Shown one piece after another: positions 1 to 64,000 of a DNA stretch of 64,000 nucleotides. Position numbers and translations under genes: made by a program. Within the stretch, counting starts at the first letter, position 1, and every line of letters begins with the position of its first letter. The notes beneath the pieces are model-generated. The model was not told the DNA's origin, ran no database searches, and saw only the letters and a list, made by a program, of their open reading frames with translations. This stretch comes from Pseudomonas syringae. Its GTDB lineage: Bacteria; Pseudomonadota; Gammaproteobacteria; Pseudomonadales; Pseudomonadaceae. The stretch covers positions 1,022,501-1,086,500 of the forward strand of contig NZ_CP066265.1 in NCBI RefSeq assembly GCF_023278085.1, given 5' to 3'.

Positions 1-1
1 T

Positions 2-823
2 TCGTTCCAGTACGTGACGTTGATCGGCGGCCAGTTGCTGGCGGTACTGACCGTGGTGATTCTGCAGCAATTTCTCACCACCGAGGAGCTGCGCGCTTAC
101 GGCTGGCGAATCCCGTTTGTGATCGGCGCGGCGGCCGCAGTCATCGCCTTGCTGCTGCGTCGCACCCTCAATGAAACCACGACCGCTGAAAGCCGTCAGG
201 ACAAGGACGCAGGCAGCATCACGGCGCTGTTCAGAAATCATACGGCTGCGTTTATCACGGTGCTGGGTTACACCGCCGGTGGCTCGCTGATTTTCTATAC
301 CTTCACAACGTACATGCAGAAATACCTGGTGAACACCAGCGGCATGGAGGCCAAGACCACCAGCTACATCATGACCGGCGCGCTGTTTCTGTACATGTGC
401 ATGCAGCCGTTCTTCGGCATGCTGGCGGACCGTATTGGCCGTCGTAATTCGATGTTGTTGTTCGGCGCGCTGGGCACGCTGTGTACGGTGCCGATCCTGA
501 TGACCCTGAAAACCACCACCAACCCGCTCGTGGCGTTCTTGCTGATCACCCTGGCATTGGCGGTGGTCAGCCTTTACACCTCGATCAGCGGCCTGGTCAA
601 AGCCGAGATGTTTCCGCCTCAGGTGCGTGCGCTGGGCGTGGGCCTGGCGTACGCGGTCGCCAACGCAATGTTCGGCGGTTCGGCCGAGTGGGTGGCCTTG
701 AAACTCAAGAGCGCCGGGATGGAAAACAGCTTTTACTGGTACGTGACGGCCATGATGGCGATAGCGTTCCTGTTCAGCCTGCGGCTGCCGAAAGAGCCGA
801 AGTACTTGCATCAGGATCATTGA
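2..823 (+). CDS. MHS-family MFS transporter, 5'-truncated by the window edge
   Basis: C-terminal part of a 12-TM major facilitator of the metabolite:H+ symporter group (KgtP/ShiA/YhjE-like), which import organic acids with protons. The frame is open from base 2 (reads [11 protein letters not shown]), so the true start lies outside the window. Visible are '[10 protein letters not shown]' followed by a TM, the central cytoplasmic loop, '[14 protein letters not shown]', and the loop motif '[10 protein letters not shown]' near residue 140 of the visible part. It is clearly paralogous to the transporter at 12924-14249, which has the same blocks in the same order. A strong hairpin terminator follows within 25 bp. 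The substrate cannot be read from sequence; a dicarboxylate or alpha-ketoglutarate-like acid is inferred from the family. Confidence 0.9.
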
Positions 824-844
824 TCGCAGGTTTGTTCAGACCAT

Positions 845-875
845 AAAAAACCCACCTGATCAGGTGGGTTTTTTT
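845..875. terminator. bidirectional intrinsic terminator
   Basis: A perfect 9-bp stem (cccacctga/tcaggtggg, no loop spacer beyond the turn) is flanked by six A on the left and seven T on the right. It can stop both the MFS gene (plus, ends 823) and the mexAB-oprM operon (minus, ends 900). Confidence 0.92.
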
Positions 876-899
876 GGCGCTGCAATCAGAACAGTGCCC

Positions 900-2360
900 T
901 TAGAACAGTTGCACCGAAGGTTTCTCTTTGGAGATGGTTTCGGTCTGCCCGGTCCTTTCATACCAGCCGCCGCCGAGGGCCTTGTACAGATTGACCTCGC
1001 TGGTCAGCTGCGACAGGCGATCGGTGATCAGCGTTTGTTGCGCGCTGAACAACGAGCGCTGGGCGTCGAGGAAGGTCAGGTTACTGTCGATGCCGATCCG
1101 GTAGCGACGTTCGGCCAGACGGTAGTAGTCCTGGTTGGCCGCGACGAAGTCACGTTGCGCCTGCAGCTGCTCGTCGTAGGTCTTGCGTGAAGCCAGGCCG
1201 TCGGACACTTCCTGGAAGGCGGTCTGAATCGCCTTCTCGTAGTTGGCGACGCTGATTTCCTTCTGGATTTTCGAGTAATCCAGGCTGGCACGCAGGCTGC
1301 CGGCGTTGAAGATCGGGATGTTGATGCTCGGCTGGAACAGCCAGGTTCCCGAGCCCCCCTTGAACAGGCCAGACAACTCGCTGCTGCCGGTACCGGCACT
1401 GGCCGTCAGGCTGATGCTCGGGAAGAACGCAGCACGCGCTGCGCCGATGTTGGCGTTGGCAGCCTTGAGCGTGTGCTCGGCTTGCAGAATGTCCGGACGA
1501 CGCTGCAACAGGTCGGACGGCAAGCCAGCCGGCATTTCCGTCAGCATGTCGGAATCGAGCAATTGACTGGCTGGCAGGTTGTCGGGCAAGCCGGTGCCAA
1601 GCAGCAGCACCAGGCTGTTCTGATCCTGAGCGACCAGGCGCTGGTACTGGGCCAGTCTGGCGCGGGCACTTTCGACGGCGGTGCGCGACTGGCTGAGGTC
1701 CAGCGCCGAAGAAACACCGACTTCATTGCTGCGCGAAGTGAGGCGGAAGCTTTCTTCGTAGGTCTTGAGGGTGTCCTGCGTCAGCTTGAGCAGTTCCTTG
1801 TCGGCCTGCCAGGTCATGTAGGCATTGGCAACGCTGGCCACCAGACTGATCTGGGTGCTGCGACGTGCTTCTTCAGTGGAGAAGTAGTTTTCCAGTGCCT
1901 CTTCACTGAGGCTGCGCACTCGACCAAACAGATCCAGCTCGTAGGCGCTGACGCCCAGCGTTGCCGAATAGCTGCTGGTAATGCCGGCCTGACCAGTCTG
2001 CGACTGGCCGGCAGGCACGCGTTGACGGCTGCCGCTGCCGGTTGCCGAAACAGCCGGGAACAGGTCCGCGCGCTGAATGCGGTACTGGGCGCGGTAGGCG
2101 TCGATGTTCAGCGCCGCGACCCGAAGGTCACGGTTGTTGAGCAACGCGGTCTGAATCAGCTGTTGCAGCGCCGGATCATTGAAGAAGTGGCGCCAGCCTT
2201 GCTCCGCAGCGGCCATTTTGGCCGCCTCGACCGGCGAGTAAGCCGGACCTTGCGGATATTGTGCGGCGACCGGGGCTTCCGGCTGCTTGTACTCGGGGAT
2301 CAAAGAGCAGCCGCCGAGTATGAACGCGGTAACTGCAAGAGAGATCAATGACTTGCTCAT
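900..2360 (-). CDS. oprM: outer-membrane efflux channel OprM
   Basis: Outer-membrane factor of the RND tripartite pump; a trimeric TolC-type channel-tunnel that carries drugs across the outer membrane. 486 residues, as usual for OprM. The N terminus is a lipoprotein signal with lipobox LGGC around residues 15-18. Two OEP repeats follow, including '[25 protein letters not shown]' (cut here to its core RRPDILQAE) and '[19 protein letters not shown]', typical of the AdeC/AdeK/OprM group. Its start overlaps the mexB stop by four bases (ATGA), indicating translational coupling. Last gene of the mexA-mexB-oprM operon. Confidence 0.96.
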
Positions 2361-5300
2361 TGGCCAGCCTCATCGTGTGAAATATGTTTCTGCTTGCTCT
2401 TGAACAGCCCTGAGATCGAGACGAAGAACAGGGGCACCCAGAAGATCGCCAGAATAACGGCTGTGATCATACCGCCAATTACGCCAGTACCAATCGAATG
2501 CTGACTGCCTGAACCCGCACCCGACGAAATCGCCAGCGGCACAACGCCGAGGATGAACGCCATGGAGGTCATGATGATCGGGCGCAGACGCATGCGGCAC
2601 GCTTCGATCGCGGCCTCGGCAAGGCTCTTGCCCTGTTCGTGCAGCTCTTTGGCGAACTCGACAATCAGGATGGCGTTCTTCGCCGCCAGACCCACCGTCA
2701 CCAGCAACCCGACCTGGAAGAACACATCGTTGGACAGGCCACGCAGACTGGTCGCCATCAGTGCACCGATGACACCCAGCGGCACCACGAGGATGACCGC
2801 GATCGGAATCGACCAGCTTTCATACAGCGCTGCCAGGCACAGGAACACGACCAGCAATGACAGGGCATACAGGGCAGGGGCCTGCGAGCCGGACAAGCGC
2901 TCCTCGTAGGACAGACCGGTCCAGGAGATGCCGATACCTTGTGGCAGTTTCTTGGCCAGTGCTTCAACTTCGGCCATTGCATCGCCGCTGCTGTAGCCCG
3001 GTGCCGGAGTACCGAGAATTTCCTCTGCCGCCACGCCGTTGTAGCGCGACAGTTTCGGTGAGCCGTAGGACCACTTGCCGCTGGCGAAAGCCGAGAACGG
3101 CACCATTTCGCCCGAGCTGTTGCGCACGTACCACTTCTTCAGGTCTTCAGGCGTCATACGCGCACCTGCATCGCCCTGGATGTACACCTTCTTCACCCGG
3201 CCACGGTCAATGAAGTCGTTGACGTAGCTGCCACCCAATGCGATGGACAACGTGTTGTTGATGTCCGACAGGGTGATACCCAGCGCGCTGGCGCGTTCGT
3301 CGTCGATGATCAACTGGTATTGCGGTTCGTCATTCAGCCCGTTCGGACGCACGCCTGCCAGGATCTTGCTCTGTGCGGCCATGCCGAGGAACTGGTTACG
3401 GGCTGCCATCAGTTTTTCGTGACCGACGCCGCCCTGGTCTTGCAGGTAGACGTCGAAGCCTGTTGCGTTACCCAGTTCCAGTACCGAAGGCGGCACAATG
3501 GCGAACACCATTGCATCGCGCAGGCTGAAGAAGTAGCCCTGAGCCCGTTTGGCCAGTTCGAAAACGCTGTTGTTCGAATCACGCTCTTCCCACGGCTTGA
3601 GCATTACGAACGCGATGGCCGAGCTTTGGCCACGGCCCGCGAAGTTGAAGCCGTTTACCGAGAACACCGACTTCACTGCGCCGCTTTCCTTGGTCAGCAG
3701 GTACTCACGCATTTGATCGATGACTTCCTGCGTCCGCTCGGTCGAAGAGCCGGCCGGTGTCTGGATCTGGGCGAAGATGACGCCCTGGTCTTCTTCCGGG
3801 AGGAACGCTGCAGGAATCCGCATGAACATGAAGACCATGCCCGCGCAGATCACGATGTACCCCAGATACGACAGCCATTTGTGCTTGAGCATGTTACCGA
3901 CGCCGCGCTCGTAACTCAGAATGCTGCGGTCGAAGGTGCGGTTGAACCAGCCGAAGAAACCACGCTTGGGCTGACCGTGAGTCTTCTCGTCGATAGGCTT
4001 GAGCATGGTAGCGCACAGCGCCGGGGTGAAGATCAGTGCGACCACTACCGACAGGGCCATGGCCGAGACAATGGTGATCGAGAACTGTTTATAGATCACC
4101 CCGGTGGAGCCACCGAAGAACGCCATGGGCAACAGAACCGCCGACAGCACCAGCGCAATGCCGACCAGTGCGCCCTGGATCTGGGTCATGGATTTGATCG
4201 TGGCGTCACGCGGGGAGAGCTTTTCTTCCTCCATGACCCGCTCGACGTTTTCCACCACCACAATCGCATCGTCCACCAGCAAGCCGATGGCCAGTACCAT
4301 GCCGAACATGGTCAGGGTGTTGATGGTGAAACCGAAGGCCGCGAGGATGCCGAACGTACCCAGCAATACCACCGGAACAGTCATGGTTGTAATGATGGTT
4401 GCGCGGAAGTTCTGCAGGAACAGGTACATCACCAGGAACACCAGCACGATTGCTTCGATCAGGGTGTCAACCACGCCGTTGATCGATTCGCTCACCACTG
4501 GCGTGGTGTCATACGGGTAAACCACTTTCATGCCAGGCGGGAAGAACGGCTCCAGCGATGAAACGGTTGCACGGATGGCCTTGGCGGTGTCCAGTGCGTT
4601 GGCGCCGGTGGCGAGTTTGATTGCCAGACCGGAGGCCGGTTTGCCGTCGAACTGCGAGTCGGTGCTGTAGTTCTCTGCGCCGAGGCCAACCGTGGCGACG
4701 TCTTTCAGGCGAACCTGCGAGCCGTCGGTGTTGACCTTGAGGAAGATGTTGCCGAACTGCTCGGCTGTCTGCAGACGGGTCTTGCCGATGATCGTCGCGT
4801 TCAACTGCTGACCGCTGATCGATGGCAGACCGCCCAACTGGCCGGACGATACCTGGACGTTCTGTGCAGTGATGGCGTCTTTCACGTCCACCGGGGTCAG
4901 CTGAAAGTTGTTCAGCTTGGCCGGGTCGAGCCAGATGCGCATGGCGTACTGCGAACCGAACACCTGGAAGTCACCTACACCGGAGGTCCGGGAGATCGGG
5001 TCCTGCATGTTCGACACAATGTAGTTGGCCAGGTCTTCCTTGCCCATGCTGCCGTCTTCCGACACCAGGCCGATCACCATCAGGAAGTTTTTCACTGCCT
5101 TGGTCACGCGGATACCCTGCTGCTGTACTTCTTGCGGCAGCAGCGGGGTGGCCAGGTTGAGCTTGTTCTGGACCTGCACCTGCGCGGTATCAGGGTTGGT
5201 GCCCTGATTGAAGGTAGCAGTGATGGTCATGCTGCCGTCGGAGTTACTTTCCGAACTGACATAACGCAGGTTATCGATACCGTTGAGCTGCTGCTCGATG

Positions 5301-5491
5301 ACCTGCACCACGGTGTCTTGCACGGTCTGTGCAGAGGCGCCCGGGTAGGTCACCTGAATGCCGATGGCTGGTGGCGCGATGCTCGGGTACTGGTTGATCG
5401 GCAGGCTGGAAATGGACAGCGCGCCGACCAGCATGATCACAAGGGCAATAACCCAGGCAAAAATGGGTCGATCAATAAAAAATTTCGACAT
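2357..5491 (-). CDS. mexB: RND multidrug efflux pump MexB
   Basis: Inner-membrane proton/drug antiporter of the MexAB-OprM pump (HAE1 family). 1044 residues, matching MexB/AcrB. It starts with the classic '[21 protein letters not shown]'-type first TM (family signature [11 protein letters not shown]). The proton-relay aspartates are visible in '[14 protein letters not shown]' (about 407-408) and the relay lysine in '[16 protein letters not shown]' (about 940). The two large periplasmic porter/docking loops are intact. Three bases separate it from mexA, and it overlaps oprM by four bases. Expected role: export of antibiotics, detergents and plant antimicrobials. Confidence 0.97.
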
Positions 5492-5494
5492 GGG

Positions 5495-6655
5495 TTACTC
5501 CCCTTTGCTGCCTGCGGCTTTATCAGTGGCCGGGGCAGGCGCCGGGTTTGCTCCTTTAACGTTGGTCGCTTCGGCGACTTTCACTTCTGCACCGGGTTTG
5601 ACGTATTGCAGGCCTTCGGTGATGACCCGATCACCTTCTTTCAGGCCGTCTTCGATCAGCCAGTCGCTGCCCACGGTGCGGTTGGCCACCAGAGTGCGCA
5701 TCTCAACCTTGTTGTCCTGATTGACCACCATGGCAGTCGGCGTGCCTTTCAGATCACGGGTCACACCTTGTTGCGGTGCCAGAATGGCTTTCGAATTGAC
5801 GCCAGCCTGCAATTGCGCATGAACGAACATGCCAGGCAGCAGGCGGTGTTCAGGGTTCGGGAAGACTGCGCGCAGCGTCACGGAGCCCGTGGTCTGGTCT
5901 ACCGACACTTCGGAAAACTCCAGTTTGCCTTCCTGGGCGTAAACGCTGCTGTCTTCCAGGGTCAGCTTGACCTTGGCCGCGTTGTCGCCTGACTTCTGCA
6001 GCTTGCCGCTGTCCAGGTCATTGCGCAGCTTGAGCATGTCGGCCGATGACTGCACCACGTCCACGTAGATCGGGTCGAGTTGCTGAATGGTTGCCATTGC
6101 GTCGGTCTGAGCGCTGCTTACCAGTGCGCCTTCAGTTACCGCAGAACGACCGATACGGCCGGAAATCGGCGCCAGCACCTTGGTGTAGCGCAGGTTGATC
6201 TGAGCGGTCTGCAGGGCTGCCTGAGCTTCCATGGTCGAGGCCTGAGCGGTGTCGTATTCCTGACGGCTGACCGCCTGCTCGCTGACCAGTTGCTTGTAGC
6301 GATCAGACATCGACTTGGCCGACTGCAAGGTCGCTTTCGCGCTGTTGGCGTTGGCTTCATAGACCGCCGGGTCAATTTGATACAGCTGCTGTCCGGCCTT
6401 GACGTCGCCGCCTTCGGTAAACAGACGCTTGAGAATGATGCCGTTGACCTGAGGGCGGACCTCGGCCACGCGGAATGCAGTGGTCCGGCCCGGTAACTCG
6501 GTGGTCAGGGTATAGGGCTGTGCTTTGAGGGTAACGACGCCGACCTGAGGGGTTTGCGCAGGCGGGGCCGCCTGTTCCTTCTTGCTACAGCCACTGAGCA
6601 GGGTTGCCAGGGCGATGGCAGTGACCAGAACGGTAACAGCTGGCTTGAATTGCAT
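5495..6655 (-). CDS. mexA: RND pump periplasmic adaptor MexA
   Basis: Membrane-fusion protein bridging MexB and OprM. 386 residues. The lipoprotein signal ends with lipobox LSGC near residue 23. The lipoyl half-motifs, the alpha-helical hairpin (about 95-165, Ala/Gln/Ser-rich) and the beta-barrel domain ('GSVTLRAVFPNPEHRLLPGMFV') follow in family order. First gene of the operon; the intergenic region to the divergent repressor gene at 6911 carries a TtgR-type operator over its promoter. Confidence 0.96.
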   Translation of the reverse strand: MQFKPAVTVLVTAIALATLLSGCSKKEQAAPPAQTPQVGVVTLKAQPYTLTTELPGRTTAFRVAEVRPQVNGIILKRLFTEGGDVKAGQQLYQIDPAVYEANANSAKATLQSAKSMSDRYKQLVSEQAVSRQEYDTAQASTMEAQAALQTAQINLRYTKVLAPISGRIGRSAVTEGALVSSAQTDAMATIQQLDPIYVDVVQSSADMLKLRNDLDSGKLQKSGDNAAKVKLTLEDSSVYAQEGKLEFSEVSVDQTTGSVTLRAVFPNPEHRLLPGMFVHAQLQAGVNSKAILAPQQGVTRDLKGTPTAMVVNQDNKVEMRTLVANRTVGSDWLIEDGLKEGDRVITEGLQYVKPGAEVKVAEATNVKGANPAPAPATDKAAGSKGE

Positions 6656-6739
6656 GAAGATCCTCGGGGCAGGAGCCTGTTATCTCAACAGTATGTTGAA
6701 GTGTAAAAAAATATTTCGGCTAGATAAGTAGCATGCTAA

Positions 6740-6775
6740 GGAATATACTTACATTCGCGGTTGTTTGTAAACACC
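6740..6775 (-). promoter_or_regulatory. mexA promoter overlapped by TtgR/PmeR-type operator
   Basis: Reading toward mexA there is a -35-like TTTACA (6766-6771) and a -10-like TATATT (6742-6747), 18 bp apart. The whole segment, read as GGAATATACTTACATT then GGTTGTTTGTAAA, strongly resembles from memory the Pseudomonas putida TtgR operator at ttgABC. Repressor binding would block both mexA and the divergent tetR gene. The match is by recall, not alignment. Confidence 0.8.
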
Positions 6776-6910
6776 CGCGATGCGCATTCGGCCACTATCC
6801 AGTGTGCCGACAGCCGATTCGGGACAAGGCGAGACAAATGCCGCCCGGTTTTGTATCCAGGCATGCAGCCAGTCAGGTGCCTGAGGTGAATTTCTTGAGG
6901 TTTTATTGCC

Positions 6911-7558
6911 ATGGTTCGTCGCACCAAAGAGGAAGCCCAGATTACCCGCAGCCAGATACTGGAGGCCGCCGAACAGGCTTTTTATGAGCGAGGCGTTGCC
7001 CGTACCACGCTGGCTGACATCGCGACCCTTGCCGGTGTGACGCGGGGTGCCATCTATTGGCACTTCAACAATAAGGCCGATCTGGTCCAGGCGATGCTCG
7101 ACAGCCTGCAGGAACCGCTCGACGAAATGGCCCAGGCCAGTCAGAGCGAGGAGGAGGAAGACCCGCTGGGGTGCATGAGGAATCTGTTGATTCATTTATT
7201 TCATGAGCTCGCACTGGACCCGAAAACCCGTCGCATCAATGAAATCCTTTTCCATAAATGCGAGTTTACTGACGAGATGTGTGATTTTCGTCGTCAACGG
7301 CAGGAAAACGCCATTCAATGCCATGAGCGGATCAACCTGGGGCTGCGCAACGCCGTACGCCAGGGGCAGCTGCCACAGGGCCTGGATACCGCACGTGCAG
7401 CCGTCGCCATGTTTGCCCACATCAACGGCATCATCTATCAATGGTTGCTGGTGCCCGACAGTTTCTCGTTACCTGAAGAGGCCGAGCAAATGGTCGATGT
7501 GTGTCTGGACATGCTTCGCTATAGCCCGGCCTTACGCGTAAGGGCTGTTGCTGCCTGA
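6911..7558 (+). CDS. pmeR: TetR-family repressor of mexAB-oprM (PmeR/TtgR type)
   Basis: 215 residues. The N-terminal TetR HTH is clear: '[37 protein letters not shown]' spans about residues 14-50. The C-terminal domain is of the AcrR/TtgR multidrug-sensing type ('[14 protein letters not shown]', '[10 protein letters not shown]'). It is divergent from mexA and shares its operator. In P. syringae the repressor in this position is called PmeR; it is released by plant phenolics and drugs. Start ATG at 6911 is the first one in frame with the HTH. Confidence 0.92.
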
Positions 7559-8039
7559 AAAAGTGACGGTGCATGAAGCCTGCCGGTTTCCTGGTGCACC
7601 GACCTTTCTCACAAAGGCTAACTCCATTCCTTGCTTCGCATACAGCCTATTTGCCGGCTGTTTATCTGTTCGGCCCGACCCTGTCCGTTTATTACGACCA
7701 ATTGACCTGCGGCTTACAAAAGTTTTGTAGGAAACGAGTAGGACATTTCCCGATACATGTAGCTGATTTCCCAAAGTAATTTCCGACTATTGCTCCGTGG
7801 GAAAACTCCCTTCACTCTTCGCCTCCTGAAAAAACAGAAGAGAGGAAGGTTGCATGCTTTTGCCGAATCTTGCGCCGATGTGTCCCGAAATTGACCACAG
7901 CTCCGCCGATGTCCATCCGGGCGGGGCAGGTCGTGCCTGTCGTGCGTCCAGACGCACACAGCAGGTAACCGAAACGCGCAAGACGGCTTCAGGCAATGGC
8001 GCTACCCGATCCACCAATGGACTGAAAGGAGGGCAGGTA
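7559..8039. other. 481-bp gap between pmeR and the DUF3396 gene
   Basis: No separate gene is supported. The DUF3396 frame stays open back to an ATG at 7854, itself preceded by an AGAGGAAGG purine run, so a 62-residue N-terminal extension is possible. The extension has no recognisable domain and the downstream Shine-Dalgarno at 8025-8031 is stronger. The stretch 7700-7790 is more AT-rich and is the likely promoter region. Confidence 0.5.
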
Positions 8040-9173
8040 ATGTCGGACAGCGGATCTGATGCTGTGAGGTTTTTGAACAGTATCGGACAACAATCCGGAC
8101 CTGTTTCGGTAGATTCGATATCGGGGACGCCGGTCATACGACTGGGTTTGATAACCACCTTGTACTTCCGTGACGGTCACAGCCTGGAGGCCAGACGACG
8201 GATCGAAGGCTGCTTCGCACGCTTTTACGAAACCTTCAGACCGAAGCTCAAATGGCAGCTGTTCAAGCGCATGCGTCGCCTGACTTCGTCGGCGTTTGCC
8301 GCGACTTGCCGGCAGGTTGTGGAAAGCTCGCCAGACGAGCAGTTCACCTGGTCGATTGCCAGCGCTACTCAGGCCGAGGTCGCGATGTATAGCCTGTTTG
8401 TGATGAACACCCCGGAAGGGCAGGCCGAGAATGACCGGTCGTGCCTGAAGATGGTGTTGCCCTGGTCCTACCTGAATGAGCCTGACGGCCTGAAAAACTA
8501 CGAAACCTGGATCAGGTACCTGAGCAGCGAAGTGCGGGCCGAACACGGTTACGGGGGGCTGGCCTGTGTTCTGCCTTGTGATGGTCACCAGTATTTACCG
8601 TGGGAATATCGTCTGGCTCAGGAATACATCGGGCTGATGGTCGATCCGGGGCCGCATATAGAAAGCCTGCGCCTGCTGGATCGCATCAAGGGCGTCAGTT
8701 GGTACACCGTACTGGGTGATTCTTTCGTCAGGCAGTTGGGCGGAAGCGATCAAATGCGCGGGCAGATGAGCGCGCACAGCGATATCGTTTTTCACAGTTA
8801 CCGCAATGGCCTGCTGATTCGTGCTGGCGCGTCGCCCGAGCTGGGTGGTAGAGGCCTGCCGCCGCCGCAGTCTTACGTAACGGTCAACAGAATGATCAAG
8901 CCGATCCGCTTGCAGGACACCGGCAACCTTCATCCTTATCTGGCCCCGGCGCTCGGTTTCACCGAAGAGACCACGGCGCAGTGGTATGCGCGGTTCGATG
9001 AAAAGCCCTTGCCGCCGGTCGACGCAGGGCAGGCCTGCCCGCGATCAGGTTGCTGGTTCAGCAGCGCACAGTTTGGCTCTCGACGGCATTTCGACGAGGG
9101 CGAAATCATGCCGGCCTTCGCCCATGTAAAAAACAGGAAAACCCAGTGGTTCTGGGCCGGATTATCGTCCTGA
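8040..9173 (+). CDS. DUF3396 / type VI immunity family protein
   Basis: 377 residues from the ATG at 8040, chosen because AAAGGAGG lies just upstream. The protein matches the DUF3396 family, which includes immunity proteins against type VI secretion effectors. Seen here: an early 'LGLITTLYFRDGHSLEARRRI' block (about 31-50), a central 'PWSYL...Y..W' region, and the C-terminal 'SGCWFSSAQFGSRRHFDEGEIMP' block with the terminal aromatic 'TQWFW'. No signal peptide, so cytosolic action is expected. No effector gene sits beside it, making it an orphan immunity-like gene here. Specific partner unknown. Confidence 0.75.
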   Translation: MSDSGSDAVRFLNSIGQQSGPVSVDSISGTPVIRLGLITTLYFRDGHSLEARRRIEGCFARFYETFRPKLKWQLFKRMRRLTSSAFAATCRQVVESSPDEQFTWSIASATQAEVAMYSLFVMNTPEGQAENDRSCLKMVLPWSYLNEPDGLKNYETWIRYLSSEVRAEHGYGGLACVLPCDGHQYLPWEYRLAQEYIGLMVDPGPHIESLRLLDRIKGVSWYTVLGDSFVRQLGGSDQMRGQMSAHSDIVFHSYRNGLLIRAGASPELGGRGLPPPQSYVTVNRMIKPIRLQDTGNLHPYLAPALGFTEETTAQWYARFDEKPLPPVDAGQACPRSGCWFSSAQFGSRRHFDEGEIMPAFAHVKNRKTQWFWAGLSS

Positions 9174-9187
9174 GTCTGGAAGGCCGC

Positions 9188-10699
9188 TCAGTCCCGGCCG
9201 CGCAACAGTGTGTTGGGCATGGCCCAGGCCGCCGCCAGACCTAACAGTGAAATGGCTGCGCTGGTGATCAGCAGGTTTCTGAAGGTCAGCCCCAGTTCGG
9301 CCCGCAAGGTATCCAGTGCTGGCCCGGTTGCCGCATTGAGGCTGTCGAGCAGCACGTTGCCGGAACCGCTTTCGCCGCCAGCCGCCGCTGCGCCAGCCAC
9401 TGCAGTTCCCGACAGCGCTACGCCCGTGTGTTGCAGCATTGCCAGCAACAGCGCCGACATCAGGGCCACTCCGACGGCGCCACCCAGTGAGCGGAACAGA
9501 TTGGTTGTGCTGGTCGCTACGCCCATGTCCTTGATCTGCACCGCGTTCTGGGTGCCGACCAGGGAAGTGGGAAATTGCATGCCGGTTGCGACGCCGGTCA
9601 GGATCATGAACAGGCTCATCAGCACAATCGACTGTGGCGGCGTGAAGGCCATCGCCAGAATGGCGACCGGCATGAGCAGCGCGCCAGTCAGGATCAGCGG
9701 CTTGTATCGGCCGGTCTGTGCGGTGCGTCGTCCCGCAAAATAAGCCCCCATCGGCATGCCGATTGCCAGTGGCAGCATGTGCAGGGCTGCGCTGTCGGCG
9801 CCACCGCCGGTAACGGTCTGGTAGCGCAGCGGCATCAGGACAATCAGGGAAATGGCCTGGAAGCTGGTGAAAAACACCGTACACCAGCAGAGCACTGCGC
9901 TGCGGTTGGTAAACAGATGCATGGGCAGCAAAGGCTCGGGGGCGCGACGCTCGTACCAGACGAAAACCGCCAGCGCCAACAGGGCGGTGCCCAGCAGCAA
10001 TTGAACCTGAGTATGGCCCAGGTTCAGGCCCTGACCGATTTCGGTGATACCCAGCAGCAGCGCCGTCAGGCCGATGATCATCAGCACAGTGCCCAGATAG
10101 TCGATGACCGGCTTGCGCTGGGGAATGGGCAGACCGTTGAGGGTCCGGTAGGCGACGATCAACGCAGCGGCTCCCAACGGCAGGTTGATCAGAAACACCC
10201 AGCGCCAGGACAGGTATTCAGTCATCAAACCGCCCAGTACCGGGCCTGCGACGCTGGCAACAGCGTACATGCTGCTGAAATAACCCTGATAGCGACCGCG
10301 CTCACGAGGCGGAACGATATCGGCGATGATTGCCTGGCTCACTGACACCATGCCGCCTGCGCCAATCCCTTGCAGCACGCGCGCCAGCACCAGTTGCTCC
10401 ATGCTTTGCGCAACACCGCAGAACAGCGAAGCCAGCGTGAACAGGCCGAGTCCGAACAGCATCAGCTTGCGTCGCCCGTAAAGGTCGCCCAGCTTGCCGT
10501 AGATAGGAACCGCCACGGTCAGCGCGACCATGTAGGCGGAGATAACCCACGCCAGCAGGTCGATGTCCCTGAACTGGGCGGAAATGGCAGGCATCGACAC
10601 AGCGACGATGGTCTGATCCAGCGCGCTGAGCAGGACAGCCATCATCAGCGCGAACAAAATGCTGCGAATGGCGGGCGGCGTTTGAGTAAGACTGGTCAA
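9188..10699 (-). CDS. DHA2-family (EmrB/QacA-type) MFS drug exporter
   Basis: 503 residues, 14 predicted TM segments. Typical DHA2 features: 'LLSALDQTIVAVSMPAI' (motif with D and conserved Ala/Pro in TM1), 'WVISAYMVALTVAVPIYGKLGDLYGRRKLMLFG' (motif A, GKLGDLYGRR about 70-79), and motif C 'GPVLGGLMTEYLSWRWVFLINLPLG' in TM5. It exports hydrophobic compounds in exchange for protons. Convergent with the DUF3396 gene, 14 bp apart. No adjacent EmrA-type adaptor, so it probably works alone across the inner membrane. Confidence 0.92.
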   Translation of the reverse strand: MTSLTQTPPAIRSILFALMMAVLLSALDQTIVAVSMPAISAQFRDIDLLAWVISAYMVALTVAVPIYGKLGDLYGRRKLMLFGLGLFTLASLFCGVAQSMEQLVLARVLQGIGAGGMVSVSQAIIADIVPPRERGRYQGYFSSMYAVASVAGPVLGGLMTEYLSWRWVFLINLPLGAAALIVAYRTLNGLPIPQRKPVIDYLGTVLMIIGLTALLLGITEIGQGLNLGHTQVQLLLGTALLALAVFVWYERRAPEPLLPMHLFTNRSAVLCWCTVFFTSFQAISLIVLMPLRYQTVTGGGADSAALHMLPLAIGMPMGAYFAGRRTAQTGRYKPLILTGALLMPVAILAMAFTPPQSIVLMSLFMILTGVATGMQFPTSLVGTQNAVQIKDMGVATSTTNLFRSLGGAVGVALMSALLLAMLQHTGVALSGTAVAGAAAAGGESGSGNVLLDSLNAATGPALDTLRAELGLTFRNLLITSAAISLLGLAAAWAMPNTLLRGRD

Positions 10700-10811
10700 G
10701 GCTCAACCTGATGGCAGTGTTGACCCGCCGCAAGCGTGGCGGGAGAAGTCTGGCCAGTCTAATCCGATAGCTTGCTAATCGATAGCTGCCTTTGCTGAAT
10801 GGCGATAAGCA

Positions 10812-10982
10812 TCATCGCAAAGCGCTGAAGCTTGCATCGAGCGGCGCGCAATGGCCGAACGTGCAGTTGGCAGATCCCGTGGCCTGCCGGGACAGTTCGT
10901 TTTGATACGCACCGGCAGCGTATACGGCCAGGACCGCGAGAATACCGATGGCCGCCATACATCTTCTTGTTATTACTTTCAT
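10812..10982 (-). CDS. 56-residue putative secreted protein
   Basis: Short gene reading MKVITRRCMAAIGILAVLAV and ending in GHCAPLDASFSALR, then TGA. A good ribosome site (AAGGAG, 7 nt before ATG) precedes it. The N terminus is a textbook signal or anchor: basic MKVITRR, then about 15 hydrophobic residues, then AGAYQ. The mature part has two cysteines (CTFGHC) that could form a disulfide. No family is recognised. An overlapping longer frame lacks both a ribosome site and a signal, so this frame is preferred. Confidence 0.62.
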   Translation of the reverse strand: MKVITRRCMAAIGILAVLAVYAAGAYQNELSRQATGSANCTFGHCAPLDASFSALR

Positions 10983-11135
10983 GACGCACTCCTTGCTTTA
11001 CCTACAGAGCAGCTTGAAAGATCTGATTGAAGTGTAGGACAAGAAAGCGCTTCAGGCGGGACGATATTCGTACCGCACACCAAGGGAATGACCGGTTAGA
11101 ATTCGCGTTTTGATTGATCGGCAGGTTAAGGGCAC

Positions 11136-11375
11136 ATGGCGCGCAAGGAATACAACGGGTTTGAAGTGGTTTCTGCGGTAATACCGTCGGAACAGGAGGG
11201 TTACAGTGCCGCAGTTGCTGTCAAGTCCTTGGCAGCAGGTGGGGCGCCGCGCTTCCACGCGATATTGCCAGGGCAGAAATTCAAGACTGCTCACGACGCC
11301 GATCTGGCCGCCGTCCAGGAACTGGAGCGGCTGATCGGCGTGGATCAAGAGGGTGAACCGGTGTGGGCTTGCTGA
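11136..11375 (+). CDS. small conserved hypothetical protein
   Basis: 79 residues, soluble, beginning MARKEYNGFEVVSAVIPSEQ and ending in VDQEGEPVWAC. The pattern (short beta strands, then 'KTAHDADLAAVQELERL' helix) resembles small uncharacterised Pseudomonas proteins that carry a short modified-residue-like fold; no function is assigned. Its TGA stop (11373-11375) directly abuts the stop of the convergent flavin reductase gene (11376-11378). Coding is supported by codon use and the compact globular composition, not by a known domain. Confidence 0.6.
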   Translation: MARKEYNGFEVVSAVIPSEQEGYSAAVAVKSLAAGGAPRFHAILPGQKFKTAHDADLAAVQELERLIGVDQEGEPVWAC

Positions 11376-11999
11376 TCAGGCACCTGGACGAAACATTTTG
11401 AACAGCGCTTCCGGCCCAAGCTGGAAGTAATCGGCCGGGCCACCACCGCGCAGAATCGGTTCTGCGGCAGCCGTGTCATAGATGCCGTCTTTGAGCAGCG
11501 ACTTGTCGATGTGCACCGCAACCACTTCGCCCAGAATCAGCCAGCTCGGCACCAGCTCCTTGTCCGCCCGTTGCAATTGAATGATCTGCGTGACCTTGCA
11601 TTCGAAAGACACCGGCGTTTCCAGCACGCGCGGCACCGAGACAATGTGCGATGCCAGCGGCGTCAGGTTCGCCAGTTCGAACTCGCTCACGTCCGGCGCT
11701 ACCGGAGCACAGCTCTGATTCATGGCCTCGGCCAGCGAGCGGGTCGCCAGGTTCCAGACAAACTCGCCCGTCTGCTCGATGTTATTGAGGCTGTCCTTGC
11801 GTCCGACGCTGCAGAATCCGATGATCGGGGGCACGTAGTTGAACGCGTTGAAGAAGCTGTAAGGCGCGAGATTCAGCTTGCCGTTGGGATCCTGTGAGGA
11901 GATCCAGCCAATCGGGCGTGGACCTACAATCGCGTTGAACGGGTCGTGCGGCAGGCCGTGCCCCCTGGATGGCTCGTAGGAGTGAATAGCGTCTGACAT
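11376..11999 (-). CDS. flavin reductase-like FMN-binding protein
   Basis: 207 residues from the ATG at 11999, chosen for the AGGA 8 nt upstream; an upstream in-frame ATG at 12047 adds an unlikely tail. Domain: flavin_reduct split-barrel, with 'DPFNAIVGPRPIGWISSQD' (about 18-36), 'NLAPYSFFNAFNYVPPIIGFC' (about 41-61) and 'FVWNLATRSLAEAMNQS'. Proteins of this DIM6/NTAB subgroup bind FMN and reduce flavin or act as oxidoreductases on unknown substrates. A hairpin at 12101-12117 separates it from the next minus-strand gene, so it is probably monocistronic. Confidence 0.9.
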   Translation of the reverse strand: MSDAIHSYEPSRGHGLPHDPFNAIVGPRPIGWISSQDPNGKLNLAPYSFFNAFNYVPPIIGFCSVGRKDSLNNIEQTGEFVWNLATRSLAEAMNQSCAPVAPDVSEFELANLTPLASHIVSVPRVLETPVSFECKVTQIIQLQRADKELVPSWLILGEVVAVHIDKSLLKDGIYDTAAAEPILRGGGPADYFQLGPEALFKMFRPGA

Positions 12000-12100
12000 G
12001 CTCGGTTCCTGATGGCTCATGGTAGAGGTGAACATAGTGCTGCGCATTGGCGACGGATGCCAGAGTCACGTGTGTTTCTGTCCTGGCCAGAAACGAAGAA

Positions 12101-12117
12101 GCCCGGCATAGCCGGGC
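12101..12117 (-). terminator. hairpin terminator
   Basis: 7-bp GC stem gcccggc/gccgggc with loop ata, followed on the minus strand by CTTCTTCG. It lies just after the stop of the minus-strand repeat-protein gene (12138). The weak T tract makes it a moderate call. Confidence 0.65.
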
Positions 12118-12137
12118 CTGGGGTGTTGCTTGAGTGA

Positions 12138-12497
12138 TCAGCTCAGGCGGTTTGCACCAACGTGATCAGCGCCATCAGCGGCCAGACGGTTTGCACCGAC
12201 ATGATCAGCGCCATCAGCAGCTTGACGATTGGCGCCTACACGATCAGCACCATCAGCGGCCAGACGATTTGCACCGACGTGATCAGCGCCGTCGGCAGCC
12301 TGACGGTTTGGACCTACACGATCTGCGCCATCAGCTGCTACACGGATCGAGCCGACGTTAGTATGTTTGGTCCCGCCTTCAGCAACGATGGTTGCTTTGG
12401 ACATGTCGTTGTGGACTGTATCGACTGCTGGAAGAGCGAACGCGCTCGACGCCAGAACAGAGAAGGCCAGGCCGAAGATCAGTTTGTTGGTTTTCAT
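12138..12497 (-). CDS. secreted protein with five 13-residue tandem repeats
   Basis: 119 residues from ATG 12497 (GGAG-type site upstream). The signal peptide is MKTNKLIFGLAFSVLASSAF with cleavage expected at or near ALP. A short linker (VDTVHNDMSKATIVAEGG) leads into five copies of AADGADxVGxNRx that run to the last serine. Related small Pseudomonas proteins with AEGGADR-like repeats are often called 'phage infection protein' in databases, without functional proof. Expected in the periplasm or outside the cell. The repeats are hydrophilic with regular Asp spacing. Confidence 0.78.
   Translation of the reverse strand: MKTNKLIFGLAFSVLASSAFALPAVDTVHNDMSKATIVAEGGTKHTNVGSIRVAADGADRVGPNRQAADGADHVGANRLAADGADRVGANRQAADGADHVGANRLAADGADHVGANRLS
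12144..12338 (-). repeat. 5 x 39-bp tandem repeat inside the small secreted protein gene
   Basis: Five adjacent 39-bp units encode AADGAD[RH]VG[PA]NR[QL]. Units alternate between RVG...NRQ and HVG...NRL, suggesting duplication of a two-unit block. Confidence 0.85.
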
Positions 12498-12923
12498 GAG
12501 GGTGTCTCCAAGTAATGTCGGGTGAGTTGTCATCCCGGTATGGAGGCAATGCTACGCGCCAGCGGATTATTAAGAAGTTAATAGGATTGCTAGCGATCAT
12601 CGCTAAAAATGATAGTAGGCCGTAACGCGCTGATTTCGGGCCTTGCCTGCCGAATTGCATTGTTGTGGTGCAATTCCTGAAAAGTCTTGTAATAAAGCCT
12701 GTTGACAAAATAGAAGTGCTGTCTATTCAAGAGGTTGTTGCTGAAAATCAGGCAAATAACGCACCGTACTGAAACGCTTTGTTTCAGGTGCCCTATGAGA
12801 GAAGGCGTTTTTATATGGGAGTTATATCGATGTGGGCAATGATACTGATCGTTATAAGGGGGCCTGATGACGCTCGTGCCTGCGCAGAACGCAGGCACGA
12901 GAATCGTCGCAATCGTTATCAGA
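12498..12923. other. 426-bp intergenic region with a perfect hairpin
   Basis: No gene seen. The part next to 12498 must hold the promoter of the repeat-protein gene and is AT-rich from about 12550 to 12830. At 12873-12901 lies a perfect 12-bp inverted repeat (ctcgtgcctgcg with a 5-base loop) just beyond the stop of the MHS transporter gene. It lacks a T tract, so it may be a transcript-stabilising or REP-like hairpin. Confidence 0.55.
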
Positions 12924-14249
12924 TCAGTCAGTTTCGATCCGCGAATGCTTACGTGTGTCTTTCATGAACACATACACCAGCAGCGAGCAGGCGATGCACG
13001 CGGTGACGTACCAGTAATAGCCCGTCTCCATACCTACACTCTTGAACCACAGTGCAATGTATTCCGCAGTGCCACCGAAGATCGATACGGTCAGTGCGTA
13101 AGGCAGACCGACACCCAGTGCGCGAATTTCGGTAGGGAACAGTTCGGCTTTCACCACTGCGTTGATCGACGTGTAGCCGCTGACGATGATCAGCGCCGCC
13201 ATGATCAGGAAGAACGCGCCCCACCAGGTCTGAATGGTGTGCAACGTGGTCAGGATCGGCACTGTGCACAACGTACCCAATACGCCAAAGGCAATCAGGA
13301 TCGGACGTCGACCGACCTTGTCGGACAGCGCCCCGACCACCGGTTGCAGCAGCATGAACAGAAACAGCGTCGCTGCCGATATCGAGGTCGAGTCGGTGAT
13401 GCTCATGCCGACGGTGTTGACCAGATACTTCTGCATATACGTGGTGTAGGTATAGAAGGCCAGGGTGCCGCCCATGGTCAGGCCGACCACTGTCATCAAT
13501 TCCTTGGGATGACGCATCAACGTGCGCATCAGGCTTTCCTTGCGCTTCTCCTTCTTTTTGCGGGTGAATGACTCGGTCTCTTCCATGCCACGACGCAGGA
13601 ACAACGCCACGACTGCGCACAAGGCGCCGATGACAAACGGAATGCGCCAGCCCCAGGCATACAGCTGTTCAGTGGTGAGGGTTTGTTGCAGCACGATCAG
13701 CACACCCAGCGCGATGAGCTGGCCGGAAATCAGCGTGACGTACTGGAAGCTGGAGAAGAAGCCGCGACGCTCCTTGGTCGCCATTTCACTGAGGTAGGTC
13801 GCCGAGGTGCCGTATTCGCCGCCGACCGAAAGGCCCTGCAGCAATCGGGCGAATACCAGCAGGATCGGTGCGCCGACGCCGATGCTTTCATAGCCCGGTG
13901 TCAGGGCAATGATCAGCGAGCCGAAACACATCAGCAGCACCGAGGCCATCAGCGCAGCCTTGCGGCCCTTGTAGTCGGCATACAGCCCCATCAGCCAGCC
14001 ACCAATCGGCCGCATCAGAAAGCCGACGGCGAAGATTGCGGCGGTGTTGAGCAGTTGCGCGGTGGTGTCGCCTTTGGGGAAGAACGCTTTGGCGAAGTAC
14101 AGCGAGAAAGCGGCGTAGACGTACCAGTCGTACCACTCGACCATGTTGCCGACCGAGCCACTGAAGATCGATTTAAGACGGCTGGAAGTGGTTTTTGGAC
14201 CTGCGGCAGTAGCCGCCGACCCGTTGGAGGCGGGATTGGAGGTTTCCAT
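12924..14249 (-). CDS. MHS-family MFS transporter (alpha-ketoglutarate permease-like)
   Basis: 441 residues from ATG 14249 (AAGGA 7 nt upstream); further upstream codons in frame are not protein-like. Family signs: 'GSVGNMVEWYDWYVYAAFSLYFAKAFFP' in TM1, motif 'GGWLMGLYADYKGRKAAL' between TM2 and TM3, 'LLQGLSVGGEYGTSATYLSE' in TM4, and the second-half motif 'GALSDKVGRRPIL'. These are proton symporters for organic acids (KgtP, citrate, shikimate types). It is a paralog of the truncated transporter at the left edge. Substrate not determined. Confidence 0.92.
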   Translation of the reverse strand: METSNPASNGSAATAAGPKTTSSRLKSIFSGSVGNMVEWYDWYVYAAFSLYFAKAFFPKGDTTAQLLNTAAIFAVGFLMRPIGGWLMGLYADYKGRKAALMASVLLMCFGSLIIALTPGYESIGVGAPILLVFARLLQGLSVGGEYGTSATYLSEMATKERRGFFSSFQYVTLISGQLIALGVLIVLQQTLTTEQLYAWGWRIPFVIGALCAVVALFLRRGMEETESFTRKKKEKRKESLMRTLMRHPKELMTVVGLTMGGTLAFYTYTTYMQKYLVNTVGMSITDSTSISAATLFLFMLLQPVVGALSDKVGRRPILIAFGVLGTLCTVPILTTLHTIQTWWGAFFLIMAALIIVSGYTSINAVVKAELFPTEIRALGVGLPYALTVSIFGGTAEYIALWFKSVGMETGYYWYVTACIACSLLVYVFMKDTRKHSRIETD

Positions 14250-14366
14250 GGTGTTCCTTGATTTCATTATTTTTAGAAGGAGGCATTCAATGCCCTGACC
14301 CGTTCCATAGCAGGAGCTGTGCCACACCATGAGGGCTTGGACTAGAGCGGTCGCGAGAGCGCGGTA

Positions 14367-14413
14367 AGCAAGAATCCGCTTATCGACGCAGCGCGCGTAG
14401 GCGGATTCTTGCT
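14367..14413. repeat. 13-bp perfect inverted repeat with 21-base loop
   Basis: agcaagaatccgc (14367-14379) and gcggattcttgct (14401-14413) are perfect reverse complements. They lie between the J-protein stop (14432) and the MHS transporter start (14249). No T tract follows on either side, so it may be an operator or an mRNA structure rather than a terminator. Confidence 0.7.
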
Positions 14414-14431
14414 GACAGGAAGGCGGAACAA

Positions 14432-16078
14432 CTAATGACCGCGTGCCGGTCCGAACGCAATCACTGCTCCGACAAAGGCGAGCATCAGGCCCATGAGGAT
14501 CATGATCCCTCTGAACGTGTTCCTGGCGCAGAAGGCTTTTACTCCGTGCCAACCTCCGGTACGAGCCGCAACAGCGTCTTGAAAGAGGGAAATCCGGTAG
14601 GGTGACAGGGCGATCCATGACGCCAGGCCAGCGCTGAACAGCGCTAAGAGCAAAAGTCCTTCCTGTATACAGGCGGCCCCGATGGTGACCACCGGAATAC
14701 CATGGCGCAGCAGCAGAGCCTGGTAGCCAGGCCAGCTCAGCCAGCCGGGCAGCAGGCGTTCACTCCAGCGCTTGTCCACGGTCTTGAAGCTTTCGCTGAC
14801 AGGCCCCCAGAGGGTCATGACCATGTAGCTGATAAGCAAGAAAAGTACGGGGGCGCTCAACGCAATGCCGATTACTTCATACCAGGCGACGTCAGCTCTC
14901 GAACGGTCCAGCGAGGCCGTTATAAATATCGCCAGTGCACCGAACAGATAGGCCCTGAGGTTCGGATTGAACGACGCCTGCTCAGGCAGTTTTCGCCAGG
15001 ACTGCACATCAGCGTCCGGAAATAACTCCATGGCCTCCGGAAAACGATGGATCAGATCAGACGTGAGCGTCTCGCAGGCTTGCCAAAGCGCTTGATCACC
15101 GTGTCTTGCCAGGCGCAGTCGTTCATTCAGTGGCGGAGGCTGCAGTATCAAGTGCGCTGCGGTCGCTTCAGGGCTGTCTGCCGGCCCTTCGAGCCATTGA
15201 TGCAGACGTGTGATGAAGGCCTTGCTTTCACAGCGCTGGACCAGGTTCATCCACAACGACATCGGTCCGGAATGCACATCATGTTTCTGATCCCAGTCAA
15301 ACAGGGCGCTCAGGCGTTCGAACAACGCAGGTGACCAGTGAGGGTTGTTGAGCAGCAGCGACATGGTCCATTGCTCCAGTTGCTCCTGACGATCAAAGGA
15401 CGCCAGCCATGGCTGCTGTTGAAGTGCTTTCAGTGCATCGAGAAAGGCGCGCTCTTCATTTTTTCCAAGCAACGCGTGCAACGGCTGGAGCGAGCTTTCC
15501 AGCAACGCCTGGGTCAGCCGGTGCGACTGGTGCGCCCTGAGTTGCACCTTCTGCCAGGGTGTCAGCCAGCGCAGTTGTTCAACCGCAGCCTTGATCAGCG
15601 GCAGGGTGCCTTCCGGGTCCAGCAGGCAGCGGCGAGCCAGGTGCTGTTGAAAAACCTCGTCGCAGCCTTGGTCCCGGGCGAGCTGGTGTTGTGAATGCAG
15701 GTTCTCCGGCGTGGTCCGAGACGCTTGCTCGTACCAGCTCAACTCGATCGCCGGGCGCACCAGAGGATAAGCACTGTCAACGTCTGGCAGTGCTTGCTCA
15801 TCGTCTGGCTGGACGATGGGTGCAGGCTTGTGCAGCGTCAGCGACTCTGGTGCCTGGTCTGCGAACGACCAGGCACCAGAACCCTCGTTGTCGTATTCGA
15901 TACGGTTTCGAGCCCGCTCCAGGGCCTGCTCGTAAGCGTCGCGCAGCCTCTGGAAGGCGACAGGATCGTCGTCAGGCCGAGTGGTTTTCAGCCGCTTGGC
16001 GTATTGCCGTTTGATGCTGCGCTCGTCGGCGTCGTCCTGCAGTTCCAGTACGCTCCAGCAATCCATTGCAATCACCAT
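14432..16078 (-). CDS. J-domain co-chaperone, DjlB/DjlC-like, partner of HscC
   Basis: 548 residues. The N-terminal J domain (about 5-55) reads 'CWSVLELQDDADERSIKRQYAKRLK' then RPDDDP, where the usual His-Pro-Asp loop is RPD. Such degenerate J domains occur in the E. coli DjlB/DjlC proteins that sit beside hscC and serve it. The middle is helical and Leu/Gln/Trp-rich; the C-terminal about 170 residues hold 3-4 hydrophobic segments ('AYLFGALAIFITASL', 'VLFLLISYMVMTLWG', 'IMILMGLMLAFVGAVIAFG'). It overlaps the hscC stop by 7 bp; an alternative ATG at 16066 would remove the overlap. Confidence 0.85.
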   Translation of the reverse strand: MVIAMDCWSVLELQDDADERSIKRQYAKRLKTTRPDDDPVAFQRLRDAYEQALERARNRIEYDNEGSGAWSFADQAPESLTLHKPAPIVQPDDEQALPDVDSAYPLVRPAIELSWYEQASRTTPENLHSQHQLARDQGCDEVFQQHLARRCLLDPEGTLPLIKAAVEQLRWLTPWQKVQLRAHQSHRLTQALLESSLQPLHALLGKNEERAFLDALKALQQQPWLASFDRQEQLEQWTMSLLLNNPHWSPALFERLSALFDWDQKHDVHSGPMSLWMNLVQRCESKAFITRLHQWLEGPADSPEATAAHLILQPPPLNERLRLARHGDQALWQACETLTSDLIHRFPEAMELFPDADVQSWRKLPEQASFNPNLRAYLFGALAIFITASLDRSRADVAWYEVIGIALSAPVLFLLISYMVMTLWGPVSESFKTVDKRWSERLLPGWLSWPGYQALLLRHGIPVVTIGAACIQEGLLLLALFSAGLASWIALSPYRISLFQDAVAARTGGWHGVKAFCARNTFRGIMILMGLMLAFVGAVIAFGPARGH

Positions 16079-17766
16079 TCACCCCGTTCAAAACGGTCTG
16101 CTTCCTGTTCGAGCTGCTTGCGCACTTCATTGATCTGCCGGTCATCCTGCGTTTCCAGGACGCGCTGGAATTGCGCCGCCCAGACGCCGATGGTTTCACG
16201 GGCTTCGCCCAGATACTCCTGATAGAGCCGTTCCAGCCGGGCGGTCAGGTGAGTATTGACCTGCCGTTCGCGGGGATGGACCTTGAGCGCTTCCAGCACT
16301 TTGAGGCGTTCCTTGATCTCGGCCGGGGTCATGACGCCGGGGTTGTTCTCGATCACCAGCTTGTGGCTCTCGCCCGTCATCTGGATAAGCACGTCGGCTT
16401 CCAGCAGACCGTTGTTATCGTAGGTGAAGCGCACGTCCAGTTCGACCTCGCCAGCCTTGGCCTTGGGGACGGGAATGTTCAGTTCGCCCAGTGCGATGTT
16501 GTCTTTGACCAGACGACTTTCGCCTTGAAAGATCCTCAGCAGCACGTGTTCCTGATTGTCGGCAACGGTGTTCACGGTGCGAACCCGGCTGACCGGCACC
16601 ACGCTGTTGCGCTCGATGATCGGCAGGTAATGACCAGCCTGATAGCCATTGAACACGTATTGCGTGGTTTCGATACCCAGTGTGTAAGGGCACACGTCGG
16701 TCAGCACGACTTCTTCCAGCGCCGCATCGCGCTGCTTGAGGGCTGCCTGAATCGCAGCACCTTGCGCGACCACTTCATCCGGGTTGAGGGTGATGGCCGG
16801 AAAACGCCCGAACATCCCCGCGGCCAGCTTGCGGATCAGTGGCATACGCGTGGTGCCGCCCACCAGCAGGATCTCGTCGAGATCGGCGACGCGAATTTTC
16901 GCGTCACGCAAGGCGCGTTCAATCGGCGTACGCAGCCGGGCCAGCAACGGCGCAAACTGCTCGGTCATCTGCTCCTGGGTGATGGTCTTGCGCCATTCCC
17001 GATCGGCATGGCGCAGCACGAAGTCGGCGCCGTCATCCTGCCCCAGCGCCTTGCGCACACGTTCGGCCTCACGCCGTAGCGAGGGGCTCACCAGTTCCTT
17101 GGCCGGGAAGTCACTCTCGTCGCGGTGCAGGTCCAGGAAGTGTTCGACCAGCAAGCGATCGAAGTCCTCACCGCCCAGAAAGTTGTCACCTGCGCTGGCA
17201 CGCACTTCCATCACGCCGTCGAACAGCTCAAGAATCGAAATATCGAACGTCCCGCCGCCCAGGTCAAAGACCAGAAACGAGGTTTCGCCTTCCTTCTGGT
17301 GCAGTCCGTAAGCCAGCGCTGCGGCCGTTGGCTCGTTGATGAGTTTTTCGACTTTGAGCCCTGCCAGTTCACCGGCGATACGCGTGGCCTTGCGCTGAGC
17401 ATCGCTGAAGTACGCGGGGACGCTGATCACCGCTTCGGTGACCGGCTCGCCGAACGCACGCTCGACATCGGCTTTCAGGCTCTTGAGGACCAGCGAGGAG
17501 AGTTCTTCCGGGCGATAGGTTTCGGTGCCCAGGCGGATCTCCTGAGCACTGCCCATGTAGCGCTTGAACAACGCTGTGGTTTTCTGCGGATGGGTCTGCA
17601 GGCGTTCGCGAGCCGCCTTGCCGACCAGAATCTGTCCCTCATCGTCCAGCCCGACAACGCTTGGGGTGAGCGTTTCACCCAGGGCATTGGTCACCAGCTG
17701 GCTGCTGCCGTCGCGCCATACGGCTACCAGGCTGTTAGTGGTGCCCAGATCAATACCGACGATCAT
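16072..17766 (-). CDS. hscC: Hsp70-family chaperone HscC
   Basis: 564 residues, shorter than DnaK (about 640) as is usual for HscC because the C-terminal lid is reduced. ATPase motifs are intact: phosphate-1 'IVGIDLGTTNSLVAV' at the N terminus, 'VISVPAYFSDAQRKAT' (about 113-128), 'INEPTAAALAYG' and phosphate-2 'FLVFDLGGGTFDISIL'. The adenosine motif 'ILLVGGTTRMPLI' is near 300. The substrate-binding domain starts about 370. It is followed immediately by the J-protein gene, forming a chaperone/co-chaperone pair that acts in the cytoplasm. Clients are unknown. Confidence 0.95.
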   Translation of the reverse strand: MIVGIDLGTTNSLVAVWRDGSSQLVTNALGETLTPSVVGLDDEGQILVGKAARERLQTHPQKTTALFKRYMGSAQEIRLGTETYRPEELSSLVLKSLKADVERAFGEPVTEAVISVPAYFSDAQRKATRIAGELAGLKVEKLINEPTAAALAYGLHQKEGETSFLVFDLGGGTFDISILELFDGVMEVRASAGDNFLGGEDFDRLLVEHFLDLHRDESDFPAKELVSPSLRREAERVRKALGQDDGADFVLRHADREWRKTITQEQMTEQFAPLLARLRTPIERALRDAKIRVADLDEILLVGGTTRMPLIRKLAAGMFGRFPAITLNPDEVVAQGAAIQAALKQRDAALEEVVLTDVCPYTLGIETTQYVFNGYQAGHYLPIIERNSVVPVSRVRTVNTVADNQEHVLLRIFQGESRLVKDNIALGELNIPVPKAKAGEVELDVRFTYDNNGLLEADVLIQMTGESHKLVIENNPGVMTPAEIKERLKVLEALKVHPRERQVNTHLTARLERLYQEYLGEARETIGVWAAQFQRVLETQDDRQINEVRKQLEQEADRFERGEW

Positions 17767-17843
17767 TTCAAAAATGCTCCGTGCTTAAAATGTGGCGTGA
17801 TTCTAAATCAAGGCGTTTTTCGATGCCTGCAAACGCGTGCTGA

Positions 17844-20261
17844 TTACTTCTGTTCCCCGCTGCGGCGCACAGCCTTGTGCAGAAGGGCTGCCAGATCATC
17901 TCTGGAATAGGGCTTTTGCAACAGATCGAAACGATGCGTTTCGTCCTGAGCAATAGTGGCAAATTCGGTGCTGTAGCCAGTGGTCAGAACCACTGGCATC
18001 CATGGATAGCGCGCTTCGATTTCGGCGTACAGCTCCAGTCCGCTCATCCCCGGCATGGCGATATCCGAAAACACCACATGGAAGTTTTCAGGGTTACCGG
18101 ACAGCTCTTGCAGTGCCTCGCGGGCGCTGGATACCCAGAGCACCTGAAAGCCCAACTGTTCCAGCATCGGACGAGTGTAGGTGCCGATGTCCTGATTGTC
18201 TTCGACCATCAATACGCACAGGCCAGGCGGCGCGGAGAGCACGCTGTTTTCATTTTCCGGGATGATTTCATGACTTTGTGCGCTGGGCAGGCATAACGTG
18301 AAGCGGCTACCGCTGCCCAGTTCACTCTCGACCAGCACTTCGCCGCCCGATTGCTTGGCAAAGCCGAAGACCTGCGACAGGCCCAGCCCGGTGCCCTGGC
18401 CAATACTCTTGGTGGTGTAGAACGGCTCGAAGATCAGCCCCAGTTTGTCTTTGGGGATGCCCGACCCGGTATCGGTCAAAGACACCGTCACGTAGTCGCC
18501 TTCGCTGAGCGAAGGGGCCAGCTCGCTGGAAGGGCAGGCCGAGCGGTCGACCTTGATGGTCAGACGACCCGAACCCGCCATGGCATCGCGTGCATTGACC
18601 ACCATGTTGACCAGCGCGGTATCGAACTGGCTGCCATCGGCGAAGATAAAGCAGGGCTCTACAGGCACGTCGATGTGAACCTGAATGCGCGAGCCGGTAA
18701 GGGTGTCCATCATCTCGCCGATCCGTGCCACGCTTTTGCAGACATCGAAGACTTCTGGCTGCAATGCCTGACGGCGGGCAAAGGCCAGCAGTTGTCCGGT
18801 CAGACGAGCCGCGCGGTCGACTGTACTGGAAATGGCTTCCACATATTTAATGCGGCGCAGTTCGTCGAGGCTGGTGGATTTCAGCAGGTCGCTGCAGGAG
18901 CGGATAACGGTCAGCAGATTGTTGAAATCGTGCGCTACGCCGCCGGTCAACTGGCCGATGGCTTCCAGTTTCTGGGCCTGATGAAGTGCTTCCTGGGAAA
19001 CCCTCAATGCCTCGTTGGCGGCTTCTTCGGCCTGGATATCACGGCCAACGGCGTGAATGAATTCCTTGTCCGGCACAGCGGTCCAGGCGATGGTCCGGTA
19101 TGAACCGTCCTGGTGACGGTAACGGTTCTTGAAATGGGGGATGGTCTGACCGTTTTCCAGCCCGCTCATGGCGGCGAGGGTGCTGTCGATATCGTCCGGA
19201 TGCACCAGCGCGAGGAATTGACTGTCGAGCAATTGTTCTTCCGACCAGCCCAGCGCCTGAGTCCATGCCGGATTGACCGCTGAAATGATGCCGTCAAATT
19301 GCGCGACCAGCATCAGATCAGTAGACAACCGCCAGATGCGGTCGCGATCCTGGGTGCGTTCGATCACACGCTGCTCCAGGGTTTCGTTCAGCGAAAGCAG
19401 TGCTTCTTCCGCATCCCTGAGCTGGGTCATGTCCCTGGACACGCAGAGGATTTTTTCCGGCTTGCCGTCTTTGCCGAAAATCGGGCTGACCTGCACATGC
19501 CACCATTTGACATTGCCACCCATTGTTTGCGCCGAGCCCATGAAACTGGCGCTCTGCCCGGCACGGGCGGCTTCGACGGCGGCGATGGCATCCAGATTGC
19601 CCTGGTTCTGCCAGAAGTCCGGCCACGGACAGCCGCGAATTGCGTTGAAATCGCTGACTTCCATGATCTGCTGACCGCCCTCGCTCATGAAGGTGAGGCG
19701 CGAGTCGAGATCCAGTACTTTGATGCAGTCGTTGATGCTCGACAAAACGCGGTCGGTAAACGCTTCGTTTTCATTTTGCCGGGCTGCGGCGAGGACCTGA
19801 GCAGTGGTTTCGTTGACCCGGCTGAATACGCCCTCGATCTGCCCTGTGTCGCCGTAGAGGGGGGAGTAGGAAAGCGACCACCAGGTCTGTACGGATTTGC
19901 CATTGCGGATGACGGTGCGCTGAATGTCGTCAGACTTGCAACTGTGCCCGGCGAGCGCCTGCTCGGCCAAAGGGCGAACCGCTTCCCATGCATCGCCCCA
20001 CACGGACGCGATGGAGTGCCCCTGTGCCTGTTGTGCCTCGACGGGCAGGACCGGGCAGTAGGCATCGTTGAAAAACAGTGTGAAATCCCGTCCCCAAAGC
20101 AAGTACATGCTGTCCGGGCAACTGAGCATCAGGTTCATCGAAGACAACAAGGCCGCAGGCCACGTGTGCTTCGGCCCCAGTGCAGATGTCGACCAGTCTG
20201 TCTCTCGGATAAGCCGGCCCATTTCGCCGCCTCCCAGTGGGAGGTCGAGGGGAGTATTCAC
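17844..20261 (-). CDS. PAS-domain hybrid sensor histidine kinase / response regulator
   Basis: 805 residues, no TM segments, so a soluble sensor. Order: N-terminal PAS-like block (about 14-135, 'IRETDWSTSALGP'), second PAS (about 150-280), third PAS (about 305-415), HisKA with phospho-acceptor His in 'TGGVAHDFNNLLTVI' (about 447), HATPase ('NARDAMAG', 'DTGSGIPKDKLG', 'GTGLGLSQVFGF'), and a C-terminal receiver with Asp in 'VVFSDIAMPGMSG' (about 732). The start is GTG at 20261; an ATG at 20222 has a better GGAGG site, but the family motif GGGEMG begins before it. Signal unknown. Monocistronic by spacing. Confidence 0.93.
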   Translation of the reverse strand: MNTPLDLPLGGGEMGRLIRETDWSTSALGPKHTWPAALLSSMNLMLSCPDSMYLLWGRDFTLFFNDAYCPVLPVEAQQAQGHSIASVWGDAWEAVRPLAEQALAGHSCKSDDIQRTVIRNGKSVQTWWSLSYSPLYGDTGQIEGVFSRVNETTAQVLAAARQNENEAFTDRVLSSINDCIKVLDLDSRLTFMSEGGQQIMEVSDFNAIRGCPWPDFWQNQGNLDAIAAVEAARAGQSASFMGSAQTMGGNVKWWHVQVSPIFGKDGKPEKILCVSRDMTQLRDAEEALLSLNETLEQRVIERTQDRDRIWRLSTDLMLVAQFDGIISAVNPAWTQALGWSEEQLLDSQFLALVHPDDIDSTLAAMSGLENGQTIPHFKNRYRHQDGSYRTIAWTAVPDKEFIHAVGRDIQAEEAANEALRVSQEALHQAQKLEAIGQLTGGVAHDFNNLLTVIRSCSDLLKSTSLDELRRIKYVEAISSTVDRAARLTGQLLAFARRQALQPEVFDVCKSVARIGEMMDTLTGSRIQVHIDVPVEPCFIFADGSQFDTALVNMVVNARDAMAGSGRLTIKVDRSACPSSELAPSLSEGDYVTVSLTDTGSGIPKDKLGLIFEPFYTTKSIGQGTGLGLSQVFGFAKQSGGEVLVESELGSGSRFTLCLPSAQSHEIIPENENSVLSAPPGLCVLMVEDNQDIGTYTRPMLEQLGFQVLWVSSAREALQELSGNPENFHVVFSDIAMPGMSGLELYAEIEARYPWMPVVLTTGYSTEFATIAQDETHRFDLLQKPYSRDDLAALLHKAVRRSGEQK

Positions 20262-20446
20262 GGTAGAAAAGGCCCCATCTTTCGGACTGCTAAAGTGAGC
20301 TGAATGGTTAAAGCAGGAATAATGTCATTATGCCTTGTCTGACTCAGCGACCGCCATCTAATGCGACCGCGATCAGTAAGCAGACCCGGTGCAGCCGGAA
20401 ATGTTCGGTCAGGCCCTGAAGAAGACGCAGGTAAAGCCTGAAGCCC

Positions 20447-21781
20447 TCAATTGAGGAACATTTCCCGTGTCAGGGCATGACGCTGCATTTTCTCGTTCAG
20501 CGTCCGGCGCGGCAGTTGCAATTCGCCCAGTACGGCTTTGATATCGCCTTTATGGCGGGTCAGCGAGGCGCGCAGGCATTGCGCTTCGAAGGCTTCCTGA
20601 CGGGCCGCCAATGATTGCCCCTGCACGGTGCTGTCGGGCTCTGGAGGGGTCAGCTCCAGCCCGAGTGTCTGACGCTCGGCCGCATTGGCCAGCTCGCGAA
20701 CATTGCCGGGCCAGTCATGGCTGAGCAACTGGCTCAGGCGCGCAGCGCTGAGGGACGGCGCATCCCGGTTCAGGCGTGCGGCGGCGGATCTGGCGAAGTG
20801 GCTGAACAGTTGAGGAATATCTTCCCGGCGTTCACGCAAGGGCGGCAAGCGCAGTTCGGCCACATTCAGGCGATACGCGAGGTCTTCCCGAAAGCGCCCG
20901 GCACGCGCCTCTTCAAGAAGGTCTGGCTTGGTGGCGGCAATGATCCGCAGGTCGACTTCGATACTTTGATTCGAGCCCAGCCGCTCCAGGCGTTTATCTT
21001 GCAGCACGCGCAACAGCTTGACTTGTTGCGCCATCGGCATGCTTTCTATCTCATCGAGAAACACCGTGCCGCCGTCGGCGTATTCCAGACGGCCGATGCG
21101 CTTGCCTTGTGCGCCGGTGAATGCGCCGCTTTCGTGACCGAACAGCTCCGCTTCGAACAGCTGTTCCGGGATGGCGGCGCAGTTGAGGGCAACGAAAGGC
21201 TTGCCTGCGCGCGGACCGAAGTCATGCAGACACCGGGCAACCAGCTCTTTTCCACTGCCTGTCTCGCCCCGGATAATCACATTGACCGGCAGTTGCGACA
21301 GCTCCAGCACCTGGCGACGCAAGGTTTGCAGGCTGGGCGAGGTGCCGAGCAGGGTGGCGTCCAGCCGCGTACGTGCGTCGGCCTGCTCATGCAGGTGCCG
21401 GTTTTCCAGTACCAGTTGACGTTTCTCCAGGGCGCGACGCAGGTTGCTGATCAGGGTTTCAGGGCTGAACGGCTTCTCCAGAAAGTCATACGCACCTTCG
21501 CGCATGGCCTCGACCGCCATCGGCACGTCGCCATGGCCGGTCAGCAGGATGACTGGCAAGTCGCGGTCCAGGCCTTGCAACTGGCTCAGCAGTTCCAGGC
21601 CGCTCATGCCCGGCATGCGCACGTCGGTCAGCACCACGCCGGGAAAGTGTTCCGGCATGCTGTTCAGGCATTCTTCGGCGCGGGCGAACACCTGCACCTC
21701 GAAACCCGACAGGGTCAGCCACTGTTCGACGGCTTGCCGGATGGGCGCTTCGTCGTCTACCACGATGACCGAGTTCAACAT
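20447..21781 (-). CDS. dctD: C4-dicarboxylate sigma-54 response regulator DctD
   Basis: 444 residues: receiver ('[16 protein letters not shown]', phospho-Asp in '[14 protein letters not shown]' about 54), sigma-54 AAA+ domain (Walker A 'GETGSGKE' about 173, sigma-54 loop '[10 protein letters not shown]' about 218-227, Walker B 'GTVFLDEI'), and a C-terminal Fis-type HTH ('[18 protein letters not shown]'). Activates sigma-54 promoters, classically dctA for dicarboxylate uptake, which is not in this window. It lies 6 bp downstream of dctB in the same operon. Confidence 0.94.
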
Positions 21782-21787
21782 GCCGGT

Positions 21788-23545
21788 TCAGGTCTCCAGA
21801 GCGTCATTGGGCAGGCAGAACCAGAACACCGCGCCATCGGCATGGCTTTCAGCAGTCAGTTGCCCGCCCAGTTGATGAATGATGGCGTACGAAACAGCCA
21901 GACCGAGGCCCAGGCCGTCGCCCACCGGTTTGGTGGTAAAGAACGGATCGAAAATGTTAACCAGATTGTCCGGGGCGATACCGGCCCCGCTGTCCCTCAC
22001 GCTGAGTCGCCAATGCGCGTCGAGCGCCTCGATGCGCACTTCAAGACGCCGGGTGGCGCAGTCACGCATGGCATCCAGCGCGTTGCGCAGCAGATTGATC
22101 AGCACCTGTTCCAGACGTATGGCATCACCGCGCACCCAGGCCGGGCGCGGCAGGTGCAGCACGCAGTCGATGTGGTCTTCCCGCAGGCGCGGTTCAAGCA
22201 GCTGCAACGCCTGATCGACCACCGTCGCCAGGTCCAGCCGCTCGCGCAAGCCACTGGGGCTTTTGCGGGCAAAGGTTTTCAGGTGTCCGGTCAGTGCGGC
22301 CATGCGCGTCAGTTGCTGATCCAGTGCAGCCAGCGCCTTGCAGGCTTCGTCAACGCGGCCTTGATCGAGCAGCAGGCGCAAGGTGGCCAGTTGCATGCGC
22401 TGGGCTGTCAGCGGTTGATTGATTTCGTGGGCCAGCGCTGCCGACATCTGCCCCAGCGCAGCCAGCTTGGCCGATTGCACCAGACCGTCCTGCGCGGTTT
22501 GCAGGTCGCGGGTGCGCTCCTGAACCAGCTGCTCAAGCTCGTCCCGGCTGCGTTCGCGCAAACGCGCCAGCCGCCAGCGTTGATAAAGAAACAGACCGAG
22601 AAACACCAGCGCCAGCCAGATGCCTGCTGCGGCGAGACCGGCATTGCGCACGTCCTCGCTGGACGCCGGTGGCTTGCGCAGCAAGTGCAAGGTCCAGTGT
22701 TCGTCGGGCAGTGGCAGTGATTGCCAGAGATAGTCGGCCGTGCCATCCGGTCCATCGACACGGCTCAAATGGCTGTTGATGCCGAAGCGATCAATGACGC
22801 GACTGCGCAGTGGCGACAGAGGCTTTTTGTCGTATTGGCGAGTGCGCAGCAGGTCGGCCCGGCCCTCGACGGGGATGGGCAGCAGTTCGTGATAACGCCA
22901 GTCGGGTCGATTGGCGATGAATACGATGCCTTTTTCATCACTGACCAGCAGCAGGTCGTCGCCCTGACCCCATTCCTGCTCAAGGTTGGGAAACTCCAGT
23001 TTCACGACCATGGCGCCACTGAAGACGCCTGCATCGTTCACCACGGCACTGGACAGAAAGTAGCCAGGAATCCCCGTGGTGACGCCGACCGCGTAGAAAC
23101 GCCCGGTGCCTTTGGCGCGGGTTTGCAGAAAATAAGGGCGAAAGCCGTAGTTATGGCCAACGTAGCTATTGGGCGTGCGCCAATTGCTCGCACCGATGGC
23201 CAGCCCGTTTGCATCAAGCAACTCAAGGGTCGATGAGTGGGCCGCGCTGTTGATTTTTTCCAGCTTGAGATTGAGTGCGCGTTGCACGTCATCGGTCACC
23301 GGACCGCTCAGCGCTGCACGAATTTCGGGGTCCAGTGCCAGCACCGAGGGCAGGGCGCGGTAGCGTTCGATCAGGGTATGCAGGGTATTGGCGTACAGCG
23401 CCAGTTGTTCACTGCCTCGCGCGGCATTTTCTGCAAGTGCGTGGCGCTGGGCCTGGCGCATGGCGAGACTGGCCGACAGGGCGGCCCCCGCCAGAATCAG
23501 CAGCACGTACAAAGAAAGTCGCCAGTAGCGATGCCTGATCGTCAT
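21788..23545 (-). CDS. dctB: C4-dicarboxylate sensor histidine kinase DctB
   Basis: 585 residues. TM1 (about 9-28) and TM2 (about 300-320) bracket a periplasmic double-PAS sensor; 'SSNWRTPNSYVGHNYGFRPYF'-like text (core NYGFRPYF) is the hallmark of the DctB ligand domain. HisKA follows with 'LAHEINQPLTAQRMQLATL' (phospho-His about 380), then HATPase with 'NLLRNALDAM', 'DSGAGIAPDNLVNIFDPFFTTK' and 'GLGLGLAVSY'. It senses succinate, malate or fumarate in the periplasm and phosphorylates DctD. Confidence 0.94.
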   Translation of the reverse strand: MTIRHRYWRLSLYVLLILAGAALSASLAMRQAQRHALAENAARGSEQLALYANTLHTLIERYRALPSVLALDPEIRAALSGPVTDDVQRALNLKLEKINSAAHSSTLELLDANGLAIGASNWRTPNSYVGHNYGFRPYFLQTRAKGTGRFYAVGVTTGIPGYFLSSAVVNDAGVFSGAMVVKLEFPNLEQEWGQGDDLLLVSDEKGIVFIANRPDWRYHELLPIPVEGRADLLRTRQYDKKPLSPLRSRVIDRFGINSHLSRVDGPDGTADYLWQSLPLPDEHWTLHLLRKPPASSEDVRNAGLAAAGIWLALVFLGLFLYQRWRLARLRERSRDELEQLVQERTRDLQTAQDGLVQSAKLAALGQMSAALAHEINQPLTAQRMQLATLRLLLDQGRVDEACKALAALDQQLTRMAALTGHLKTFARKSPSGLRERLDLATVVDQALQLLEPRLREDHIDCVLHLPRPAWVRGDAIRLEQVLINLLRNALDAMRDCATRRLEVRIEALDAHWRLSVRDSGAGIAPDNLVNIFDPFFTTKPVGDGLGLGLAVSYAIIHQLGGQLTAESHADGAVFWFCLPNDALET

Positions 23546-23614
23546 GGTGCCGCCTGAACGGAATCCGCAGGCGTATTGGCAAGCGGTTGCCCGCCAATAC
23601 GCCGGGGAGGGGCG

Positions 23615-25912
23615 TTACAGCAGATTGAACGTCGCTTCTTTCACCGTCTGCGAGTCCAGGCCGATCATGACCCTGAATTCGCCTGGCTCTGCGGCGTACT
23701 TGAGTTCAGGGTTGAAGAACTTCAGGTCGTCCTCGCTGAGAGTGAAGGTAACCACCTTTTCCTCGCCTGGCTCAAGCATGACTTTCTCGAAGTTTTTCAG
23801 TTCTTTCACCGGACGGCTGATCGACGCGGCGATGTCACGCAGGTACAGCTGCACAATGGTTGCGCCCGCGACCTTGCCAGTGTTCTTCACGGTAACGCTG
23901 GCGGTCAGCTTGCCCTTGCGCTGCATGGTGGCGTCCGACAGCTTGACATCCGAAACGTCGAATTGCGTGTAGCTCAAACCATAACCGAACGGGAACAGCG
24001 GGCCATTCGGCTCTTCGAAATAGTGCGAGGTGTAGTTGCCCGGCTTGCCTTCGTGATACGGGCGACCGGTGTTCAGGTGCGCGTAGTAGACCGGCAGTTG
24101 GCCAATCGAGCGTGGGAACGACATGGCCAGCTTGCCCGACGGGTTGTAATCGCCGAACAGCACGTCAGCCACCGCGTTGCCGCCTTCGGTGCCCGGGAAC
24201 CAGGTTTCGAGCATGGCATCGGCCTGTTCCTGTTCGTCGACCAGCACCAGCGGACGACCATTCATCAGCACCAGAACCAGCGGCTTTCCGGTGGCTTTGA
24301 GCGCTTTGATCAGGTCACGCTGCTTGCCCGGAATGTTCAGGCTGCTGCGGCTGGCCGACTCGTGGGACATGCCACGCGACTCGCCCACTACGGCAACCAC
24401 GACATCGGCCTGTTCGGCGACCTTGACCGCTTCGTCGATCATTTCCTGAGCCGGACGCGGATCAATCTCCACTTCCTTCTCGATGAAGTTCAGGTAGGTG
24501 AGAACATGCTCGTTGTCGCTGACGTTGGCGCCGCGGGCATAGAGCAGTTTGGCCTTGTCGCCGACGGCATTGGCCAGACCTTCATATACGGTGACTGACT
24601 GATTGGGACGACCCGCTGCCGACCAACTGCCGAGCATGTCGAGGTGACTCTGTGCCAGTCCGCCGATGACTGCGATGGTGCCTTGCTTCTTCAGCGGCAG
24701 GGTGTCGTTCTGGTTTTTCAGCAGTACCAGCGTCTTGCGCGCGACATCGCGAGCTTCGGCACGGTGCAGGCGGTCGTCGGAATAGGTATCGGCAGGGTCA
24801 TCGGCGGCAACGCCGATGCGACCGTAAGGCGAGGCGAACAGGCCCATGTCATATTTGGCACCCAGCACTTCACGAACGGCGTTGTCGATTTCCTTCATGG
24901 AAACCTCGCCGTCCTTCACCAGCCCGGGTAACTGCTCGCCATAGGCCGCGTCGTTCATGCTCAGGTCGACGCCCGCCTTGATTGCCAGTTTGGCAGCTTC
25001 GCGGAAATCCTTGGCCACGCCATGGTCGATCAGTTCCTTGAGCGCGCCGTGGTCACTGATGGTCACGCCCTTGAAGCCCCAGTCCTTGCGCAACAGGTCT
25101 TGCATCAACCATTTGTTGGAGGTCGCCGGAATCCCGTTGATCGAGTTGAGCGCGACCATAATGCCGCCGGCACCGGCATCGATGCCGGCCTTGTAGGGCG
25201 GCAGGTAGTCCTGGTACATGCGCGTCATGCTCATGTCCACGGTGTTGTAATCCCGGCCGCCTTCGACGGCGCCATACAAGGCGAAATGTTTGACTGCCGC
25301 CATGATGCTGTCGTTGGCGGCGACGTTCTTGCCCTGAAAGGACCTGACCATCACATCGGAAATTCGCGACACCAGATACGTGTCTTCACCAAAGCCTTCG
25401 GAGCTGCGGCCCCAGCGCGGATCGCGGGAAATGTCCACCATTGGCGCGAAGGTCATGTCGATACTGTCGGCACTGGCTTCTTTGGCCGAGACCCGGCCCA
25501 TTGTTGCGATGGCGTCCATGTCCCAGCTGGCGGCCATGCCCAGGCTGATCGGGAAAATCGTGCGGTGACCGTGAACCACGTCGTAGGCGAAGAACATCGG
25601 AATTTTCAAGCGGCTGTTGGCGACGGCTGCTTCCTGCAACGGACGGTTTTCAGAGCGGGTAATCGAGTTGAACGTGCCGCCGATTCTTCCGGCGGCAATT
25701 TCCTTGAGAATCTGTGGCTGCGGCATTTCCGAACTGATGCTGATGAGTCGCAACTGACCGATCTTTTCGTCAAGAGTCATTTGTTTCATCAGTTTGCCAA
25801 TGAAGGCATTCTTGGCCTGAAGCGTTGTATTGTCGGCAGCGAAGGCGCTCTGGACCGTCACTGACTGACTGGCCATACCGACCAGCAAACTTAATAAACA
25901 CAGCTTATTCAT
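23615..25912 (-). CDS. bglX: periplasmic beta-glucosidase BglX (GH3)
   Basis: 765 residues, the usual BglX length. Signal peptide 1-25 ending QSAFA. GH3 N-domain with 'FFAYDVVHGHRTIFPISLGMAASWD' and 'MTFAPMVDISRDPRWGRSSEGFGEDTYL'; the nucleophile Asp is in 'GVTISDHGALKEL' (about 283-295). The GH3 C domain ('IAVIGGLAQSHLDMLGSWS', 'VVAVVGES.GMSHE') and a terminal fibronectin-III-like domain ('VSVTVKNTGKVAGATIVQLYL'-type) follow. It hydrolyses beta-linked glucose oligosaccharides such as cellobiose; in a plant-associated bacterium it may act on plant glycosides. Monocistronic. Confidence 0.95.
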   Translation of the reverse strand: MNKLCLLSLLVGMASQSVTVQSAFAADNTTLQAKNAFIGKLMKQMTLDEKIGQLRLISISSEMPQPQILKEIAAGRIGGTFNSITRSENRPLQEAAVANSRLKIPMFFAYDVVHGHRTIFPISLGMAASWDMDAIATMGRVSAKEASADSIDMTFAPMVDISRDPRWGRSSEGFGEDTYLVSRISDVMVRSFQGKNVAANDSIMAAVKHFALYGAVEGGRDYNTVDMSMTRMYQDYLPPYKAGIDAGAGGIMVALNSINGIPATSNKWLMQDLLRKDWGFKGVTISDHGALKELIDHGVAKDFREAAKLAIKAGVDLSMNDAAYGEQLPGLVKDGEVSMKEIDNAVREVLGAKYDMGLFASPYGRIGVAADDPADTYSDDRLHRAEARDVARKTLVLLKNQNDTLPLKKQGTIAVIGGLAQSHLDMLGSWSAAGRPNQSVTVYEGLANAVGDKAKLLYARGANVSDNEHVLTYLNFIEKEVEIDPRPAQEMIDEAVKVAEQADVVVAVVGESRGMSHESASRSSLNIPGKQRDLIKALKATGKPLVLVLMNGRPLVLVDEQEQADAMLETWFPGTEGGNAVADVLFGDYNPSGKLAMSFPRSIGQLPVYYAHLNTGRPYHEGKPGNYTSHYFEEPNGPLFPFGYGLSYTQFDVSDVKLSDATMQRKGKLTASVTVKNTGKVAGATIVQLYLRDIAASISRPVKELKNFEKVMLEPGEEKVVTFTLSEDDLKFFNPELKYAAEPGEFRVMIGLDSQTVKEATFNLL

Positions 25913-26212
25913 GAATGATTTCTCAAGGCTTTTGTCGGTAACTCGCGTTTAATGTCCGACAGCCAGTTTTTGGGTTATGGACCTTTGGCGTTAAGGTTCG
26001 GGCAGGGCGCAAGAATAGTTACTATCCGCATCACTGTACGAAGCTTCCCCAAGGTATGTACGAAAATAGCGGGTTGATTGATTTTTGTACAAACCCTGTT
26101 CAGTCAATGACTCCCCGATAATCGGTGTCGGCGATGGATTATGCCGGGGAACGTGTGTTTTGGCTAAGGCGTCTCGTTTCAATAGTTTCAAAAAAGCACT
26201 GGAGGTCTGGTT

Positions 26213-26929
26213 TTGAAGTGTGTTTCACGGTTGATGGTGTACGTGGTGATGCTGTTTGGAGGGATATTGCGTGCCGAGGCAGACCCGCCCGCGCTGGTGT
26301 TTCCGCCGATGACAGGCAGCGTGGTGGATGCTGCGCAAATGCTCGACAGCCAGACCTCGGTGCGTTTGGCCAGGCTGTTGCGAGCGCATGAGCAGGCGAC
26401 CGGCGAACGGGTCGTGGTGGTTACACTGCTCGATCTGCAAGGTGCGAGTGTCGAAGAGTTCGGTTCCAGGCTCGGCACTGCCTGGAGTCTGGGGCGTGAA
26501 GGCGCTGCCAAAAGCGTCCTGCTGATGGTCTACCGCGACAAGCGCAAGGTATTCATGGCGGTTGGCGATGCGCTGACAGATCGTCTCAATGACGCTCAGG
26601 CTGCGCTGATTATCGATATGCTGATGAAGCCCGAGTTCGACGAAGGTCATTTTGCGGCCGGCATAGAACGGGGTGCTCAGGCGATCATCACGGCATTGGG
26701 CGGGCAGATACCTGACCATCCCGAACCGTCGGAGCAAGTGGCTACTAATGATGAACAGGTCAACGATGACCAGGTCTGGCTGATCGCTATCGTGCTGACG
26801 CTCATCGTATTGGGCATCGTGGTCATCAGTATCAGGCGCGGTTCCACTGGCCGGCCTGTGCGAAAAGGTGCTGCTGATCGCGACGGTGGTGGCCGTTTTG
26901 GTGGCGGTGGCGCCTCAGGGAACTGGTAG
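26213..26929 (+). CDS. TPM-domain (YgcG-family) secreted membrane protein
   Basis: 238 residues from a TTG start at 26213, supported by GGAGG 7 nt upstream; no ATG in frame precedes the signal peptide. Signal 1-22 (ends LRAEA), then the TPM/DUF477 domain (about 30-165: 'VFPPMTGSVVDAAQMLDSQ', 'LRAHEQATGERVVVVTL', 'VFMAVGDALTDRLND'). A single TM (about 185-203) and a basic Gly-rich tail 'GGGRFGGGGASGNW' follow, as in YgcG proteins. Type I topology with the domain in the periplasm. It precedes a second TPM gene, together a common Pseudomonas pair whose role is poorly defined. Confidence 0.88.
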   Translation: MKCVSRLMVYVVMLFGGILRAEADPPALVFPPMTGSVVDAAQMLDSQTSVRLARLLRAHEQATGERVVVVTLLDLQGASVEEFGSRLGTAWSLGREGAAKSVLLMVYRDKRKVFMAVGDALTDRLNDAQAALIIDMLMKPEFDEGHFAAGIERGAQAIITALGGQIPDHPEPSEQVATNDEQVNDDQVWLIAIVLTLIVLGIVVISIRRGSTGRPVRKGAADRDGGGRFGGGGASGNW

Positions 26930-26955
26930 TCGGGCAATTCAGGAACGAGAAGAAC

Positions 26956-27573
26956 ATGGCGTTATTGAACAGAGAAGAACAGCGACAGGTCGCCGAGGCC
27001 ATTGATCGCGTCGAACAGCGCACCGATGCCGAGCTGGTTACGGTGCTGGCAGCGCGCGCAGATGATTACGCTTACATGCCGCTGATCTGGGCGGGGCTGA
27101 TTGGCCTGCTGCTGCCGGGCACGATTAATTACTGCCTCCAGTGGCTGAGCGCGGATGAGCTGATGCTCGCGCAGATGAGTACGTTCATTGTCGTGGCGCT
27201 GGTGTGTCGGGTGCCGAAAGTGACGGCTTTTCTGGTGCCGGTCTCGGTGAGGCGCTGGCGGGCAGGCAATCTCGCCCGTCGCCAGTTTCTTGAGCAGAAC
27301 CTGCACAAGACGCATGACGGCACCGGCATTCTGGTGTTTGTCAGCGAAGCCGAGCGGTATGTCGAAATTCTGGTTGATCATGGCATCGCCAGCCGCCTCC
27401 ACAACGATACATGGAAGGCGATGGTCGATGTGTTTACCCAGCAGGTGAAAGACGGGCAGACCCTGCAAGGGTTTCTCGGCTGCATCCATGCCTGTGGCGA
27501 ATTGCTCGCCGACCACGTGCCAGTGACCCATGGCAAAAACGAGCTGCCCAACCGGCTGGTGGTGCTGCGTTGA
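26956..27573 (+). CDS. TPM-domain membrane protein
   Basis: 205 residues. Begins 'NREEQRQVAEAIDRVEQRTDAELVTVLAARADDYAYMPL', a TPM/DUF477 N-half, then two TM segments (about 41-58 and 68-85), then the other half with 'TGILVFVSEAERYVEILVDHGI' (about 122-145). This interrupted arrangement is seen in the second member of the TPM pair. The gene follows the first TPM gene by 26 bp, so it is co-transcribed. No LemA gene, the usual third partner, lies next to them. Confidence 0.88.
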   Translation: MALLNREEQRQVAEAIDRVEQRTDAELVTVLAARADDYAYMPLIWAGLIGLLLPGTINYCLQWLSADELMLAQMSTFIVVALVCRVPKVTAFLVPVSVRRWRAGNLARRQFLEQNLHKTHDGTGILVFVSEAERYVEILVDHGIASRLHNDTWKAMVDVFTQQVKDGQTLQGFLGCIHACGELLADHVPVTHGKNELPNRLVVLR

Positions 27574-27578
27574 GAGCG

Positions 27579-27613
27579 GGTCTCAGGTGCTGATGGCTGC
27601 GACACCTGAGACC
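27579..27613. terminator. hairpin between convergent genes
   Basis: An 11-bp perfect stem ggtctcaggtg/cacctgagacc with a 13-base loop sits between the TPM gene (ends 27573) and the toxin B gene (ends 27630, minus). No T tract, so termination is inferred from position. Confidence 0.55.
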
Positions 27614-27629
27614 CTGCGTGGCGAAAGTA

Positions 27630-28646
27630 TCAGACGATACGACTGGTGGTGTAGAACGACTTTATGTATGCCTTCAATTGCTCTACATGCTTGCTGATTG
27701 ATGCTGATGATTCCTCTTGTAAAGTGACGTTGTCCAGAAAACTGTACAGCGATTCATAAACCTTTTTGGCTTCCTGGACCCAGAGTGTTTTGCTCTGATT
27801 GACGCCATCGAGCTCGTTCAGCTCATCCAGCTTTCCTGCTATGGCCTTTGCTTCCTGCATAGCAGTGCGGGATTCTTCGAGAAGGGCGTTATAGCGCATT
27901 CTCAGCCTGTCGCGTTCTTTAGTGAGATCAAGGTAAGTCAAGGCGCTGCTCAGCTTGTCGAGTAGCTTGCCGAGTCTTGCAATCCCGGCTTTTATCAATT
28001 CAATCTCAGGCGACGATAGAGAGATCAGGGCAAGCTCATCCGGAGTGGGCAGCAGGTCCTTGAATATATCTGCCAGATTGTGCTGTTCAAATGTTTTGAT
28101 GGTGGCGTCGAGCAGACGGCGATCTTCGGCGATCGTACTCATCGTGCTGTCCAGCGTTGCCTTGCGCTGTGTCATGGTGTCGATCTGCTGCTGGAGTGTT
28201 TCCAGCAAACGACGGTCTTTCAGTTTCAAGTCGATCTGCAGCATATTATCGCTGCTTGCGGCAATGGCTTGGGCGCCACTGTTTATGGCAGTTGTCAGAC
28301 TTGAGAGCTCACGAATGCGATGCTTGTCAAGCAGGCTGATCGCCTGCTGTTTCTGTGCATCGCTCAGTCTTTGGTCCGCTTCGATCTGCTGTTGCTTCAG
28401 ATCAATCTGCTGCAGGTTCACTTTATTCAACTCGACGGTGACAGCGGCCAGTACGTCGCGGTAGACCTTGTCCGCACGATTCAACGCTGCCTGAAGCGGC
28501 AGCATTTTTTCTTTCATAACCGGCAGAAAGTCCAGCTTCAAAGCGGTAACCTGCGTAAGAATGTGCTGGCGGGCGGCGTTCATGACTTCAGTGTCTGGAG
28601 GGGTGAGGAGCAAAGTCTCACCGAGGGCCTCAGTGCTCATCATCAT
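27630..28646 (-). CDS. alpha-xenorhabdolysin-type binary toxin, subunit B (XaxB-like)
   Basis: 338 residues, no signal peptide, almost wholly helical and coiled-coil, with Gln/Leu/Lys-rich heptads (for example 'QQIEADQRLSDAQKQQAISLLDKHRI'). It follows the subunit A gene with a 4-bp overlap. Size, order and composition match XaxB/YaxB, which binds membranes and recruits XaxA to form an alpha-helical pore. It has little hydrophobic sequence, as expected for this family. Base composition is lower in GC than neighbours. The call rests partly on the recognisable partner. Confidence 0.82.
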   Translation of the reverse strand: MMMSTEALGETLLLTPPDTEVMNAARQHILTQVTALKLDFLPVMKEKMLPLQAALNRADKVYRDVLAAVTVELNKVNLQQIDLKQQQIEADQRLSDAQKQQAISLLDKHRIRELSSLTTAINSGAQAIAASSDNMLQIDLKLKDRRLLETLQQQIDTMTQRKATLDSTMSTIAEDRRLLDATIKTFEQHNLADIFKDLLPTPDELALISLSSPEIELIKAGIARLGKLLDKLSSALTYLDLTKERDRLRMRYNALLEESRTAMQEAKAIAGKLDELNELDGVNQSKTLWVQEAKKVYESLYSFLDNVTLQEESSASISKHVEQLKAYIKSFYTTSRIV

Positions 28647-29863
28647 TGTCCTGTCTTGCTGGATTGTTGTTCGCGTTGAAACTGATCCAGCGCGCTTTCA
28701 AATAGCTTCAGTAGTTGAGTTGTCATGCCTTTTATTTCCAGCCAAGGTGTAACTACGCCCTGGAACTGAAGGGAGAAAATCAGCAGAGCCTGATCGTCTT
28801 TTATCTCAGAAAGTTCATGTGCGGAACTCTCGATATACGCGGCGAGCAGGGCCCAGAGGTCTTTCAGATTGGTTGCACTCTGGTGAGCATCCAGCATGCG
28901 AATGTTCATATCTTCGAAAAGTATTTGCAGGCTGCGCACGGCGGCGGCCAACGGAACTTTTTCTTTGAGTGTTTGAACCTTCTGGTTCTTGGAGGCAATC
29001 ATTCGGTTTTTTTCTTTGCGGATCTTTTCTGCCTGGCTGCCAAAAATACCGCCCGTTATAGCGACCCCTATAGGCCCTCCGAAAACACCCCAGGCAATAT
29101 TGTTTTTTGCTGCTTTGTATTCTTTGTTTTTGTGTTCTATATCGACTGTCAGTTGCTCGATATCTTTTTCCAGCTCCTTGATCTGCTGGTCCAGGTCAGA
29201 GCGACTTGCCAGTTTTACCTTGTCGTTGATACCGGGAATGAGTTGAACGCTCAGGACAGTGCTGAACGTGTCGATGTGTTGCGCCAAAATGCCTGCAGCG
29301 TGCTGATGATTCTTTATCTGTGAGGCCGTCTTCTTCAGGAACTGGGCAAGGGTGATGCAGACCCTCTGGTCGGTGGCACTCAATGGCACCGGCGGTGTGT
29401 TGCGGGCCTCTTCAATGGTCAGGTCGGCAACAGTCAGATCCAGTTGTTTGGCAAAATCCATCTTTTCGATGTAGTTGATGATCTGCCGACCCTGATCCGA
29501 GAATTGCGCGGCAAATAGGTCAATGGTGAAGCCGCTGCGCTTGATACCCTCTTCGATACCCAGCCAGCTTTTGCCGTGACTGTATATTGCCAGGTAAGTC
29601 ACCAACATGTCTTTGGGCTCAAGCCCGGGAATGCCACTTTTTGTGAAACCCAATTGCTGTTCGACACGCGCGAGTGAGGTGGGGATATTAAGGGCGTGCC
29701 GTTCATAGCGCTTCAGACTAAGGATGTCTTCCTGGGTGAGAATAAGTGCGGCGCCCCGGCCACCCTTTTTTTCATCATCCAGCATGAGGCTCAAATACTC
29801 TACGGGTTTTAATGTAACCCGCGCGATGTCTTCGTTTTCCAAGAGTGTTGCTTGAGTCGACAT
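28643..29863 (-). CDS. alpha-xenorhabdolysin-type binary toxin, subunit A (XaxA-like)
   Basis: 406 residues, matching XaxA/YaxA length. N-terminal helices, long coiled coil (about 205-250, 'LDQQIKELEKDIEQLTVDIEHK'-like heptads), then the membrane-inserting 'foot' near 255-275 (NIAWGVFGGPIGVAITGGIF), then a charged helix ('AEKIRKEKNRMIASKN') returning. This helix-hydrophobic hairpin-helix layout is that of ClyA-like alpha pore-forming toxins. No signal peptide; release route unknown. Together with the downstream B gene it would form a cytolytic binary pore, as in Xenorhabdus, Photorhabdus and Yersinia. Confidence 0.85.
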   Translation of the reverse strand: MSTQATLLENEDIARVTLKPVEYLSLMLDDEKKGGRGAALILTQEDILSLKRYERHALNIPTSLARVEQQLGFTKSGIPGLEPKDMLVTYLAIYSHGKSWLGIEEGIKRSGFTIDLFAAQFSDQGRQIINYIEKMDFAKQLDLTVADLTIEEARNTPPVPLSATDQRVCITLAQFLKKTASQIKNHQHAAGILAQHIDTFSTVLSVQLIPGINDKVKLASRSDLDQQIKELEKDIEQLTVDIEHKNKEYKAAKNNIAWGVFGGPIGVAITGGIFGSQAEKIRKEKNRMIASKNQKVQTLKEKVPLAAAVRSLQILFEDMNIRMLDAHQSATNLKDLWALLAAYIESSAHELSEIKDDQALLIFSLQFQGVVTPWLEIKGMTTQLLKLFESALDQFQREQQSSKTGQ

Positions 29864-30159
29864 AATGCACCTTCCATGTGCTGGTTATACTGCCAGAGCG
29901 AAAGGCTCCAGAAGTGTGAGCTGTTTATCGGTAAACAGTCAGGACGACTATAAAGGTGTTTTTGCACGGTGCAAGTAATGGCTCTTGGTTTTCGGCCGGG
30001 ATTATTTTACTGGTTATGTACGTTTCGCATTGGCGTGTAGGGCCGTACAAGCAGTGTGCGTAGTCTTTCAAAAATAGGGGTGCCTTTGACGCGCCGACCC
30101 GCCTAAAATACCGGTCTGATTTTTCGAGTCCCGGCCGGGACGCTTGAGGCACATGTTCA
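29864..30159. other. 296-bp divergent intergenic region, no gene seen
   Basis: Lies between xaxA-like (minus) and the methyltransferase (plus). It must hold the promoters of both. The part from 29870 to 30060 is AT-rich compared with the flanks. A minus-strand open stretch here has no ribosome site or recognisable domain and is left out. Confidence 0.5.
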
Positions 30160-31380
30160 ATGTCAGTCATTACCCCCACGTCACTCACCCCTGCGACCGA
30201 TCATCGAGCACAGTTCCTCGACCTGCTGGACACCAGCCTGTCGCAGAACTCGCTCATCAAGCTGGTCCTGGCCAAATACGTGGGCAGCGAAGCCGAGTTG
30301 CAGCGGGTCATCATCAAGCCGCTGACGATCAAGGAACAGCCTTGTCTGTCATTCGTGTATCGCTACAAGACCCGTGACACCACCCGAAATTTCCCGCTTG
30401 CCGAGGCCGTGAGCGTCATTGCCAGCCTGATACCCGAGTCGTTCAAGAACGCGCACCTGTTGTCGCTGACCGACGAAGTGCAGCTGGAATACAGCAAGAA
30501 GGGCAAGACCACGCTGTTCAAGAGCAAGGCCAGGCAAGAGCGCGAAGTCCCGTCGACGGGTCACGATCGCGAGAAGAAACGCTACCTGGAACTCACCCGG
30601 CCATTCCTGACCGACCTCGGTGTGACCAATCGGCAGCATGAGCTGATCCCGGCCATGTCGCGCAAGTGGAAACAGATCAACAAGTTCATCGAAGTGTTTT
30701 CCCATGCCTTGAGCTCATCGCCGCTCACGCTGGATCAGCCGGTCAAGGTGGCGGACTTCGGCTCCGGCAAGGGCTATCTGACCTTCGCCATCCACGATTA
30801 CCTGTGCAATACCTTGCAAGCCCAAGGGCAGGTGACCGGCGTCGAGCTGCGTGAAGACATGGTCACGCTGTGCAACAAGGCTGCTGCCGGGCTTGAGCAC
30901 CCTGGCCTGACCTTTCAGCACGGTGACGTGCGCAGCGTGGCACCCAGCGCGCTGGATGTGATGATCGCGCTGCACGCCTGTGATATTGCGACCGACTATG
31001 CCATTCACATGGGTATTCGCTCCGGCGCCTCGATCATCATGTGCTCACCGTGCTGTCACAAGCAGATTCGCTTGCAGATCCAGAGCCCGACGCTGTTGAA
31101 ACCGATGCTGCAATACGGTCTGCATATGGGCCAGCAAGCGGAAATGGTCACTGACAGCCTGCGTGCCCTGTTGCTGGAAGCCTGTGGCTACGACGCCAAG
31201 GTGTTCGAATTCATCTCCCTCGAACATACCAACAAGAACAAGATGATTCTCGCCGTCAAACGCGCCGAGCCAGTCAGTCCAGCCCTGTTGCTGGCGCGCA
31301 TTCAGGAGCTGAAAACGTTCTACGGCATCACTGAACACTGCCTGGAAACCCTGCTGCAGGCCGATGGGTATCTCGGCTGA
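30160..31380 (+). CDS. class I SAM-dependent methyltransferase
   Basis: 406 residues. The N-terminal 200 residues are family-specific ('LIKLVLAKYVGSEAELQRVIIKPL', 'LFKSKARQEREVPSTGHDREKKRYL'). The C-terminal half is a Rossmann methyltransferase: motif I 'VKVADFGSGKGYLTFAIHDYL' (about 196-216), 'VTGVELREDMV' (motif II), 'DVMIALHACDIATDYAI' (motif IV), and 'SIIMCSPCCHKQIR' with a conserved Cys pair. This matches the Methyltransf_32-type proteins (eukaryotic GSTCD relatives), thought to act on RNA or protein; the substrate is unknown. Transcribed alone by spacing. Confidence 0.87.
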   Translation: MSVITPTSLTPATDHRAQFLDLLDTSLSQNSLIKLVLAKYVGSEAELQRVIIKPLTIKEQPCLSFVYRYKTRDTTRNFPLAEAVSVIASLIPESFKNAHLLSLTDEVQLEYSKKGKTTLFKSKARQEREVPSTGHDREKKRYLELTRPFLTDLGVTNRQHELIPAMSRKWKQINKFIEVFSHALSSSPLTLDQPVKVADFGSGKGYLTFAIHDYLCNTLQAQGQVTGVELREDMVTLCNKAAAGLEHPGLTFQHGDVRSVAPSALDVMIALHACDIATDYAIHMGIRSGASIIMCSPCCHKQIRLQIQSPTLLKPMLQYGLHMGQQAEMVTDSLRALLLEACGYDAKVFEFISLEHTNKNKMILAVKRAEPVSPALLLARIQELKTFYGITEHCLETLLQADGYLG

Positions 31381-31520
31381 AGAACGCCATTGTGGCCGGC
31401 AGTCTGCGACCAATGGTCAGCTACATGAGCACTTCATTGTTCTGGGTCAATGGTTACACCTCGCGTAAGGCGGATGCTTGAGCTATTGCACAAGCATCCG
31501 AGCCAACCACGAGGTCCGTC

Positions 31521-32669
31521 ATGATCAGCACCTTTTTCATCCCCGCTGTGAACATCATCGGCACCGGCTGCATTGATGAAGCGATGCAAGCCATCCGCAA
31601 ATACGGATTTCGCAAGGCGCTGATCGTCACTGATGCAGGTCTGGCCAAGGCCGGAGTGGCGAGCCAGGTTGCCGGGTTGCTGGTCGAGCAGGGCATCGAC
31701 TCGGTGGTGTATGACGGCGCCAGGCCTAACCCGACCATTGCCAACGTCGAGAAAGGCCTGGCCGTGTTGCAGGAACGGCAGTGCGATTTCGTGATCTCTC
31801 TGGGCGGTGGCTCACCCCACGACTGCGCCAAGGGTATCGCCCTGTGCGCCAGCAATGGCGGGCATATCAGCGACTACGAAGGCGTCGACCGTTCGGCAAA
31901 ACCGCAATTGCCGCTGATCGCCATCAACACCACGGCCGGAACCGCCAGCGAGATGACCCGCTTCTGCATCATCACCGATGAAACCCGTCACGTGAAAATG
32001 GCCATCATCGACCGCAACGTGACGCCGCTGTTGTCGGTAAACGACCCGAACATGATGGTTGCTATGCCCAAATCGCTGACAGCGGCCACCGGCATGGACG
32101 CGCTGACCCACGCCATCGAAGCCTACGTTTCAACCGCCGCCAACCCGATCACTGACGCCTGCGCGTTGCAGGCCATGGCGTTGATCGCCAACAACCTGCG
32201 TGAAGCAGTCAATAACGGGACAAACATCACGGCTCGCGAGAATATGGCCTATGCCCAGTTCCTCGCGGGCATGGCATTCAACAATGCGTCGCTGGGCTAC
32301 GTGCATGCCATGGCGCATCAACTGGGTGGCTTCTATGATTTGCCTCATGGCGTGTGCAACGCTGTTTTGTTGCCTCATGTACAGCGCTTCAATGCCAGCG
32401 TCAGTGCTGCACGCCTGACCGATGTCGCGCATGCCATGGGCGCCAATATTCGCGGCCTGTCCCCGGAAGAGGGCGCTCAGGCGGCCATTGAAGCCATCCG
32501 CGCGTTGTCTGCCGCCGTGGAGATTCCGGCAGGCTTGACGGCGCTGGGCGTCAGGGAAGAGGACTTTCCGATGCTGGCTGCCAACGCGCTGAAAGATGCC
32601 TGCGGGCTGACCAACCCGCGCCCAGCGGACCTTGACCAGATTCAGGATATATTCCGCCAGGCGCTTTGA
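31521..32669 (+). CDS. yiaY: iron-containing alcohol dehydrogenase (YiaY-like)
   Basis: 382 residues, group III Fe-ADH. NAD-binding motif '[19 protein letters not shown]' (GGGSPHD about 94-100), '[16 protein letters not shown]', and Fe ligands in '[14 protein letters not shown]' (Asp and His, about 193-200), '[20 protein letters not shown]' (two His, about 262-277). Reversible oxidation of short alcohols or L-threonine-type substrates with NAD. Preceded by a GAGG site; no operon partner closer than 25 bp upstream of the acetyltransferase gene, which may be co-transcribed. Confidence 0.93.
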
Positions 32670-32694
32670 TTATCCAGACACTACAGGTTTGTAA

Positions 32695-33141
32695 ATGGAC
32701 ATGCTTCGGCCCTACACCCTCGCAGATCGTGAACGTTGTCTGGATATTTTCGACACCAACGTCCCACGTTACTTTGATCCTGTAGAACGCGAGCAATTCG
32801 CCAGTTTCCTGATGGCTCCGCTGGGTCACTACTTCGTGGTGGCGCGTGATTGCGAGGTTGTGGCCTGCGGTGGATACCTGGTGCTGTCGGACCCCTCAGT
32901 GGCCGAGCTGACCTGGGGTATGGTCGACAGCAATTGCCACGGCAGCGGTCTGGGCAGGTTTCTCACCGAGGCCCGGCTGGATCTCATGAAGGCTTTACCG
33001 GGTGTCACCCGTGCCTACATCAACACCAGCCAGCATGTTCAGGGGTTCTACTCGAATCTGGGGTTTGTGGCCGTCTCGGTCGAAGTCGACGGGCATGGTT
33101 GCGGTATTGACAGCGTCAAGATGGAGCTGGCGTTTTCGTAA
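32695..33141 (+). CDS. GNAT-family N-acetyltransferase
   Basis: 148 residues. N-acetyltransferase fold: 'LRPYTLADRERCLDIFDTNVPRYF' (beta1-alpha1), 'VVARDCEVVACGGYLVL', and the acetyl-CoA P-loop in 'GSGLGRFLTEARLDL' (about 83-97), then 'AYINTSQHVQGFYSNLGF' with the conserved Tyr near the C terminus. Acts on an unknown amine. It follows the alcohol dehydrogenase by 25 bp and may share its transcript. A second in-frame ATG two codons in is an equally good start. Confidence 0.88.
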   Translation: MDMLRPYTLADRERCLDIFDTNVPRYFDPVEREQFASFLMAPLGHYFVVARDCEVVACGGYLVLSDPSVAELTWGMVDSNCHGSGLGRFLTEARLDLMKALPGVTRAYINTSQHVQGFYSNLGFVAVSVEVDGHGCGIDSVKMELAFS

Positions 33142-33259
33142 GCAAGATGCCTGAACCGAAGCTGACAAAAGCCATGGAACCTGAGCCGGCCGGGGCGCTG
33201 TCCGTATAGCATTCAGGTTGTCCTCGCGATTCCCGCGAACAGGCCTGAGAGGTCAACCG

Positions 33260-34513
33260 ATGAGGCCTCTGCGCTCTCTGTCGCAAGGCTGCTATCTGAG
33301 ATGCGTCGTTACTTTTGTGCTGGCCGTGTCATCGCAGTACGTGCATGCGGCAGACATCCCGGAAGGCTTTGCCAAAGGGGTAACAGGGGGTGGGTCTGCC
33401 GCCACCGTGCATCCCGCCACACGTGATGATCTTCGATCAGCACTGTGTGCGTCTTACAACTCGCGCGGCGCCTGCACCGATGACACGCCGCGGGTAATTG
33501 TGCTGGACCACCTGTTCGACTTTCGCGCAAGCGTGTTATCCAGTGGCAGCGCTGAAACCACCGAGCCGGGTTGCGTAGTGAAACCCTGCCCGCAGGGCGG
33601 TGAGCAACTCGCGCTCAACGGTGCCAACAATTTCTGCCAGTCGAGACCGCCCGTCAGCGTGACTTACGACAACGCCGGGCTGAAACCACTGAAAGTCGGC
33701 TCGAACAAAACCCTGATCGGAGTTGGCAACAAAGCAGGCATTCAGGGCGCAGGGCTGTTCATTGGTGACGGCGCGCACAACGTGATCGTTCGCAACCTGA
33801 CGCTTTCGGATATCAATCCACGTGTCGTATGGGGCGGCGACGCGCTCACTCTGAACAAGGCTGATGGTGTCTGGATCGATCACAACACCTTTGCGCGGAT
33901 CGGCAGGCAAATGATCGTGACGGGCTGGGGCACGGCTTCACACGTCACCATTTCCAGCAATGAATTCGACGGCCGTACGCCTTACTCGTCTACCTGTGAT
34001 GGTCATCATTACTGGGTCTGGCTGTTCCTTGGCAGCCAGGACACGTTGACGCTGTCGAGAAACTATATACACGACACCTCCGGCAGAGCGCCCCATTCCG
34101 GAGGCATGAACCATTCACAGGTGACAGCCCAACTGGTCAACAATGTTTTTCAACGCATGACCTACCAGGGCGCAATCATGTCGCGAACGTCATCCTCACA
34201 GTTGCTGGTTGAAGGGAACGACTTCGAGAACGTGGCTCATCCGCTGTACAACGATACGGACCAACCGGGTACGGCGTTCGCCTTGTTCGAACCGGTTTCA
34301 GCAGCCGCGAACGATGCTTGTATGAGCGTGATCGGCAGAGTGTGTGTTGCGAACCGGCAGCGCAGCAGTGGTGATGACTATCGTCCCCAGGATGAATCGG
34401 CGTTGCAGGCATTCAGGGCGTATCGGCAGTATCTGGTGGTGCCGGTTGCGGCAGAAGAAGCCTGGGCGCGGGTGCCGGGGGAGGCGGGGGTGGGGAAGGT
34501 TGGTAAAAAGTGA
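33260..34513 (+). CDS. pectin lyase (PL1 family)
   Basis: 417 residues from ATG 33260 (GAGAGGT upstream). Signal peptide ends near VHAAD (about residue 32). A right-handed beta-helix enzyme: 'GVTGGGSAATVHPATRDDLRSAL' start, 'NKTLIGVGNKAGIQGAGLFI', 'NVIVRNLTLSDINPRVVWGGDALTLNKADGVWIDHNTFARIG' (core VWIDH), 'GWGTASHVTISSNEFDGRTPYS' and the 'ALFEPVSAAANDACMSVIGR' end. The sequence fits bacterial pectin lyase more than pectate lyase because the typical Ca-binding Asp triad is not evident. It would cleave methylated pectin by beta-elimination outside the cell, a plant-tissue trait. Confidence 0.87.
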   Translation: MRPLRSLSQGCYLRCVVTFVLAVSSQYVHAADIPEGFAKGVTGGGSAATVHPATRDDLRSALCASYNSRGACTDDTPRVIVLDHLFDFRASVLSSGSAETTEPGCVVKPCPQGGEQLALNGANNFCQSRPPVSVTYDNAGLKPLKVGSNKTLIGVGNKAGIQGAGLFIGDGAHNVIVRNLTLSDINPRVVWGGDALTLNKADGVWIDHNTFARIGRQMIVTGWGTASHVTISSNEFDGRTPYSSTCDGHHYWVWLFLGSQDTLTLSRNYIHDTSGRAPHSGGMNHSQVTAQLVNNVFQRMTYQGAIMSRTSSSQLLVEGNDFENVAHPLYNDTDQPGTAFALFEPVSAAANDACMSVIGRVCVANRQRSSGDDYRPQDESALQAFRAYRQYLVVPVAAEEAWARVPGEAGVGKVGKK

Positions 34514-34600
34514 GGTGATCATGATTTCAAATTCTTTGAAATTTGAGATGGGGTATACGCGTCAGAGATTTGATTTCAACTTTCCACAAAATTGAAATCA

Positions 34601-34622
34601 AAAAACCGCCGAAGCGGTTTTT
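34601..34622. terminator. bidirectional intrinsic terminator
   Basis: aaaaaccgcc-ga-agcggttttt: five A, a 5-bp GC stem (ccgct-type) and five T. Serves the pectin lyase gene (plus) and the toxin-antitoxin operon (minus). A second inverted repeat, tttgatttcaa/ttgaaatcaaa, lies just upstream at 34570-34602 and may add to it. Confidence 0.8.
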
Positions 34623-34626
34623 GAAG

Positions 34627-34911
34627 TCAGACTCGCCGGTATGCGGCTTCGTAAACCTCGTCATCGCGTCAAGTACCGACACACAGAACCAGTATGATCT
34701 CAGTGCCGTTGACGCGATAAATGATACGAACATCCCCCGTCCGGATCCGGCGAAAACCGGCTAACGCTCCGCGAAGCGGCTTTCCTATCTTGTCAGGTTC
34801 TCCTTGTGCGATCCGTTCGCGTATGACTTTCAGGATCCTTCGTGCCTCAGCCGTTCCTAGCTGTTTGAGGTCTTGATCAACATCAGGGTGAAAGCGGACG
34901 CTCCATTTCAT
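34627..34911 (-). pseudogene. RelE/ParE-type toxin with premature stop at the catalytic Arg codon
   Basis: The open part (34669-34911, 80 codons) reads MKWSVRFHPDVDQDLKQLGT and ends VLCVGT then TGA. Immediately after this TGA the same frame continues RDDEVYEAAYRRV and a second TGA at 34627. That tail matches the normal C terminus of this family. Aligned with E. coli RelE, the first stop falls at the position of Arg81, and the lost tail includes the Tyr87 equivalent, both needed for mRNA cleavage. A single C-to-T change (CGA to TGA) explains it. The toxin is probably inactive unless read through. The antitoxin is intact upstream. Confidence 0.85.
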
Positions 34912-34919
34912 CGTAATGC

Positions 34920-35201
34920 CTATTTGTAGCGAGCCTCCATGTCTTCAAGACTCACAGTATGCTTTTCATCCAGCGTGGACAGGCGCTCAATGGCCAAACG
35001 TTCGGCGCGAAGGTCTTCGAGCTCATCCTGCAAGGCTTGATAGGCATTAACACCCACAAGAACTGCGGCTGGCTCGTTGTCCTTGAAAATCACCAGATGC
35101 GAAACTTCTCCGCTGGTGACTTCCTTCAGTTTTGCACTGAAGCCGCGAACCATGGCTGTGGCGGACACTGCCTGTTCAGCTCGGTCTAGGAGTGCACTCA
35201 T
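34920..35201 (-). CDS. Phd/YefM-family antitoxin
   Basis: 93 residues. The N-terminal Phd/YefM fold ('SATAMVRGFSAKLKEVTSGEVSHLVIFKDNEPAAVLVGVNAYQAL', core VSHLVIFKDNEPAAVLV about 33-49) binds DNA and the C-terminal acidic helix ('LSTLDEKHTVSLEDMEARY') would neutralise the toxin. Eight bases separate it from the toxin gene, typical of a coupled pair with autorepression. The toxin partner is truncated by a stop, so the antitoxin may be a leftover or may still act in regulation. Confidence 0.88.
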   Translation of the reverse strand: MSALLDRAEQAVSATAMVRGFSAKLKEVTSGEVSHLVIFKDNEPAAVLVGVNAYQALQDELEDLRAERLAIERLSTLDEKHTVSLEDMEARYK

Positions 35202-35438
35202 GCGCTTGATGCCTCGATTTAGTAGTCAATGTCAGTGAGTTAGGTGTCTTTAGTAATTAATGATTTATCGTCATTTATTGGCAGCGCAAAACGAGTATAC
35301 GCAATATAGTATGTAAATTAATGTGTTTTATTATGCGTTATAAGTGGGCTTTTGAAATTGGATTGGTATCAGCTTGACAGCTGATTCAGGCCAGGATTAC
35401 GCCACAGTCTCTGTGGAAGTCACCGCCTCGCTTGCAAT

Positions 35439-35879
35439 TTATATCGCCCAGCCAAGCGTAATCACTATCAGCGTCAGGTAGCGCAGGGCTTTTGCGAGGG
35501 TGACCACGAGCAGGAAACGCCACAGCGGCTCACGCATGACACCGGCAATCAGGGTAATCGGGTCGCCAATGACCGGCACCCAGCTGAACAGCAGTGCCCA
35601 ACGGCCAAAGCGTCCATAAATGCCTTGCGCTTTGTCGAGGTGGCGCTCGCTGACGGGGAACCAGCGTTTGTGCCGAAAGCGTTCAATCGAGCGCCCCAGG
35701 TACCAGTTCACCACCGAGCCCAGCACATTCCCCGTCGTTGCAGCCAGCAAGAGAAGGATCGTCACGTAGTGCTCTGAAAGGAGCATGCCGACCAATACGG
35801 CTTCAGATTGCAGTGGCAGGAGCGTGGCGGCACCGAATGCCACACCAAAGAGACCCAAATAGCTGGTCAGCTCGAACAC
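35439..35879 (-). CDS. YqaA/DedA-family (VTT domain) inner-membrane protein
   Basis: 146 residues with about four hydrophobic segments. Family text: 'FGVAFGAATLLPLQSEAVLVGMLL' (about 11-34), 'AATTGNVLGSVVNWYLGR' (about 46-63) with the conserved Gly-Asn and Tyr-Leu-Gly-Arg, and 'FSWVPVIGDPITLIAGVMREP' (about 98-118) with the re-entrant G-D-P motif. YqaA/VTT proteins are thought to handle lipids or ions; the role is not established. It ends where the RcnA gene begins on the same strand, 9 bp downstream of rcnA, so the three-gene rcnR-rcnA-yqaA order suggests one operon. Confidence 0.88.
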   Translation of the reverse strand: MFELTSYLGLFGVAFGAATLLPLQSEAVLVGMLLSEHYVTILLLLAATTGNVLGSVVNWYLGRSIERFRHKRWFPVSERHLDKAQGIYGRFGRWALLFSWVPVIGDPITLIAGVMREPLWRFLLVVTLAKALRYLTLIVITLGWAI

Positions 35880-35888
35880 GGTGTCATC

Positions 35889-36794
35889 TCACGAATACAG
35901 ACCGTTCCAGCCGTGGATACCTACGTATACCCCTACGCAGATAATCAGCACGCTGGAGAGGTAAGGTGCACGCCGGGCGGCGGCATTGAGCCAGGGGAAA
36001 CGGTTTGATGCCTTGCGAGCGCCGATAGCGGCAGCGGCCCCAACCGCCACCAGGGTGATTGCCAGACCAATGCTGAAACACAGCACCATCGCGGCACCCA
36101 GCGTGACTTGCTTCACTTGCAGGCACAGCAGCAAAACGGTGATTGCTGCCGGGCAAGGGATGAGTCCTCCGGTCAAACCAAACATCAGGATCTGACCGTT
36201 GCTGACCTCACGGTGGGTGAAGCGCTTGCGGATGTCGTCGGCATGAGCCTTTTCGTGCGCATCCTGATAGCCCTCAGCAGTCAGCTCCAATCCGTTCAGA
36301 TCGTTGTGATCGTGGCGATGGCCGTGGTGATGTTCCTTGAAGTCCAGGTCATGATCGTGGCCGTGCCCGGTGTTTATGCGGTGTGTCTCGTCGTGGTCGT
36401 GGTCGTGGTCACTGTGAGCGGCGTTTTCTTCTTCAGATTTAAACAGCTGCTCGCCACGCCATGTGCGCCACAGCATCCAGAGTGCAATGGCGATGATCAG
36501 CGCTGAAGACGCGAGCTGAAAGTAGGGCTCCGTGGTTTCTGCATCCAGCCCTTGGCCCAGATACATGCCGCCGATAGCGACCAGCCAGACAACCGCGGTA
36601 TGCGAAAGCGTCGCCGCTAACCCAAGCATCACAGCCTGTTTTACCGATCCCCGAATGGCCACGATGAACGCCGCCATCATGGTTTTGGAATGACCCGGCT
36701 CCAGGCCGTGCAATGCCCCCAACAGGATGGCGCTGGGGAAATACAGCCAGGCGTGGGAACCGCCTTGCTGCAACAGATTGGCAAAGTCGGGCAT
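35889..36794 (-). CDS. rcnA: nickel/cobalt exporter RcnA
   Basis: 301 residues from ATG 36794, the first in-frame start after the regulator gene; a longer frame runs back into rcnR and is unlikely. NicO family: TM1 'ILLGALHGLEPGHSKTMMAAFI' with the HxxxPGH-like GLEPGHSKTM motif (about 24-40), 'AATLSHTAVVWLVAIGGMY', a long cytoplasmic His/Asp loop (about 125-165, 'DHDHDHDETHRINTGHGHDHD' and 'EHHHGHRHDH') that would bind metal, and 'MFGLTGGLIPCPAAITVLLL'. It exports Ni2+/Co2+ from the cytoplasm. Confidence 0.94.
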   Translation of the reverse strand: MPDFANLLQQGGSHAWLYFPSAILLGALHGLEPGHSKTMMAAFIVAIRGSVKQAVMLGLAATLSHTAVVWLVAIGGMYLGQGLDAETTEPYFQLASSALIIAIALWMLWRTWRGEQLFKSEEENAAHSDHDHDHDETHRINTGHGHDHDLDFKEHHHGHRHDHNDLNGLELTAEGYQDAHEKAHADDIRKRFTHREVSNGQILMFGLTGGLIPCPAAITVLLLCLQVKQVTLGAAMVLCFSIGLAITLVAVGAAAAIGARKASNRFPWLNAAARRAPYLSSVLIICVGVYVGIHGWNGLYS

Positions 36795-36801
36795 GTGAAA
36801 C

Positions 36802-37095
36802 CTAGAGGTATTTGGTGATTTGCTTGAAGGCTTCCAGTGGTGCCCGCTCGCCTTTGGCAAGTGCGCCCATGGTGTCTTCAAGGCAATGATCGATGTGATC
36901 CTGGATCAGCGTGCGTTTCGCCTGACAAACCGCTTTTTCGACAGCATGAAGCTGTTGAGCAATGTCCACGCATTCGCGACCGTCTTCGATCATGGCGATG
37001 ATGCTTCGCAAGTGACCATCCGCACGCTTGAGGCGCTTGATAATTGCCTCGTGGGACTGGTGCGTATGGTTAGGTGGGTGTTCGTGGTCACTCAT
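36802..37095 (-). CDS. CsoR/RcnR-family metal-sensing repressor
   Basis: 97 residues. His-rich N terminus (MSDHEHPPNHTHQSHE), then the all-helical DUF156 fold: 'IIKRLKRADGHLRSIIAMIEDGRECVDIAQQLHAVEKAV' with the metal-site Cys in 'GRECVDI' (about 42) and two His in 'LIQDHIDHCLED' (about 68-71). This combination is of the RcnR/DmeR type that senses Ni or Co. A palindromic operator lies upstream at 37135. It precedes rcnA by 7 bp and would be released from the operator when metal binds. Confidence 0.92.
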   Translation of the reverse strand: MSDHEHPPNHTHQSHEAIIKRLKRADGHLRSIIAMIEDGRECVDIAQQLHAVEKAVCQAKRTLIQDHIDHCLEDTMGALAKGERAPLEAFKQITKYL

Positions 37096-37134
37096 TGTTT
37101 GAGCCTGTGATCTGAATGATTCAGGTCTGCACTC

Positions 37135-37153
37135 TATCCCCCTGGGGGGGATA
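37135..37153. promoter_or_regulatory. CsoR/RcnR-type operator
   Basis: The palindrome TATCCCCCTGGGGGGGATA is a G/C tract inverted repeat with TAT/ATA ends, the pattern bound by CsoR/RcnR-family repressors. It is centred about 49 bp before the rcnR start codon. Confidence 0.85.
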
Positions 37154-37544
37154 TGGTCAAATGGGGTGTGGATAAGTTTAAGTAGTTTGTCAGAAGAGTT
37201 GATTTATCGAAGTGTTATGTAGATGTATAAATGAAAAGTGAAAACAGTCTCTTACAGCCAATAAGATAGAAAGATTTTTGCTGGCTTTCGGACAGTGTCT
37301 AGGTGCGAACTCAAGTGCAGTCTGGAAGCGTCTCTGTCTGGGCAGTTCCCGAGATGCTGATACTACACCCTCATGAATTAAGTTAACGCCGGCTTATGCC
37401 CTTCATGTTTCTGGACAAAAATTTCTGTTCAAGCTTCACTGGCATCAGTCGAAAAAGACTGCAGAGATTCTTGCTTCATTGTTGTAGCCAACACTGATTT
37501 TATGAACCCTCGTCCAACACATTCTCAAAGCAAGGAAGAAGAAA
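37154..37544. other. 391-bp upstream region of the RTX gene
   Basis: No gene recognised. AT-rich at 37170-37280, consistent with promoter sequence for the RTX gene; no particular factor site is identified. The gene's ribosome site is AAGGAAG at about 37532. Confidence 0.5.
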
Positions 37545-40500
37545 ATGGCAGTTATCAATGGCACAGCTGGCGCAGATACACTAATCGGCACAGCTGGGGA
37601 TGATGAGATCAACGCCCTGGGCGGCAATGATGTGATCAAGAGCTCTGCAGGCGCGGACAAAATTGATGGCGGTGCAGGTACAGATACTGTTGACTATTCG
37701 GCATCTACCGAAGGTGTAAGCATAGATTTGCGCCTGGGGGTTGGACTTGCTGGACGGGGTGGCGACGCAGAAGGGGACACGCTCAATGGCATCGAAACCG
37801 TCATCGGCTCCGCCTTCAATGACGTTCTCTCCGCCGGTCCGTACACCATAATGACTGCGGTACGGCTGGAGGGTGGTACCGGCGACGATATTTACAACAT
37901 CAACATGGGTTACGCCCCCACCATCATTGAGCAGGCCGGTGGCGGCAACGATGAAGTCCGTGTATCGGTCATCAACCCTAACAATACCGTGCTGGCGGCC
38001 AACGTCGAGCGCCTGACTTATGTCGGCGCTGGCGCCTTTACCGGATATGGCAACGACAGCGACAACATCATCACCGGCGGCTCGGGTAACGACACCCTGT
38101 ACGGTGGGGCGGGCTCGGATCAGTTCATCGGCGGTGCCGGCTACGACGGTGCGGGTTACCTCGACAGCAAAGAAGCGGTGACCATCAACCTCAAGACCGG
38201 CGTGCACTCCGGGATCGCGGCAGGCGATACCTATACCGATATCGAGGTGATCAGAGGGTCGAACTTCAACGACACTTTTGTTGGCGATGGTAGCGGCATG
38301 GATTTCGACGGGGGTGCCGGGGTCGACACGGTCGACTATTCGGGTTCGACTGCCGGGGTCAATATTAATGTCCGTCTCGGGTCAGGCACTGCCGGAACGG
38401 GCGGAGAGGCCGAAGGCAGCATCTTGACGGGTATCGAAACCGTCATCGGCTCCGCTTTCAACGACGTCCTCACCGCGGGCCCTTACACCATAATGACTGC
38501 GGTACGGCTGGAGGGTGGTACCGGCGACGATATTTACAACATCAACATGGGTTATACCCCCACCATCATCGAACAGGCCGGTGGCGGCGACGATGAAGTG
38601 CGCGTGTCGGTCGTGTATACCGGCGGCACTACTCTGGCGGCCAACGTTGAACGCCTGACCTACGTCGGCACCGGTGCCTTCACCGGTTACGGCAACGACA
38701 TCAACAACATCATCACTGGCGGTTCGGGTAACGACACCCTGTACGGTGGGGCGGGCGCGGATCAGTTCATCGGCGGTGCCGGCTACGACGGTGCGGGTTA
38801 CCTCGACAGCAAAGAAGCGGTGACCATCAACCTCAAGACCGGCGTGCACTCCGGGATCGCGGCAGGCGATACCTACACCGATATCGAGGTGATCAGAGGG
38901 TCGAACTTCAACGACACTTTTGTTGGCGATGGTAGCGGCATGGATTTCGACGGGGGTGCCGGGGTCGACACGGTCGACTATTCGGGTTCGACTGCCGGGG
39001 TCAACATTAATGTCCGTCTCGGGTCGGGCACTGCCGGAACGGGTGGGGAGGCCGAAGGCAGCATCTTGACGGGTATCGAAACCGTCATCGGCTCCGCTTT
39101 CAACGACGTCCTCACCGCGGGCCCTTACACCATAATGACTGCGGTACGGCTGGAGGGTGGTACCGGCGACGATATCTACAACATCAACATGGGTTATACC
39201 CCCACCATCATCGAACAGGCCGGTGGCGGCGACGATGAAGTGCGCGTGTCGGTCGTGTATACCGGCGGCACTACTCTGGCGGCCAACGTTGAACGCCTGA
39301 CTTATGTCGGCGCTGGCGCCTTCACCGGATACGGCAACGACAGCGACAACGTCATCACCGGTGGTTCGGGTAACGACACCCTGTACGGTGGGGCGGGCGC
39401 GGACAAGTTCATCGGCGGTGCCGGCTACGACGGTGCGGGTTACCTCGACAGCAAAGAAGCGGTGACCATCAACCTCAAGACCGGCGTGCACTCCGGGATC
39501 GCGGCAGGCGATACCTATACCGATATCGAGGTGATCAGAGGGTCGAACTTCAACGACACTTTTGTTGGCGATGGTAGCGGCATGGATTTCGACGGGGGTG
39601 CCGGGGTCGACACGGTCGACTATTCGGGTTCGACTGCCGGGGTCAACATTAATGTCCGTCTCGGGTCAGGCACTGCCGGAACGGGCGGAGAGGCCGAAGG
39701 CAGCATCTTGACGGGTATCGAAACCGTCATCGGCTCCGCTTTCAACGACGTCCTCACCGCGGGCCCGTACACCATAATGACTGGGGTACGGCTGGAGGGT
39801 GGTACCGGCGACGATATCTACAACATCAACATGGGTTATACCCCCACCATCATCGAACAGGCCGGTGGCGGCGACGATGAAGTGCGCGTGTCGGTCGTGT
39901 ATACCGGCGGCACTACTCTGGCGGCCAACGTTGAACGCCTGACTTATGTCGGCGCTGGCGCCTTCACCGGATACGGCAACGACAGCGACAACGTCATCAC
40001 CGGTGGTTCGGGTAACGACACCCTGTACGGTGGGGCGGGCGCGGACAAGTTCATCGGCGGTGCCGGCTACGACGGTGCGGGTTACCTCGACAGCAAAGAA
40101 GCGGTGACCATCAACCTCAAGACCGGCGTGCACTCCGGGATCGCGGCAGGCGATACCTATACCGATATCGAGGTGATCAGAGGGTCGAACTTCAACGACA
40201 CTTTTGTTGGCGATGGTAGCGGCATGGATTTCGACGGGGGTGCCGGGGTCGACACGGTCGACTATTCGGGTTCGACTGCCGGGGTCAACATTAATGTCCG
40301 TCTCGGGTCAGGCACTGCCGGAACGGGCGGAGAGGCCGAAGGCAGCATCTTGACGGGTATCGAAACCGTCATCGGCTCCGCTTTCAACGACGTCCTCACC
40401 GCGGGCCCGTACACCATAATGACTGGGGTACGGCTGGAGGGTGGTACCGGCGACGATATCTACAACATCAACATGGGTTATACCCCCACCATCATCGAAC

Positions 40501-42548
40501 AGGCCGGTGGCGGCGACGATGAAGTGCGCGTGTCGGTCGTGTATACCGGCGGCACTACTCTGGCGGCCAACGTTGAACGCCTGACTTATGTCGGCGCTGG
40601 CGCCTTCACCGGATACGGCAACGACAGCGACAACGTCATCACCGGTGGTTCGGGTAACGACACCCTGTACGGTGGGGCGGGCGCGGACAAGTTCATCGGC
40701 GGTGCAGGCTACGACGGTGCGGGTTACCTCGACAGCAAAGATGCGGTGACCATCAACCTCAAGACCGGCGTGCACTCCGGGATCGCGGCAGGCGATACCT
40801 ACACCGATATCGAGGTGATCAGAGGGTCGAATTTCAATGACATTTTTGTTGGGGATGGTAGCGGCACTGGATTTCGACGGGGGGCCGGGGTCGACACGGT
40901 CGACTATTCGGGTTCGACTGCCGGGGTCAACATTAATGTCCGTCTCGGGTCAGGCACTGCCGGAACGGGCGGAGAGGCCGAAGGCAGCATCTTGACGGGT
41001 ATCGAAACCGTCATCGGCTCCGCTTTCAACGACGTCCTCACCGCGGGCCCGTACACCATAATGACTGGGGTACGGCTGGAGGGTGGTACCGGCGACGATA
41101 TCTACAACATCAACATGGGTTATACCCCCACCATCATCGAACAGGCCGGTGGCGGCGACGATGAAGTGCGCGTGTCGGTCGTGTATACCGGCGGCACTAC
41201 TCTGGCGGCCAACGTTGAACGCCTGACTTATGTCGGCGCTGGCGCCTTCACCGGATACGGCAACGACAGCGACAACGTCATCACCGGTGGTTCGGGTAAC
41301 GACACCCTGTACGGTGGGGCGGGCGCGGACAAGTTCATCGGCGGTGCCGGCTACGACACGGCGGGTTATCTCGACAGCAAAGAAGCGGTGACCCTCAACC
41401 TCAAGACTGGCGTGTATTCCGGGATCGCGGCAGGTGATACCTACACCGATATCGAGGTGATCAGAGGGTCGAATTTCAATGACATTTTCTATGGCGGCAG
41501 TTCATTCATGATGCAGGATGGCGCGGGTGGCCAAGATCTGGTCACTTATGAACAGTCCAGCAGCGCGGTAACGATCGACCTGATCAATGGCACCAACGTA
41601 GGGGAAGCTGCTGGTCATACCTACGCCAACATTGAAATCTTTCAAGGCAGCAATTTTAACGACACGCTGTCAGGCTCTCGTCTGACGGACACTTTCATTG
41701 GAGGCGCCGGGGCAGATGTGATTGATGGCCGCGAAGGACAAGACAGCGTCTGGTACATCACAAACGCAACAGGCGTCTCGATCAACTTGCAGACTCAAGT
41801 GAATCAAGGTGGAGATGCCGAGGGTGACGTATTGCTCAACATAGAGCGCGTGCTGGGCAGTCACTACAACGATGTTCTGGTAGGCGACACGGGTGCCAAT
41901 TACCTGGAAGGCGGATTGGGCAACGACGTCATCGACGGGGGAGACGGCAACGATTTCCTCTATGGCGGGCTAATTTCGTCGATCGGACCTTTCACGCTGG
42001 ATAGCTCTAACAATGGGTCGCAGGCAGACATTTTGTACGGTGGTAACGGTAACGACACCCTCGTTACTGCAGCCAGCGATGAGGGTAGTCAAGCCTACGG
42101 TGAGGCCGGAGTTGACACTATCACAGTGGCACATGGCATGGCTGATGGTGGTGAAGGCAACGACCTGTTGACCGGTACAGGCGTGGGCTTTTCGCTGTCA
42201 GGAGGTTTGGGGGATGACCGACTGGTATTGCGTGCCAGCGGTTTTGCCAATGGTGGTGAGGGGGACGATACTTACACCATCAATACTCCAACCTTAGTGA
42301 CGATCCAAGACAACGGCGTGAGCAGCGGTGACAAATTGATTTTGTCATATATAAACAGCAATGAATTGCTGGCTGACCGGATCGGTGATGACCTCTATCT
42401 GCACCGTTCAGGCTTCGCTGCAGGAGAGGCACCTCAAGAAGGTGTGCGCCTCGAGAGTTGGTTTGCAGGTTATAACACCATCGAGCAGATCCAGACGGCT
42501 GATATGCAGCTCATCGGTCTGTCGGGCAGTCAGGATTTGTTTTCCTGA
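37545..42548 (+). CDS. large RTX-repeat protein with six 214-residue modules
   Basis: 1667 residues, glycine/aspartate/asparagine-rich, no Sec signal, as for type I secretion substrates. It opens with nonapeptide-like 'GTAGDDEINALGGNDVI'. Residues 49-1332 are six tandem modules of 214 residues, each with 'TVDYSGSTAGVNINVRLGSG', 'GTGDDIYNINMGYTPTIIEQ', 'GGSGNDTLYGGAGADxFIGG' and 'VIRGSNFNDTFVGDGSG'. The rest has further GGxGxD repeats ('GGLGNDVIDGGDGNDFLYGG') and ends with a hemolysin-associated C-terminal block ('RIGDDLYLHRSGF...VRLESWFAGYNTIEQIQT'). Calcium binding and secretion are inferred. No T1SS genes are nearby. Role could be adhesin, biofilm or matrix protein; no catalytic domain is visible. 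Confidence 0.88.
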   Translation: MAVINGTAGADTLIGTAGDDEINALGGNDVIKSSAGADKIDGGAGTDTVDYSASTEGVSIDLRLGVGLAGRGGDAEGDTLNGIETVIGSAFNDVLSAGPYTIMTAVRLEGGTGDDIYNINMGYAPTIIEQAGGGNDEVRVSVINPNNTVLAANVERLTYVGAGAFTGYGNDSDNIITGGSGNDTLYGGAGSDQFIGGAGYDGAGYLDSKEAVTINLKTGVHSGIAAGDTYTDIEVIRGSNFNDTFVGDGSGMDFDGGAGVDTVDYSGSTAGVNINVRLGSGTAGTGGEAEGSILTGIETVIGSAFNDVLTAGPYTIMTAVRLEGGTGDDIYNINMGYTPTIIEQAGGGDDEVRVSVVYTGGTTLAANVERLTYVGTGAFTGYGNDINNIITGGSGNDTLYGGAGADQFIGGAGYDGAGYLDSKEAVTINLKTGVHSGIAAGDTYTDIEVIRGSNFNDTFVGDGSGMDFDGGAGVDTVDYSGSTAGVNINVRLGSGTAGTGGEAEGSILTGIETVIGSAFNDVLTAGPYTIMTAVRLEGGTGDDIYNINMGYTPTIIEQAGGGDDEVRVSVVYTGGTTLAANVERLTYVGAGAFTGYGNDSDNVITGGSGNDTLYGGAGADKFIGGAGYDGAGYLDSKEAVTINLKTGVHSGIAAGDTYTDIEVIRGSNFNDTFVGDGSGMDFDGGAGVDTVDYSGSTAGVNINVRLGSGTAGTGGEAEGSILTGIETVIGSAFNDVLTAGPYTIMTGVRLEGGTGDDIYNINMGYTPTIIEQAGGGDDEVRVSVVYTGGTTLAANVERLTYVGAGAFTGYGNDSDNVITGGSGNDTLYGGAGADKFIGGAGYDGAGYLDSKEAVTINLKTGVHSGIAAGDTYTDIEVIRGSNFNDTFVGDGSGMDFDGGAGVDTVDYSGSTAGVNINVRLGSGTAGTGGEAEGSILTGIETVIGSAFNDVLTAGPYTIMTGVRLEGGTGDDIYNINMGYTPTIIEQAGGGDDEVRVSVVYTGGTTLAANVERLTYVGAGAFTGYGNDSDNVITGGSGNDTLYGGAGADKFIGGAGYDGAGYLDSKDAVTINLKTGVHSGIAAGDTYTDIEVIRGSNFNDIFVGDGSGTGFRRGAGVDTVDYSGSTAGVNINVRLGSGTAGTGGEAEGSILTGIETVIGSAFNDVLTAGPYTIMTGVRLEGGTGDDIYNINMGYTPTIIEQAGGGDDEVRVSVVYTGGTTLAANVERLTYVGAGAFTGYGNDSDNVITGGSGNDTLYGGAGADKFIGGAGYDTAGYLDSKEAVTLNLKTGVYSGIAAGDTYTDIEVIRGSNFNDIFYGGSSFMMQDGAGGQDLVTYEQSSSAVTIDLINGTNVGEAAGHTYANIEIFQGSNFNDTLSGSRLTDTFIGGAGADVIDGREGQDSVWYITNATGVSINLQTQVNQGGDAEGDVLLNIERVLGSHYNDVLVGDTGANYLEGGLGNDVIDGGDGNDFLYGGLISSIGPFTLDSSNNGSQADILYGGNGNDTLVTAASDEGSQAYGEAGVDTITVAHGMADGGEGNDLLTGTGVGFSLSGGLGDDRLVLRASGFANGGEGDDTYTINTPTLVTIQDNGVSSGDKLILSYINSNELLADRIGDDLYLHRSGFAAGEAPQEGVRLESWFAGYNTIEQIQTADMQLIGLSGSQDLFS
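37689..41540 (+). repeat. six 642-bp tandem repeats in the RTX gene
   Basis: Unit boundaries begin at 37689, 38331, 38973, 39615, 40257 and 40899 (each at a gt(c/t)gactatt sequence) and the last ends at 41540, exactly 642 bp apart. Units 3-6 are nearly identical, unit 1 is the most diverged. A seventh, degenerate relative starts at 41541. Confidence 0.95.
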
Positions 42549-43816
42549 ACAGATGAGGCAGCGTCTTTCGCTGCCTCATATTGGTTAACCCAGGAGAGCC
42601 ATTCGGTGGCAGTCACGCTTGCATAATCAATCTTGAAGGTGTCGCTGTCGCCCGGTACTGCTTGCGTCGGGTGACAGCGTCTTCAACCTGGCTCCAAGTG
42701 AGTTTGGTTGTTGCCGCGGGGGGAGAGGCTGCTCAGCACGTATAGCTTGGACGACGTTGCAAGAGTGGGGTGCGAGCATTCGGAAAGGGATTCAATCTTG
42801 CTCACAAAATTTGGGCGATTCAATAAAGACTGCGCGCTTAGCCTATGGGGGCTGCGACGGGAGAGAGATAATGAATATTGCGGGAATATAGGAGAGTGTC
42901 GGGTTTAAAAAGTTTTCTGAAAAATTGGAGCGGGTAGACGAAATCGACCCCTTATTGGCCAGCATTATTCGAATCTGTGTATCTGTGTATGTATTGCCCC
43001 GAGGCAGCGCTGAGAAAAGCGTGTAGTGAGAAAAGCGTGTAGTTGTGTGTTCTGAGGTGGCTGATTTGCTGGGGCTCGTCCCTTCGTCAGTGGAAATACC
43101 CTCCAATCTCGACTTACTCACATGTGAGCGAAAGCCTGAGATTCGGATATCTGGAACATCGATTTCTTCCTAACCTCACCGGATCGCATGATCCGTTTCC
43201 CGATCCGTATCCCGCGCACATTGGCGCGGGATTCGATTCGTGAGAGATGATCCGACTTACTCCTGAGGCGATTCCACTTGTGGTTCTTGTGACCCTAACT
43301 ACATCGGATCATTTCAAGCAATGAAGCTCGGTAACCATTCCTCATCGGTTTGTCCGTCGACCACGTATCGATAACTTGATGTCGAAAATATTACTTGCCC
43401 ATTATTTTCCGCTGCAAGTGTCCTCAGCGCTTGGAAAGCGATGCTGCCGAGCAGTACGCATTAAGGGAGAGGCGTAGTGACAGCCCGGCGGGCAGCCTGC
43501 TGACGACGCCTGCCCAGCCAGAACGCTTCCTCCAGCCTCTTCCGGCTGTATTTCATCGGCTCCAGGAAAAAACCGCCTTAAGTCGCAAGAAAGCATGCCG
43601 ACAACCTCATCAGCAATGAGATTGAAGGTCTTCGACCGTGTCCTGGCGTACCTTCTCGAAGAGCAACACCATCGTCAAGATCAAGGCGGAGCAAACGCGC
43701 GTGAAGGTCATGACGCCAGTTTTCAAAACCGCTCAGCGGCTTGAACTCATCACCGATCCGTACCCGATTCTTGCGTCATTGACCTGGCCAGGCATGCCTT
43801 GCCCCGGAGTTTCTAC
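42549..43816. other. 1.27-kb region without a supported gene
   Basis: Contains a terminator-like hairpin just after the RTX gene (42553-42579, 11-bp stem atgaggcagcg/cgctgcctcat, loop tcttt), a degenerate tRNA-Gly 3' fragment at 42926-42950, and otherwise no convincing open frames; the few short ones lack ribosome sites and domains. Composition is mixed, and 42880-43030 is notably AT-rich. This looks like decayed or recombined DNA. Confidence 0.6.
42926..42950 (-). other. degenerate copy of the tRNA-Gly 3' end (possible att remnant)
   Basis: tggagcgggtaga then cgaaatcgaccc resembles the 3' end of the tRNA-Gly gene at 47044-47117 (tggagcgggtaga then gggaatcgaaccc) in the same orientation, with about three differences. 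Integrating elements that use tRNA 3' ends leave such a copy at the far boundary. Confidence 0.6.
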
Positions 43817-46174
43817 ATGTGTTCAATGTGTGATGCGCTCACCCAACTTTGGGCCGAAGGAGCGACCGGCCAGGGTGCGGCCAAACAGACAGTCACCAGC
43901 CAAGCGATGCTTGAGCACCTGACGCTTGACCAGCAAGCCAACTACCTGACTGATGGCTATTGGCACGACGCCTATGGCGGTTCCCAGCACCATTTTGACG
44001 TGCACGCCGGAGGGTCGCTCACTGTCAACCTGGCAAGCTTGAGCGCCAGCGCTCAGGTTGTTGCTCGATATGCGCTGCAAACCTGGACAAATGTCAGCGG
44101 CCTAAACTTTGTGGAAACCACCGCTGCTGCTGCGATCAATTTCAGCGAACAAAAAAGCGGTGCGTACAGCAACTCCAATTATGCAGGCAGCATCATCTCG
44201 GACAGCAGCGTCAACATCGCTTCCGATTGGGTGAAATACGGTTTGTATTATCAGCAAACCTACATTCATGAAATCGGCCACGCGCTGGGGTTGGGCCATG
44301 CGGGCAATTACAACGGTAGCGCGACCTTCCCCAACAATGCCTTCTATCAAGAGGACAGCTGGAAATACTCGGTGATGTCCTACTTCAGTCAGAGCGAGAA
44401 TACGTATTCCAACGCCTCTTTCGGCTATGTCGCTACCCCCATGCTGGCGGACATCGTAGCCATCCAGTCACTGTACGGCACCGCCGTTACCCGCACAGGT
44501 GACAATACTTACAGTTTCAACAAGACGTCCAGCAACACCGGAACTGACTTCGTGCCCGGCCTGGTGGCCACGATCTATGATTCGGGCGGCAACGACACTA
44601 TCAACGTCAGCACCTATGTCGGCGCTCAGACAGTCGATCTGAGAAGTGAAGCTTTTTCCAGCCTATACGGCGGTCTATCGAATATTGCAATCGCGCGCGG
44701 CACAGTTATCGAGAACGCCATCACCGGTGCGGGCGCTGATACGCTGATCGGCAACGCCAGTGATAACTTTCTCAATGCCAACGCGGGCAATGACCAGTTG
44801 CAAGGCGGCGATGGCGATGATCGGCTGATGGGTGGGGCGGGCTCGGACGTGCTCAATGGTGGCAACGGCATCGACACCGCCTTGTATACCGAGGCAGGTG
44901 CTCGCTACTTTGCAACCTACGATACCGCGCTGGTGAGGAATGCCACCCTCAGCGTTCATGATGCGCAAACGTCCGATGTGGACACACTTTCAAGCGTCGA
45001 AAGGCTGTCTTTCAGCGACCGCAATGCCACTCTTGACGAACTGCTCATGGCTTTTCACAGCCGTTATGGCGCCTTCAACGCCGAGAGTGACGCCACTGTT
45101 TCGTTGAGTTTTAGCATGGATCTTCATCACATCGCGCTCACCGAGGATCAGGCGGACATTGCCAGGCTTTACTCACTGTTCGGTCGGACGCCCGATTATC
45201 AGGGATTGAATCACTGGCTGACGCAGCAGGCGATGGGCAGTTCGGATGCAGAGATTCGCGATGGCTTTCTGAATTCCACTGAAGGGATACAGCGCTACAG
45301 CGGGCTTGGTGATCGGGAATTTGTCCTTGATCTCTATCAGACCGTACTGCACCGCACAGGCGAAGAATCCGGTGTGTCGTCCTGGAACACGCTGCTGCAG
45401 GCGGGTGGGAGTCGAGCAGCGGTCGCTGATGGCTTCCTCAATTCGCGCGAGAGCCGTGACATCTCAGAGGGCGAGACAGGCTTCATAAGGATCGTGGCTC
45501 ATAACGCCTGGAACAATCTGGATATGGTCGTAGGCAAGGGCGTGGCTACCGGCACGGCTGGGGATGATCAGATCAGTGAGCAGGAAGTCAGGCTGGACAG
45601 CAATGCGGTTTCGCATCTGGCCGGCAACGCCGGTATCGACACCTTTATTTTCAACGATGCTGCATCCGCCTATACGATCAGCGCGCTTGATACCGACACG
45701 CTATCAGTCAGTCGTTCTACTGGAGCGGCGGCGAAATTCGAACTGAGTGGGTTCAATGTGCTCGATTTCGCAGATCGCGAACTGTTCGTTCTCGACTCGG
45801 CGCAGGCAAGCATTGGTCGTCTGTATACCATTCTGGATCGTGCTCCCGATATCGAAGGCCTGAAGTCCTGGCTGTCTCACGGCGCCGCAGGCGTAACCGG
45901 TGCTCAGGTTGCGGGTGGTTTTGTGCAATCTGCCGAATTTTCCCAAAGCCTGCCCGATGGCAGCAGCAATACAGCCTTTGTCGAACATCTGTATCACAAT
46001 GTCCTGGACAGAGGCAGCGACGCTAACGGCCTTGCCTATTGGGTCCAATCGCTGGAAGGCGGCACAAGCCGTGGACAGGTCGCATTCAATATCGCCAACT
46101 CCGCGGAGTCTGCTGCACTGACTCAAGGCGATGCCGGCTTCATTCACCTGGTAGGGCATGCTGATTGGGTTTGA
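43817..46174 (+). CDS. serralysin-like M10 metalloprotease with RTX and DUF4214 regions
   Basis: 785 residues from ATG 43817 (CGGAG upstream); no Sec signal. Catalytic zinc motif HEIGHALGLGH at about 151-161 and Met-turn in 'SVMSYFSQS' identify a serralysin (M10B). RTX nonapeptides follow (about 320-350, 'GGDGDDRLMGGAGSDVLNGG'). The C-terminal half carries two DUF4214-type regions (about 440-555 'LFGRTPDYQGLNHWLTQ' and about 665-780 'ILDRAPDIEGLKSWLSH'), seen in other secreted RTX proteins. Expected to leave by type I secretion and digest extracellular proteins. No secretion genes or Inh-type inhibitor adjoin it. It lies inside the possible tRNA-bounded island. Confidence 0.88.
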   Translation: MCSMCDALTQLWAEGATGQGAAKQTVTSQAMLEHLTLDQQANYLTDGYWHDAYGGSQHHFDVHAGGSLTVNLASLSASAQVVARYALQTWTNVSGLNFVETTAAAAINFSEQKSGAYSNSNYAGSIISDSSVNIASDWVKYGLYYQQTYIHEIGHALGLGHAGNYNGSATFPNNAFYQEDSWKYSVMSYFSQSENTYSNASFGYVATPMLADIVAIQSLYGTAVTRTGDNTYSFNKTSSNTGTDFVPGLVATIYDSGGNDTINVSTYVGAQTVDLRSEAFSSLYGGLSNIAIARGTVIENAITGAGADTLIGNASDNFLNANAGNDQLQGGDGDDRLMGGAGSDVLNGGNGIDTALYTEAGARYFATYDTALVRNATLSVHDAQTSDVDTLSSVERLSFSDRNATLDELLMAFHSRYGAFNAESDATVSLSFSMDLHHIALTEDQADIARLYSLFGRTPDYQGLNHWLTQQAMGSSDAEIRDGFLNSTEGIQRYSGLGDREFVLDLYQTVLHRTGEESGVSSWNTLLQAGGSRAAVADGFLNSRESRDISEGETGFIRIVAHNAWNNLDMVVGKGVATGTAGDDQISEQEVRLDSNAVSHLAGNAGIDTFIFNDAASAYTISALDTDTLSVSRSTGAAAKFELSGFNVLDFADRELFVLDSAQASIGRLYTILDRAPDIEGLKSWLSHGAAGVTGAQVAGGFVQSAEFSQSLPDGSSNTAFVEHLYHNVLDRGSDANGLAYWVQSLEGGTSRGQVAFNIANSAESAALTQGDAGFIHLVGHADWV

Positions 46175-46558
46175 GGCACCTGCGCCAAAGACTGGACAAC
46201 CCTGCCGTGGAAAATCCCCCGCAGGGTTTCATCCGGCCTGGCTTGTTGGAAACGCAGTTGCACGCGCAAGCTGTATCAAGCATCCAGGCTCTTCGCGAGC
46301 AAGGTCAGGCATTGTAGAGGACTGGCTACCAATACGTTTTCAAACTCAAGAGCGAGGTCAAAACCCTGGCTAGAGGTCTCGGCGCTTGCTGGTGGCATCC
46401 GCAATCTTCTTGGCCGGGACTTTTTGCAACACACCCTCTATGTGCTGATGGGGCCTGGTCGAAGAAACACGATCCCGCGCTCCACAGTTCTGCGACTGTT
46501 TTCCAGTGAGCACCATGGCTACTGAAGCTTTTCAGTCATTCAAAAGGGGGCGGGTGGG
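46175..46558. other. 384-bp gap after the metalloprotease
   Basis: Contains a hairpin at 46198-46228 (aaccctgc/gcagggtt, 8-bp stem) that may end the protease transcript. No gene or mobile-element remnant is recognised in the rest. Confidence 0.5.
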
Positions 46559-46873
46559 GTGATTTCGGGGCGCGTGTTCGACGCTTTCGGTACGATTGTC
46601 CGTATCCGGTGACGCACCAACACCTACTTTTTGATGAGGGAAGGGCGTCGGCAGGAGTTACCTGTCACGCCTGAAAGTACACACTTCGCGATGACTGAAA
46701 ACCTTCCGTTCGCCAGAATTGCAGACCACTTGGGGGGTTCTCTCTCCGCCTCTAAACGCATCGAGTTGAGCGAGGCATTGGGTAAGAATATTTCGTCGAT
46801 TGAGTTGTACCCTGACGCTGTCCGGGCGATCGTTGAGCTTCAAAACTCAGACATCCTGGTAGGGGTTTATTGA
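46559..46873 (+). pseudogene. HAD-family hydrolase remnant
   Basis: From GTG 46559 the frame reads VISGRVFDAFGTIVRIR, then TGA (46610-46612), then RTNTYFLMREGRRQ and continues to 'IELYPDAVRAIVELQNSDILVGVY' and a stop at 46873. 'VFDAFGT' is HAD motif I and 'ELYPDAVRAIxELQ...VGV' the core before motif II, so this is the first part of a haloacid-dehalogenase-like phosphatase. It has an internal stop and lacks motifs II-IV. It is the decayed copy of an otherwise common hydrolase gene beside tRNA-Gly. Confidence 0.72.
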
Positions 46874-47043
46874 GTGATCGAAGGGGAAACGCGGGTCAGA
46901 CAGATGTCGTGTCGAGGGAATCGACGGTGCACCAGATTTTCGGGGCTTCCGGTAGAACTGATGGTGGGGCGGCGAGAAGGTATTGATGGGCTTAGGCGCT
47001 AGGGCGAAATTGCTTGGCATGCCCGGAATTGTTGGCTGGAAGC

Positions 47044-47117
47044 TGGAGCGGGTAGAGGGAATCGAACCCTCAACTAAAGCTTGGGAAGCTTTCGTTTTAC
47101 CACTAAACTATACCCGC
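47044..47117 (-). tRNA. tRNA-Gly (anticodon TCC)
   Basis: 74 nt with encoded CCA. Acceptor GCGGGTA pairs with TACCCGC, D arm AGTTTAGTGGTAAAAC, anticodon arm with loop CTTCCCA (TCC reads GGA), and T arm GAGGGTTCGATTCCCTC. All four stems close. Standalone on the minus strand. Its 3' end is the usual target of integrases, and a partial copy exists at 42926. Confidence 0.97.
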
Positions 47118-47273
47118 TCTGATAGCTGCTCTGAGCGGCTGACTTTGTACCAGAACCCTGCCCTGATTTGAAGCGCTAATTTCACTGCGCAGCGCTTTCC
47201 CTCCTGATTCCCTTCATGAAAACCAACCGCCAGATGAAAACACTCCGCAACTGACGGTGGCTTCCTGCGTGGT

Positions 47274-48155
47274 TCAGAAGGCCAGCGCCTGATGGCGCTC
47301 GACCCGGTTGTGACCGTTATGCGACACCTGTTCCGGTTGCAGGAATGTCATGAGCACCTGTTTCGAATCACGGCAGGCTGCCTTGTGTTCCATGTCCAGA
47401 AAGTGGCCGGTGGCGTCGATGGTGCTGAAGCTGCAATCGCGCAGGTATCTGGAGAAGTGGGCGGCGTCGTTGGCAGACGTGTATTCGTCCAGAGCACCAT
47501 TGATGAACAGCACGGGTGCATTGATGTTTTTGCCGGTGGTCAGGTAATTGTCCGGATCGAGTTCCAGAACCTGACTGAAGTGGTAGTGCATCTGGTCATA
47601 CTCGTGAGCATCCAGGTTGCTGATATGACGGAAATTGAAGCGCTTGAACAAGGCAGGCAGGTGTTTGCCGACGGTGTTGTTGATCAAGTGGCCCATGTCG
47701 TAACGGTTGTGCGCACCCAGGTGCGTGATGCCGTGACACAGGTAGTCATGCATCTTCTCGTTGATCACCGGGGAGAACGAACTGATGACTGCGCTTTCGA
47801 TGCGTTTTGGCCGGTGCGCCAGTGCCACCAGCGTTGCCGCGCCGCCCCATGAAAAAGACAGTACGTGCTCGGCGTTGAAGTGATCGATCAGTTCCAGCAG
47901 CAGCTGGCCTTCCTCTTCCCGGGTCAGCGGTGCGCCATGCAGGTTGTGCGGTTTGGATTTGCCCGAGTAGGGCTGATCGTAAAGCACCACGTTGAAGGCC
48001 GGATGAAGGCTGCGCACGGTCTGGGCAAATGATGCGGTGGTGGCCAGTGAGCCGTTGACCAGAATGATGGTCTTTGCGGCGGCGTCGGTGCGATAGAACT
48101 CGGTGTAAACCCGAAACTGTCCTTGTATGTCCAGCACTGCTTTTTCTGGCGACAT
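47274..48155 (-). CDS. rhlA: RhlA-type 3-(3-hydroxyalkanoyloxy)alkanoate synthase
   Basis: 293 residues from ATG 48155 (AGGAG 8 nt upstream; a longer frame to 48359 is not needed), close to the 295 of P. aeruginosa RhlA. Alpha/beta hydrolase fold: 'TIILVNGSLATTASFAQTVRSL' (oxyanion region), nucleophile Ser in 'HVLSFSWGGAATLVALA' (about 103), Asp in 'FINGALDEYTSANDA' and His in 'IDATGHFLDMEHKA'. RhlA condenses two 3-hydroxyacyl-ACP units to HAA surfactants. In P. syringae HAA alone supports surface wetting and swarming. No rhlB or rhlR/I is adjacent, so HAA rather than rhamnolipid is inferred. Confidence 0.92.
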   Translation of the reverse strand: MSPEKAVLDIQGQFRVYTEFYRTDAAAKTIILVNGSLATTASFAQTVRSLHPAFNVVLYDQPYSGKSKPHNLHGAPLTREEEGQLLLELIDHFNAEHVLSFSWGGAATLVALAHRPKRIESAVISSFSPVINEKMHDYLCHGITHLGAHNRYDMGHLINNTVGKHLPALFKRFNFRHISNLDAHEYDQMHYHFSQVLELDPDNYLTTGKNINAPVLFINGALDEYTSANDAAHFSRYLRDCSFSTIDATGHFLDMEHKAACRDSKQVLMTFLQPEQVSHNGHNRVERHQALAF

Positions 48156-48451
48156 AGGTATAACTCCTGGGGTAAACAGGTATGCGTTGCAACGACGTTG
48201 CACGAGTTTCGTGACAGGCAAGCGATAGCCGATTAAGGGCCCAGGTTGATCCTGACGAGCGGGTCGACAGGTCTTGTTATTGGCGGGCAGTTTGTCGTGG
48301 GCCAGGGGCGCGCATGACAAAGAGTTTCTTGGAATAGGGACGTAACGTATCAGTCGCATGTGGACTGATAGTTCGATTCAAGCAGGCGATCCGCCATCTC
48401 GCAAGTGACCGCTCGTGACATCTCGCGCAATCCGCCAAACGGTCATGACGC

Positions 48452-49144
48452 TTAAAACAGGTTGATTTCCGAGGCATGCAGCGCACGGTAATGACCCGGC
48501 GTCAGCGCCGGGTCCAGCAGCAGATCACCGACGCGTTCTCGATGCAGTTTCACTACCTTGTTGTCGAAGTGGCCGAACATCCGCTTTACCTGATGGTAGC
48601 GGCCCTCGGTGATGCTCAATCGTGCGCTGCGCTGCCCCAGCAAGGTCAATTGCGCCGGTTGGGTGGTTATGTTCTCGAACGCGAAATACAGGCCTTCGGC
48701 GAACAGGGCTGCGTAGCGCTCGTCAATCATCTGCTCGGTTTCGACGTAATACACTTTCGGCAGTCGGGTCTGCGGCTGGGTGAGACGCCGCGACCATTGA
48801 CCGTCGTTGGTGATCAGCATCAGCCCGGTGGTGTTGAAGTCCAGTCGTCCGGCGATGTGCAGTTCGTGCTTGTCAGGCTCGTCCAGCAGGTCGAGTACCG
48901 TGGGGTGCTGCGCATCGAGCGTCGCGCTGACACAGCCTTGTGGCTTGTGCAGCATGAAGTAGCGCGCGGGCTTGCCGGGCTGGAGAATATCCTCGTCGAA
49001 TGTCACGCAGCTGAATTCACGCACTTCATGATGCGGATCACGCGTCGTCAGCCCGTCTACTTTGACCCGGCCGCTGACCAGTGCCAGGCGCACGGTCTTG
49101 CGGTTGAAGCGCGGCAGGTTGCTGAGGAAACGATCAAGACGCAT
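48452..49144 (-). CDS. rsuA: 16S rRNA pseudouridine synthase, RsuA family
   Basis: 230 residues. N-terminal S4 RNA-binding domain ('MRLDRFLSNLPRFNRKTVRLALVSGRVKVDG', about 1-60), then the RsuA/RluB-type catalytic domain with 'LHKPQGCVSATLD' and the catalytic Asp in 'HIAGRLDFNTTGLMLITND' (about 96-114). Size and motifs fit RsuA, which converts U516 of 16S rRNA. Constitutive house-keeping function. It follows the small cysteine-rich gene by 38 bp, as is common in Pseudomonas. Confidence 0.93.
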   Translation of the reverse strand: MRLDRFLSNLPRFNRKTVRLALVSGRVKVDGLTTRDPHHEVREFSCVTFDEDILQPGKPARYFMLHKPQGCVSATLDAQHPTVLDLLDEPDKHELHIAGRLDFNTTGLMLITNDGQWSRRLTQPQTRLPKVYYVETEQMIDERYAALFAEGLYFAFENITTQPAQLTLLGQRSARLSITEGRYHQVKRMFGHFDNKVVKLHRERVGDLLLDPALTPGHYRALHASEINLF

Positions 49145-49182
49145 GGCTGAGGAGAGGCCAGTGAGAACGGATGTGCATCTTA

Positions 49183-49416
49183 CTACGTGCCCTGATGGGC
49201 GGGTTGCACAGGCGCTGTGCCCTCGACTCCGGCACAGCGCGGGCAGAGGCAGGCCTTGTTGCGTACATCGTCAGGCAGTGCAGCAAGCCGCGCCGGATCG
49301 ATGCGTTCGGAAAAGCACCAGCAAGGCTGATCCACGGTGCGCGGGTCGGCCAGGCTGCACCGGTTGCTGAAGCCGCACACAGGGCACAGCGCTGCGTCGG
49401 GAAGGGCGGTTGTCAT
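49183..49416 (-). CDS. cysteine-rich CWC-type small protein
   Basis: 77 residues from ATG 49416. Cysteines: 'CPVCGFSNRCSLADP' (about 13-25), 'QPCWCFSERI' and 'NKACLCPRCAG', the pattern of the cysteine-rich CWC family, likely a zinc-binding domain. No function is known. The C-terminal tail is Ala/Gly/Pro-rich. It precedes rsuA. The ribosome site is weak, so the exact start is less certain; a longer frame to 49545 overlaps the toxin-like gene end. Confidence 0.75.
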   Translation of the reverse strand: MTTALPDAALCPVCGFSNRCSLADPRTVDQPCWCFSERIDPARLAALPDDVRNKACLCPRCAGVEGTAPVQPAHQGT

Positions 49417-49460
49417 GTCGGATGAAGGCGCCTTGCTTGATGAGTGGGGGAGCAGTCGGC

Positions 49461-52400
49461 TCAGGCTATACCGGTAATCACCGAACCCGCTGTGGGGGCA
49501 TGATAGACGGGCGCGCGACTCAGCAGGGCCGATATTGCGGCACACCGGCAGTGCACCAGCAATATCCTGTCGTAATGGATGCCTTGAACCGACAGGCTGT
49601 CAAACAGATCGGCCAGCGACGGCGGGAGCATGCCGAAGCGGTTGCGCACCGTCAGCACATCCATCGGCGTCGGCGGCAACCAGCCCCGCAGAGGTGACGC
49701 TCTGGAGTGGCTCACTACGCGTGCGATCTCGTTATAGGTCTCGTCAGTTGTCGTCTGGAACTTGGACAGGCTGTAATTCTTCAGTCTGCCGGGCAGCGAC
49801 GTGCCTGCAATGAGTTTGTCGGTAATCTGTAGCGGCTCAAGTGGCGTGGGGTGCATCGCTGCGTGCACTGCCGTGTCTGAGCGTGCGAAAGGTCGGGCAT
49901 TCTTGTTGACGACGCGATGCAGTTTCGGGTCCACCAGTTCATAGCCATGCGGCGCGTAGGTGCGAATCTCTGTGCCGTTGGGGATTTTGACGGTACCGGT
50001 CCACGGTGTGTAGTAGCCGTGGGTGCTGACCACCAGCGTTCGCGCCTGACCTCGATCAGACGTCCATAACAGAAACTTCTGACCCAGCTTCCAGGCATGT
50101 ATCGGCAGCAGGTTTGAAGATGCAGCGGCGTTGAGGGTCCAGCGCTTGAGCAGGGCGTCGGTGTGAAAGAATTTCTCCAGCCGGGTCTGGCGCGGCGTCA
50201 CAAAGTGCCTGCGCAGCGGTTGGCTGCTCAGCGCCCTGTTGATCGCAACTGCTGTGTTCTGGGTGTTGCGCGCAGCAGGTTTGATGATTCTGCCCAGTGA
50301 GCGCAGCAGTCGTGGTGTGTGCGGGGTCAGTTGCAACAAGCCCAGCGATAACGTGGCGAGCAGCGCCTGATTTTTTTCCGCGTAGCGGCTGCCCGGTAAC
50401 TGTGTTGCGGCAATGGCCAGTGACGCGATGCCGACCTCCGTCGCCAGGGACGCTATAAACGCGGGTGTCAGTAATAACGACATGGGTATCAGCAGCCGTT
50501 GTAAATGCTGCAGCCGCTCGGCCCAGTCAGCCAGTGAAACCTGCGCCGAAGTGACGATCTGATCCTCTGCATCCTCCAGCGCATTTTGTTTGAGAAGCTG
50601 ATGCAGAAAAGCGAATGGCGTGTCTTCCAGCCTTTTTTCACACAACGAGTGGTGCATGGCCTGTCGCGTGTCAGGGTTGTGCAGCGCGTCGGTCCACGGA
50701 CGCAGGATAGAGGCGGGTGGGCTGGGCGCCTGGACGCCGCCCCACAATTTGAACAGGTAGTCCAGGCGCTGGTGATGGCGGCGTGGAACATAGCGCATGA
50801 CCGTTTCACGCCACTCCGGATTGGCTGTCTCCCGGTTCAGATACCGCGTCAATGCTGTGTCATCTGCAAGTTCGATGAATGCATTGGCGTGCCCCGCCTG
50901 ATAGAGCACTTTCAGTGTGCCCGGCTGTTCGAGTACCAGCAGGCCGGTGTACTGATGCTCCATGCCGTCGATCAATGAGCCCTGAACAAAAAAACCGAGT
51001 GCCCGCCATGGGTGCTGCGCAGAGGGCGTGAGGCTTTCTACAACCCGATCGAACCCGCTGCGCTTGAGACTGCCGCGTTTCAGGCTGATCAGCGCCTGGG
51101 TCATGAACGTGGATCTGAAGGCCTGTTCGATGGTCGCTTTCTGCTGGTCCCAGAAGTGATGGATTCGCTGGGTCATCCAGGTCAGAAAGTCGAACGTTTT
51201 GATGTAATCCTCAAGCGCCTGCGGACTGATCTCCAGCACCTGGCCCAGTTCACTGTTGCCCAGCCCGGTTGCGTCAAAGAAGACTACGGTGCCGCCACCA
51301 TGATCGATGTAGCCGACCGGATGATCGACCCGGTAATTGCTCACCAGCGCTTCGCTCAGGCTGATCGGCTTTTTGTCGGGCGTGTGGACATAGGTAGACG
51401 GCAAACGGGGATCGCCCAATGGTCGGGTCGAATAGCCGGACTGATAGGCGATGAAGACATGCTCCGGATTGAGGGTCAGCCCGTGATTTTCCTGTAGATA
51501 ACTCGCCATGACCTGCGTCGCCATTTTCGAAGCAACCGGCAACTGCTCCAGTATGGCCGGTCGTGTCTGCCAGAGGTCTGCGGCGCCTGCCAGAGCAAGA
51601 CTGCGCGCCACGGGCCTGAGCATATCTGCAGTGTCATGGGTGTGGTTGCCGTACAGGACCCCGGCGAATGAAGCCTGCGTCAGTGCGGCGAACACATCGC
51701 CTTCTATCAGCGGAGCGTCGGCAACAATGCTGACGTGTTCAAGTGCCAGCAGCGCATGACCGTAGAACCCGGATGCGTTCATGGCCGCCAATAATCGACT
51801 GGCCATGTAGTGGGGATCATCGCTGATGTATTCGATGACGTTGCCCTTGGCCCCCAGTATGTGAATAAAACAGTGCGAAGTGGTTTTCGACCTGACCTGA
51901 AATATCCCCGGCACCTGCTCGCCGTTCAACGAGAGTGCGCGAACCTCGGATTTATCGCCTCGTCCACTCGTGTCCAGCGTTTCTGTATCGAGGGGGAGGC
52001 TGCTCAATCCCAAGGCGTCCAGCGCCAGCCAGTAACCGTCGCGGCTGATATGCCGGTGGGTGTGCTGGCGGGCCAGAGTGTCAAGGAACGCCAGTCGCGA
52101 CAAGGTGCGCCAGGTGGCCTCGTGCCGGGTCCGGAAAGCCTGCAGTGCGGCGCTGTAATCGCGATCCAGCGGCATCTCGCCAATCCAGCGGAACACCTGC
52201 GCTGTGGTGAGCAAAGGCGTGTCTTCGGACAATGCAGTGTCGGTTATGGCGCTGCGATGCAGTGCAACAAAATGCTCAGGTTCAAAGCTGGTCAATGCCA
52301 CGTCGGTCAGTGACAGGCTGACGCTGTAATGTTCGCGCCCTTGATCATCCACTGCGGGCCGGTCATCGCTGCTGAAGGTCATCTGCAAGGTGTCCGGGTC

Positions 52401-52793
52401 CAGCACCTTGCCGCTCTTTTGCGTGAGCAGCGTGATCAGTTGTTGGCGAACGTAGTGTTGGCGGGTGGGTGGAACGTCCATGTCCAGCTGGCAGGCTTTC
52501 AGCAGCAGTACCGAGTCGGCAATCAAGCGGAAGCCAGGACTGCTGCGCAGAGTTTTGAGTTGGCGTTCGATGTGCGGCGCGAGGTCTTCCTGCTCTTGCT
52601 CTTCGGGCGAGGGCGGCAGCGCGGTTTCAGTCGTTGGAAAATGGAGTGTCGGGCGTACTGACAGGGCTGAAGCGTTAAGCGTGTCGTGCCGGATATCGCT
52701 GTGCTCGGGGCGCAGAACGCTGGGTTGTTCCAGCAGCAAAGAGTACGGATCAAACAGCGTGTCCTGAACAAGCGGACTCCAGATGGGATTCAT
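49461..52793 (-). CDS. large DUF6543 (dermonecrotic-toxin-like) protein with C-terminal Stv-like domain
   Basis: 1110 residues, no signal peptide. The N-terminal two thirds match the helical DUF6543 'dermonecrotic toxin domain' proteins of Pseudomonas: 'IERQLKTLRSSPGFRLIADSVLLLK', 'TLSRLAFLDTLARQHTHRHISRDGY', 'SMEHQYTGLLVLEQP'-like text (core YTGLLVLEQPG), and 'GIASLAIAATQLPGSRYAEKNQA'. The C-terminal about 200 residues ('RTLVVSTHGYYTPWTGTVKIPNGTEIRTYAPHGYEL', here only core VVSTHGYY and NGTEIRTYAPHG) look like the Stv domain, and 'YDRILLVHCRC' ends the protein. Toxin or effector role is inferred from the family; no adjacent immunity or delivery gene. The terminal Cys-rich motif 'VHCRCAA' may be a catalytic or metal site. 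Confidence 0.72.
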   Translation of the reverse strand: MNPIWSPLVQDTLFDPYSLLLEQPSVLRPEHSDIRHDTLNASALSVRPTLHFPTTETALPPSPEEQEQEDLAPHIERQLKTLRSSPGFRLIADSVLLLKACQLDMDVPPTRQHYVRQQLITLLTQKSGKVLDPDTLQMTFSSDDRPAVDDQGREHYSVSLSLTDVALTSFEPEHFVALHRSAITDTALSEDTPLLTTAQVFRWIGEMPLDRDYSAALQAFRTRHEATWRTLSRLAFLDTLARQHTHRHISRDGYWLALDALGLSSLPLDTETLDTSGRGDKSEVRALSLNGEQVPGIFQVRSKTTSHCFIHILGAKGNVIEYISDDPHYMASRLLAAMNASGFYGHALLALEHVSIVADAPLIEGDVFAALTQASFAGVLYGNHTHDTADMLRPVARSLALAGAADLWQTRPAILEQLPVASKMATQVMASYLQENHGLTLNPEHVFIAYQSGYSTRPLGDPRLPSTYVHTPDKKPISLSEALVSNYRVDHPVGYIDHGGGTVVFFDATGLGNSELGQVLEISPQALEDYIKTFDFLTWMTQRIHHFWDQQKATIEQAFRSTFMTQALISLKRGSLKRSGFDRVVESLTPSAQHPWRALGFFVQGSLIDGMEHQYTGLLVLEQPGTLKVLYQAGHANAFIELADDTALTRYLNRETANPEWRETVMRYVPRRHHQRLDYLFKLWGGVQAPSPPASILRPWTDALHNPDTRQAMHHSLCEKRLEDTPFAFLHQLLKQNALEDAEDQIVTSAQVSLADWAERLQHLQRLLIPMSLLLTPAFIASLATEVGIASLAIAATQLPGSRYAEKNQALLATLSLGLLQLTPHTPRLLRSLGRIIKPAARNTQNTAVAINRALSSQPLRRHFVTPRQTRLEKFFHTDALLKRWTLNAAASSNLLPIHAWKLGQKFLLWTSDRGQARTLVVSTHGYYTPWTGTVKIPNGTEIRTYAPHGYELVDPKLHRVVNKNARPFARSDTAVHAAMHPTPLEPLQITDKLIAGTSLPGRLKNYSLSKFQTTTDETYNEIARVVSHSRASPLRGWLPPTPMDVLTVRNRFGMLPPSLADLFDSLSVQGIHYDRILLVHCRCAAISALLSRAPVYHAPTAGSVITGIA

Positions 52794-52900
52794 GACGGGC
52801 CGTCAAAATGAAAGGATGCCCACTATGTCGGGAAGATCGCTGGTGATGGTCATAACTATGTATCGCGGCTATGTATCGTGGCCATTTATCGAGCTGAAAG

Positions 52901-52933
52901 GCGGCATGCCTGAGTGAGCATGCCGCTTTTTTT
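52901..52933. terminator. hairpin terminator at the end of the guanidine operon
   Basis: 9-bp perfect stem gcggcatgc/gcatgccgc with a short loop, followed by seven T on the plus strand and preceded by A on the minus strand. It sits 3 bp beyond the allophanate hydrolase stop (minus) and before the toxin-like gene. Confidence 0.85.
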
Positions 52934-52935
52934 GC

Positions 52936-54750
52936 TTACATGTTTTGCACGTGCGCACGCCAGCCGCCGAGATGACTGATGTCGCGTGCGCCCTCCAGGC
53001 CATAGGCTTCGCAGATGAAACCGGTCTCCCAGCGGCCGTCGGCCAGTTGCACTTTGCCCAACCCGAGCGGTGCCGGGATACCGGTCAGAAACGAGCCCAG
53101 TTCGGCGCTCGGCAGCTCCCAGACTTCGACGGCAATCGCCACGCCATCCTCGGTCACGCGCACCATGCCGGGCCTGAACGGCGGGCCGCCAGCCAGTGCA
53201 TACAGGCGATAATCGGCTGAGCTTTGCGTGGCCTCCAGCAACCGGCCGCCCCGTTTCCTGAGCTGCCAGTTCAATGCCAGACCGTCCAGATGCGCGCCGC
53301 ACACCACCACTCGGGCCATGTCATTGCTAGCGGTATTGGTCGGAGCAGGCAGCGCAGGGGCGTCACCGCCAATCAGCGGCAGGGCGGTTTGCCGCTGAAA
53401 GGCGTCCGCCAGGCTGAGCAGGTATTGATCGGTGAACGCTCTGCCGAACAGCGTTACGCCCCACGGCAGGCCGTTGTCCATGAAGCTGCTGGGCACGGCG
53501 ATGGCGGCGTAGTCGAGCAGGTTGACGAAGTTGGTGTAGTAGCCCAGTTCCGAGTTGCGCAGCACAGGTTCGGCGCTCAGTTCTGCCGAGGTCACCGGGC
53601 GTCCGATGCTCGGCGTCACCACGCAGTCCAGTCCTTCCAGCGCATGGTCGCAGATCACTTTCAGCGCTTGCAGGCGGTACTGTGCGCGAAAGGTATCGAC
53701 GCCACTGATCAAGGGCGCCTTGGCCAGCACCGCGCGAATCACTGGCAGCACGGCGTCGGGATGGTCCTCCATCAATGACCCGGCGACGCTGTAGCGTTCG
53801 GCCACCCATGGGCCTTCGTACAATAATTGCGCAGCTTCCAGAAAAGGTGAAAGGTCGACGGTAACCGCTTCGCCGCCCAGTGCCGTGAGGCGGTCGATGG
53901 CGTCACCGAACAGCAACGGCCCTTGAATACAGCCAAAGAACTCCAGGTCTTCGGCGCGTGGAACGCCGAAGCGAAACGGGCGCGGAGTGCCGAATGCGGA
54001 GGCGTCGTTCCACTGCGGATTGCGGCGGCTGTACTCGTCGCGTGGGTCAAACCTCGCAACCAGTCCCAGCAACTGGCTGGCTTCCCTCGCCGTGGCGGTG
54101 AAGGTCGACACGCAGTCTTGTGTGCGACAGGCGGGTACTACGCCCGCGGTAGAAATCAGCCCCTTGCTGGCCTTCATGCCGACCAGATTGTTCAGCGCCG
54201 CAGGCACTCGCCCCGAGCCTGCGGTATCGGTGCCCAGGGCAAAACTGCTGACCCCCAGCGCGACCGCCAACGAGGAACCGGAGCTGGAGCCGCCCGACGG
54301 ATACTCCTCCAGAACGCTGTTAGGACACGCGCCGTAGGGCGAGCGACTGCCGTTCAGGCCGGTGGCGAACTGGTCCAGGTTGGTCTTGCCTATCGGCACG
54401 GCACCCAGCGCAATCAACTGTTCGACGACTGTCGCCGAGCGCTCGGGCGTGTAGGCGTAATCCGGGCAGGCGGCGGTGGTTGGAATGCCGGCCAGATCGA
54501 TGTTGTCCTTGATCGCGAAGGGCACGCCGTAAAGAGGCAGATCCTTGAGATCGCGGCCTTCCAGCGCGGCGAGGTAGGGCTCCAGCTCGGCCGGGCTGAG
54601 CAGATGAATAAACAGGTGATAGCCAGGATTGAGCGCAGCGGCTTTTTCCCGCAGGGCCAGGATCAACTGGCGGGGTGACAGACGGCCAGCCTGGTAGGCA
54701 GCGCGCACGCTGTCCAGACGCAGGTTATTCGGCAGTGCTGTGTCGTTCAT
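52936..54750 (-). CDS. atzF: allophanate hydrolase
   Basis: 604 residues, typical of AtzF. Amidase signature domain (1-460): catalytic Lys in 'GVPFAIKDNIDLAGIPTTAACP' (about 81), Ser pair in 'YPSGGSSSGSSLAVALG' (about 155-165) and 'ALGTDTAGSGRVPAALNNLVG'. The C-terminal domain (about 475-600) is the allophanate-hydrolase cyclase-like lid ('VVVCGAHLDGLALNWQLRKRGG'). It splits allophanate into two ammonia and two CO2, the last step of the route. Last gene of the operon, 34 bp after the carboxylase gene. Confidence 0.96.
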   Translation of the reverse strand: MNDTALPNNLRLDSVRAAYQAGRLSPRQLILALREKAAALNPGYHLFIHLLSPAELEPYLAALEGRDLKDLPLYGVPFAIKDNIDLAGIPTTAACPDYAYTPERSATVVEQLIALGAVPIGKTNLDQFATGLNGSRSPYGACPNSVLEEYPSGGSSSGSSLAVALGVSSFALGTDTAGSGRVPAALNNLVGMKASKGLISTAGVVPACRTQDCVSTFTATAREASQLLGLVARFDPRDEYSRRNPQWNDASAFGTPRPFRFGVPRAEDLEFFGCIQGPLLFGDAIDRLTALGGEAVTVDLSPFLEAAQLLYEGPWVAERYSVAGSLMEDHPDAVLPVIRAVLAKAPLISGVDTFRAQYRLQALKVICDHALEGLDCVVTPSIGRPVTSAELSAEPVLRNSELGYYTNFVNLLDYAAIAVPSSFMDNGLPWGVTLFGRAFTDQYLLSLADAFQRQTALPLIGGDAPALPAPTNTASNDMARVVVCGAHLDGLALNWQLRKRGGRLLEATQSSADYRLYALAGGPPFRPGMVRVTEDGVAIAVEVWELPSAELGSFLTGIPAPLGLGKVQLADGRWETGFICEAYGLEGARDISHLGGWRAHVQNM

Positions 54751-54784
54751 GACAGGATTCCCTCGAAATAGAAAATAGATCAGT

Positions 54785-57700
54785 TCAGTCTGCTGTCAGC
54801 ACCACAACCCGTTGCCCCGCGCGTACTGCCGAGCCGGGCTGCACCCGGACTTCCCGCACCACACCGCCGACCGGGGCGAGGAGCGGGATTTCCATCTTCA
54901 TCGACTCCAGAATCACCAGCACATCGCCTGCCTCGACCCGCTCGCCGGGTTGCACCTGGACCTGCCAGAGATTGCCGGCGATGTGGCTGTCGATGCCTTG
55001 CTGGCCCGCTTGCAGGGGCAATTCTTCGGTACTGGGGGTAGCGCCTTCGTCGCTCTGGAAATCCGCCTGGCCATTGGCGATCCAGCGTTCTCGCTCGGCG
55101 TTGAAGGCGGAGTGTTGCTGGGCTCGGAATGCCGCAATGCCATCGGCTTCGCGGGCCAGGAAGGCTTGGTAATCGGCCAGATTCAGGGTGCTGTGTTCGA
55201 TGTTCAGATCGAAGCGACCCAGGGGGAAATCGCGGCGGATGCGTAGCAGTTCGTCGGCGCTGACCGGGTAGAAACGGATCTGATCGAAGAAGCGCAGCAG
55301 CCACGGTTTGCCCTCGAACGCGGCGACGTCGCGATAGCGATTCCACATCTGCAACGTGCGGCCGACGAATTGATAACCGCCGGGGCCTTCCATGCCGTAC
55401 ACGCACATGTAAGCGCCCCCGATGCCGACCGAGTTTTCGGCCGTCCAGGTGCGGGCCGGGTTGTACTTGGTCGTCACCAGCCGATGGCGCGGGTCCAGCG
55501 GGGTAGCGACCGGTGCGCCGAGGTAGACATCGCCCAGCCCCATGACTAGATAGCTGGCATCGAATACGGTGCGCTGCACTTCATCGAGGTTGGGCAGGTC
55601 GTTGATGCGGCGGATGAACTCCAGATTGTTCGGGCACCACGGCGCGTCCTTGCGCACGGTGGTCATGTATTTCTCGATGGCCAGCTGACAGGCCGGATCG
55701 TCCCAGGACAAGGGCAGATGGACGATGCGCGAAGCGACCTGCAGGTCTTTCGCTGCGCACACCGCGTCCCATTCTCCGGCAATGATGTCGAGCAATTGCT
55801 GAAGCGGCAGTTGTTCGGGGCGGTAGTGGACTTGCAGCGAACGAATGCCCGGTGTCAGGTCGATCACGCCCGGCAAGGCCTTGGTTTCCAGCGCCAGCAT
55901 CAAGGCATGGCCGCGCAGACGCAGCACCAGATCCAGCTCCGGCGCGCCGATTTCCAGCAATAGATGCGTGTCGCCGGACAGACGCGCCACCAGACGTTTG
56001 TCGTCCTGACCAATGTCGAGAATGATCGGGGAGGGCAGGCGAGCCGCCTCATACGGGAGCGAGGCAGGACCTTGTAGGAGCGGACTTGTCCGCGAAGAGG
56101 CCGGTACATTCAATGCATTTTCTGCGTCTGGAATATGGTCTTCGCGAACAAGTTCGCTCCTACTGGAGTTTGCGGTGCCCTGTAGGAGCGGACTTGTCCG
56201 CGAAGAGGGCGGTACATTCAATGCATTTTCTGCGTCAGGAATACCGTCTTCGCGAACAAGTTCGCTCCTACTGGAGTTTGCGGTGCCCTGTAGGAGCGGA
56301 CTTGTCCGCGAAGAGGCCGGTACAGTCGATGGATTTTCTGCGTCTGGAACATGGTCTTCGCGAACAAGTTCGCTCCTACTGGAGTTCACGGTGCCCTGTA
56401 GGAGCGGACTTGTCCGCGAAGAGGCCGGTACAGTCGATGGATTTTCTGCGTCTGGAATATGGTCTTCGCGAACAAGTTCGCTCCTGCGGGCATCAGTGTT
56501 TCGCATATTTTGTGGCAACACTGCGGCCATCGCCGCATGACACGCCTCAATGCTCACCGGATAAAACCGCACCCTGTCCCCGGCTTTCAATTGCCCCAAT
56601 TGCCACAGATCCGCTTCGATGATGGTCACCGGGCAGACAAATCCCCCCAGGCTTGGCCCGTCCGGGCCGAGGATCACCGGCATGTCTCCGGTGAAATCCA
56701 CCGCGCCGATCGCGTACGGGTTGTCGTGGATGTTGGAGGGATGCAGACCGGCCTCGCCACCATCGGCGCGTACCCATTCAGGCTTGGGCCCTATCAGCCG
56801 CACGCCGGTACGGCTGGAGTTGAAATGCACTTCCCACTCAGTCGCAAAAAAAGTCTCGATGTAGGCTTCGGTAAAATACTCCGGCGCTGCATGAGGGCCG
56901 TAGATCACCCTCAGCTGGCGAACTTCTTTCAGCACGTCCAGCTCATCATCGGCAATCCGCTGCCCCGCACTGTGGTCAATCAATGGCGCGATATGCAGCA
57001 CATCTCCAGCGCGTAACGCCCGGCCGCCATGCCCGCCGAACTGGCCGAGGGTAAAGGTGCTTTTGCTGCCCAGATAATCCGGTACGTCCAGCCCGCCGCG
57101 CACGCACAGGTAACTGCGCACGCCAGCCCCCGCGATAGTGCCCAGCGACAGGCTGGAACCCGCGTGCACCCGCAGCGCGGTGTTCATGGCGCAGAGTTCG
57201 CCGTCCAGCGTGATCGGGATCTGCGCGCCGGTCACTGCGATCACTGCATCGGTATTGAAGCGCAGCAACGGACCGCTCATGGTGATTTCCAGCGCGGCAC
57301 AACCTTCGGCATTGCCCAGCAATCGGTTGCCCTGACGCAGCGCGCGACTGTCCATCGGACCGGATGGCGGCACGCCGACCGCCCAGTAGCCCAGTCGTCC
57401 CGGATAATCCTGAACGCTGGTCTGTGTACCGCCGCTCAGCACCTCAAAGGTGTCAGCGTGATACACCAGGCCTTCCAGACAGCGGGTCCACGGCTGGCCG
57501 CTGGCGAAGGGCGCGTCGTCGATGATCTGGCGCAGGTAATCGCGGTTGGTTTCCACTCCATACAGACGCGTTTCGTGGAGAGCGGCCGCCAGCCCGGCGC
57601 TGGCCTGATCACGGCTCGGTGCCCAACTGATCAGCTTGGCGATCATCGGGTCAAAATACGGCGGGATCTCACACCCGGCCTCAACCCAGGTATCAATACG

Positions 57701-58810
57701 CAGCGCACGGCCATCGGCAGGCGGAAAGTTCACCGCGGTCAGCAGGCCGGGGCAGGGCTGGAAATCACGGCCCGGATCTTCTGCGTACAACCGCGCCTGA
57801 ATCGCATGACCGACCGGGTTCAGGCCGGCTTGCAACTGATCGAGTGGCGGCAGATCACCGGCGGCCAGTTGCACCATCCAGCTGACCAGATCCACGCCCC
57901 AGACCTGCTCGGTGACACCGTGCTCGACCTGCAAGCGCGTGTTCACTTCCAGAAAATAGAAGCGCTGATCCTCGCTGTCGAAGACAAACTCGACAGTCCC
58001 GGCGCTGCGGTAATTGACCGCTTTGGCCAGCTTGATCGCCGCTGCGCACAGCTCATCGGACATGCCGTCCGGCAGGTTGGGGGCCGGGGTTTCTTCCAGC
58101 ACCTTCTGGTTGCGGCGCTGCACCGAGCAGTCGCGCACGCCGAGGGCCAGCACCTCGCCCTGTCCGTCGCCGAACACCTGCACCTCAAGATGGCGGGCGC
58201 GCTGGATGTACTTCTCGATGAACACACCGGCGTCGCTGAAATTGTTCTGCCCCAGGCGTTTTACCGCTTCGAACGAGTCCGCCAGCTCCTCGGCACTGCG
58301 GCACACCCGCATGCCGATACCGCCGCCACCCGCAGTGCTTTTGAGCATCACCGGATAGCCGATGCTGCGCGCTGCCGCGACGGCCGATTCCAGACTGTCG
58401 AGCAGCTCGGTGCCTTCCAGCAGCGGCACGCCGTGCTGTCGGGCCAGCGCACGGGCGGTGTGCTTGAGGCCGAACACGCGCAGTTGCTCGGGCGTCGGGC
58501 CGACGAACGCGATACCCACGTCTTCACAGGCCTGGGCGAATGCAGCGTTTTCGGAGAGAAAACCGTAGCCGGGATGAATGGCTTTGGCGCCGCTGGCTTT
58601 GGCGATGGCGAGGATCTTGTCCACCGCCAGGTACGTCCCGGCCGCAGCGCCTTCGCCCAGGCTGTGGGCTTCGTCGGCCTGCATCAGGTGCAGGCTGGCA
58701 GCGTCGGCTTCGGAATACACCGCCACCCCTTTCACCTGCAATGTGCGCAGGGTCCGCAGGATGCGGCAGGCAATGGCGCCACGGTTGGCGATCAGCAGTT
58801 TGTCGAACAT
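54785..58810 (-). CDS. uca: biotin-dependent urea/guanidine carboxylase with REP-array insertion
   Basis: 1341 residues, about 130-140 more than the usual 1200. Order: biotin carboxylase (1-450; ATP-grasp 'KSTAGGGGIGMRVCRS', 'FLEVNTRLQVEHGVTE'), AHS2/KipA (about 460-760), an insertion (about 770-913), AHS1/KipI (about 915-1080), and the biotinyl domain with attachment Lys in 'ILESMKMEIPLLAPVGG' (about 1305). The insertion is translated REP DNA (see the repeat) in the AHS2-AHS1 linker, so it likely spares catalysis. The riboswitch upstream and the DUF1989 genes mark the substrate as guanidine, giving carboxyguanidine. Annotated widely as urea carboxylase. Start ATG 58810. Confidence 0.94.
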   Translation of the reverse strand: MFDKLLIANRGAIACRILRTLRTLQVKGVAVYSEADAASLHLMQADEAHSLGEGAAAGTYLAVDKILAIAKASGAKAIHPGYGFLSENAAFAQACEDVGIAFVGPTPEQLRVFGLKHTARALARQHGVPLLEGTELLDSLESAVAAARSIGYPVMLKSTAGGGGIGMRVCRSAEELADSFEAVKRLGQNNFSDAGVFIEKYIQRARHLEVQVFGDGQGEVLALGVRDCSVQRRNQKVLEETPAPNLPDGMSDELCAAAIKLAKAVNYRSAGTVEFVFDSEDQRFYFLEVNTRLQVEHGVTEQVWGVDLVSWMVQLAAGDLPPLDQLQAGLNPVGHAIQARLYAEDPGRDFQPCPGLLTAVNFPPADGRALRIDTWVEAGCEIPPYFDPMIAKLISWAPSRDQASAGLAAALHETRLYGVETNRDYLRQIIDDAPFASGQPWTRCLEGLVYHADTFEVLSGGTQTSVQDYPGRLGYWAVGVPPSGPMDSRALRQGNRLLGNAEGCAALEITMSGPLLRFNTDAVIAVTGAQIPITLDGELCAMNTALRVHAGSSLSLGTIAGAGVRSYLCVRGGLDVPDYLGSKSTFTLGQFGGHGGRALRAGDVLHIAPLIDHSAGQRIADDELDVLKEVRQLRVIYGPHAAPEYFTEAYIETFFATEWEVHFNSSRTGVRLIGPKPEWVRADGGEAGLHPSNIHDNPYAIGAVDFTGDMPVILGPDGPSLGGFVCPVTIIEADLWQLGQLKAGDRVRFYPVSIEACHAAMAAVLPQNMRNTDARRSELVREDHIPDAENPSTVPASSRTSPLLQGTVNSSRSELVREDHVPDAENPSTVPASSRTSPLLQGTANSSRSELVREDGIPDAENALNVPPSSRTSPLLQGTANSSRSELVREDHIPDAENALNVPASSRTSPLLQGPASLPYEAARLPSPIILDIGQDDKRLVARLSGDTHLLLEIGAPELDLVLRLRGHALMLALETKALPGVIDLTPGIRSLQVHYRPEQLPLQQLLDIIAGEWDAVCAAKDLQVASRIVHLPLSWDDPACQLAIEKYMTTVRKDAPWCPNNLEFIRRINDLPNLDEVQRTVFDASYLVMGLGDVYLGAPVATPLDPRHRLVTTKYNPARTWTAENSVGIGGAYMCVYGMEGPGGYQFVGRTLQMWNRYRDVAAFEGKPWLLRFFDQIRFYPVSADELLRIRRDFPLGRFDLNIEHSTLNLADYQAFLAREADGIAAFRAQQHSAFNAERERWIANGQADFQSDEGATPSTEELPLQAGQQGIDSHIAGNLWQVQVQPGERVEAGDVLVILESMKMEIPLLAPVGGVVREVRVQPGSAVRAGQRVVVLTAD
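56073..56485. repeat. four in-frame 108-bp REP-pair units inside the carboxylase gene
   Basis: Units start at 56073, 56181, 56289 and 56397, exactly 108 bp apart. Each begins with tgtaggagcggacttgtccg (palindrome gcggac-tt-gtccgc), then a 55-bp spacer (ttttctgcgtctgg core), then the inverted REP cttcgcgaacaagttcgctc (palindrome gcgaac-aa-gttcgc). The unit is a multiple of three with no stop in the carboxylase frame, so it is translated, giving SRSELVREDHIPDAEN-type peptides (four copies). Confidence 0.93.
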
Positions 58811-58919
58811 GGCATAACCCCGGAAACCCAGTCGTGCTCGGTTTCGTGATGGGAAGCGGGCCGTCCCGCTATTGATCTATCTACGCAACGGTCGTCCGTT
58901 GCTGAGGGCGGTCGCCGGG

Positions 58920-59537
58920 TCAGTCGCGAATCAGCAACTGTGCGGGCGTCGGGTTGTAGCCGTTGCACGGATTGTTCAACTGCGGGCAGTTGGAAATCAG
59001 CACGATCACATCCATTTCGGCGCGCAGCTCGACGTATTTGCCGGGTGCGGAAATGCCGTCTTCAAAGGTCAGGCCGCCGTCGGCTGTCACCGGCACATTC
59101 ATGAAGAAATTGATGTTCGGCCCGATGTCGGCTTTGCTCAGGCGGCCGTCATGCAGGCAGGCGCGCAGGTAGTTGTCGCGGCAGCTGTGCATGTAGCGTT
59201 TCTCCAGGGCGTAACGCACGGTGTTGCTCTCCTGCGCGCACGCGCCACCCAGCGTGTCATGGCGACCGCAGGTGTCATCGATGATGGTCAGCATCGGCTG
59301 GCCGAGGTTGGAAAACAGCACGCTGCCGGTGGTCAGGTAAACGTTGTTCTGGCGGCGCAGGGTGCGTTGCACGTCGTAGCGCTCACGCGGGTTGGCGAGG
59401 CTGAAAAACAGCGTGTCGACCGCCTGATTGCCCTGCAGATCGAGAATGCGCACGGTTTGCCCGGCCTTGACCTCGGCCAGAAAGGGTTCGCCGGCCGGTA
59501 TGGTCGCGTCGCAGCACAGGTGATTGGATGAATTCAT
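58920..59537 (-). CDS. DUF1989 protein, UAAP2-type (carboxyguanidine deiminase subunit)
   Basis: 205 residues. DUF1989 core: 'PAGEPFLAEVKAGQTVRILDLQGNQAVDTLFFS' (core VRILDLQGNQAVDTLFF about 29-45), 'SVLFSNLGQPMLTIIDDTCGRHDTLGGACA' with a Cys likely for metal binding, and 'NFFMNVPVTADGGLTF'. Formerly 'urea carboxylase-associated protein 2'. Family work has shown such pairs (CgdAB) deiminate carboxyguanidine to allophanate. It follows the paralog by 11 bp and precedes the carboxylase by 109 bp. Confidence 0.9.
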   Translation of the reverse strand: MNSSNHLCCDATIPAGEPFLAEVKAGQTVRILDLQGNQAVDTLFFSLANPRERYDVQRTLRRQNNVYLTTGSVLFSNLGQPMLTIIDDTCGRHDTLGGACAQESNTVRYALEKRYMHSCRDNYLRACLHDGRLSKADIGPNINFFMNVPVTADGGLTFEDGISAPGKYVELRAEMDVIVLISNCPQLNNPCNGYNPTPAQLLIRD

Positions 59538-59548
59538 GGCAAGGCTCC

Positions 59549-60274
59549 TCAGGCGAACAGGCGGTCGGTGTTGATGAAGCCGCGCTCGTTTTCCGGGCGC
59601 GAGGTACGGCAGTGCTCGGCAACACTGGCATCGGCTTTCATCCAGCTGAGTTTGAGCGGCTGCGGCGCGTACTCCGGGTTAGGGTCCATCGGGTGTTGCA
59701 GCGCGGTCAGCACCACCAGTGTGTCCATCGGCGCATACAGCTCGATGTAATCACCGGCCTTCGAGTTGTTCGGGGCGAAGTGCAGCGTGCCCGTATCGTC
59801 GACATCCACGCGGCTGAACAGGTTGAGGGTCATGAGCAGGTCTGACAGCCCGAGCCCCCATTTGCCCAGCTCGACCAGCAGGTTGTCGACGCCATTGCGG
59901 AAGAAGCCGTTACGCAGCTCCTGATAGCGCCCCTGGCCGTACTTTTCGGCGACTTCCTGTGCGTTGAGCACACCGCCAATACTGTCGCTCCAGCCGCACG
60001 TGTCAGTGACGATGGCGGCCAGCACGCGGCCCATGTCCGAATACAGGCAATGGCCGTTGCTCAATTTGGCGGTGTGCTGGCATTTGAGGCTGTCCGGCAG
60101 GTTCAGGCGCTCGGTTTTTTCAGCGGCGTTGAGCAGGGTCAGGCTGACGTTGGCATTGCCATGCAAGTCGGTCAGGCGCAGCAGTTCGCCGCGCTTGAGG
60201 ATGAACGAGCGATGGCCGCCACCGGGCAGCAGCTCTTCGGCGAAAACCGGGTACAGCGTGGTCGAATCAGTCAT
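59549..60274 (-). CDS. DUF1989 protein, UAAP1-type (carboxyguanidine deiminase subunit)
   Basis: 241 residues. DUF1989 fold with 'LKRGELLRLTDLHGNANVSLTLLN' (about 26-48), 'HCLYSDMGRVLAAIVTDTCGWSDSIGG' (Cys conserved) and 'NLFSRVDVDDTGTLHFAP'. Longer than the UAAP2 partner by about 36 residues. Forms a heteromeric enzyme with UAAP2, acting between guanidine carboxylase and allophanate hydrolase. Its start overlaps the ATPase gene stop by four bases, so the transporter and enzymes are coupled. Confidence 0.9.
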   Translation of the reverse strand: MTDSTTLYPVFAEELLPGGGHRSFILKRGELLRLTDLHGNANVSLTLLNAAEKTERLNLPDSLKCQHTAKLSNGHCLYSDMGRVLAAIVTDTCGWSDSIGGVLNAQEVAEKYGQGRYQELRNGFFRNGVDNLLVELGKWGLGLSDLLMTLNLFSRVDVDDTGTLHFAPNNSKAGDYIELYAPMDTLVVLTALQHPMDPNPEYAPQPLKLSWMKADASVAEHCRTSRPENERGFINTDRLFA

Positions 60275-61053
60275 TGAACGGGCTCCTCTGAAGCGGTAAG
60301 CAGCGAATCGGTAGCGGCGCGTTCGGCGCGGCGTTCGCTGTTGAGGGGAATGTCGTACGTGATGCGCGCGCCATACGCACCGGGTTCATGCGGGTCGTGG
60401 CGCACCTTGTCGAAGACCAGCAGGCGGGTGCCGAGGTTGAAGCCTTCGGACAGGTCATGGGTGACCATGAATACAGTCAGTTTTGTCTCGCGCCACAGGT
60501 CCAGAAGCAAGTGATGCATGTCCTTGCGAATGCCAGGGTCGAGCGCGCCGAACGGCTCGTCCAGCAGCAGAACGCGGGGCTTCATGATCAGCGCCTGAGC
60601 AATCGCCAGCCGCTGCTGCATGCCGCCCGATAACTGCGTCGGATATTTGTCCAGCGCATGGCTCAGGCCGACTTTCTCCAGCAACTGCGCGGCGTGCTCG
60701 CGGGCCTGGCTTTTGGCCTGACCGAACAAGCGGCCGAGCAACGGCGAGCGGGGCAGCTCCAGGCCCAGCGCGACGTTGTCCAGCACCGACAGGTGCGGAA
60801 ACACCGAATAACGCTGGAAGACCACGCCACGGCTGGCATCCGGCTCGCTGGCCAGCGCTTCGCCGTCCAGCGTGATCGAGCCGCGACTCGGGGTTTCCTG
60901 GCCCAGCAGCAGGCGCAGAAAGGTCGACTTGCCACACCCCGAAGCGCCGACCAGGGTGCAGAACTCACCTTCGGCGACGTCCAGATTCAGGCCTTCAAGC
61001 ACCACCTGATCGTCGTATTGCTGCCAGACGTTACGCACACGGATAAAGCTCAT
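60271..61053 (-). CDS. ABC transporter ATPase of the guanidine operon
   Basis: 260 residues from ATG 61053; upstream frame is not used. Walker A 'LVGASGCGKSTFLRLL' (about 36-51), ABC signature 'LSGGMQQRLAIAQAL' (about 140-154), Walker B 'VLLLDEPFGALD' (about 160-171) and H-loop 'FMVTHDLSEGF'. Taurine/nitrate-type ATPase group. Overlaps the permease stop (ATGA) and the UAAP1 start. Energises uptake of the operon's nitrogen substrate. Confidence 0.93.
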   Translation of the reverse strand: MSFIRVRNVWQQYDDQVVLEGLNLDVAEGEFCTLVGASGCGKSTFLRLLLGQETPSRGSITLDGEALASEPDASRGVVFQRYSVFPHLSVLDNVALGLELPRSPLLGRLFGQAKSQAREHAAQLLEKVGLSHALDKYPTQLSGGMQQRLAIAQALIMKPRVLLLDEPFGALDPGIRKDMHHLLLDLWRETKLTVFMVTHDLSEGFNLGTRLLVFDKVRHDPHEPGAYGARITYDIPLNSERRAERAATDSLLTASEEPVQ

Positions 61054-61865
61054 GCGCGGGCTCCTTCGTACCAGGGAAAGGCGCGTCGGGTCAGGGCTTT
61101 CAAGCCCCAGTCCATCAGCCAGGCGAGCAGGGTGATCCACACCACATAGGGCAGAATCACGTCCATCGCCAGGTAGCGCCGGACCAGAAAGATCCGGTAG
61201 CCCAGGCCGTCGGTGGAGGCAATGGCTTCGGCGGCAATCAGGAACAGCCACGCTGAGCCGAGCACCAGTCGCAAGGCGATCAACAGGCGCGGCAGCAGTT
61301 GCGGCAGAATCACCCGCAGGATCAGCGTCCAGGTGGTGGCTCCCAGCGTCTGTGCCTTGATCAGCAGTTCGATCGGGATCTCCCGGGCGCGCTGTTCCAG
61401 ATCACGGGCCAGAATCGGCGTGATACCGATCACGATCAGCATCACTTTCGACAGCTCGCCCAGACCGAAGACGATGAACAGAATCGGCAGGATCGCCAGT
61501 GGCGGCACCATCGACAACACCGTCAGCAAAGGCGACAGCGGGGCGCTGAACAGCGGCAGAATGCCCGCCGCAATGCCCAGACACAGGCCCAGCAAGGCGC
61601 TGATCCCGAGACCGATCGCCAGACGCTTGAGGCTCGACGCAGAGTCTTGCCACAGCAGGTAGTCACCGGTTCGGGCGTCAGCGGTGAACGCCACGCGTTT
61701 GACCGCATCGGCCATCTGCATGGCGCTGGGCAGCAGTTTGTCGGTGGGGTTTTCCGCAAGCCGGGTGGCCGAGCCCATGAAGTAGGCGAACAGCAACAGG
61801 GCGAACGGCAGGATCACCAGAATCAGGCGACCGGCGCGATCCGGATGGCGGTTTATCAAGCGCAT
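61050..61865 (-). CDS. ABC transporter permease of the guanidine operon
   Basis: 271 residues, about six TM segments, BPD_transp_1 type of the SsuC/TauC group. EAA-like loop 'LIKAQTLGATTWTLILRVILPQLLPRL' (about 170-196) contacts the ATPase. N-terminal TM about 15-30 and a soluble stretch before TM2. Four-base overlap with the ATPase gene and 27 bp after the binding-protein gene. Confidence 0.92.
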   Translation of the reverse strand: MRLINRHPDRAGRLILVILPFALLLFAYFMGSATRLAENPTDKLLPSAMQMADAVKRVAFTADARTGDYLLWQDSASSLKRLAIGLGISALLGLCLGIAAGILPLFSAPLSPLLTVLSMVPPLAILPILFIVFGLGELSKVMLIVIGITPILARDLEQRAREIPIELLIKAQTLGATTWTLILRVILPQLLPRLLIALRLVLGSAWLFLIAAEAIASTDGLGYRIFLVRRYLAMDVILPYVVWITLLAWLMDWGLKALTRRAFPWYEGARA

Positions 61866-61892
61866 GGCAATGACCTTTCTACTGAGCGTGAT

Positions 61893-62960
61893 TTACAGCG
61901 TGCCGTCGACGGCCATCTGCACGTAGCTGGGGTCAAAGTGCAGCTTGAGGTTGGCCTTGTCGCCGAGGATCACACCCTTGGCGAACGACATGCCGACTGC
62001 GTTTGCGTCGCGTGCGCCTTCGCCGAGCAAGCCGTGAGCGAACGAGAAGTCAGCCACTTTGCGCTGGGTTTCGGGCAACTGTTTGCTGGTGGCGAACTCA
62101 AGCGCTTCCTTGGGGGTGGCGAACAGTCTGGTGGTGTCGAGTTGCGCCTGGAAACCGGCAAGATCGGTGCCCGATGCCTTGGCCATGTGCTCAAGTGCAG
62201 CCTTGCTCTGGGCGTTTTTGGCGTTCATCAGCGCAACTGTTTCAAACCATGCGCCGGTCAGGGCTTTGCCCAGTGCCGGGTTGTCTTTCAGGGTCTGGGT
62301 GTTGACGACCATCATGTCCATGATTTCGCCAGGGATCTGACTGGAATTGAAGACTTCGGTGACGCCGGGTTTGGCTTTGATGTCCGACAGCATCGGGTTC
62401 CAGGTGGTCACCGCCTGCACGTCATCGGTATTGAAGGCGGCCGAGATATCGGCGTCCGAGGTGTTGACGACCTTGAGGTCTTTTTCGCTGAGTTTGACGC
62501 TGTCCAGCGCTCGGGCCAGCAGGTAATGAGACACCGACAGCTCGACCAGATTGACGTCCATGCCCTTGAGGTCGGCGACTTTCTTGCCTTCGCCCTTGAT
62601 AACCACGCCGTCGTTGCCGTTGGAAAAGTCGCTGACGATCAGCGCGGTGCTTTCCACACCGCCTGCGGCTGGAATGGTCAAGGCGTCCATGTTGGTCATG
62701 GTGCAGCCATCGAACTGGCCGGCGGTGTACTGGTTGATGGATTCGACGTAATCATTGAGCTGAGTGACATCGATTTTGATGCCGTACTTTTTCGCCCATT
62801 TGTCGACGATGCCCTGGCTGCCTGCGTATTCCCACGGCATCCAGCCTGCGTAAATGGTCCAGCAGACGTTGAAATGATCTTTCTGGGCGGCATTCGCCGA
62901 GAGGCTCAACGCAGCCAGCAGGCCTGCGGTGAGCAGACCGAAGAGACGAGACTTTTGCAT
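61893..62960 (-). CDS. ABC transporter substrate-binding protein of the guanidine operon
   Basis: 355 residues from ATG 62960 (GGAG 9 nt upstream). Signal peptide ends SANAA (about residue 24). NMT1/SsuA-like periplasmic fold: 'FNVCWTIYAGWMPWEYAGSQGI' (core NVCWTIYAGWMPWEYA), 'FDGCTMTNMDALTIPAAGG', 'GNDGVVIKGEGKKVADLKG' and 'AVTTWNPMLSDI'. First gene behind the guanidine riboswitch, which suggests guanidine or a related compound as ligand. Annotated elsewhere as a urea-carboxylase-related transporter. A farther ATG at 63002 would fall in the terminator and is rejected. Confidence 0.92.
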   Translation of the reverse strand: MQKSRLFGLLTAGLLAALSLSANAAQKDHFNVCWTIYAGWMPWEYAGSQGIVDKWAKKYGIKIDVTQLNDYVESINQYTAGQFDGCTMTNMDALTIPAAGGVESTALIVSDFSNGNDGVVIKGEGKKVADLKGMDVNLVELSVSHYLLARALDSVKLSEKDLKVVNTSDADISAAFNTDDVQAVTTWNPMLSDIKAKPGVTEVFNSSQIPGEIMDMMVVNTQTLKDNPALGKALTGAWFETVALMNAKNAQSKAALEHMAKASGTDLAGFQAQLDTTRLFATPKEALEFATSKQLPETQRKVADFSFAHGLLGEGARDANAVGMSFAKGVILGDKANLKLHFDPSYVQMAVDGTL

Positions 62961-62981
62961 GTTGAGAAATCTCCAGTAGTG

Positions 62982-63033
62982 AAAAAAGGCGGCCAGGAGC
63001 AACGTGACACCACTGGTGTCCCTGTCTCCCGGG
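62982..63033 (-). terminator. riboswitch-controlled intrinsic terminator
   Basis: Read on the minus strand: CCGGGAG pairs with CUCCUGG (7 bp, one G-U), the inner stem GACACC pairs with GGUGUC (loop AGU), and CCGCC is followed by six U. The left arm CCGGGAG overlaps the last conserved aptamer element (GCCCGGGAGA), so the terminator and the folded aptamer exclude each other. Confidence 0.83.
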
Positions 63034-63120
63034 CTTTTGTCCCGCCGTGTAACCTCTACTGGAGGTCGCCAACTCTCGGACCAGCCACTTGCCTGTCGGC
63101 AAGCCGGAACCCTAGTCGGC
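63025..63120 (-). ncRNA. guanidine-I riboswitch aptamer (ykkC class)
   Basis: Conserved blocks in order on the minus strand: CTAGGGTTCCGG (about 63104-63115), CTGGTCCGAGAGTT (about 63070-63083) and ACGGCGGGACAAAAGCCCGG then GAGA (63025-63048). These are the signature of the guanidine-sensing ykkC subtype 1 aptamer. It sits upstream of the binding-protein gene, so guanidine would switch the whole operon on by preventing the overlapping terminator. Confidence 0.96.
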
Positions 63121-63175
63121 TATTGCAAATTGTGGTGCCGCGAACCTGTGTTGACTCCTGCACATCCGCTATCAA

Positions 63176-63191
63176 GCGAGAGTTGTGCCAA
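63176..63191 (-). promoter_or_regulatory. sigma-54-like promoter of the guanidine operon
   Basis: Minus strand TTGGCACAACTCTCGC has GG (-24) and GC (-12) exactly 10 bp apart, matching the sigma-54 pattern TGGCAC-N5-TTGC with one change (TCGC). Expected start is near 63164, about 45 nt before the aptamer. It would link the operon to NtrC nitrogen control. No NtrC box was identified. Confidence 0.68.
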
Positions 63192-63532
63192 CTCGCTGGA
63201 AGTATCGGTCTTAAGGGGCCGCTGCCAAAAGCGAACGCTCTATGAACCCGGAATTGCCTTGTGCTGGTGCGGCGTCGCACCGCGATGAAGCGTGAGCGCG
63301 TTTACTGATGAGAAATGTTTTGTAGCATGTTTGTATAAAACTGAAACAGTCCCGTGCGGCATGGTTTCGCAGCCTTTTCTTGCCATATCGCCATTATCGG
63401 TTGCCCTTGTCAGTAGGGGTGGACAGGGCACTAGAAGGGCATTTCGCTGTCTGATCCTTCGTCCGCCAACCGCTTTGGCGGACGCCGACCAGCGTCGCTG
63501 GTTTGTGCCCAATCGCGGTCCAGGAGGCCGCT
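63192..63532. other. 341-bp gap before the lipoprotein gene
   Basis: Holds the upstream region of the guanidine operon (minus) and the promoter region of the lipoprotein (plus). No gene is supported. An imperfect inverted sequence occurs at 63464-63481 (ccgctttggcgga). Confidence 0.5.
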
Positions 63533-63988
63533 ATGTATCGAAGACCCTTGCTTGTCACGTTGCTGACCCTTTTTCTTGCTGGTTGCTACGGAGGCCCTGG
63601 TTATTACGAATCCGATGTGTACACGCAGCCGACGACAGTCGTTGGTGGCGCTTATGCGTATGACAATGGCTACCGCTCTACCTACTATCAGGAGCGGCGC
63701 ATCTATGTAGCGCCTCAACCGCGCTATTACAGCCAACCCCGCTATTACGCCCCGGCCCCGCGTTACTACGCGCCGCCGCCAGTACCCCGTTACTACCAGC
63801 CAGGACGCCCACCAGGCTATGGCTGGAGGAATGATGGCTTTCGTGGCAATGGCGGTTTCGGGCGTAACGACGGCTTCCGCGGAGACCGTGGCAACCGCGG
63901 TTGGGACGACCATGGCGGACGCAGCGGGCGAGATGGCCGCGATCACGGAAGAGGCGGGCGCGGCGACGGCCGTGGCGGGCACCGGTAA
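63533..63988 (+). CDS. small Tyr/Pro- and Gly/Arg/Asp-rich lipoprotein
   Basis: 151 residues from ATG 63533 (AGGAGG at 63522-63527). Lipoprotein signal with lipobox LAGC (about residues 15-18). The mature protein is low complexity: a Tyr/Pro/Gln stretch with 'PRYYxxP' repeats (about 58-95) and a Gly/Arg/Asp/His-rich tail ('GGRSGRDGRDHGRGGRG' near the end). Similar lipoproteins are common in Pseudomonas without a known role. The tail is unlikely to fold and may bind RNA, polysaccharide or metal. Stands alone at the window end. Confidence 0.8.
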   Translation: MYRRPLLVTLLTLFLAGCYGGPGYYESDVYTQPTTVVGGAYAYDNGYRSTYYQERRIYVAPQPRYYSQPRYYAPAPRYYAPPPVPRYYQPGRPPGYGWRNDGFRGNGGFGRNDGFRGDRGNRGWDDHGGRSGRDGRDHGRGGRGDGRGGHR

Positions 63989-64000
63989 CACCCACTATCG

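Follow-up and report, generated by a model that had tools for sequence, protein, structure and literature searches.

In a predicted guanidine carboxylase, the linker that joins CT_A_B to CT_C_D is filled with REPINs, inverted doublets of the palindromic and probably mobile REPs, in most of the Pseudomonas homologues examined, and the reading frame is kept through them. REPs are named for being extragenic; here, elements with that name would contribute a stretch of a protein that probably works. We consider it probable that this tolerant inter-domain linker is a standing in-frame harbour for REPINs and that the enzyme selects for an open frame and not for the peptide. The analysis started from a stretch of 64,000 nucleotides of Pseudomonas syringae (contig NZ_CP066265.1, positions 1,022,501 to 1,086,500; in the following, the window), in which a first-pass annotation, made from the sequence alone, had described four REP pairs lying in frame inside a metabolic enzyme.

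An in-frame REPIN array in the window

The carboxylase ORF (54785-58810, minus strand) is open through 1341 amino acids including the array. It scores 1858 bits against the urea carboxylase model TIGR02712 (cut-off 1304) and has the full domain set of biotin carboxylase, CT_A_B, CT_C_D and biotinyl domains. As the model is 1201 positions long, the ORF has an excess of 140 residues, in agreement with the earlier statement that the insert adds about 140 residues to an enzyme otherwise of family length. Tandem Repeats Finder reports a period of 108 bp at 56073-56485 (3.8 copies, 95% match, no indels), read in frame as approximately 140 residues (RSELVRED...SSRTSPLLQG). This REPIN array is placed between CT_A_B (AHS2; residues 478-750, 56561-57379, minus strand), which is upstream of the linker, and CT_C_D (AHS1; residues 943-1162, 55325-55984, minus strand), which is downstream.

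The array holds eight REP cores, four per strand and alternating, with starts at 56075, 56141, 56183, 56249, 56291, 56357, 56399 and 56465. They form four inverted pairs with core starts 66 bp apart: unit 1 at 56075-56162 (REP 56075-56096 on the plus and 56141-56162 on the minus strand), unit 2 at 56183-56270 (56183-56204 plus, 56249-56270 minus), unit 3 at 56291-56378 (56291-56312 plus, 56357-56378 minus) and unit 4 at 56399-56486 (56399-56420 plus, 56465-56486 minus, the latter with one mismatch); array and units as such are listed without strand. The location of REP pairs in the AHS2-AHS1 linker was therefore described correctly. The further claim of four stop-free 108-bp units stands as to the four pairs and the period of 108; it has to be qualified in that 3.8 copies are counted and the unit is free of stops in three of six frames. 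Flanked by domains within a single ORF, the array is not extragenic; extragenic location is a statistical habit of REPs and no structural feature. With its frame kept and the gene conserved and open, it represents a case of intragenic REPs.

Genome-wide, 83 REP sites are found at up to two mismatches, eight of them in the carboxylase gene, which makes this REP a repeated element of the genome, and REP pairs of 66 bp are present elsewhere in it too. A Y1_Tnp gene above cut-off (G000:C1:391247-391573, G000 being the window genome) adjoins REPs at 391658 and 391737, and a second Y1_Tnp match is below cut-off. The former, a predicted RAYT beside REPs in the same genome, is a candidate mobiliser of this REP type. 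We read 74 of the 75 REP sites outside the carboxylase, in 38 loci, the exception being a site near 4430833. Ten of the 27 listed ORFs of at least 120 amino acids over REPs were scanned against Pfam, and one of them had domains, a PALP-OCD fusion of 786 amino acids. A second in-frame REPIN (..CGSELARESGGSGMTPSRASSLP..) lies at its domain junction; it is absent from the fused homologues in G018, G050 and G022, and in the homologue of G056 a related insert is present, the frame of which contains one TAG.

The gene cluster and the identity of the enzyme

Aligned with the K. lactis urea carboxylase 3va7, the window enzyme shows Asp in place of Asn, at what we take to be the exact protein position to which the rule separating guanidine from urea carboxylases applies. 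Asp is found in 173 of 173 homologue rows and Asn in all ten Pseudomonas homologues of a second type. A guanidine-II riboswitch (58856-58903, minus strand; RF01068, 43 bits, gathering score 32) lies directly upstream of the carboxylase, and a guanidine-I riboswitch (63024-63126, minus strand; RF00442, 93 bits, gathering score 63) at the head of the cluster; both Rfam matches are above the gathering scores and predict control by guanidine. The cluster, all on the minus strand, further comprises an allophanate hydrolase recognised by domain and family profiles (52936-54750), the urea-amidolyase-associated proteins UAAP2 (DUF1989; 58920-59537) and UAAP1 (DUF1989; 59549-60274), and three ABC importer genes (ABC_tran, BPD_transp_1 and NMT1-like binding protein; 60271-63002). 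By analogy to the operon in PMC12186494, from which the name is taken, UAAP1 and UAAP2 are likely subunits of a carboxyguanidine deaminase. The accessible parts of the same paper give the Asp/Asn rule and describe guanidine operons in which importer and deaminase go with guanidine-I and carboxylase and allophanate hydrolase with guanidine-II; genes and riboswitches of the window are laid out alike. Because of the two guanidine riboswitches, the active-site Asp and the operon layout we call the enzyme a guanidine carboxylase, an identity predicted from sequence.

REPs fill the same linker in most homologues

Homologues were not sampled at random: the best matches to the window protein were taken, further rows mostly by rank with some skipped, and three rows were added for odd length (G393, G358 and G113). 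Loci were located by protein match, so that intact genes are favoured. The set consists mostly of Pseudomonas and includes small numbers of Stutzerimonas, Azoarcus-type and unclassified MAG rows; certain species are possibly represented twice by differing sequences. Reading 202 loci gave 200 linkers, L087 and L100 being dropped since they had no downstream anchor, and 173 of these were distinct; L115, which contains a run of N, was excluded from REP counts.

A generic REP core of 22 positions, searched on both strands with at most four mismatches, was detected in 143 of 172 linkers (317 matches in 26,268 nt); the upstream coding parts of the genes concerned, 103,197 nt in total, gave no match. 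The possibility left by the first-pass annotation that the insert is a peculiarity of one strain is contradicted by these counts. A motif-free inverted-repeat score had a mean of 19.0 in linkers, the corresponding means being 6.2 for codon shuffles and 6.7 for upstream windows, and reached at least 11 in 140 of 172 linkers versus three of 170 genes, for which the best of three upstream windows was taken. At the threshold applied, 29 of 172 linkers have no REP-like site, which counts against the reading we prefer.

Some of the REP-free linkers bear eroded or other palindromes (L006, L077, L084, L089 and L108). A different repeat, of the SPLPPGEGPGVRA type, is found in L033, L090, L094, L101 and L200.

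Forward REPs are read in phase +2 in 123 genes, +1 in five and +0 in five; reverse REPs in phase -2 in 115 and -0 in 17. As several phases occur, different peptides are encoded at one site, among them RSELARE...SRASSLLQ, FASKLAPT, LWEPGLPAM and SWLASD...SLASQLPQ. The bias towards +2 and -2 could be due to common descent, conversion or stop avoidance and is likewise counted against our preferred reading.

In a class-wide control of 274 genomes, 20 besides the window genome matched and gave 21 linkers. Palindromes were absent from the 20 non-Pseudomonas linkers scored (inverted-repeat scores 3-9); L282 was too short for scoring, and L279, which was scored, is out of frame with a stop. They were also absent from the ten Asn-type Pseudomonas homologues, the linkers of which measure 75-117 nt and score 5-8. 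These homologues have 58-59% identity, and in seven of their genomes an Asp-type gene is present alongside. Filling with REPs is hence not a property of the fold; to judge from the sequences compared, it characterises the Asp-type genes of Pseudomonas and its near relatives. In the Asn-type homologues a similar linker is left unfilled, an observation that was raised against the reading we prefer.

One alternative is that the hairpin itself is selected, REPINs in the mRNA slowing ribosomes between CT_A_B and CT_C_D or tuning mRNA stability. RNA of the window array folds at -210 kcal/mol as compared to -124 +/- 6 for shuffles, 14.5 standard deviations below them (z -14.5), by which chance is excluded. 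Across species, moreover, stems are paired in differing letters (GCGAGC/GCTCGC, GCTGGC/GCCAGC, GCGGAC/GTCCGC, GCGAAT/ATTCGC and GGGGGC/GCCCCC). In the 111 linkers with one REP per strand, at least five of six stem positions pair in 211 of 222 REPs, a count that is partly built in, the ends of the search consensus being complementary; this bias is partly responsible for the apparent conservation of pairing. Selection of the hairpin is nevertheless difficult to reconcile with the linkers that have no REP-like site at threshold and with the hairpin-free scored non-Pseudomonas and Asn-type homologues. Together with the host match described below, this makes it an unlikely explanation.

Reading frame, copy number and the 108-bp period

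No stop and no length other than a multiple of three occurs among the 172 gap-free distinct linkers, whose sizes range from 48 to 921 nt. The longest, in G094, corresponds to 307 codons with its REP-free tail counted. The first-pass annotation had asked whether copy number varies among relatives and always stays in frame, and both proved to be the case. Within the P. syringae-like group, linkers hold one REP (L003, L118), two to four (L004, L119, L121, L037, L035, L116) or long arrays of eight (window), ten (L112), 14 (L113) and 16 (L002), so that near relatives range from one REP to eight units, the latter in G094. All 19 spacings counted in the four long gene arrays equal 36 codons. In G192 (L116) the array is irregular and contains a sub-repeat of 14 codons, yet the frame is kept.

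The period of 108 bp is found outside the gene as well. A 108-bp copy is intergenic in the window genome (G000:C1:5115664-5115793), between a GGDEF gene and an HDOD gene, and in G094 an exact 108 x 8 array separates an OmpW gene from a convergent epimerase gene; the frame that is open across this array gave one weak Pfam match and no stretch passing alone. Six hand-picked other regions of relatives contained seven tandem arrays (two of them in L273), of which two are exact multiples of three and lie outside conserved genes, namely the 108 x 8 array of G094 and a 222 x 7 array in G192. Spacings of the other arrays in these regions vary (118/115, 181/180, 130/135/133, 123/124 and 121/124). Since the 108-bp unit is also intergenic, its divisibility by three is in itself no evidence of selection; it is a property of the REPIN family that made the unit fit the gene. 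The sole fact about the period that fits selection is the absence of spacings not divisible by three in the gene. Accordingly, of the earlier proposal that selection preserved the frame during amplification, the kept frame is confirmed, but a unit of this length need not stem from selection within the gene.

The exact period was also considered as a proof of frame selection by itself, and was rejected on account of the exact 108-bp and 222-bp arrays outside conserved genes.

Selection on the enzyme and on the repeat peptide

Both flanking domains are shown to be under purifying selection, with dN/dS of 0.051-0.089 upstream and 0.032-0.092 downstream of the linker (15 pairs, six genes). Assembly error or decay of the gene, which the first-pass annotation had itself named as possible refutations, would agree with an N gap within the array of G325 and with G212, a draft of some 330 contigs in which the gene has its frame broken in the upstream portion. 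The window ORF is intact, however, and the gene is not pseudogene-like (dN/dS 0.03-0.09 on both sides). Besides the window genome, arrays are present in G094, G383 and G192 on gene-bearing contigs of 5.8-6.0 Mb and so are not the error of one assembly. Either explanation is extremely unlikely.

Between units of the window array pS is 0.043 and pN 0.060 (non-repeat codons trimmed). The corresponding values are 0.106 and 0.100 in G094 and 0.076 and 0.073 in G212; in G383 (0.000 and 0.020) changes are too few to discriminate. The enzyme is constrained and the repeat peptide not visibly so, pN not being clearly below pS. Selection appears to act on the frame and not visibly on the SRSELVRED-type peptide. 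That the repeat peptide is functional in binding, tethering or assembly and was amplified for that purpose could be argued from the recurrence of SELVRE and SRTSPLLQ in the units and from the eight copies kept in G094. Non-synonymous changes between units are, however, about as fast as synonymous ones, other phases give unrelated peptides at the same site (e.g. FASKLAPT, LWEPGLPAM), and the unit occurs between genes too, which leaves a function of the peptide very improbable.

An AlphaFold2 model of residues 450-1180 (46 sequences) is of low overall quality (mean pLDDT 55). Most of the linker is at approximately 30-43 without secondary structure; as parts of the domains are low too, these values are consistent with disorder of the linker and no more than suggestive of it.

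Linker REPs tend to follow the host genome and probably turn over

The two REPs of one linker differ on average at 1.33 of 22 positions, as compared to 4.61 +/- 0.16 for shuffled partners (111 linkers, one REP per strand). This likeness could be explained in part by joint entry and inheritance by whole clades, a point counted against our preferred reading; REPINs passed on as a whole within clades add to the likeness.

Linker and host were compared for 35 linkers; 38 genomes were searched, three of which had no fetched linker. Type A (GGAGCTGGCTTGCCAGCGATG) occurs in four of the 35 linkers, and their hosts hold 39-362 further copies, the median in the other 31 being 0. Type C likewise occurs in four linkers with 55-196 further copies in the hosts and a median of 0 in the other 31; it was detected in ten of the 38 genomes searched, among nearest relatives. 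Type B, in 11 linkers, matches weakly (2-1782 further host copies versus a median of 55; p=0.014), one host having just two other copies, and this weak match counts against the reading we prefer. Two REP-rich genomes, G358 with 297 type B copies and G071 with 77 type A copies, have REP-free linkers, hence filling is not automatic. That linker types A and C follow the REP type of the genome is predicted by renewal and not by selection of the hairpin alone.

A tree built from the aligned flanks requires no fewer than 12 switches between the two most frequent stem types, counted over the 83 rows that bear such a label, and no fewer than 13 changes between presence and absence of REPs. Both numbers vary with the threshold of detection and with the labels, which were taken from the peptides. 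We infer from these sequence comparisons that linker REPINs have probably been overwritten repeatedly from the genome's own stock, presumably by RAYT insertion or gene conversion. A simpler account would be one ancient REPIN insertion that was inherited and drifted without renewal, the arrays being late local duplications. It would explain why phases +2 and -2 are common to most linkers and why the linker is filled across the genus. It does not explain that paired REPs of a linker are far closer than cross-species partners, that stem types switch so often among the labelled rows, that other phases occur, or that five linkers carry the unrelated SPLPPGEGPGVRA-type repeat (L033, L090, L094, L101, L200), and we give it little credence.

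Discussion

Under our preferred reading of a tolerated in-frame harbour, the linker would have been invaded by a REPIN at what was probably an early stage of the genus, and probably on more than one occasion. The linker REPIN would then be overwritten, either through insertion driven by RAYT or through recombination with REPINs elsewhere in the genome, and this would keep its two REPs alike and matched to the current REP type of the genome. Multiplication of the 108-bp (36-codon) unit in the P. syringae-like group would be due to slippage or unequal exchange. Linker outcomes that are out of frame would be removed by selection, since the CT_C_D and biotinyl domains are encoded further downstream, and the linker peptide is predicted to be a disordered tether without specific sequence function. 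More tentatively, and with somewhat less than even confidence, we propose that the linker is a permanent coding REPIN niche, overwritten in register by the current REP family for the lifetime of the genus. If this is true, a population of mobile elements lives within translated sequence of an enzyme and keeps rewriting it.

Nature has here provided repeated insertions, switches of type and changes of copy number in one gene, and the activity of the encoded enzyme should be measurable. Three questions thereby meet at one locus: how REPINs move or convert, what the reading frame costs them, and how mobile DNA supplies and rewrites a protein linker. Tobes and Pareja (2005), going by the title, reportedly proposed REPs as extragenic signals for genome reannotation; annotation pipelines are warned by the present case not to cut or shorten genes at REPs.

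As in the REPINs and RAYTs of Pseudomonas described by Bertels and Rainey 2011 (PMC3116915), REPs form doublets of opposite orientation around a spacer, tandem arrays occur, a RAYT-like gene has REPs next to it, and REP types are specific to genomes. In SBW25, only 14 of the most abundant 16-mers (1,067 occurrences) overlap genes, and REPs are primarily extragenic, whereas here REPINs are in frame in one enzyme linker of most homologues examined. The guanidine carboxylase operons of PMC12186494 differ in that repeats inside the enzyme, present in the window enzyme, are not mentioned in the parts of that paper at hand.

Intragenic REPs are known. According to the main text of Di Nocera et al. 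2013 (PMC3733652), intragenic GTAG/CGTC REPs are often dimers or clusters within known genes, and the authors suggest that a REP inserted into a flexible linker or loop may be neutral. The largest REP-encoded regions given there are 43-82 amino acids, compared to approximately 140 in the window and a linker of 921 nt (307 codons) in G094, and one shared site is described, in recB of two Xanthomonas, as opposed to one site genus-wide with several REP types here. The words "urea" and "carboxylase" have no match in that main text, as distinct from Additional file 3, in which the target genes are listed. Known as well are the Rickettsia palindromic elements, about 150 bp in length, which lie in frame in protein genes without evident destruction (PMC10969869, PMC3733652). 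By their description in the excerpts available they are an analogue, though scattered across unrelated genes, whereas the REPINs studied here would repeatedly fill one linker. REPs in a urea or guanidine carboxylase are not reported in the literature found, which covers parts of papers. New within that literature is one linker that is REPIN-filled in most homologues examined of a genus, with several types of REP, several reading phases and as many as eight units per array.

Linkers of related carboxylases

The Asn-type carboxylases of Pseudomonas, homologues predicted to act on urea which carry Asn where the predicted guanidine carboxylase has Asp, have short linkers of 75-117 nt in ten genomes (L295-L304), and palindromes are absent from these linkers in all ten. 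Among the Asp-type enzymes, the predicted guanidine carboxylases, the linker is in some species occupied by a repeat unrelated to REPs, encoding SPLPPGEGPGVRA / SPSPQPSPGGRGG-like peptides (loci L033, L090, L094, L101 and L200). In the relative G192 (L116) the linker array lacks a regular pattern and contains a sub-repeat of 14 codons (EGYIPDPENPSTAR); the frame is kept nonetheless.

Reading frames through the arrays

Because the carboxylase array of the window is free of stop codons in several frames, two antisense ORFs on the forward strand pass through it, one of 175 aa (window 56013-56540) and one of 178 aa (window 56086-56622). Both are likely spurious gene calls. In the draft genome G212 (L201), the part of the carboxylase gene upstream of the array is broken up among three reading frames, which may reflect either sequencing error or decay.

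Other features of the window

Adjoining the predicted guanidine operon, a large ORF of 1110 aa (window 49461-52793, reverse strand) gave Pfam matches to ToxA_N (dermonecrotic toxin N-terminal) and Stv. Five copies of a 39-bp tandem repeat lie at window 12139-12335, where no ORF of at least 250 aa covers them, and a perfect 16-bp tandem duplication is found at window 43011-43043.

REPINs outside the carboxylase

Elsewhere in the genome of the window, a REPIN (inverted REP pair) lies in frame at the domain junction of a PALP-OCD fusion of 786 aa (L244:797-3157, reverse strand; G000:C1 near 2753091); it is absent from the junction of the fused homologues of three relatives (G018, G050 and G022). 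The relative G094, whose carboxylase likewise carries a 108-bp array, contains a second exact 108-bp REPIN array (L268:2220-3150; G094:C2 near 1636763), which is flanked by an OmpW gene on one side and, on the other, by an epimerase gene convergent with it.
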